Source: a virus
IMG/VR virus record: IMGVR_UViG_3300035204_000485
Location: 1 to 27,326 of that record
Strand: one strand, 5' to 3'
DNA: 27,326 bases
The translations under genes were made by a program, and so were the position numbers. Every line of letters starts with the position of its first letter. Position 1 is the first letter of the stretch. The notes under the pieces are model-generated. The model did not search any database and was not told the DNA's origin. It saw only the letters and a list, made by a program, of their open reading frames with translations. This document shows positions 1 through 27,326 of the stretch, piece by piece.

Positions 1-80
1 GGCACCGATAAATCCGTTTGCTTATTTGCGGAAACAGGGAATGAGCTATCCTTTATGACCAATGGCTCGGTCACAGAACG
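1..80 (+). repeat. 80-bp direct repeat, copy 1 (tail fibre genes)
   Basis: Bases 1-80 are identical to 1836-1915. Both copies are in frame and encode the same peptide, from GTDKSVCLFAE to NGSVTER. The match may extend upstream of the window. Confidence 0.95.
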
Positions 81-876
81 TATGCGCATCGACTCTAGCG
101 GCAACGTGGGGATTGGTGTCACGCCTAGTAGGGCTTTACACGTTAATTCAGGCGCTTCCAACGTAGTTGCCACTTTTGAAAGCACCGATGGTGTTGGCGC
201 AATCGAACTAAAAGACTCGTCAGGCACTTGTGAACTGAGTACCTCAAGCGGAGGTTTCAACGTACAACCAAACGGCGGTGCAAGCGCACTGACGGTTGAT
301 AATAGCGGCAACGTGCTGGTGGGGACTAGCTCAACACCTAGCGCTACACAGGCAGGATTTCTGTTCACGTCCGATCAGCTTTATACATCAGCAGGTGCTA
401 ATACAGCGTATAACTATCAAGTTCGGTTTTATAACGGCAATGGTCTAGTTGGGCATATCGCCACAAATGGTTCATCCACTTCATACAACACATCCTCCGA
501 CTATCGACTCAAAGAAGATGTGCAACCAGTAGCCAACGCCTCTGACCGCCTGATGCAACTTAACCCAGTTAATTTCGCATGGAAATCTGATGGTAGTCGT
601 GTAGATGGTTTCTTGGCTCACGAAGCACAGGAAGTTGTCCCAGAAGCCGTATCTGGCGAAAAGGACGCAATGACTACCGAGGAGTACGAAGTCACTCCTG
701 CTGTTGAAGCCACTTACGATGAAGATGGCAACGAGCTAACCCCTGCTGTTGAAGCAGTCATGGGTGAGCGTGAAGTTGAAGATTATCAGGGCATAGACCA
801 ATCAAAACTGGTTCCACTATTAACTGCGGCTCTACAAGAAGCATTGGCCCGAATTGAAGCATTGGAGAACAAATAA
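1..876 (+). CDS. Tail fibre protein with C-terminal S74 chaperone domain (5' end outside window)
   Basis: The frame is open from base 1, so the gene starts upstream of the window; the ATG at 55 is internal because the codons before it match an in-frame stretch of the next gene. The protein carries SSGNVGIG-type repeats typical of trimeric phage fibre shafts, then a C-terminal intramolecular chaperone (Peptidase_S74 family). The domain is marked by SDYRLKED at the likely self-cleavage site (Ser codon at 496, Lys at 511) and by GFLAHEAQEVVPEAV. In this family the chaperone drives trimer folding and then cuts itself off before the Ser. A PAVEA-rich insert and a helical tail (LLTAALQEALARIEALE) close the protein. 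The stop overlaps the next start as TAATG. Expected role: host receptor binding at the virion surface. Depolymerase activity cannot be judged because the N-terminus is missing. Confidence 0.85.
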   Translation, partial: GTDKSVCLFAETGNELSFMTNGSVTERMRIDSSGNVGIGVTPSRALHVNSGASNVVATFESTDGVGAIELKDSSGTCELSTSSGGFNVQPNGGASALTVDNSGNVLVGTSSTPSATQAGFLFTSDQLYTSAGANTAYNYQVRFYNGNGLVGHIATNGSSTSYNTSSDYRLKEDVQPVANASDRLMQLNPVNFAWKSDGSRVDGFLAHEAQEVVPEAVSGEKDAMTTEEYEVTPAVEATYDEDGNELTPAVEAVMGEREVEDYQGIDQSKLVPLLTAALQEALARIEALENK

Positions 877-2825
877 TGAGCAGAGCAAGACAACTCGCAG
901 ACCTGCTAGATAGCAACGGCAAGGTCGCAAACGCTGATCTGGACACCTCCCTCCAGAACACGATTACTACTGCACTGCCCAAAGCTGGCGGCACGATGAC
1001 AGGCGATCTTGCGCTAGGCGATAACGTCAAAGCTAAGTTCGGTGCGTCTGATGACTTGCAGATTTATCATGATGGCAGTCACAGCATCATTGAAGAAGCT
1101 GGTACAGGGGCTATCAAAATCAAGGTCGGTGATTTCCGAGTTGAGAATGCTAACGGCAGCAATCTAATCAAAGGTGTAGGGGATGTAGCCTCATTACACC
1201 ATGCAGGGTCAACTAAACTAGCCACCACCTCCTCTGGGGTCGATATTAGCGGCACAGTCACGGCTGATGGTTTGGTTGTTGATGGTGGGGGTAGTGACCC
1301 TGCACAATTTACTCTAAAGCAGACCAGTAACACTACAGGCTTGGTGTTGCGTAACTATGCTGGCTCTGAGGCTCAGATTCGCAATGAGGACAACGGGCCG
1401 CTAGTTTTCAAGACTAATGGCAATGAAGCATTTAGGGTGGATAGCAGCGGCAACGTGGGGATTGGTACGAGTTCGCCTAGCTCATATTGGGCTAGTGCTG
1501 ATGACTTAGTTGTGTCAACTTCTGGTAATACTGGTATTTCTGTCGTGTCTGGTACGTCTAGTCTTGGTTATCTTATGTTTGCAGACGGAACTAGTGGCGG
1601 TAATAACACTCGTGGTGGTATTGGGTACGATCATAGCACTAACGATATGTTGTTCCGTGTCAACAATGATTCAAAGATGCGCATCGACTCCAGCGGCAAT
1701 GTGGGGATTGGTTGTTCGCCATCTTTCCCCCTTGATGTGAATGGGGCAATTAAGTCGAGAACACAAGGGTTTCGTGTAGGTGACGGCTCTACTACTGCTG
1801 GTGCACTAATCATGCACAAGGAGATTACAGGCGCTGGCACCGATAAATCCGTTTGCTTATTTGCGGAAACAGGGAATGAGCTATCCTTTATGACCAATGG
1901 CTCGGTCACAGAACGAATGCGTATCGACTCTAGCGGTAATGTACTTGTTGGTGGTACTTCTTATGAAGGCTCTGCTACTACAGGTGCTTCATCTGCTTAT
2001 ATTGCCAGTGGTGGTTTTATTGCTGCCAGTGTTACAAATGATTTTGGGATGCTAGTTAATCGCACAGACAGTGATGGTACATTGTTTCAATTCCGTAAAA
2101 ATGGCAGCAATGTGGGTAGTATCACCACATGGGATGGTGAACTAGCCATTGGCCGCCTTAACTGCGCTTTGTTATTTGATGACGATACCAACCGCATAAA
2201 GCCGCATTCGGTTCAGTCAAACATTGTCAGAGATAACAATTTAGACCTTGGAGGGCCAAGTGCCCGCTTTGACGACATCTACGCCACCAACGGCACTATC
2301 CAAACGTCTGACCGCAATGAAAAGCAAGATATTGAAGAGCTATCCGAAGCTGAACAACGTGTCGCTATAGCCTGTAAAGGTTTGATGCGTAAGTTCCGTT
2401 GGAAGTCTGCTGTTGAAGAAAAAGGTGATGATGCTCGTATCCACTTTGGAATCATAGCTCAAGACCTACAAGCTGCCTTTGAAGCAGAGGGCTTAGACGC
2501 TGGTCGTTATGCCATGTTTATCTCAACTACATGGTGGGAAGCTGATCGTATTATCCCTGCTGTTGAAGCTGTAGAAGCCCAAGACGCTGTATACGAAGAA
2601 GTGGTTATCCCTGCTGTGCTAGACGAAGATGGCAATGAAGTTGAGCCAGAACGTACTGAGCAAAACCTAATTTCTGAGGCTGTTGAAGCCGTTAAAGCAG
2701 TTGAAGAACACACAGTAACAGATACCTTTGAGACTCTTGAAGAAGCCCCAGAGGGTGCTACAGAGCGTACACGCATGGGTGTGCGTTACTCAGAGTTACT
2801 CGCATTTATTATAGGAGCAATTTAA
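876..2825 (+). CDS. Second tail fibre protein with C-terminal S74 chaperone domain
   Basis: This is a 649-aa protein starting at the ATG of a TAATG junction, with GGAG about 10 bases upstream. The N-terminus (SRARQLADLLDSNGKV, then LPKAGGTMTGDLALGDN) is of the kind found at the start of many marine phage fibres. Three SSGNVGIG/SSGNVLVG repeats follow in the shaft. The C-terminal S74 chaperone has SDRNEKQDI at residues 478-486 (Ser478 and Lys483 fit the self-cleavage pattern), then HFGIIAQDLQ, and MGVRYSELLAFIIGAI at the very end. A PAVEAVEA/DEDGNEVEPE low-complexity insert lies inside the domain. It shares an exact 80-base block with the preceding fibre gene, so the two are paralogues that have exchanged or duplicated modules. 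Which of the two contacts the virion, and what each binds, is not visible. Confidence 0.88.
   Translation: MSRARQLADLLDSNGKVANADLDTSLQNTITTALPKAGGTMTGDLALGDNVKAKFGASDDLQIYHDGSHSIIEEAGTGAIKIKVGDFRVENANGSNLIKGVGDVASLHHAGSTKLATTSSGVDISGTVTADGLVVDGGGSDPAQFTLKQTSNTTGLVLRNYAGSEAQIRNEDNGPLVFKTNGNEAFRVDSSGNVGIGTSSPSSYWASADDLVVSTSGNTGISVVSGTSSLGYLMFADGTSGGNNTRGGIGYDHSTNDMLFRVNNDSKMRIDSSGNVGIGCSPSFPLDVNGAIKSRTQGFRVGDGSTTAGALIMHKEITGAGTDKSVCLFAETGNELSFMTNGSVTERMRIDSSGNVLVGGTSYEGSATTGASSAYIASGGFIAASVTNDFGMLVNRTDSDGTLFQFRKNGSNVGSITTWDGELAIGRLNCALLFDDDTNRIKPHSVQSNIVRDNNLDLGGPSARFDDIYATNGTIQTSDRNEKQDIEELSEAEQRVAIACKGLMRKFRWKSAVEEKGDDARIHFGIIAQDLQAAFEAEGLDAGRYAMFISTTWWEADRIIPAVEAVEAQDAVYEEVVIPAVLDEDGNEVEPERTEQNLISEAVEAVKAVEEHTVTDTFETLEEAPEGATERTRMGVRYSELLAFIIGAI
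1836..1915 (+). repeat. 80-bp direct repeat, copy 2 (tail fibre genes)
   Basis: This copy is identical to bases 1-80; the match breaks at 1916 (a instead of t). After it the two genes diverge quickly, which suggests recombination or recent duplication of one shaft module. Confidence 0.95.
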
Positions 2826-2827
2826 CA

Positions 2828-3187
2828 ATGACTACATTTAACTGGAAAATTAACCAACTCGAACGCAGCACAGCCGATGACTATGTATTAGTCGTCCATT
2901 ATGGCGTTGATGCTGTTGACGGTGAGTTCAGCAAGGGTGCTTATGGCACTCTTAGCTTTGACCCTGAGACCATGCCAGCCTCGGTGGACTTTGACTCGTT
3001 GACCGAAGAAGTCGTAATGGGCTGGGTGTTTAGCAAAGTCGAGCAGGAGGTTGTGGAAGCTCAGTTAGAAGCGGTGATTGCCGACATGAAAGAGCCTAAA
3101 GTTGCAGTGGGGATGCCTTGGGTGGAACGTGCTGCTGCACAGGCTGTAGTTGATGCTACACCTGATGAAGTGATTGAAGCGGCATAG
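2828..3187 (+). CDS. Small conserved marine-phage protein (DUF7936-like), fibre-associated
   Basis: This is a 119-aa protein two bases after the second fibre gene, with AGGAG-like bases (ATAGGAGCAA) ahead of the ATG. The pattern FNWKINQLER, VVHYGVDAVDGEFSKGAYG, LTEEVVMGWV, then a helix ending in a GMPW motif resembles a small protein family (recalled as DUF7936) often found next to tail fibre genes in marine phages. The C-terminal part is acidic and alanine-rich. Its position suggests a fibre assembly or accessory role, but no catalytic motif is visible and the function is unknown. Confidence 0.7.
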   Translation: MTTFNWKINQLERSTADDYVLVVHYGVDAVDGEFSKGAYGTLSFDPETMPASVDFDSLTEEVVMGWVFSKVEQEVVEAQLEAVIADMKEPKVAVGMPWVERAAAQAVVDATPDEVIEAA

Positions 3188-3204
3188 TTAATATATAGAG
3201 GTAT

Positions 3205-3222
3205 ATGCCCCCGCTGGGGCAT
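3205..3222 (+). terminator. GC-rich hairpin after the fibre genes
   Basis: A 7-bp stem (ATGCCCC/GGGGCAT) with loop CGCT lies 18 bases after the stop at 3187. No T-run follows, so it is either a weak or factor-assisted terminator or an mRNA-stabilising hairpin at the end of the fibre transcript. Confidence 0.55.
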
Positions 3223-3248
3223 TCCAAGTGTAACATACTTTCACTAAT

Positions 3249-3277
3249 TTGTCACATTTAATTAAAGGTATTTATAA
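3249..3277 (+). promoter_or_regulatory. Possible sigma70-like promoter
   Basis: TTGTCA (3249-3254) and TTATAA (3272-3277) are 17 bases apart in the gap after the fibre hairpin. A start near 3284 would leave almost no leader for the 29-aa gene at 3289, so it would more likely serve the acyltransferase and downstream virion genes. It could be a chance match in AT-rich DNA. Confidence 0.35.
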
Positions 3278-3288
3278 GGGAGAGCAGT

Positions 3289-3378
3289 ATGGAAGACGTA
3301 TTAGGCTTCTTAATTTTTGCAGGTATTTGTGTGTTTATTTTCCGTAAGCAAATCAAAGAGTATCTAGCAAAGAAATAA
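3289..3378 (+). CDS. 29-aa single-span membrane peptide
   Basis: A 29-codon reading frame lies in the gap between the fibre genes and the acyltransferase. It has a good ribosome site (AAGGGAGA) about 6 bases ahead of the ATG. The product starts MEDVLGFLIFAGICVFIF, a hydrophobic segment of about 15 residues, and ends in a lysine/arginine-rich tail (RKQIKEYLAKK). That charge layout is typical of small phage membrane proteins. It could be a small holin-like or inhibitory peptide, but nothing in the sequence settles the role. The length is low for confident calling; the ribosome site and the clean single membrane span are the support. Confidence 0.6.
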   Translation: MEDVLGFLIFAGICVFIFRKQIKEYLAKK

Positions 3379-3387
3379 CTTATGTAG

Positions 3388-3393
3388 TATAAT
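3388..3393 (+). promoter_or_regulatory. Possible -10 element ahead of the acyltransferase
   Basis: A consensus TATAAT lies 29 bases before the TTG start at 3422. No good -35 is seen at the right distance (TAGCAA region), so this is a weak call. It would give a leader of about 20 bases. Confidence 0.3.
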
Positions 3394-3421
3394 AACACTT
3401 ATACATAACTTTATTACTAAT

Positions 3422-3853
3422 TTGAATAACTCACCAATTACACAAGACCATTCTAAATCTATCGTAGATGGATTGTACCTCTTCGGTCTTTCAGATCACC
3501 ACTCAGGTTACATACTACCTGAGTTCAATCATTATTTTACGTATGCCTTACTCCATAACAAAGTAAGGTTATTCTACGATAATAGTAAACCTGTAGGCGT
3601 AGTAACTTGGTGTTTCCTAGACAATGATAAGGCAGAAGCATTTGCTGAAGATGCCTATTTAATTGAAGAAGAAGATTACATTTCCGAAGAAGGCGAGCAG
3701 TTATGGGGGATAGAGTTTATAGCCCCCTTTGGTCACACAAGGCAAATGATGCGAGCTATGCGTAACATGGTGCATACCAGATACCCTAAACACTCTACAG
3801 TACACTGGAAGAGAGTTCATACGGGCTTACAACACACAACGAGGAACTTCTAA
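3422..3853 (+). CDS. HlyC-family toxin-activating lysine acyltransferase homologue
   Basis: This 143-aa protein matches the layout of HlyC/ApxC acyltransferases, which move a fatty acyl group from acyl-ACP to internal lysines of RTX toxins. Visible features are SDHHSGYILPEF (His26/His27 at the place of HlyC His23), KPVGVVTWCFLD at 56-67 (HlyC: YPVAYCSWANL) and LWGIEFIAPFG at 94-104 (HlyC: WFIDWIAPFG). The catalytic Asp92 of HlyC aligns with Glu98 here, a conservative change that may affect activity. The start is odd: the frame has no ATG before residue 108, and TTG at 3422 has no clear ribosome site; the upstream in-frame stop is at 3365-3367. The stop overlaps the ATG of the 708-aa repetitive protein (TAATG), so that protein is the first candidate substrate. 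The family call is by motif; the substrate is inferred. Confidence 0.8.
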   Translation: MNNSPITQDHSKSIVDGLYLFGLSDHHSGYILPEFNHYFTYALLHNKVRLFYDNSKPVGVVTWCFLDNDKAEAFAEDAYLIEEEDYISEEGEQLWGIEFIAPFGHTRQMMRAMRNMVHTRYPKHSTVHWKRVHTGLQHTTRNF

Positions 3854-5979
3854 TGGGTGGCGGTGGCGACACAACAAACATAACTAATACAGGTCTAGGG
3901 GACGATCAGTACAAAGCCCTTACCCAAAGTCAGGACACTATCCGTAATGATATTTCTACTGGTGGTGCCGACATACAGAACACTGTTACTACGGGTCAGG
4001 GTGAGATTAAAGATAATCTCAATACTGGCTTCGGTAATGTTATTGGTGGACAAGACACTATCAATACCAACCTGAATACAGGTTTTGGTAATATTACTAG
4101 TGGCCAAGACACTATCAATACCAACCTGAATACTGGATTTTCCAATATGGGTTCTGCCCAAGAAGACCTGCATAAACAGATATTCGGTGCGGGTTCTTTT
4201 GGAGAGGCTTACGATCCCTTTAGGAATGATTGGGAAGGCGCAGCCAAAGACTCAATGGAGCAGATAGTAGGTCTAAAGCCTATGGACATGGCTTATGATG
4301 TTAATGGTGATGGTACCGTCAATATTTCGGACTCAATAGAACTGAACCGAAGGGGTGCAGGACTTGTTGAGGCGGAATATAATGATCCCCGTACAGATGC
4401 CTACACTAATGGCTCCCTAGTTGGGGGCATAACTAGCGACTTTGATAACACTAATACTAAGATTGATGAAGGTTTTGGTGGAGTAAATGACTCCCTGAAC
4501 ACCATCAACACAGGTGTAGGTAATGTGGGAACACAAGTAGCTGGGGTTTCTGACTCTCTGAATACCATGAACACTGGTGTTAATGAACGCTTCGACACCT
4601 TGAATACTGGCCTAGACAATCGCTTTAATACACTTAGCTCTGGGATGGACACTAAATTTACTGACCTAAGTAAAGGTGTGTTAGATGGTCAGGCTGCATT
4701 AACAGATAAGATCGGCAGTGTTGGGGGTAGTCTGGATACCTACTATAGCGATCTAGCCGCCAAGCAAGCTGCACAGCAGTCAGCATTAGGCTCCCTGCAA
4801 CAAGGTGTATCAGGCGTACAATCCTCTTATGATGCAGGTGAGAAGGCAGCAGTACAGGCACGTAGCCAGATGGCTGACCAGATCACTGGTGGCTTTGACC
4901 AGACTATAGATAAGATTGCTACTACAGCAGATGCGGCAGCTACTGCCAGAGATAACATGGCATCTAGTATTGGGGGTTCTATTGATAGTGTTACGGATAA
5001 CACTAAACAGCAATTCACTGATCTAGGTACGGCAGTGCAGGAAGGCTACACTGAACAGTCTGTCCAAGCACAACAGCAGAAGATTGAGTTGGCTAATAAG
5101 CTGGCTGGAGTGCGTGAATTACTCCAGACTACAGGCGACAATCTAGGCACCCAAGCCAAGAGTACCTATACCCAGTTGGTCGATTCTTTTGATGCACAAG
5201 GCAACCTGATCGAACAGAGTGTAAGTGCTACAGGTAATACTATCCAACGCAGTGTGGATGAACAAGGTAATCTGATCCTCAATGAAGTAGACCAAGCAGG
5301 CAATCAGATTAGCAGTAACGGCCTGAATATTGAGAAGATGTTATCTGATGCAGAAGCGTATTCTACGCAACTGACTAACACCATTAACAAGAACTACGGT
5401 GATACTATTAATCGCATGGAAGGCCAAGGGGATGCTCTGTTTAATCAACTAGGCCAGATGGGTAGTCAGCAGGATGTAGGCTTTGATAACTTGGGTCGTA
5501 GAATTGATAGCAACCTAAACAACGTACAAACAAGTATCCAAGACCAACAAGGCACCATCCAAGCTGGCTTCGATCAACAGAGGGCGCAGATGGGTAGTCA
5601 GATTACTGACTTCGCTAAGATGGCATCAGGTATAGCTGATCTGGATTCCCAACAAAGGGCTAAATTCTCTGAGTTAGGTAGTGCCTTCGATCAGCAAGGG
5701 AACCTTATCAAGAATAGTATAGACGCTAACGGTAATACCATTTCAAGAGCAGTAGATGCCCAAGGGAACTTAATCCTCCGCAGCTTTAATCAACAGGGGG
5801 AGGCAATGGGTTCTAATGTACTGAACATCAGTAATGCACTCTATGAATTGTCACAGATACAGAGACAACCCGGAGCTAATACATTTGGGGGCCAATTATC
5901 CCCTGCATACACCGCTGGCGTACAGCCTAGCAACGTAAACTCAGGTTTAATGTCTCCTTATGCCCAGACCAGAGGGTAA
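3853..5979 (+). CDS. 708-aa repetitive, coiled-coil virion-like protein with a dockerin-type calcium loop
   Basis: The start is ATG in a TAATG junction with GAGGAA upstream. The N-terminus is MGGGGDTTN, then 18-residue tandem repeats (GQDTINTNLNTGFGNITS type, about residues 50-105). DVNGDGTVNISD at 149-160 fits the 12-residue calcium loop DxNxDGxxxxxD of dockerins and EF-hands. The rest is Asn/Gln/Asp/Ser-rich and predicted coiled coil, with LNTG/FDTLNTG repeats. A block of about 40 residues (FDxQGNLI..SVDAxGNTI..VDxQGNLI) occurs twice, at about 446-486 and 612-653. No enzyme motif is seen and Cys is absent or rare. Its place ahead of the lysis and internal-protein genes suggests a late structural or ejected protein, perhaps an appendage. 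It is the adjacent candidate substrate of the acyltransferase, but it lacks classic RTX nonapeptides. Confidence 0.8.
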   Translation: MGGGGDTTNITNTGLGDDQYKALTQSQDTIRNDISTGGADIQNTVTTGQGEIKDNLNTGFGNVIGGQDTINTNLNTGFGNITSGQDTINTNLNTGFSNMGSAQEDLHKQIFGAGSFGEAYDPFRNDWEGAAKDSMEQIVGLKPMDMAYDVNGDGTVNISDSIELNRRGAGLVEAEYNDPRTDAYTNGSLVGGITSDFDNTNTKIDEGFGGVNDSLNTINTGVGNVGTQVAGVSDSLNTMNTGVNERFDTLNTGLDNRFNTLSSGMDTKFTDLSKGVLDGQAALTDKIGSVGGSLDTYYSDLAAKQAAQQSALGSLQQGVSGVQSSYDAGEKAAVQARSQMADQITGGFDQTIDKIATTADAAATARDNMASSIGGSIDSVTDNTKQQFTDLGTAVQEGYTEQSVQAQQQKIELANKLAGVRELLQTTGDNLGTQAKSTYTQLVDSFDAQGNLIEQSVSATGNTIQRSVDEQGNLILNEVDQAGNQISSNGLNIEKMLSDAEAYSTQLTNTINKNYGDTINRMEGQGDALFNQLGQMGSQQDVGFDNLGRRIDSNLNNVQTSIQDQQGTIQAGFDQQRAQMGSQITDFAKMASGIADLDSQQRAKFSELGSAFDQQGNLIKNSIDANGNTISRAVDAQGNLILRSFNQQGEAMGSNVLNISNALYELSQIQRQPGANTFGGQLSPAYTAGVQPSNVNSGLMSPYAQTRG
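4048..4155 (+). repeat. 54-bp tandem repeat within the 708-aa protein gene
   Basis: A 29-base block (4051-4079) recurs exactly at 4105-4133, a period of 54 bases or 18 codons. It encodes GQDTINTNLNTGFGNITS-type units; a more divergent unit precedes it from about 3994. Confidence 0.85.
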
Positions 5980-5983
5980 GGAT

Positions 5984-6250
5984 ATGTCCGAACATAACGA
6001 GCCTAGATTAACTCGTATAGAAAATAAGCTAGATAAACTAGCAGATGCAGTAGTTGCACTAGCCCGTATGGAAGAGAGGATGATTACCTTATTCAGCCGT
6101 ATGGAACAGTATGAAGATCGCCAAGCCCATTTAGAGGGGGAGATAGACGACATCAAGGATATTGCTTACTCAGTGAAGTTTGCTGAGAGAGTATTCTGGA
6201 TTGTCCTAACAGGTGCGATTGGTACAGCATTTTGGTATTTTAGACAATGA
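5984..6250 (+). CDS. XhlA-like holin accessory or holin-like membrane protein
   Basis: This is an 88-aa protein. The ATG at 5984 is chosen over 5960 because TAAGGA sits just ahead of it. Residues 5-62 form an amphipathic coiled coil (RIENKLDKLADAVVAL to GEIDDIKDIA). One membrane span follows at about 68-85 (ERVFWIVLTGAIGTAFWYF), with a short charged end. That order, coiled coil then a C-terminal span in about 90 residues, is the layout of XhlA-type hemolysin/holin accessory proteins. It overlaps the endolysin start as ATGA, fitting a lysis cassette. It may be the holin itself or a partner; no other clear holin is in the window. Confidence 0.7.
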   Translation: MSEHNEPRLTRIENKLDKLADAVVALARMEERMITLFSRMEQYEDRQAHLEGEIDDIKDIAYSVKFAERVFWIVLTGAIGTAFWYFRQ

Positions 6251-6975
6251 TCCCTACCCAAGTAAGTCAAGCATGTGTTAACTTAGTAAAGCGATTTGAA
6301 GGGTTAGCAAAAGTAACCGCAGAAGGTGATGTGAGAGCCTACCGTTGTCCAGCAGGTCGTTGGACTATTGGTTATGGTCACACAAAAGGTGTCCGTTCAG
6401 GTCATCGTATTTCTATTGAGGATGCGGAAGAATTATTAATTGGTGATATTGAAGTAGCCAGTTCTTATGTACGTCAGGTGGTTGAAGTTCCTCTAACACA
6501 GCCACAGTTTGATGCACTCACTTCCTTCGTATTCAATATCGGCACAACCAACTTTAAGCGTAGCACATTACTCAAGCGTTTGAATGCAGGTAAGTATACC
6601 GATGTACCCTCTGAGATGTTGAAGTGGGACAAGGCTACTGTAGAAGGTGTACTGACTGTTCTACGTGGATTGACTCGTAGACGTACAGCAGAAGCCGCAT
6701 TATTCACTATGGATGCTCCACTAGCAGATGATGGTGGTGACATGATGGTACAGAAGGTTTCCTGTACTGCCACCAAGCCTCTCACTAAGTCTAAGACATT
6801 AGCAGGTGCAGGTATCGTAGGTGCTTCTACTCTATTACAAGAGATTGCGAGTAAGCTACAAAGCCTCACAGCATACAGTGATTACCTTCAATACCTGTTC
6901 TTAGGTGTCTCTCTCATGGGTATTGGCTTGGTTATTTACAGCCGAGTCAAGGATCACAAAGAGGGCATCCACTAA
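6247..6975 (+). CDS. Endolysin, GH24 lysozyme (T4/P21 type) with C-terminal membrane segment
   Basis: This is a 242-aa enzyme expected to cut the glycan strands of host peptidoglycan. The GH24 core is clear: FEG with Glu18, YRCPAGRWTIGYGHT with Cys34 and Thr40, then a helical domain ending in TRRRTAEAALF. Many relatives use a Glu-x8-Asp-x5-Thr triad. Here Cys sits at the Asp place, as in other YRCPAG lysozymes, and about seven extra residues lie between Glu18 and Cys34. Past the catalytic domain (to about 155) comes a linker and a second hydrophobic region, with a membrane span at about 214-232 (YLFLGVSLMGIGLVIYS) and a basic tail. A C-terminal membrane anchor is unusual; signal-anchor-release endolysins carry theirs at the N-terminus. 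It is coupled upstream (ATGA) and downstream (TAATG). Confidence 0.92.
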   Translation: MIPTQVSQACVNLVKRFEGLAKVTAEGDVRAYRCPAGRWTIGYGHTKGVRSGHRISIEDAEELLIGDIEVASSYVRQVVEVPLTQPQFDALTSFVFNIGTTNFKRSTLLKRLNAGKYTDVPSEMLKWDKATVEGVLTVLRGLTRRRTAEAALFTMDAPLADDGGDMMVQKVSCTATKPLTKSKTLAGAGIVGASTLLQEIASKLQSLTAYSDYLQYLFLGVSLMGIGLVIYSRVKDHKEGIH

Positions 6976-7241
6976 TGTTTTTCATATGGTCAAAGATTAA
7001 AGCGGGCCTCGCCTTCATCCTTTGGGGTGCATTGGCTGTAATACTACCCATTCTCTACATCTTAGGGCGTAAGGATGGTGCAGCTAAGGAACAGGCTCAG
7101 AAAGCTGAAGAAGCCGTAAAAGCAGAAAAAGAAAGGGCTGAATTTTATAAAGAGATGGGGGAAGAGAAGGATGAAATTGTACGCAATAAGCCTACTGACA
7201 AGCATGATCTTGTTAACAGGTTGCGGGACAACGGTCTATAA
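6975..7241 (+). CDS. Rz-like inner-membrane spanin subunit (i-spanin)
   Basis: This is an 88-aa protein with an N-terminal membrane span at about 10-31 (AGLAFILWGALAVILPILYILG), then a charged coiled coil rich in Lys, Glu and Ala (KEQAQKAEEAVKAEKERAEF) and an ending (VNRLRDNGL) like the C-terminus of Rz proteins. In Gram-negative phages the i-spanin spans the periplasm with its lipoprotein partner and fuses inner and outer membranes at the last step of lysis. The partner gene starts inside this one in another frame, as in lambda Rz/Rz1 or embedded spanin pairs. The start overlaps the endolysin stop (TAATG). Confidence 0.88.
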   Translation: MFFIWSKIKAGLAFILWGALAVILPILYILGRKDGAAKEQAQKAEEAVKAEKERAEFYKEMGEEKDEIVRNKPTDKHDLVNRLRDNGL

Positions 7242-7422
7242 GACCCAAGTAGAAGTCTACTGTCCTACCCTCATAGAATACCCCCAAGAATTTAGTAATG
7301 GCCTTGCTGACGAATTAGAAGCAATCCCAGAAGAACAAATCAAGAACACTACAGAAGCAATATCAGACTATGTAGCCCTACGGGATGAAATACGAGCCTG
7401 TATCAAACAAAGAGATAAATGA
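7171..7422 (+). CDS. Rz1-like outer-membrane lipoprotein spanin subunit (o-spanin)
   Basis: This 83-aa protein is encoded in a different frame and overlaps the last 71 bases of the i-spanin gene. GAGAAGG sits right before the ATG. A lipoprotein signal is clear: basic start, hydrophobic stretch (LYAISLLTSMILL), and lipobox LTGC with Cys18 as the lipidated residue, giving a mature protein of about 66 residues. Mature Rz1 proteins are usually proline-rich; this one is only slightly so, but its size, lipobox and overlap make the call firm. It ends ATGA on the next gene. Confidence 0.88.
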   Translation: MKLYAISLLTSMILLTGCGTTVYKTQVEVYCPTLIEYPQEFSNGLADELEAIPEEQIKNTTEAISDYVALRDEIRACIKQRDK

Positions 7423-9032
7423 TGACAATTATTGCAGAACCGATGCCTGTACAGGTAGTCCCCGATCAGCCACAGGTGGATAATCAAATCAATATTGCCG
7501 ACTACGCAGGTCAGTTAGTTGGTGATCCCTCAATGTTTATGACTACCGATAATCCTAATACTACAGGGATTAACGAGAGCATGTTCTTAGCGGATCATAA
7601 TACGGCAGCAAATGCTAATGCCGCAGGTACTAACATCAATGCTGGTGCTAACGCCTTCCAGATGACTAGTGATGCCATTAATGCCGCAGCCACCACAGTA
7701 GGCGACAACGTACAGCAGGCAGGTACAGTTAGCTCCCCTGAGACTGTAGCATCTTATGACGCACAGACTTCTATTGATGCAGTTAAGCAGCAAGACATGG
7801 ATGCCTACCAAGGCACAGTATCTGAGGGTGCTAAGATTGATGCTGACGAGATACCACAGGCTGACATGCAAGGTGCAGCTACGGGTATTAATGAGGATGG
7901 TACTACCAACTACTTAGGTGATGCCCTTAAAGACTACGCATCACAGAATATCTCTAATGTAATTGATACATCTACTGTATCAGGTAAGCTACTCGCACAG
8001 CAGTTAGGTGAGGGTAACTACACGGATTCTAAGGCCACTATTACAGGTCAACTAGACATTCTAGCCGCCCAGTTTGTAGATGAAGCTACAGGTGAGCCTA
8101 AGATACCTACATGGGCAGCAGGTACAGCACGTAATGTGTCCCGTATAGCTGCGTTTAAGGGTGTTACAGGCACAGCGGCTACAGCAGCTATGGCTCAAGC
8201 CATTATGGAAGCTACAATCCCTATTGCGGAGTCTGAGGCTGGGTTCTTCCGTTCTGTGACATTACAGAACCTAGATAACAAACAACAATCTACAATTAAT
8301 AGGGCCAATGTTTTATCGAAGATGGAATTAACCAACTTAGATAATCGAATGGCCTCCGCTATTCAAAACAGTAAGAACTTCATTCAGATGGATTTATCCA
8401 ATATGGAGGCTGAGAACCAAGCTAGGGTTATCAATACCCAAGCCCGTGTCCAGTCAATCCTAGAAGATTCTAAGGCTGTTAACACTCAGCGCATGTTCAC
8501 TGCACAAGAGCAGAACCAAGCAGACCAGTTCTACGACAATCTAAATAGCAGCATTGAGCAATTCAATTCATCTCAAGTTAACAGCATGAAGCAGTTTGAT
8601 GCAGGTGAAACGAATGCCATAGCTCAGTTTAACGCTAACTTAGAAAACAACCGAGAACAGTTCTACAAGAACATGCAGTATAACATTGAAGTAGCTAACG
8701 CCAAATGGCGACAAGAAGTTACTCTCAATGAAGATCGACAAGACTTTGAGGCTGCTACTAAGGATGTATCTGCAATGTTGGATATTTCCTCAGACCAGTT
8801 GGCTAATATCTGGGATAGGTCTGACTCTCTATTAGATTACCTATGGAAGTCTACAGAAAGTGAGTTGCAAAGAGTACAACGCCTCACTGAGATTAAAATG
8901 CAAGGCGACATAAGTAGTGCAGTAGCAGACGCACAAGGTAGGGGCAATATGTGGGGTAGTATACTAGGGGGAATGTTTGGTGATCTATCCTCTACAGCTA
9001 CTGGCCTAAGTAAAATTTGGGAGTGGTTATAA
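7419..9032 (+). CDS. 537-aa internal or structural virion protein
   Basis: The start is one of two consecutive ATGs (7419 or 7422) overlapping the o-spanin stop. The first 150 residues are low-complexity, rich in Ala, Asn, Asp and Thr (NTAANANAAGTNINAGANAF). A hydrophobic Ala-rich region lies around 245-275 (VTGTAATAAMAQAIMEATIPIAESEAG). Then comes a long Gln/Asn-rich coiled coil (LDNKQQSTINRANVLSKMEL and after), and a glycine-rich end (GSILGGMFGDLSSTATGLSKIWEWL). No enzymatic motif is present. Long alpha-helical, Ala/Gln-rich proteins in this place are typical of the internal core or ejection proteins of podoviruses. The function is inferred from composition and context only. Confidence 0.72.
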   Translation: MMTIIAEPMPVQVVPDQPQVDNQINIADYAGQLVGDPSMFMTTDNPNTTGINESMFLADHNTAANANAAGTNINAGANAFQMTSDAINAAATTVGDNVQQAGTVSSPETVASYDAQTSIDAVKQQDMDAYQGTVSEGAKIDADEIPQADMQGAATGINEDGTTNYLGDALKDYASQNISNVIDTSTVSGKLLAQQLGEGNYTDSKATITGQLDILAAQFVDEATGEPKIPTWAAGTARNVSRIAAFKGVTGTAATAAMAQAIMEATIPIAESEAGFFRSVTLQNLDNKQQSTINRANVLSKMELTNLDNRMASAIQNSKNFIQMDLSNMEAENQARVINTQARVQSILEDSKAVNTQRMFTAQEQNQADQFYDNLNSSIEQFNSSQVNSMKQFDAGETNAIAQFNANLENNREQFYKNMQYNIEVANAKWRQEVTLNEDRQDFEAATKDVSAMLDISSDQLANIWDRSDSLLDYLWKSTESELQRVQRLTEIKMQGDISSAVADAQGRGNMWGSILGGMFGDLSSTATGLSKIWEWL

Positions 9033-9223
9033 TGACCTTTGAGGAAGCAGTTAAGCAAAGCATCAAGAAGTATTACGAGGGTATTGATCCTGCGGCCACT
9101 ATGGAACTTCTAGGTGAAGAAAACCCCTCAGAATACGGAAGAGACTATTTTGACTCCGTAGAAGAAGAGATGTTCGGTGAGGAAGTGGCCTCTGACGGTG
9201 AAGAGGAAGTAAAAGATGCGTAA
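9032..9223 (+). CDS. 63-aa acidic protein of the structural block
   Basis: The ATG at 9032 overlaps the previous stop (TAATG) and is preferred to an upstream GTG/ATG-like extension at 9017, which lies inside the preceding gene. The protein is strongly acidic, with EEEMFGEEVASDGEEEVKDA at the end and MTFEEAVKQSIKKYYEGI at the start. No family is recognised. The gene overlaps the next one by 8 bases. A small acidic protein between virion genes may be a minor virion component or assembly factor. Confidence 0.7.
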   Translation: MTFEEAVKQSIKKYYEGIDPAATMELLGEENPSEYGRDYFDSVEEEMFGEEVASDGEEEVKDA

Positions 9224-9818
9224 TATGCTGGATGGCCCAATTCCGGGTGAGAACTATACTTCAGACACTAAGAACTATCCTTGGCACCGTCCTCCTGAAC
9301 TTACTAAATATGATGATGCCATCAAGTATTCCATTGAGAAGCTGACTGACCCTAAAGCTGCTGAAGGCTTACTGACCTTCATTGAAGCAGGTATGCCTAT
9401 TGCTACAGCCGCAGATATATTTGTTACAAACGGCATTGGTAAAGGTAAGTGGACACCTGACTTCGCTATTCTCATTGCTGGCCCAGTGGCTCGTATGATG
9501 GAGATGATGGCAAAGGCAGCAGAGATTGAATACGACTTAGGCATAGACGATGATGCCCCTGTACCTACAGTAGAGTTTTTTAAGGCTGTAGCTGAAGGAA
9601 ATATAGATAAAGAACAAGTTGAAGATGCTTCAGAGGCCGTAGAAGGCTCTGTAGACGATTTTAGCGAAGAACCTATGGGTATGGCTACAGGTGGTCTAAT
9701 GGCCCCTCAGAACGAAGCTACGGGCCTTACAGAAGGTGTGGCACCTATGGATGAACAGGATGCTATGTTAGGTTACGGCCCTACAGATGAAGTAGATGAA
9801 GAAGAGGTATTAGTGTAA
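9216..9818 (+). CDS. 200-aa conserved virion-associated protein
   Basis: The N-terminus MRNMLDGPIPGENYTSDTKN followed by YPWHRPPEL resembles a virion structural protein seen in several marine phages (GPIPG...YPWxRPPE pattern, recognised from memory). Residues 20-115 look globular and helical (DDAIKYSIEKLTDPKAAEGL, AGPVARMMEMMAKAAEI). The last 70 residues are acidic and Gly/Met-rich (MGMATGGLMAPQNEATGL) and probably flexible. It overlaps the upstream acidic gene by 8 bases and the next gene by one base (TAATG). The exact role in the particle is not known. Confidence 0.75.
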   Translation: MRNMLDGPIPGENYTSDTKNYPWHRPPELTKYDDAIKYSIEKLTDPKAAEGLLTFIEAGMPIATAADIFVTNGIGKGKWTPDFAILIAGPVARMMEMMAKAAEIEYDLGIDDDAPVPTVEFFKAVAEGNIDKEQVEDASEAVEGSVDDFSEEPMGMATGGLMAPQNEATGLTEGVAPMDEQDAMLGYGPTDEVDEEEVLV

Positions 9819-11926
9819 TGGGATTTATGGCAGGATTTGGGCAAGGGTTCAGTCAATCCTTTAATGCCGCACAAGCACGTAAGCACCAAAGAGAACAGAC
9901 GCTACTGGCCTCTCGCCTTGGTGAGATTAAAGAAAATAAATCTAAGCGGGATGCAGCTAAGGCTAAAGAAACTGCCGCTATTCTGAAAGCTAAGGCTATA
10001 GCTAAAAAAATATCGGGAGCGCCTGCGGATTTTTGGACGACTATATTAGCTGACGTACAGGCAGGCCTGTCTGATTCTGCTATTATGAAATACTATGAAG
10101 GTGGTACATTCACTTTAAATCAACAAAGTAAAGGCACAGTAGCACCTGCACCCACAGCTAGTGACCCTGCGGTATCTGTAGAAGAACAAATGCAGAACGC
10201 TGTCCCTGTAGCTGACACTACACCCACACAAGATGTAACTGCCTCTGCCGAGCCTGCTCCTGAATCACAGAATTTCTTTGGTAAGCTGGCTGATGGCCTT
10301 CAGCAAATGGAATCCGATAAAGTAGACAACCAGATTAAGGCTACTATGGGTGAAGAAGCCTATGCTGCTGCCCAAGAAGAGTACACACCAATAACAGTAG
10401 ACTCAGGTAAGTATTCGTTTACGCCTAAAGAGGATGAAGGCAAGAAGCCTAAATACAAGGCCAACCCTACAGAGACTAACATTGCAGGCTTAATTTTCAT
10501 GGCTGAACAAGCTGGTGATACCGAATATGCTGCTAAGTTACAGAAATTGATGGATCAGTGGACTTCCCCTGAATTACCTAAAATAAACACCCTGACAACT
10601 GTTCAAGCCATTGAGGCTGCTATTGCACAGGTACAGGGCAAAAACATCGAAGGTGCTGAAGAGTGGCTCAAGATAGTAACCCCTCTAAAAAAGACACTGG
10701 AAGCGAACAAACCAGCTAATGAGCTATCCCTTGAAATGCAATTAGCAAACGCACACCTTGCCCTACAACAGGCCAAAGCTGCTGGCGATAACCAAAAAGC
10801 GGCCACGTTAATGAGCGATATAAGTATGCTGGAGGCCACTCTTAGGTATACTGCGGGGGTAGGCAAAACCACAACGTCAAACTTCTATGACCCAGATACA
10901 GGGAACATAGTAACCCTTACCAAAAAGGCCGTTGGCGGTGAACTTATTCATACCACACCAGATGGACAGCGGGTAGTACCTGCCGATGCTGGCCTTACAC
11001 CATTGACCGAAGCACAAACTGAAGCATGGGCCAAATGGGATAAATTCAATCATGATGTAACCGAGGATCACACAAATAATGTTATGAACCTAGCTGGTGC
11101 CTCTATACTTGGGCAAGCCGTTATTGAATCTGTTATAGATTCCAATGGGGGTTCTATGACCATAGCAGCAGATGCAGCACAAGTATACACTAGCATTAAG
11201 CACGAATTTAGTGCGATAGGTGAACTGTTATCTGACGCACCACCAGCGGGTATGGCAAGTGACACACTACGTAGGTACTTACCAAATCCTAATGCTGTAT
11301 ATACCTCTGATGAAATACTTGAATTGGCCCGCAATGCAGACACACTAGAATCTAAGATAGGTCTATTAGCCTTCCAAATTGGTTCTGCCTACGGCACCAG
11401 TGGTACTGCTATGTCTAACAAAGATTTGGCTATATTTATGAAAAGCCTAATTCCTGACAGTAAAAACCCTGTACAGGCTGTGGAGCAAATTCACGCTGTT
11501 ATCCTGACAGAGATAGCTAAGAATAGGGCCGCACCAGCGTCTTGGAAGAGCCATGCTACATATAAAGCCTTAGAGAGAGCCTTTAATGGCAATCCTCCTG
11601 AATCTGACAAAGGGTACATAGATACCATACAGTATTTACGTAATATGAATATAGAAACATCCCGCAAGGCTGCTGATATGTTCTCTATGGATACTAGTGC
11701 CTTTATGAAGATGTTGAGCCAACCTACCCAAGATGCCTCTGTACATGACAAAGGGTGGAATCGGATAACCAAAGACAATGTAGCTGAAGGTACGGCTGAC
11801 GCTAGTCAGTTAGGCCACTACTTTAAGATTTTAGAAGGGGGTAAGATGATAACAGCCCCTACTGTGGAAGAGCTACAGGATAAGCTGACCGCAGCTTTTG
11901 CAGCCGAATTAAATGGGAATAACTAA
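9818..11926 (+). CDS. 702-aa internal virion or DNA ejection protein
   Basis: The TAATG start yields MGFMAGFGQGFSQSFNAAQA, an N-terminus common in podovirus internal proteins (glycine/phenylalanine-rich, then a basic helix RKHQREQTLLASRL and KSKRDAAKAKETAAILKAKA). A Pro/Ala/Thr-rich linker spans about residues 105-145. Helical Ala/Gln-rich segments follow (LEMQLANAHLALQQAKAAGD), then a more globular C-terminal half with NPVQAVEQIHAVILTEIAKN. No transglycosylase or protease motif was recognised. Its size and place, directly ahead of a 1326-aa protein, resemble the order of ejection proteins such as T7 gp15 and gp16. This is by analogy, not by seen homology. Confidence 0.72.
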   Translation: MGFMAGFGQGFSQSFNAAQARKHQREQTLLASRLGEIKENKSKRDAAKAKETAAILKAKAIAKKISGAPADFWTTILADVQAGLSDSAIMKYYEGGTFTLNQQSKGTVAPAPTASDPAVSVEEQMQNAVPVADTTPTQDVTASAEPAPESQNFFGKLADGLQQMESDKVDNQIKATMGEEAYAAAQEEYTPITVDSGKYSFTPKEDEGKKPKYKANPTETNIAGLIFMAEQAGDTEYAAKLQKLMDQWTSPELPKINTLTTVQAIEAAIAQVQGKNIEGAEEWLKIVTPLKKTLEANKPANELSLEMQLANAHLALQQAKAAGDNQKAATLMSDISMLEATLRYTAGVGKTTTSNFYDPDTGNIVTLTKKAVGGELIHTTPDGQRVVPADAGLTPLTEAQTEAWAKWDKFNHDVTEDHTNNVMNLAGASILGQAVIESVIDSNGGSMTIAADAAQVYTSIKHEFSAIGELLSDAPPAGMASDTLRRYLPNPNAVYTSDEILELARNADTLESKIGLLAFQIGSAYGTSGTAMSNKDLAIFMKSLIPDSKNPVQAVEQIHAVILTEIAKNRAAPASWKSHATYKALERAFNGNPPESDKGYIDTIQYLRNMNIETSRKAADMFSMDTSAFMKMLSQPTQDASVHDKGWNRITKDNVAEGTADASQLGHYFKILEGGKMITAPTVEELQDKLTAAFAAELNGNN

Positions 11927-14900
11927 TGGGTACAGCGTCCACCAAGCCTGAAGGCACAGAAAAAACTATACAAGGTGTTACCTTTGTTACCAAGAATGGG
12001 GAGTGGGTAGTTGTAGATACTGGCAACCCTAGCATATTCCGCACTGCAAAGAAGGCAGAGGAAACTGGGCCAGCAGTCGAGGGCGATACTGCACCAGCCA
12101 ACAGAAATGTTCCCTTTTTTACAAATGAAGACTACGAGCCTTACCCTGAATCTCCCGGAGCAATCAAAAGGATAAGGTCTTGGGTATCTGATGCAGGAGA
12201 TTGGTTGTCTGGGAGCGATAGTGAGCCTAACGAAGTACAAAAAGAAGTAAGAGCGTATGATGCTGCTGCTGATGAAGTCCTCAAGCAGAACCAAGGCACA
12301 TACAACATGATAGGCGAACGGCATTTGGGGGTAGCAGAGGGTTTCTACCAACAGGCTAAAGAAAAACCTTATATAGGTAAGTTCAACTCGCACCCTACAG
12401 AGTTAGAAGGAGGCCAACCCGTACCAGAGGGGGCATACTATCAGAATACAGAAGATGGTAATCAGTATGCTTTGCAGAATGGTGAGTGGGGACAAGTGTA
12501 CGTATCTGGCCTCTACCCATTTAGTACCGATGTAAACAATGCTAACGTACTCTCTGGGAACATGACTACTTCAGAACCTACTCCTGCTGGGCGTATCCAA
12601 GAAGTAGAGATACCCAGTGCTGACGGTGGGGAGCCTGAAGTAAAGAAGATGGTAGTACCCCCACCTAGCCCTGACTCAATCCCAACCAAAATGGCAGAGT
12701 GGACTACTGAAGTTAACCGAGAGTGGACAGATGCTACCTTCGCTAAGACAGGTGACTTCTTTGCTCGTCTGGCTAATGGAGAGATCAGCCTTACAGAAGA
12801 TGGAGAGTTGGAAGACTCTCGAATTATCCAAGACTTAACTGGTGGCCAACAGTTTACTGCTGACTTTGCACGATATGGCTACGCAGCCATAGTAGGTGGT
12901 GCGCTGGGCAAGGTAGGTTTAGGAACAGTAGGTTTAAGTAATTCCGCAATTCTTAACGCAGAAGCACAGTTTGCTAGATACCTACATAAAATTAAAGGTG
13001 TACCTGTACGCTTGCATGTACGTAGACTCCAGAAGGCCGCTGAGAACGTAGCAGAAAAGGCCGCAGGGAAGTTCAGTAAAGACCCCGCCAAAGTTAAAAG
13101 GGTGGTGGATAACTTCGGCCAGACCATAGTAGTGGGTGGTTCTGCCTTGATAGGGGAGGCTGTAGTCACCCCAGAAGACACTGTACCTCTTCTAGTACGG
13201 AAAGATTATGTACAGGAAGTATTCAAGGATATCCCAGACCAACAGGCAGAAGATATTGCCGTACTTATTGATAGCGCCCTTCTAGGTAAGATACTTGTCT
13301 TAGCAGGTGGGGCAGTCATGTCCGTAGCTCGACCTGTTGCACAAAAGGCCGCAGGGTTTAAAAAATTACAGGACAAAGTGTTGAAGTCCTACGCTAGAAA
13401 GACGCAGGGTTATAAAGTAATCAACTACCTTGACCCTGAGATATTTGAGGGGCCAGTAGAGGTACAGGCATACAAATTAAAGCAGTTTGCTGATGCTCTG
13501 GGAGATAACAAGACAGCCACCTTAGCTTTTGGTGGTGTAGAGGGTCAAGTTAGACAGGAAACAATGCACTCCCTTCATAATGGGGTAGAGCAGTATGTAC
13601 GAAGAGCTTATGCCTATCGTGCTGACATGATGACTCCAGATGAATTTACAGACTTTGTGGGTAATAAAAGTAGCGAAATACTAAACAACTTCATTGCTCT
13701 ACGTAGAGCAGAGGGCAACATTCCTGAAATGATACAAGCCACCGCTAACTCTATGGCTGATGTATCCAATATTATCAATAGGGCGGCAGATAAGCAGGCA
13801 GATGCTTCTCGTATAGCTTCTGGTGAAACTGTTGATGCCTTAGAAACCCCCGGACAGAGGGCTATAGATGCCTCCCGTGAAGCTGGGGGAACCTTGGGCA
13901 GTACGCAACGGGATAAGCTACTGGATATAGAGGATGAAGTAGGGGGTAAAGCCCAGCAGATTTCTGACATAGATTCCCAGATGGGGGAGGTGATCCCTAC
14001 TGAGTTAGACAACGCAGGTTTATCTGACCCTAGAGGCCAGACACCCTACAGTACCTCTACACAAATGGAAGAGGTTATGGGTACACCGAATAACCAGACT
14101 GTGTTAGCAATTAAACAAAGTAGAGAAGCAGTTAACGCTGCATTCGATGACTTACCAGATAATATACCAGTAGATTGGGATATGTTCTTTGACGGGCTTG
14201 CAAAGCTAGACCCCAAGGCAAGTAACCCCATAGAGGCTTTGGCGAAGTTAGGACTAGAGTCTGATGGATACAATGCCATAAAGAAAGCTATAAAACCAGA
14301 ACCCGTACCTAAACTGGACGAGTTGGGTGCGCCTATGATGGACGATAATGGCATACCCTTAATGGTGTTAGAGACAAGGGAGCAGGTTATTGAGCGTCTA
14401 TCCGCAGACCCTTCGTATAACTTCAAGCAGTTGTTCAAAACCTTACGACCTGTGCTAGAGGATGATATTCAACGGCTCTATATCGGAGGGTACGCTTCAA
14501 AGACACAAGTCCCAAGAACCCTGAAGAAACTAGTAGATGACATGGCAGAAGCCAGTGGCGTACCTGCACTATCAGATGCAATGGATATGTACACCAAGCA
14601 TGTGTCTATATACACCCCTAATAAAGCCCTCGCAAATGTAGAGAAACAGGCAAAGCTAGTAAATCCTGAGCTAACACAGGCAGCAGGTACAGCTAAGGGG
14701 GCAACTGATGCCAACCAAGCCCTACGGCAGGTGGTAAACTCCAGTGAAGGGGATGCCCTAAACGAAGTGCTTACCATGCTTACGGAAGCTACGGGGAGAG
14801 ATGCTAAGGCAGGTTTCACTACCGCTAAAATTATAGAGATTAACCAGAAGGTATATAGGGATATGCTGGAAGGGAGGTTGGATGATGGTGGATTGCGGTC

Positions 14901-15906
14901 ATTGTTAGGCGCTATAGAGCCTGTGATGGAGTCTCTGAGGGTCAGTGATCCCCAGAAGGCTGCACAGCTAGAGGAGCTTACACGAACAGTACAAGACACC
15001 TTGTCGGGTATGGTAGATAAGCGGGAAACAGCTAAAAGGGGACTAGAGGCAGCACAGCAAGCCTTGAAGGTGCAACAGGATAATATCTTGAACGACTTAG
15101 TAGTTAAGATTGAAGGGGACGGGTACGCACTCAAGATGGATGCCGAAACCTACTTCCATGATATATTCCAAGGCAAAGGCTCCCAGAATAAGATTCAGAG
15201 ATTGTTGGGTGAAGTTTACAAGTTACCCACAGAGCAGAGGGGTACTGTGCTAGATGCTGTACAGGGTATATTCATTAGAGATTTCAGGAACGAGCTATTT
15301 ACTAAGGGGTCTGCTGGGTTTGCATCACCATCTGGTACGTCCTTACAAACAGAGGCAGTGAATGCCAGCTTGTCCAAGATCAAAAAGATGAAGGAGGGCT
15401 ACTTAAATCACACATTGGATAATGCGAGGATGTTGTTTGGTGATGACCACCCAACCACTATTGCTATCTTAGATGTTCTGAACAGTATGGATGTACAGTT
15501 GTCCAGTAACAATCTCAAATACACGGCAGGTTCCGATACCATCTTTAATGCTAGTTTGAAAGAATCTGTGGATATGGGTTCTGTGATTGCCTTTGGTATA
15601 CTTAATCCTACAGCTACCCTAGTGCGTAGGGCCACCAAAGGGCCACTGAGTAAGCACGAAGCTAAGGAAATGGCGTATAACAAGGACGCTATTGCCGCTA
15701 TACTGTCTGACCCAGAGGAGTTTGGTACGATACTTAAAGACCTAGCTGGTCATATACATCCAGAAGGCATTAAGGCAGCTTGGATACGTATGAGGAAGTT
15801 CTTTATTCGTACAGGCGTTATTGCAGCCTCCCGTCCGGGTGATGAAAGCGGGGGTATATCGGCCTCTGACGTAATTGAGCATACCAGAGGTATGTGGGAA
15901 GAATAA
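11926..15906 (+). CDS. 1326-aa large internal virion or ejection protein
   Basis: This is the largest gene in the window and the last of the late block, starting in a TAATG junction. Residues 1-250 are mixed and polar, with a VTFVTKNGEWVVVDTG motif. Two hydrophobic glycine/alanine-rich segments at about 317-343 (YGYAAIVGGALGKVGLGTVG) and 443-472 (AVLIDSALLGKILVLAGGAV) could enter a membrane. Long helical stretches follow (about 520-1170), and the C-terminal end is basic and aromatic (WIRMRKFFIRTGVIAASRPG). Such size and make-up fit the large proteins that podoviruses eject to form a channel across the cell envelope. No lytic transglycosylase signature was found. A bidirectional terminator follows 34 bases after the stop. 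Confidence 0.75.
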   Translation: MGTASTKPEGTEKTIQGVTFVTKNGEWVVVDTGNPSIFRTAKKAEETGPAVEGDTAPANRNVPFFTNEDYEPYPESPGAIKRIRSWVSDAGDWLSGSDSEPNEVQKEVRAYDAAADEVLKQNQGTYNMIGERHLGVAEGFYQQAKEKPYIGKFNSHPTELEGGQPVPEGAYYQNTEDGNQYALQNGEWGQVYVSGLYPFSTDVNNANVLSGNMTTSEPTPAGRIQEVEIPSADGGEPEVKKMVVPPPSPDSIPTKMAEWTTEVNREWTDATFAKTGDFFARLANGEISLTEDGELEDSRIIQDLTGGQQFTADFARYGYAAIVGGALGKVGLGTVGLSNSAILNAEAQFARYLHKIKGVPVRLHVRRLQKAAENVAEKAAGKFSKDPAKVKRVVDNFGQTIVVGGSALIGEAVVTPEDTVPLLVRKDYVQEVFKDIPDQQAEDIAVLIDSALLGKILVLAGGAVMSVARPVAQKAAGFKKLQDKVLKSYARKTQGYKVINYLDPEIFEGPVEVQAYKLKQFADALGDNKTATLAFGGVEGQVRQETMHSLHNGVEQYVRRAYAYRADMMTPDEFTDFVGNKSSEILNNFIALRRAEGNIPEMIQATANSMADVSNIINRAADKQADASRIASGETVDALETPGQRAIDASREAGGTLGSTQRDKLLDIEDEVGGKAQQISDIDSQMGEVIPTELDNAGLSDPRGQTPYSTSTQMEEVMGTPNNQTVLAIKQSREAVNAAFDDLPDNIPVDWDMFFDGLAKLDPKASNPIEALAKLGLESDGYNAIKKAIKPEPVPKLDELGAPMMDDNGIPLMVLETREQVIERLSADPSYNFKQLFKTLRPVLEDDIQRLYIGGYASKTQVPRTLKKLVDDMAEASGVPALSDAMDMYTKHVSIYTPNKALANVEKQAKLVNPELTQAAGTAKGATDANQALRQVVNSSEGDALNEVLTMLTEATGRDAKAGFTTAKIIEINQKVYRDMLEGRLDDGGLRSLLGAIEPVMESLRVSDPQKAAQLEELTRTVQDTLSGMVDKRETAKRGLEAAQQALKVQQDNILNDLVVKIEGDGYALKMDAETYFHDIFQGKGSQNKIQRLLGEVYKLPTEQRGTVLDAVQGIFIRDFRNELFTKGSAGFASPSGTSLQTEAVNASLSKIKKMKEGYLNHTLDNARMLFGDDHPTTIAILDVLNSMDVQLSSNNLKYTAGSDTIFNASLKESVDMGSVIAFGILNPTATLVRRATKGPLSKHEAKEMAYNKDAIAAILSDPEEFGTILKDLAGHIHPEGIKAAWIRMRKFFIRTGVIAASRPGDESGGISASDVIEHTRGMWEE

Positions 15907-15939
15907 AGAACTACAAATACGACACACAATAACAATAAG

Positions 15940-15980
15940 AAAAAATTAACCCCTCAAGGATTGCTCCAAGAGGGGTTTTT
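15940..15980. terminator. Bidirectional intrinsic terminator between convergent blocks
   Basis: An 8-bp stem AACCCCTC/GAGGGGTT has an internal GGA/TCC pairing in the loop. A T-run (TTTTTT) follows on the + strand, and an A-run (AAAAAA, which is T on the minus strand) precedes it. It ends the late + strand operon (stop 15906) and lies just past the last minus-strand gene (stop 15994). Confidence 0.92.
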
Positions 15981-15993
15981 TATTGCCTGAAGA

Positions 15994-16206
15994 TTATGAT
16001 GCTTCGGCTGGCGGGTCTTCCTTTTGATTAACTTCAAAGATGTTAACCTCAAATACAGCCCGATTAAGTAGCCAGTGCATGTATGGGATACTGGGGTCAG
16101 AGGCAGTTAAAATAAACTTACCATCCTTATCAAATCCCATCACAATACCTGATGTTAGCTTCTCAGCAGACTCTTCTAGCATTTCTTTAACAGTTGCTTC
16201 GCTCAT
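15994..16206 (-). CDS. 70-aa small conserved phage protein
   Basis: The ATG at 16206 is used because TAGGAG lies 6 bases ahead; a longer frame to 16245 has no ribosome site. The product (GIVMGFDKDGKFILTASDPS, then HWLLNRAVFEV) looks like a small, widely spread phage protein family with a GxDxDGxF strand and a LLxRA helix. No function is known. It is the last gene of the minus-strand block, 14 bases from the terminator hairpin. Confidence 0.75.
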   Translation of the reverse strand: MSEATVKEMLEESAEKLTSGIVMGFDKDGKFILTASDPSIPYMHWLLNRAVFEVNIFEVNQKEDPPAEAS

Positions 16207-16222
16207 TATTACTCCTAATGAT

Positions 16223-16642
16223 TTATAAAATAACAAATTGGACATTATCTACAGGGACTTGGAAGAACTTCTCACCAGACCCCACAAATTTGTTGTTAAC
16301 GGTAGTTAATGGTGCCTTACCTACAGCCTTGCTGGTCACTAGGGCCGCTTGAGTAAGGTTTCCATCAAATACACAGAAGACACAGCTATCCTTTGTGAAC
16401 TTCTTCTTACGGGAGGGGATTTGAAGGCTGTCATAGGGAAATTCACCCATCCAACAACGCTTCACTTCCACCTCAGAGTAGAATGTTTTACCATTCTTGC
16501 TAACAATCAGATCATGTCCGTATATGTCTGGATTGTCACGGCAGTCATACCCCATTCTGCCCCATAATTGTTTTGCCTTCTCTCTGGCTTGCTCGTCATT
16601 GTCCTTAAATAGCTTCTCAGAGAATGGCTTACGTGCATTCAA
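16223..16642 (-). CDS. Putative PD-(D/E)XK nuclease-fold protein
   Basis: This is a 139-aa protein. It begins at TTG (16642), sharing a 4-base TTGA overlap with the stop of the upstream small gene, which supports coupled re-initiation at this rare start. Residues 39-61 hold a possible nuclease core: DIYGHDLIVSKNG followed by YSEVEVKRCW, i.e. Asp39/Asp44, Glu57/Glu59 and Lys61 as in D-(x)n-ExK sites. Two short strands (DSCVFCVFDG, QAALVTSKAV) follow. It could be a small endonuclease or resolvase acting in early host DNA breakdown, or a nuclease-like fold without activity. The motif is short, so the call is moderate. Confidence 0.6.
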   Translation of the reverse strand: MNARKPFSEKLFKDNDEQAREKAKQLWGRMGYDCRDNPDIYGHDLIVSKNGKTFYSEVEVKRCWMGEFPYDSLQIPSRKKKFTKDSCVFCVFDGNLTQAALVTSKAVGKAPLTTVNNKFVGSGEKFFQVPVDNVQFVIL

Positions 16643-16806
16643 GCAACGAACCTATCCAATCTTTCAAAGTAACCAGTGTTGAAGCCTCGCTCCCACTCTT
16701 TGAATAAGATCGTGTCTTTGCGGTACGGGTTAGTCAGTTCACCAAATCGGAATGACCGCTTACCCTTCTTAAATGCGTCAGATAACAACTTCTTTCCTTT
16801 GCTCAT
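16639..16806 (-). CDS. 55-aa RMF-like small basic protein
   Basis: This is a short frame with GAGG 8 bases before the ATG. The product MSKGKKLLSDAFKKGKRSFR then ELTNPYRKD...EWERGFNTGYFERL has the G...NPY...W..G(F/W) pattern of ribosome modulation factor-like phage peptides. RMF binds the bacterial ribosome; phage relatives are of unknown effect. Its stop overlaps the TTG start of the nuclease-like gene. The family likeness is weak and by eye. Confidence 0.65.
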   Translation of the reverse strand: MSKGKKLLSDAFKKGKRSFRFGELTNPYRKDTILFKEWERGFNTGYFERLDRFVA

Positions 16807-16834
16807 TGTAAATACCTCAATAAAATAATTAAAT

Positions 16835-16849
16835 TAGCGATTATCGCTA
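16835..16849. promoter_or_regulatory. 15-bp perfect palindrome at the end of the DUF3310 gene
   Basis: TAGCGAT-T-ATCGCTA is a 7-1-7 inverted repeat that contains the stop codon of the DUF3310 gene. On the minus strand it is followed by AT-rich DNA (ATTTAATTATTTTATTG), so it may act as a weak terminator hairpin or as an operator. Confidence 0.5.
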
Positions 16850-17284
16850 GAACCTTGTATTACACTCCTTTTCGAATTGTTTAATCTTCCTGTTTAAATA
16901 GTAGACGGCCTTCTGTAGGTCTTCTACTTCCTTGTCACCCTTTAGCCCTGCTCTCCAAATGTACTTCATGGCATTCCCCAAGCAGAAGTCCATGTGTTCG
17001 GTAATGTCGATACACTCAACCCCTGAAGGGTGCTTACGGTAGTGTGGGGGCTTGTTAACTACATCCTCACTAACTGTAGCTTCCGCAGGCACAGGGGCTT
17101 GTAGATGCTCCTCTGAGTATTCTTCGGGATAAGGCTCCAATGCGGTACCCTCATAGTCACAATCCTTACAGAAGATGCTGTATACGTTATTCCGTAGAAA
17201 ATAATCAGAGACTGCCTCGTTCAGGATGGCGTATACATTCCAACTCCCACAAGCATCACATCTATACTCTGTGTTAATAGCCAT
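16847..17284 (-). CDS. DUF3310 (T7 gp1.7-like) protein with N-terminal zinc ribbon
   Basis: This is a 145-aa protein. Residues 1-45 have CDAC (9-12) and CKDC (39-42), a zinc-ribbon arrangement. Residues 77-140 match DUF3310: NKPPHYRKHPSGVECIDITE, then GNAMKYIWRAGLKG, and DLQKAVYYLNRKI. T7 gp1.7, a member of this family, is a nucleotide kinase acting on dGMP and dTMP, so a nucleotide-supply role next to NrdJ is plausible. The zinc ribbon joined to DUF3310 is an addition to the usual single domain. It lies 2 bases after the 123-aa gene's stop. Confidence 0.85.
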   Translation of the reverse strand: MAINTEYRCDACGSWNVYAILNEAVSDYFLRNNVYSIFCKDCDYEGTALEPYPEEYSEEHLQAPVPAEATVSEDVVNKPPHYRKHPSGVECIDITEHMDFCLGNAMKYIWRAGLKGDKEVEDLQKAVYYLNRKIKQFEKECNTRF

Positions 17285-17286
17285 AC

Positions 17287-17658
17287 TTAATGCCTCGTCT
17301 TAGTGCCTTTGGGTTTGAATGATAGCACCTTCCCGTCCTTAGACTTTTCAGGGGTGCCTTTCTCCTCTTCAGGGGTAAAAAATATCCCATCATCTTCCTC
17401 AGAACCTGCTGCCATGCCCATCATCATAGCCATGCCCAACTCAGCCATGTGATCCCCATCACCGTTTAACGAGGCTAATACACCGTAGCCCAGCGCCATC
17501 ATGTAGTGTTCGGATTCTTCTTCTAGGGTGTCATCAAATTTACATCCTAGTGCAGCAGTATACTGGCCTTCAGCATCTACGTAGATAGTTAAATTTACGA
17601 AGTTCCCTAGACGTGCCAGAACTTCCCCAAATGAACTTACATCTTTAGCCTTTGTCAT
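17287..17658 (-). CDS. 123-aa protein of unknown function
   Basis: The ATG at 17658 is used because GGAAGAG is 6 bases ahead and because it overlaps the upstream stop as ATGA; a TTG extension to 17673 lies inside the previous gene. The product has a globular part (VLARLGNFVNLTIYVDAEGQ, YTAALGCKFDD), a Met/Gly-rich stretch (ELGMAMMMGMAAGS) and a basic, Pro/Lys-rich tail ending FKPKGTKTRH. No family is recognised. Confidence 0.72.
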   Translation of the reverse strand: MTKAKDVSSFGEVLARLGNFVNLTIYVDAEGQYTAALGCKFDDTLEEESEHYMMALGYGVLASLNGDGDHMAELGMAMMMGMAAGSEEDDGIFFTPEEEKGTPEKSKDGKVLSFKPKGTKTRH

Positions 17659-17762
17659 AATGACTCTTCCCAATTCATAGCACGTTCATACATTTTAACC
17701 GCATGATTAAAATCGCACTTAAATGCCTTCATAATTTCTTCAAACTGCTCTATGAACATCAT
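17655..17762 (-). CDS. 35-aa small protein between Lar-like and 123-aa genes
   Basis: A short frame begins directly after the stop of the upstream gene (ATGATG; first ATG used) and ends with a 4-base ATGA overlap on the next gene. The product is MMFIEQFEEIMKAFKCDFNH plus a helical end rich in Glu and Met. The tight packing with no wasted bases is the main evidence; its function is unknown and the ribosome site (AAGAG) is weak. Confidence 0.55.
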   Translation of the reverse strand: MMFIEQFEEIMKAFKCDFNHAVKMYERAMNWEESL

Positions 17763-17951
17763 CTAGTTTTTCTCTTTGTTGGTTAATTTATTCCAAGATC
17801 GAATAGCATCACTAATACTAAACTCCCCGGCCCCTTCCCGCTTACAATCAAGGCACATCACATAGTCCTGCTCGTAGTGACTGCCTCCAGTACATTGCAG
17901 ACTAGTATTACCTGATCCGCATATGCACTTGTTGATATAAGGTGTCTTCAT
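17763..17951 (-). CDS. Lar-like zinc-binding protein
   Basis: This 62-aa protein has CICGSGNTSL at 9-18, MCLDCKREGAG with Cys33 and Cys36, and a SDAIRSWNKLT ending. This is the CxxCG...CxxC...A(I)xxWN layout of Lar-family restriction-alleviation-like proteins, here with a CxC first knuckle. Rac Lar eases host EcoKI restriction; phage homologues are mostly untested. AGAAGG stands ahead of the ATG, and the promoter at 17987-18015 lies 36 bases upstream, so it is the first gene of its transcript. Confidence 0.75.
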   Translation of the reverse strand: MKTPYINKCICGSGNTSLQCTGGSHYEQDYVMCLDCKREGAGEFSISDAIRSWNKLTNKEKN

Positions 17952-17986
17952 AAAACCTTCTTGTTAATAAGTTATTTGGTAGTTTA

Positions 17987-18015
17987 ATAATACATTAACT
18001 AAGGTATTAAAGCAA
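17987..18015 (-). promoter_or_regulatory. Minus-strand promoter P2 (TTGCTT-17-TATTAT)
   Basis: Read on the minus strand, TTGCTT (18015-18010) and TATTAT (17992-17987) are 17 bases apart. The spacer contains CCTTAGTTAATG. The element shares its spacing and most of its spacer with the promoter at 24387-24415. It would start transcription near 17980, just ahead of the Lar-like gene. Confidence 0.75.
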
Positions 18016-18035
18016 CGGTTTTAGTTAAATAAATA

Positions 18036-18176
18036 CTACTTTTCTTGTTCCTGCTGCCTGATCTGCTTCTTACCATCTTTGCGTACTAATTTACTTTGGG
18101 CACGTTTACGCCAGCGTAGGTGTTTCGCCCACTCAACGGACTTAACTGAGCCTTTGCCCTTACTAGAGCTTGCCAT
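18036..18176 (-). CDS. 46-aa basic protein
   Basis: A short frame overlaps the end of the upstream gene by 14 bases. The product is highly basic: MASSSKGKGSVKSVEWAKHL then RWRKRAQSKLVRKDGKK and a Gln/Glu-rich end. It could bind nucleic acid. The ribosome site (CAGAG next to the ATG) is poor, but the overlap and strong Lys/Arg bias favour a real gene. The gap from 18035 to 17952 after it holds promoter P2. Confidence 0.6.
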   Translation of the reverse strand: MASSSKGKGSVKSVEWAKHLRWRKRAQSKLVRKDGKKQIRQQEQEK

Positions 18177-18546
18177 CTCTGTAATCCAATTCGTCTTGCA
18201 CACACTTACGCATAAGACTGCATGTAGGGAGAATGGCTTCTACCTTTTCTAGGTGGTCTGTATCCATATCAGCCAGTGGCTTGTATTGCAGGGGCTGACC
18301 CCCTTCTGGGCCTCTTGAACCCCATACCATTTCCTTGCGTACAATCTCATGTGGCTGGTCACTGTACAGAGATAGCTCCTTAGCGGGTATCTCAGTAACA
18401 TTCCGTCTTAAATAATCCAGTCCCCCGTCTACTATGTACGTCTGACCGTTAGCATCCTTATATTTTTTATAATCATGGACATGGTATGACCGTAATACTG
18501 TACCATCAGGAGTTTGTATGGCGTTTTTAATTATAGAGTGTTTCAT
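18163..18546 (-). CDS. 127-aa conserved phage protein of unknown function
   Basis: The ATG at 18546 follows GAGGAG by 8 bases; a TTG 15 bases upstream is inside that ribosome site. The product shows VHDYKKYKDANGQTYIVDGG then LDYLRRNVTEIPAKELSLYS and a EMVWGSRGPEGGQPLQYKPL segment, resembling a conserved family seen in many phage early regions. No catalytic motif stands out. It sits 11 bases after the 92-aa gene. Confidence 0.75.
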   Translation of the reverse strand: MKHSIIKNAIQTPDGTVLRSYHVHDYKKYKDANGQTYIVDGGLDYLRRNVTEIPAKELSLYSDQPHEIVRKEMVWGSRGPEGGQPLQYKPLADMDTDHLEKVEAILPTCSLMRKCVQDELDYRDGKL

Positions 18547-18557
18547 AGTCCCACTCC

Positions 18558-18836
18558 TCAAATATTCTTACGGGCCATTCGGCCTTCGTATTTTTCCAAA
18601 AGGGTCTGGAATATCTCGTCATAGGTCACATCAAATAGACCCTGCAACAGCCCCATCCGCAGCCCTAGAGACAGGTACAGTGGATAATGTTCGACAGGTA
18701 TATCTACTTCAATTTCTTCCATTTCATCGGGGGTATCTTCGCCCTCATTAAATATAGTATCGTAGTTATCTTCATAAGCCTTGGTATTGGCTTTGCTCAC
18801 CAATTTATCCCCAGTAGTGGGGTTACTTGTTGCCAT
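18558..18836 (-). CDS. 92-aa acidic protein of unknown function
   Basis: The ATG at 18836 has AGGAG 7 bases ahead (AGGAGATACCTT). The N-terminal half is polar and acidic (DTIFNEGEDTPDEMEEIEVD); the C-terminal half looks like a folded helical unit (LSLGLRMGLLQGLFDVTYDE, FQTLLEKYEGRMARKN). Its ribosome site, start and first six codons are duplicated exactly 440 bases upstream. No family is recognised. Confidence 0.72.
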   Translation of the reverse strand: MATSNPTTGDKLVSKANTKAYEDNYDTIFNEGEDTPDEMEEIEVDIPVEHYPLYLSLGLRMGLLQGLFDVTYDEIFQTLLEKYEGRMARKNI

Positions 18837-18848
18837 AAGGTATCTCCT
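18818..18848 (-). repeat. 31-bp direct repeat, downstream copy (start of the 92-aa gene)
   Basis: Identical to 19258-19288. The repeat covers the ribosome site, start codon and codons for MATSNP. Confidence 0.95.
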
Positions 18849-19189
18849 ATTAAATGTTGGTTGTGGTTCACTTTAATGTATAAGAATTAGCTAAATTATA
18901 GGTTTTAATGACCCTAAAGTGATCTATATGTCACATTAACTGTACTTTTATGTGTAATGTGTAAGATAAGAAACATTACCCCATAATAAAGTAAGGTTGC
19001 TGGCACTCGGCCAAGTAGTCCCCGACCTTTATCCAGCTTATCTACCTACATGCCTGTAGGGATTACAAAGTGGAGCCTTTCCTCCTCCTAACTGATAGAC
19101 TCAAACAATTAGGTTATACCCGCAGCGTTAGTGGCTGTGGCCCACATACACTGTGGGGAGATGATATTTTTACTCATACTAACAATCTC
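18849..19189 (-). other. Gap without a convincing gene; structured DNA/RNA candidate
   Basis: No reading frame with good support was found; a 22-codon frame (19109-19177) has only a weak ribosome site. Inverted repeats are dense: CCTACA-TGCC-TGTAGG (19045-19060), CCCACA-TACAC-TGTGGG (19141-19157), TGGC-ACTCG-GCCA (19001-19013), AAGGT/ACCTT enclosing the last one, and an imperfect CTAACTG/CAATTAG (19089-19113). A strong ribosome-like AGGAGGAGG near 19080-19090 (minus strand) is not followed by a usable start. The left part (18849-18960) is AT-rich and has a TTAGCTAAT/TTATAC stretch resembling the other promoters only weakly. It may hold a small RNA, an mRNA leader or an origin; none can be proved here. 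Confidence 0.45.
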
Positions 19190-19276
19190 TTAAATTAGTT
19201 TATGTATATTGGATTCCACGGCTGTTAGTGCCTTAAAATCAGATTTATTTAAACCAATGGGGTTACTTGTTGCCAT
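19190..19276 (-). CDS. 28-aa reading frame sharing its start with the 92-aa gene
   Basis: AGGAGATACCTT lies ahead of the ATG. The product begins MATSNP, identical to the 92-aa protein, then differs (IGLNKSDFKALTAVES...). The identity comes from the 31-bp repeat. It may be a real short peptide, the remnant of a duplicated gene, or a decoy translation start. Confidence 0.45.
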   Translation of the reverse strand: MATSNPIGLNKSDFKALTAVESNIHKLI

Positions 19277-19288
19277 AAGGTATCTCCT
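19258..19288 (-). repeat. 31-bp direct repeat, upstream copy
   Basis: Identical to 18818-18848 and exactly 440 bases away. Flanks on both sides differ. Confidence 0.95.
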
Positions 19289-19313
19289 GTTTTACGGTCT
19301 ATCGTAAATTAGT

Positions 19314-19342
19314 AAAATACATGAACTAATACTTAGTCGTTA
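19314..19342 (-). promoter_or_regulatory. Possible weak promoter P3 (TAACGA-17-TATTTT)
   Basis: The minus-strand spacer and -10 region (TTAGTTCATG then TATTTT) match P1 and P2 in order and distance, but the -35 (TAACGA) is poor. It would serve the 28-aa frame and the structured gap, giving a leader of about 30 bases. Confidence 0.4.
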
Positions 19343-19393
19343 CGGACTACTATTTGGTGCATTGACGCTGTTGTTTAAAAACTCGGTTAGATT

Positions 19394-19408
19394 GGTACTA
19401 TTAGTACC
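19394..19408. promoter_or_regulatory. 15-bp perfect palindrome in a 149-bp gap
   Basis: GGTACTA-T-TAGTACC, a 7-1-7 inverted repeat, lies about 50 bases upstream of P3 on the minus strand. It could be a protein binding site; no second copy of the same sequence was noticed. Confidence 0.4.
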
Positions 19409-19437
19409 CATCCAGCAAAGTTTATCTAAAGTGGATT

Positions 19438-19611
19438 TCACGGCTTATACCTCCGAGGAATCCTCGGCAGTTCATCAGCAACTCTCTCTTCATACAGCGC
19501 ATCATAAGCCTTGGCGTATGCAGTATGAGCCTCGTGCAGCGCAGTATAGGCAGCAGACAACGCTGACTTAGCCTCCGACAACTCAGCTTTCAATTTTTCA
19601 ATATCAGTCAT
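19438..19611 (-). CDS. 57-aa coiled-coil protein
   Basis: The ATG overlaps the stop of the YadA-like gene as ATGA. The product MTDIEKLKAELSEAKSALSA then AYTALHEAHTAYAKAYDALY is an Ala/Leu heptad helix, ending in a short basic tail (RIPRRYKP). The ATGA overlap and strong heptad pattern support a real gene. A 15-bp palindrome (19453-19467, CCGAGGA-A-TCCTCGG) lies in its last codons and could form a 6-bp hairpin in the transcript. The function is unknown; it may pair with the upstream repeat protein. Confidence 0.7.
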   Translation of the reverse strand: MTDIEKLKAELSEAKSALSAAYTALHEAHTAYAKAYDALYEERVADELPRIPRRYKP

Positions 19612-19823
19612 GGGTTACTTCTCCATTTTTTCATATCCTTAACACCATCACCAATAGCTATAGCACCCTCTCCAACAGCCCAAGCACCTTTACCAATAGC
19701 CCTAGCACCATCACCATGCGCCCAAGAACCTTCACCTTTATGAATAGCTAGACCATTAATAGTCCAGCCTTCAGCGAGTAATTCGCTTTCTGTTTTACCG
19801 AATAATTCTTTTAATGTTTTCAT
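19608..19823 (-). CDS. 71-aa protein with YadA-head-like heptapeptide repeats
   Basis: Residues 1-31 are a short helix and strand (MKTLKELFGKTESELLAEGW). Residues 32-59 are four exact-length 7-residue units, GSWAHGD, GARAIGK, GAWAVGE and GAIAIGD, followed by a basic end (DMKKWRSNP). The GAxAxGx unit is that of the YadA head/Hep_Hag repeats, which form a left-handed beta-roll in trimeric adhesins. It is unusual in a small early-region protein with no signal peptide and no fibre. TAGGTAAG precedes the ATG. It may trimerise; the partner and target are unknown. Confidence 0.75.
   Translation of the reverse strand: MKTLKELFGKTESELLAEGWTINGLAIHKGEGSWAHGDGARAIGKGAWAVGEGAIAIGDGVKDMKKWRSNP
19647..19730 (-). 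repeat. Four 21-bp imperfect tandem repeats
   Basis: This is the DNA behind the four 7-residue units. Copies share the ggt-gct/gca-Ala-Gly pattern but differ at many third positions, so the repeat is old or held by protein selection. Confidence 0.8.
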
Positions 19824-19862
19824 TTACTTACCTACCAAAGCCGCCCAAGAAATTGGGTTTAT

Positions 19863-19958
19863 TTAATCTTCATCATTCCAGCGACTGATCTGAAACATGA
19901 ACAAGACGCATATAGTGGCTAATAAAGCCCACTCTCTAGGTGTAATTTCTAAGAACAT
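19863..19958 (-). CDS. 31-aa single-span membrane peptide overlapping the nrdJ end
   Basis: A short frame begins inside the last codons of the reductase gene (10-base overlap, other frame). The product MFLEITPREWALLATICVLF then MFQISRWNDED has one hydrophobic span (about 9-24). The ribosome site is weak. Support is the overlap, the membrane-like pattern and the otherwise empty stretch between nrdJ and the next gene. Confidence 0.5.
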   Translation of the reverse strand: MFLEITPREWALLATICVLFMFQISRWNDED

Positions 19959-21658
19959 TCTTTCTGCCCCGTTTCAAAATCAATATAACAAGCCTGTGCT
20001 TCATCCGTATCCTCTTCCTGTGGCTCTTCATTACGCTCATTTAGAACGCCATACCGCTTGCCTCCGGAGTTAAATGTGGTACAGCCCTTACAGCCTGCCT
20101 TCCACGCCTTAGTATAAATCTCTTTGAACTCTTCCCAAGGCATTTGGGGACTGACGTTAATCGTCTTAGAGACCGCAGAATCTACAAACTTAGTAGCCAG
20201 TGCCAAAACATCTAAATGCTCGTCAGCAGTACACTCATTGGCTGTCTTGCCCTTAACACCCCACTCACGCCATGCGTAATCTTTTACTTCTTCGATGATA
20301 GGGCCATCTTCAGTTTGGATAGTACGATCATAACCATGTGAGAAAACGGGTTCGATGCCACCTGACACATTGTCAGCGGTAAGGCTAATTGTGCCAGTAG
20401 GGGCAAAAGAAAGCAAATGGCTGTTACGTATTCCATACTCTTTGATTCCGTCTTTAACTGATTTTGGTAATGTCTTAATAAATTCACCCTGTAGATACTT
20501 ATCAATATCCAGTGCAGGGAATGCACCTTTCTCCTTGGCTAGTGCCACAGATGTACGGTAAACCTCATTACGTAGGATTTTGAATATGTCCCTAGCGGTA
20601 CCAAGGAAGCGTTCACTACCATAACTGAAGCCCAGCGCCTCAATAGCATTAGCAAGTCCAGTTACCCCTAAACCCATGCGCCTCTTGTCTCGGCTCTCTT
20701 TAGCCTGAGATTCCAAAGGGAAAACGGTATTGTCATGGATGTTATCCATAGCACGTACCACCACAGGTATGTCCTGCATTAATTGTGGAAAATTGAAGCT
20801 GCGTGTACCTTCATCATCGAAGCATACGTACTTAGCCAAGTTAAAAGACCCTAAGAGACAAGCCCCGTTAGGTGGTAATGGCTGCTCACCACAGGGGTTT
20901 GTGGCGGCTATGGTCTCACAGTACCACAGGTTATTGGCCTTATTGATACGATCAATGAACAGAATACCGGGTTCAGCCCAATCCCATGTGGAGCGCATAA
21001 TCATTTCCCACAGCGTAGGAGCATGAATGGTCTTATGTACTCGCCCTTCAAATGTCAGATCAAACATCTGTTCTTTCTGCACAGCCTTCATAAATTCATC
21101 GGTCACGCCAATAGAAATATTGAAAGCAGTCAGATCAGTGCTGTTTTGCTTGGCATGGATAAACTCCTCAATATCAGGGTGATCCACACGTAATACGCCC
21201 ATTTGAGCGCCACGACGATGACCAGCAGAGCTAACAGTCTTACATAGACTGTCATAGATTTTCATAAAGCTGATAGGGCCGCTTGAGTAGCTGCCTAGTG
21301 ACGCTATAAGGCTACCCTTGGGGCGTATAGTCGAAAAGTCGTAACCTATCCCACCACCCTTACGCATGGTCTGACCAGCTTCTTTTGCTATGTCCATGAT
21401 GCTATCAAAACTGTCTTGGATAGTAGTGGACACAAAGCAGTTGAAAGCTGTGGTCTGTTTGGGCGAACCAATGGCCAACTGTGTACGACCACCACCCATA
21501 AAGCGTTGATCCATTAGTATTTCACGTAGCTCATAAAAGTGTTCTTCATTATCAGCTAGTGTACTGGCAAAACGGTTTTGGGCTTCTTTAAAGCTTTCGC
21601 CCTCTGAGCGATATTTCATCGCATGGATTTCTTGGCTTAATCGTGTCTTTGGTGCCAT
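19949..21658 (-). CDS. nrdJ: Class II (adenosylcobalamin-dependent) ribonucleotide reductase
   Basis: This 569-aa enzyme should reduce ribonucleotides to deoxyribonucleotides for phage DNA synthesis. Visible residues: Cys74 in TAFNCFV and Cys267 in GACLLGSFNL (redox pair); NPCGEQPL with Asn254, Cys256 (thiyl radical site) and Glu258; the C256-to-C267 spacing of 11 equals that of Thermotoga NrdJ; and a SFAPTGTISL phosphate-binding stretch. GGGIGYDFSTIRPKGS is class II style. The C-terminus has CKGC and a final CYIDFETGQKEC tail for re-reduction. No ATP-cone is present, so it lacks that allosteric activity site. No nrdB-like small subunit or nrdD activase is in the window. The vitamin B12 is expected to come from the host. 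Confidence 0.93.
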   Translation of the reverse strand: MAPKTRLSQEIHAMKYRSEGESFKEAQNRFASTLADNEEHFYELREILMDQRFMGGGRTQLAIGSPKQTTAFNCFVSTTIQDSFDSIMDIAKEAGQTMRKGGGIGYDFSTIRPKGSLIASLGSYSSGPISFMKIYDSLCKTVSSAGHRRGAQMGVLRVDHPDIEEFIHAKQNSTDLTAFNISIGVTDEFMKAVQKEQMFDLTFEGRVHKTIHAPTLWEMIMRSTWDWAEPGILFIDRINKANNLWYCETIAATNPCGEQPLPPNGACLLGSFNLAKYVCFDDEGTRSFNFPQLMQDIPVVVRAMDNIHDNTVFPLESQAKESRDKRRMGLGVTGLANAIEALGFSYGSERFLGTARDIFKILRNEVYRTSVALAKEKGAFPALDIDKYLQGEFIKTLPKSVKDGIKEYGIRNSHLLSFAPTGTISLTADNVSGGIEPVFSHGYDRTIQTEDGPIIEEVKDYAWREWGVKGKTANECTADEHLDVLALATKFVDSAVSKTINVSPQMPWEEFKEIYTKAWKAGCKGCTTFNSGGKRYGVLNERNEEPQEEDTDEAQACYIDFETGQKECS

Positions 21659-21664
21659 TTTTAA

Positions 21665-21820
21665 TTACTCTTGATTAAAATCTAATTCTTCTAAATCGTC
21701 GTCTACCTCACATGAGGTATCGACCCACTCACCTTCCCAAGGCTCCTGTGCTAATTCTTCAAGAATTTGCTTTAGCTTTTCGAAGGATTCTTCATTTGTC
21801 ACATCCACCACATAAGCCAT
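21665..21820 (-). CDS. 51-aa acidic protein
   Basis: The start overlaps the stop of the upstream gene as TAATG, and the stop is 6 bases before nrdJ. The product MAYVVDVTNEESFEKLKQIL then EELAQEPWEGEWVDTS ends in an acidic tail (VDDDLEELDFNQE). No family is recognised; the packing makes it likely real. Confidence 0.65.
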   Translation of the reverse strand: MAYVVDVTNEESFEKLKQILEELAQEPWEGEWVDTSCEVDDDLEELDFNQE

Positions 21821-22104
21821 TACAGTAACGCCTCCTGCGTGAATTGTTGGGCGTGAGCCTTTCTTTCTTTAAACCACTGCTTGTGTTCTTCTTCACTGAG
21901 ATACCAACTCAGCACATTTGATATGTCTTCCATGTAGATTTCTTCTTCTTCGACAGCCCCAGAAGGGCGTAACTTCACCCACTGGGATAAGTTGTCGTAA
22001 GATCGTGTGAGGTTAGCTATAATGATCTGGTCTACCACATCATCTTCTAGGGTGGACTCTAAGAGCCTGCCTATTACCTCTGCATTCTTATCTAATTTTT
22101 CCAT
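21820..22104 (-). CDS. 94-aa protein of unknown function
   Basis: The product is helical and acidic (NAEVIGRLLESTLEDDVVDQ, EEEEIYMEDISNVLSWYLSE), with a KQWFKERKAHAQQF end. It overlaps the end of the endonuclease I gene by 13 bases; AAAGG lies ahead of the ATG. No family is recognised. Confidence 0.7.
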   Translation of the reverse strand: MEKLDKNAEVIGRLLESTLEDDVVDQIIIANLTRSYDNLSQWVKLRPSGAVEEEEIYMEDISNVLSWYLSEEEHKQWFKERKAHAQQFTQEALL

Positions 22105-22538
22105 TGCTCTATTACCTTTAAGGATTTTCGATTATGTCTCTCTTGGAGCCAAGCCTCTGGCACCAGCTTATCAGCGTAGAGAAACCCGTTTCTATCACAC
22201 CACATTGCTAGTGTGGTTTTACTTCCTTTCCTAAGTTTGGATTTGCTAGAACTGAAGACGAAGCGTAAATCCATGTCTGGATGCTGCTCCTTGCACAGTA
22301 AGTGCTTCTTCCTGTCTTCTATCGTAAATCGTCCCTTAGATTCTATCACAATTCCGTTTGGAAGTACAAAGTCTGGTGTATAAGTATGGTTAGATTTAGG
22401 GATAAAGTATGGTATCTTAAATGGCTCATATTCACCCCCTGCATTTAACCTCTTTAACTGCTTTGCTATATTATCTTCTAACCCACTTCGGTAGCCTCGC
22501 TGCATAGCTGACTTCCTGACGTTATAGGGCTTCTTCAT
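22092..22538 (-). CDS. Endonuclease I (T7 gp3-like Holliday junction resolvase)
   Basis: This 148-aa enzyme cuts branched DNA and, in T7, also helps to degrade host DNA. ATG 22538 is used because GAGGAAC is 6 bases ahead and the length then equals T7 endonuclease I (149 aa); a longer frame to 22757 lies inside the upstream gene. The catalytic residues map one-for-one: Glu21 in GLEDN, Asp56 in YTPDFVLPNG, Glu66 and Lys68 in IESKG, versus T7 Glu20, Asp55, Glu65 and Lys67. DRKKHLL, EQHP, VFSSSKSKL and ADKLVP also match the T7 pattern. It overlaps the exonuclease gene by 17 bases. Confidence 0.95.
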   Translation of the reverse strand: MKKPYNVRKSAMQRGYRSGLEDNIAKQLKRLNAGGEYEPFKIPYFIPKSNHTYTPDFVLPNGIVIESKGRFTIEDRKKHLLCKEQHPDMDLRFVFSSSKSKLRKGSKTTLAMWCDRNGFLYADKLVPEAWLQERHNRKSLKVIEQWKN

Positions 22539-23406
22539 CCTTTTGTTCCTCGTAGTGGGCATACCAAAAGTGCTTAGGGTGGGCCGCTTTAGAACCACCT
22601 TGAGGGCGGTACTCAGCTTCAGGCCAACAGGCACTTTTATAAGAGCAGAAGCTACAATCCATACCCAGCCGTAGGTTCCCCGTAGGCTTCTTGCGGAAGT
22701 ATTCAACTTCTGGCTCGTAACACCGCTTAAATGGTGCATCAGAAGTAATAAGATCAACGGTGTTCGCTATTTGTTCTTTCACTGCTGGTGCATCAAGGGT
22801 ATCTTCATCTGCTTCAACTACAGCTACTTCACCAGTAGACTTATTAACGACTATCCAGCCGCCTATACCTTTATCACCAGCGGTAGCGTATCCTACTAAT
22901 TGGGGGATATAACCGAAAGCATCCTCCTTCTTCAGGGCATCTACTCCACCCATCCACTTATGGGTGAAGGCCCAAGGTGAACAGGTTTTTGTGTCATAGA
23001 CCTTGTTATCAATTTCTATATCGTTCTCACCCTTGATGGTGGTTCCGTTTATATCCATTGATACTTTCGATTTGCCGCCTGTGACATTCCAATCAGCCGC
23101 CTTAATTAATACTTCCATAAAGGCTTCTACGGCATCACCTGTCATCATACGGACAATGTGATTGTAGGGCATACGGCTCGGTGTAGCGCCTGCCTTCTGC
23201 ATCTGTAACTGACATAAAGGCTTGCCTAGATTACTCATACGCAAACGGAATGAGTTATCCTGCTCACCTCTGAATAGCTGCTTACGCAGGCCATCCTTAA
23301 ACATCTCACCAGCTTCTTCTATCCACTCTTCCTTCACATGGACAGCTTCATTGTTGCTTAATTTATCCAAGGTAGAATGGAGTTTTAATTCTAATAATGA
23401 TGACAT
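22522..23406 (-). CDS. RecB/Cas4-like exonuclease with Fe-S cluster
   Basis: This is 294 aa from ATG 23406, which has AAGGA 8 bases ahead; ATG 23457 or GTG 23472 would add 17 or 22 residues without a clear ribosome site. Cys65, then CSFC...C (251, 254, 260) form the AddB/Cas4-type 4Fe-4S ligands. The nuclease core shows GENDIEID (Asp129), DTK (Asp138, Lys140) and the QLVGY motif (169-173) of the RecB nuclease family. Such phage enzymes act on DNA ends in recombination or host DNA breakdown. It lies between the SSB and endonuclease I genes, which fits a replication-recombination module. Confidence 0.85.
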   Translation of the reverse strand: MSSLLELKLHSTLDKLSNNEAVHVKEEWIEEAGEMFKDGLRKQLFRGEQDNSFRLRMSNLGKPLCQLQMQKAGATPSRMPYNHIVRMMTGDAVEAFMEVLIKAADWNVTGGKSKVSMDINGTTIKGENDIEIDNKVYDTKTCSPWAFTHKWMGGVDALKKEDAFGYIPQLVGYATAGDKGIGGWIVVNKSTGEVAVVEADEDTLDAPAVKEQIANTVDLITSDAPFKRCYEPEVEYFRKKPTGNLRLGMDCSFCSYKSACWPEAEYRPQGGSKAAHPKHFWYAHYEEQKDEEAL

Positions 23407-23423
23407 ATCTGAGTCCTTAATGG

Positions 23424-23484
23424 CCCCACTAAGCGGTGGGGTAGTGGTTGTTTCCATTTTGGAACACACCACTAGGTGGGGCGG
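23424..23484 (-). promoter_or_regulatory. Leader with two GC-rich inverted repeats before the exonuclease
   Basis: CCCCAC-CGCTTA-GTGGGG (23424-23441) and a shorter CCAC/GTGG repeat (about 23468-23480) lie between the SSB stop and ATG 23406. If that ATG is right, both hairpins are in the mRNA leader and could weaken read-through or guard the ribosome site. If the longer start is right, the first codes for TTPPLSGAI. Confidence 0.4.
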
Positions 23485-23498
23485 ATAGTTAAACGCTG

Positions 23499-24353
23499 CT
23501 AGAAAGGAACATCTTCCAGATCGCTGACAAGTTCAGCTTCAATAGCACTGAGGGCTACGTCATCTGTCTGACGATTCATTAGAGAGCCTTTATGCTTATC
23601 CATAATGGCCTTATTCTCACCTTCAATCATCTTCAGGATATGGCCGATGGTATCCACAGTGGGTTCGTCTAATGCCAGTGGGTTAGCAATGTCAGGCTTA
23701 AAGTGCATGACAAAGTAAGTAACACCACCATTCTTCTTGCGCTCAGTGGTAACGTCACATGAGAAGTTGTACAACTTGCCGTTATGAGGCAGAGCCTTTA
23801 CTACTTCTTCATCAAAAGGCATGAAGTTAGCACCCTTTAGGCGCAGTACAGCAGGGGCATTCTCCACTACAGTCTTAGTCCCTTTGGCAGTCTTACCTTC
23901 ATAGGACACCAAGCAGTGAACATTTCGGAAGCAAGTAATGGACTTATACTTCTCCTTTAATGCTGGGTCTGCCTGAAGCACTTTGGAGGTTGGCTTACCA
24001 CAACGGACAGTTCCTCGCTCGTCTGGGGCTTCCTGACGAAGTGAGTTAACTACAATAGTGCGATTAACTACCTTCTGCTCTTCAACGTCATAATCCAACC
24101 ATTGAAACATATTAGACAATGGACGTATCTTCACAGACTTGGCGTAAACTGCTTCCCCCTTGCCTTGAATGTAGAACGTACCCTTGCGCAGTTCATTCCC
24201 GTCATCATCTTCATCTTCCCAGTTCAGTTTTAATACTGGTAGATACTCTGCACTATTGTCGTCACTATTGGCTTCCTCTTGAGAGGCACCTAGCATAGCG
24301 GCAATCGCAGCTTCTTTATCACTTGATAAAATGGAAACATCTGTTGTACTCAT
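23499..24353 (-). CDS. Single-stranded DNA-binding protein (T7 gp2.5-like role)
   Basis: This 284-aa protein has a long acidic, polar start and a beta-rich middle (KGTFYIQGKGEAVYAKSVKI, NRTIVVNSLRQEAP, LYNFSCDVTTERKKNGGVTY). The very end, ELVSDLEDVPF, is an acidic tail with a terminal Phe, the hallmark of SSB proteins that recruit replication partners. The CxNVHCLVSYE and CGKP segments carry Cys but no clear zinc site. It follows promoter P1 and is flanked by polymerase and exonuclease. No classical OB motif could be proven by eye, so the function rests on the tail and context. Confidence 0.75.
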   Translation of the reverse strand: MSTTDVSILSSDKEAAIAAMLGASQEEANSDDNSAEYLPVLKLNWEDEDDDGNELRKGTFYIQGKGEAVYAKSVKIRPLSNMFQWLDYDVEEQKVVNRTIVVNSLRQEAPDERGTVRCGKPTSKVLQADPALKEKYKSITCFRNVHCLVSYEGKTAKGTKTVVENAPAVLRLKGANFMPFDEEVVKALPHNGKLYNFSCDVTTERKKNGGVTYFVMHFKPDIANPLALDEPTVDTIGHILKMIEGENKAIMDKHKGSLMNRQTDDVALSAIEAELVSDLEDVPF

Positions 24354-24386
24354 TTCAATAACTCCGTAGTCTTAAATAGAGATTTT

Positions 24387-24415
24387 ATAATACACTAACT
24401 AAGTTGTTAGCGCAA
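24387..24415 (-). promoter_or_regulatory. Minus-strand promoter P1 (TTGCGC-17-TATTAT)
   Basis: TTGCGC (24415-24410) and TATTAT (24392-24387) are 17 bases apart. The spacer contains ACTTAGTTAGTG, nearly the same as in P2. The expected start near 24380 gives a 27-base leader with GGAG ahead of the SSB gene, so SSB can be made apart from the upstream polymerase. Confidence 0.78.
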
Positions 24416-24432
24416 CACTTTCAAAATAAAAA

Positions 24433-26535
24433 TTAGAAGTTTATTACTTCGCTGACCATCCAATTGGGGCCACTTTCAATTTCGATGTCTAATGGTAACA
24501 CAGTCTCGTAAGAAAAGCGCATCTGTAGCTCCTTGGCTACATCTCTCATAGCCCAGACCAAAGCCCGTACTACAATGTCCTTCTCCGCAGGATGCAGGTC
24601 TACTACTATACTATCATGTACGGTTAATATTAACTTAGACTGCAAATTATGCTTCTTAAATGCCCTGTAAGCACGTACACAAGCCAGTGGTACAATGTCA
24701 GCAGTAGCGAAACTTTGTACAGGCCAGTTCACTACCTGAGTAGCGTTAGTAACCTTGCCATTGCCTGTACGTCTGACATGGGGGAAGTAAAACTCACGGC
24801 CACTGGGAATGCGTACAATACCATCCTTTAATACACCGTCCATTAGCTTTCTATGCCAGCCTGCAAGCCCCTTATAAATATTGAAATACTCCTTAAAATA
24901 CTTCTGCACATGAGGGGCTTCATTAGCTCCTGTGCCGCCATATAAGGGTGCGAATGTATATGCCTTTGCAGACTTCCGCATATCGCTATCAACGTCTGAT
25001 ACAGCACACTGCTGGATAATAGAGGCAGTCTGCTTATGTACATCCTTACCACCTAGTATGTCCTCAATGATTTGTGGATCACGGGATAACTCACCAGCTA
25101 CTCGGAACTCTAGACCACTAAAGTCTGCTTCCATTACTTCACCACCTTCAAAGCGGCTTACGACACACTTGCGAATAGGAAAGGTCTTACCTGATGGCTG
25201 GTTCTGGAAGTTGGGGTTACTGCTGCTCAGTCTACCTGTACGAGTAGTAGTCTGGTTGAAGTTGGCATGTAATAAACCACTAGGTCTTGTCCAAGTCTGT
25301 ATACCTTTGACGAAGCTATCCAAGTACGTAGAGATAGCATTCAGCCGCACCAGCTTAGTTAGAAACTGTATAGCCTTCAGGTTGCCCTTACCCTCTGCTT
25401 GAGCCACTAGGCGCTTGATAGTAGCTTTATCAGTCTTAAAGCCGTTAATGGACGCATCCCTTGGGCCTGTAGGAACTAACCGCAACCCCGCAACCTTTCC
25501 GTTGGGACTATACAAAGCACCAGCACCACCACAGGCAGGGCATTTGCTCTTTGTCTTCCAAGGTGTACCATCCTTCTTAAACTTCTGAATCTTCCCCCTT
25601 CCCTTGCAGCGGTGACAATGTTCAGCAACAGTCTGCTTAACTACCTCGGTTGTCGTGCGTACAGCCTTAGTGAAACCACTAGCTGACATACGAGGCGGCA
25701 TGAGTGGCTTACCCTTGGCGTTTAAACCAATGTTGAATGTTTCTTTATGGAGTGCCTTATCTTTCACAGATCGACTGTAGATGACCTTAGTCATGTCAGC
25801 ACCTGAGTTAAGATTGATAGGGGTATCACCCATTACATCCAGTACAATCTCATTCAGATCATGTTCTAGCTGTGCCTTCTCTGCCTTAAACTCCTGCTCT
25901 ACCCCATCAAGTTTATCCAAGTCGATCTTGATGCCATTACGTTCTATCTCAGATAAGAACAGCAACATCTCATTCATCAGCTTGAATGTAGGCTTCAAGC
26001 CGGGGCTACTCTCTAGCTCTTCTAGCTGTGCTAGGTAGACTTCAGCACAGGAAAGTACGTCAGCATCAGCATATTCAATGACTGTATCAAGTGGCATTGC
26101 TTCAAAGCCTATGCCCTTTTTAAATAAGTCCCCTACTAGATCACCCTTCTTACGGGTTACATCCCTACGGATAGCAGTCTTAGCTAGGGATAGCTCTACG
26201 TGCTGCCCTCTAGCAAAGATGTATTCCCCGATCATTGTACAGTAGACTTGCTCAGGCAAATCAAATCCAGCTTCTAGTAGATACAGCACATCAAACTTAG
26301 CATTATGGGCTACTATAGTATCACAAGCGGCTAAGTCTTCCCGTAGCTTCTTGGCACTCTCAGGTACTAATACTTCATTGTGGTTAAATATGGCTCTTTG
26401 CGCTGGGCCTATGCTGCCTTCTTCTAGGATACGCCAGTGGGCTGATACAATTCTATTCTTAGGGTTAAAGGGACTATTGTCTTTTACTACACCAAACTGG
26501 ACTGTGGTTTCCAAGTCCAAGACTATTGCTTTCAT
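24433..26535 (-). CDS. polA: Family A DNA polymerase with 3'-5' exonuclease and zinc-finger insert
   Basis: This 700-aa replicative polymerase is about T7 gp5 size. Exonuclease motifs: LDLET (6-10), HNAKFD (77-82) and YADAD (155-159). Polymerase motifs: A, EADFSGLEF with Asp471 and Glu476; B, R520-x3-K524-x3-F528-x3-YG; C, TVHDS with Asp641. Phe528 stands where E. coli Pol I has Phe762 (T7 has Tyr526). Between the exonuclease and palm, CHRCKGRG (307-314) and CPACGGAG (332-339) form a DnaJ-type zinc motif pair, in the thumb region where T7 has its thioredoxin-binding loop. The start overlaps ATGA with the 92-aa gene upstream. The gene symbol is by family; the phage-specific name is unknown. 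Confidence 0.96.
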   Translation of the reverse strand: MKAIVLDLETTVQFGVVKDNSPFNPKNRIVSAHWRILEEGSIGPAQRAIFNHNEVLVPESAKKLREDLAACDTIVAHNAKFDVLYLLEAGFDLPEQVYCTMIGEYIFARGQHVELSLAKTAIRRDVTRKKGDLVGDLFKKGIGFEAMPLDTVIEYADADVLSCAEVYLAQLEELESSPGLKPTFKLMNEMLLFLSEIERNGIKIDLDKLDGVEQEFKAEKAQLEHDLNEIVLDVMGDTPINLNSGADMTKVIYSRSVKDKALHKETFNIGLNAKGKPLMPPRMSASGFTKAVRTTTEVVKQTVAEHCHRCKGRGKIQKFKKDGTPWKTKSKCPACGGAGALYSPNGKVAGLRLVPTGPRDASINGFKTDKATIKRLVAQAEGKGNLKAIQFLTKLVRLNAISTYLDSFVKGIQTWTRPSGLLHANFNQTTTRTGRLSSSNPNFQNQPSGKTFPIRKCVVSRFEGGEVMEADFSGLEFRVAGELSRDPQIIEDILGGKDVHKQTASIIQQCAVSDVDSDMRKSAKAYTFAPLYGGTGANEAPHVQKYFKEYFNIYKGLAGWHRKLMDGVLKDGIVRIPSGREFYFPHVRRTGNGKVTNATQVVNWPVQSFATADIVPLACVRAYRAFKKHNLQSKLILTVHDSIVVDLHPAEKDIVVRALVWAMRDVAKELQMRFSYETVLPLDIEIESGPNWMVSEVINF

Positions 26536-26810
26536 ACATCGCCCCTGCCACTATTCAAATCTACCAGCTTAAACGTACCTGACTCAATCTTCTTCTTAAT
26601 TGCGTAAGGGCGTTCCCCTAAGAATGCAGCTACCTGCTTGGCTGACTCCTTTTCCTTGTCCCATGTAGGATCAAGGATGGGCTCGCCAGTCAGGGTCTCG
26701 GTAGCTACGATACGACCAAAACATTCCAGAGATACCCGACCATTCTCAAACAGGTAGAAGTGGTCTTCCAGTGGCTTATTGGTGTTAATACTGAATACAT
26801 TTCTACGCAT
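26532..26810 (-). CDS. 92-aa protein upstream of the polymerase
   Basis: ATG 26810 is used because GAGG is about 9 bases ahead; ATG 26819 would sit against that site. The product (NVFSINTNKPLEDHFYLFEN, SLECFGRIVATETLTGEPIL, AAFLGERPYAIKKKIESGTF) looks like a small folded protein. The stop overlaps the polymerase start (ATGA), so the two are co-translated. No family is recognised; a replication accessory role is a guess from place. Confidence 0.7.
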   Translation of the reverse strand: MRRNVFSINTNKPLEDHFYLFENGRVSLECFGRIVATETLTGEPILDPTWDKEKESAKQVAAFLGERPYAIKKKIESGTFKLVDLNSGRGDV

Positions 26811-26979
26811 CTTCTTCATCCTCTAGGTCAGCAGGGTTAAAGGTTGGTTCGATCTTATCGCCATCATACTTCATGTCTAGCAGATCAGGTTCAGGGAATG
26901 GCTTAGTAACGTCCCAATCAATTACCTTCGTACTAGGGGATACACCCAACTTCACTCTATCTTTGAACTTACGCAACAT
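26803..26979 (-). CDS. 58-aa acidic-tailed protein
   Basis: A short frame has AAAGGTGAG 6 bases before the ATG. It begins inside the end of the helicase gene (11-base overlap) and overlaps the 92-aa gene by 8 bases. The product is MLRKFKDRVKLGVSPSTKVI then DWDVTKPFPEPDLLDMKYDG and a DLEDEEDA acidic end. The good ribosome site and the packing make it likely real. The function is unknown. Confidence 0.72.
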   Translation of the reverse strand: MLRKFKDRVKLGVSPSTKVIDWDVTKPFPEPDLLDMKYDGDKIEPTFNPADLEDEEDA

Positions 26980-27326
26980 AACGGCTCACCTTTGGTTCAA
27001 TGTTACAAATCACAGTACCATGCCATCCAGACAATTTATTCTTACTCACTGTCAGGTAACGTGCTGTGTCGATCTCACTGTCTTCCACATCACCAGCTTC
27101 ATGCTTACCAATACCTATAATCAGGTCACATTCAGCACTCTTACCAATCTTACTGCCTTCCATATCGAATGGAGAAAGACGTGTACGCCCCTTAGCGTCA
27201 GCACTTGCTTGTGAGACTACAATGACTGCACACTGGTGACGCTTGGCTAACTCACGAAAACGTCTGTATAGCTCTCTCAGGCGCTCATGGGAGGCATTGA
27301 AGTTACCATTGACGTGTACCTTATCG
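26969..27326 (-). CDS. Replicative DNA helicase, C-terminal part (cut by window edge)
   Basis: The frame is open to the window end and gives 118 C-terminal residues. LRELYRRFRELAKRHQCAVI then VVSQASADAKGR and SPFDMEGSKIGKSAECDLII followed by GIGKH match the RecA-fold ATPase domain of DnaB/T7 gp4 helicases, with the Gln of VVSQAS as the sensor-like motif. YLTVSKNKLSGWHGTV is the last strand region carrying the usual K/R finger pattern. The Walker A and any primase part lie outside the window. Confidence 0.85.
   Translation of the reverse strand, partial: DKVHVNGNFNASHERLRELYRRFRELAKRHQCAVIVVSQASADAKGRTRLSPFDMEGSKIGKSAECDLIIGIGKHEAGDVEDSEIDTARYLTVSKNKLSGWHGTVICNIEPKVSRYVA

Follow-up and report, generated by a model that had tools for sequence, protein, structure and literature searches.

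The window analyzed here is a 27,326-nucleotide stretch of viral DNA. The DNA polymerase it encodes shares 61% identity with that of Roseobacter phage CRP-3 and 39% with that of HMO-2011, which identifies the window as a genome fragment from an HMO-2011/CRP-3-like marine podovirus; podoviruses of the HMO-2011 type have been described (PMC9038755). Behind nrdJ, in the minus-strand replication and nucleotide module, lies the gene for a 71-residue protein (19608..19823, minus strand; translation MKTLKELFGKTESELLAEGWTINGLAIHKGEGSWAHGDGARAIGKGAWAVGEGAIAIGDGVKDMKKWRSNP). The original prediction placed this gene beside nrdJ and away from the fibers, and the map agrees, with the fiber-like genes (55-2825) found on the plus strand. 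The four bases ATGA (19608..19611, minus strand) join its stop codon to the start of a second open reading frame, which encodes a protein of 57 residues (19438..19611, minus strand). By sequence comparison, the structural half of the window appears far more diverged than the polymerase: the 1326-residue structural protein at 11926-15906 is only 22-23% identical to its counterpart in CRP-3/CRP-212, compared with about 60% for the polymerase.

Residues 30-57 of the 71-residue protein consist of four perfect, uninterrupted heptads, GEGSWAH, GDGARAI, GKGAWAV, and GEGAIAI, followed by GDG. Paired into two 14-residue layers, GEGSWAHGDGARAI and GKGAWAVGEGAIAI (19653..19736, minus strand), they place glycine at positions 1 and 8, alanine at 6 and 13, and serine or alanine at 4 and 11. 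Four heptad units had been predicted, and the run is well beyond what composition provides: among 200,000 composition-preserving shuffles of the protein, 120 contained two heptads and none contained three. At the DNA level the run is a degenerate 21-bp tandem repeat of 4.5 copies, and no second run of two heptads occurs elsewhere in the window in any of the six frames. The published rule for left-handed parallel beta-rolls specifies 14-residue layers with glycine at positions 1 and 8 (PMC9543794); residues 30-57 form two exact layers of this kind, and the one homolog we found, described below, has about two and a half.

Family searches lead to the same class of proteins. YadA_head (PF05658) is the sole Pfam family match (E=3e-4); its score of 21.5 bits, like the 21.6 bits of the homolog, falls below the curated gathering cutoff of 25 bits, and is limited because the protein contains few repeats. 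In PDB, the YadA-type head of the adhesin BpaC matches best by sequence (7o23, E=1.5e-6, whole sequence), and the NCBIfam match is the Ata adhesin, at E=0.001 and far below that model's cutoff. A profile built from the 71-residue protein and its homolog, searched against 385 genomes of one class in a set centered on an alphaproteobacterial MAG, matched six genomes at E<=0.001, always in frames of 440-1580 residues; the matched frames that were read encode long proteins with many tandem YadA-type repeats. The layer rule and the matches in Pfam, NCBIfam, and PDB all point to YadA-type adhesin heads, and so sustain the assignment of the repeats first made from the sequence.

The description of the protein as made of such repeats, by contrast, proved too strong. 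The heptads account for 28 of the 71 residues, leaving 29 N-terminal and 14 C-terminal residues outside the repeat. Residues 6-29 (19737..19808, minus strand) constitute an N-terminal module, LFGKTxxELLAEGWTINGLAIHK, predicted to form a helix and then a strand, and most of its residues are identical in the alignment with the homolog. These N-terminal 24 residues are the best-conserved part of the protein, at least as conserved as the repeats; the module likely matters as much as the heptads do, and it may serve as a cap for the roll. A hydropathy scan detected no hydrophobic segment of the signal-peptide or membrane type (maximum 0.78 over 19 residues), in line with the predicted lack of a signal peptide.

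We infer a layout in which this helical module precedes a two-layer YadA-type beta-roll. An AlphaFold monomer model of the 71-residue protein, made from the two-sequence alignment, has helices at 4-8 and 12-17 and then strands at 26-29, 32-36, 41-43, 48-50, and 55-57, one every seven residues after the two helices. The model of the homolog repeats the pattern with more strands at its C-terminal end. Both models are of low confidence (pLDDT 66 and 70, respectively; pTM about 0.5 for both), and Foldseek found no match for either in PDB or BFVD. Models this thin neither prove nor refute a beta-roll. Of the fold originally proposed, it is the repeat geometry that held up and a confident structural prediction that did not materialize. 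By analogy with solved rolls of the same type, the protein would most likely assemble as a trimer.

Scans of IMG/VR identified the one homolog at positions 260-502 of L001, a 6.4-kb T7-like contig encoding a primase-helicase, a polymerase, and an exonuclease (names read from the sequences). The two proteins agree at 35 of 54 residues (65% over 54 residues; E=2e-24 in the pair comparison), and the homolog also has four heptads. Between the genes, dN is 0.26 and dS 0.66 across 54 codons, for a dN/dS of about 0.4, and at 14 of the 35 identical positions the codons differ; the protein itself has therefore been kept, beyond its DNA. The only DNA that BLASTN found in common between the window and L001 is 158 bp at 74% nucleotide identity, inside this gene. 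Because the two contigs are otherwise unrelated, the gene has moved between phages. In L001 it is likewise an early gene, located before the primase gene, with flanks that differ from those in the window. Two close relatives of L001, L103 and L105, encode nrdJ products 88% and 82% identical to that of the window (truncated in L103, where the contig stops). Common possession of nrdJ would explain the passage of genes between the two phage groups, which appear to exchange the nrdJ-slot region.

Further members of the family were sought widely. A tblastn search with the 71- and 57-residue proteins in 50,697 phage genomes returned none, and the same search with the L001 protein in plasmids returned only YadA-like adhesins and chance matches. 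Degenerate-DNA scans of IMG/VR for the N-terminal module and for two heptads gave, as other two-heptad matches, fibers, tape-measure-like frames, or chance frames, and scans of genome collections for homologs gave nothing or chance matches. The gene is absent from 14 related phage records, in a comparison run without a positive control. These searches found no homolog of known function for the 71-residue protein, and PADLOC profiles for anti-phage defense matched neither it nor its 57-residue neighbor. Among the titles and abstracts available to us, a partial coverage of the literature, none describes an early phage protein with YadA repeats that stands alone. A 116-residue protein of L008 was considered as a family member and set aside: it shares only the N-terminal motif LLADGWTINGYAIMKGE and lacks YadA repeats, and because it was retrieved with that very motif it is a lead only. 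Proteins of this kind with LLADGWTINGYAIMKGE are encoded in L008 (2197-2547), L010 (2394-2747), and L014 (3990-4343), slightly upstream of a DNA methyltransferase-like gene, and have no family match.

The 57-residue partner is a heptad helix with leucine prevailing at position a and alanine at position d (I4-L7-L11-A14-L18-A21-L25-A28-Y32-A35 by heptad scan), and it matches Pfam Alanine_zipper weakly (E=0.04, below the cutoff). A Shine-Dalgarno-like GGAG at 19621-19624 lies within the upstream gene. In L001, too, the next gene overlaps the homolog, through GTGA, with an ATG two bases farther along as another possible start, and it encodes a helical protein of 75 residues. The a/d positions read ILLLY/LAAAA in the 57-residue protein and LFCLV/LAAAV in the L001 partner, with a mostly large and d mostly alanine. 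We do not accept the two partners as homologous: neither local nor ungapped scores go beyond shuffles or real-ORF controls, with 9 of 1566 helix-like phage ORFs scoring as well and the score reached in 868 of 3000 heptad-class shuffles. BLAST between the partner genes found no DNA identity, while the first gene kept 74%, and neither scans nor tblastn revealed any homolog of the 57-residue protein. Conservation of the pair, the check set by the original prediction, is thus borne out for gene order, overlap, and the Leu/Ala plan, all of which recur in L001, but in one relative only and with no demonstrated homology of the partners; with a single homolog found, a conserved pair rests on two instances.

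Two slots harbor small cargo units of several kinds, the pair among them. In the window, the slot of the pair is bordered on the left by a 31-residue ORF overlapping the end of nrdJ (19866..19958, minus strand), kept in L023 and L105, and on the right by a 92-residue gene beginning MATSNPTTG (18558..18836, minus strand). In L023, a sister contig whose polymerase is 90% and nrdJ 95% identical to those of the window, the same borders, namely the 31-residue ORF and, following directly, a homolog of the 92-residue gene starting MxTSNPTTG, enclose a thyX stub instead of the pair. This stub (11557-11679) encodes 40 residues from the N-terminus of ThyX, the FAD-dependent thymidylate synthase, and, over 23-24 residues, matches the N-terminus of ThyX from CRP-3 and from CRP-9 at 79-83% identity. 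Relatives lack the 71-residue gene and have the site after nrdJ filled by other cargo. Within the L001 group, other small genes take the corresponding position ahead of the primase, before a 70-residue gene upstream of it, in L102, L106, and L108. A membrane-like early protein of 80-83 residues, found in the T7-like contigs L105 (7213-7464), L106 (7629-7871), and L108 (5338-5583), sits in the nrdJ slot in L105 and in the pre-primase slot in L106 and L108; its presence in both indicates that the slots draw on one pool.

Several features surround the pair. The 31-residue border ORF, MFLEITPREWALLATICVLFMFQISRWNDED, has a hydrophobic middle and is common to HMO-like and T7-like phages (window 19866-19958; L023 11458-11550; L105 7111-7206). 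Between the 57- and 92-residue genes, some 600 nucleotides (18840-19437) hold almost no coding-strand ORF. Part of this stretch, 18960-19190 on the minus strand, folds more stably than its shuffles (z -2.6) and matches no Rfam family; possible readings are a structured RNA and a remnant. A 49-nucleotide direct repeat with 84% identity (18803-18851 and 19243-19291) takes in the ribosome site of the 92-residue gene together with the opening codons, and its upstream copy opens a short ORF (MATSNPIGLNKSDF...); it is a duplicated gene start.

Optional early phage genes usually act in host takeover or counter-defense. We tentatively favor an interpretation in which the pair is mobile early cargo of this kind, which occupies the variable slot behind nrdJ in the window and, in L001, another variable slot ahead of the primase gene. 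The helical N-terminal module (residues about 4-29) would cap a left-handed beta-roll of two layers (residues 30-60), the roll would probably assemble as a trimer in the cytosol, and the 57-residue Leu/Ala helix would be made in step with it through stop-start coupling. Such a roll would offer a rigid, multivalent scaffold, and its probable use would be early host takeover or counter-defense through binding of a host protein. Against this interpretation stand the low-confidence models with no Foldseek match, the Pfam score below cutoff, the presence of only two layers, the recovery of a single homolog, and the failure of the partners to exceed controls in similarity. A bolder version, in which a trimeric mini-roll head and a separate, non-covalently attached trimeric Leu/Ala stalk reproduce the plan of an adhesin in two subunits, as one early cassette across marine phages, strikes us as improbable; a head plus stalk in two genes may exist, its sole support being the arrangement shared by two genomes.

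The mini-roll may instead act alone, with the 57-residue gene unrelated to it and the coupling simply the compact packing ordinary among phage genes. This is a real possibility, which we rank second: the likeness of the partners does not exceed that of control ORFs and shuffles, DNA identity is confined to the first gene, and small Ala/Leu helix ORFs occupy the same slot elsewhere, as in L102, yet order, kind of overlap, and the Leu(a)/Ala(d) plan all recur in two unrelated phages with differing flanks. We give little credence to the idea that the 71-residue gene is a relic, a YadA-type head piece of a fiber or adhesin gene captured into the early region and drifting there with no function of its own. 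Similar strings do occur in phage fibers, such as INGVAIGKGANSLG and INGLAIGKGGNSV in L227 and L235, and the thyX stub of L023 demonstrates that debris collects in this very slot, but a relic would hardly show a dN/dS of about 0.4 across 54 codons, keep start, stop, and ribosome site intact in two phages that are unrelated, and conserve an N-terminal module that is foreign to fibers. The closeness of the repeats to cellular adhesin heads could also suggest a small virion part, or an early decoy of a host trimeric adhesin head that disturbs assembly of the adhesin or hinders superinfecting phages relying on it; the early location, the absence of an export signal and membrane segment, and the lack of an identified host adhesin make either role unlikely.

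In its repeats, the protein resembles the heads of YadA, BpaC, and Ata (PF05658) in its 14-residue layers with Gly 1/8, Ala 6/13, and Ser/Ala 4/11. It lacks the signal peptide, the stalk, and the membrane anchor of trimeric autotransporter adhesins, has only two layers, and is encoded in a phage early region. YadA-like phage tail fibers (L227, L235, L250, and L257) contain similar repeat strings, but within long frames of 353-1175 residues, whereas here they lie in an early gene that stands apart from the fiber genes. The partner, for its part, is like Leu/Ala heptad helices of the Alanine_zipper type in its large a and alanine d residues over about five heptads, although its match to that family is not significant. 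YadA-type rolls are, to our knowledge, a feature of exported adhesins and fibers. If the favored interpretation, that of a helix-capped cytosolic mini-roll, is correct, a stand-alone cytosolic roll of two layers would illustrate how far this fold can be reduced in size, would mean that phages have reused the YadA-type roll for something other than adhesion, and would make the 71-residue protein a convenient test case for a minimal trimeric beta-roll.
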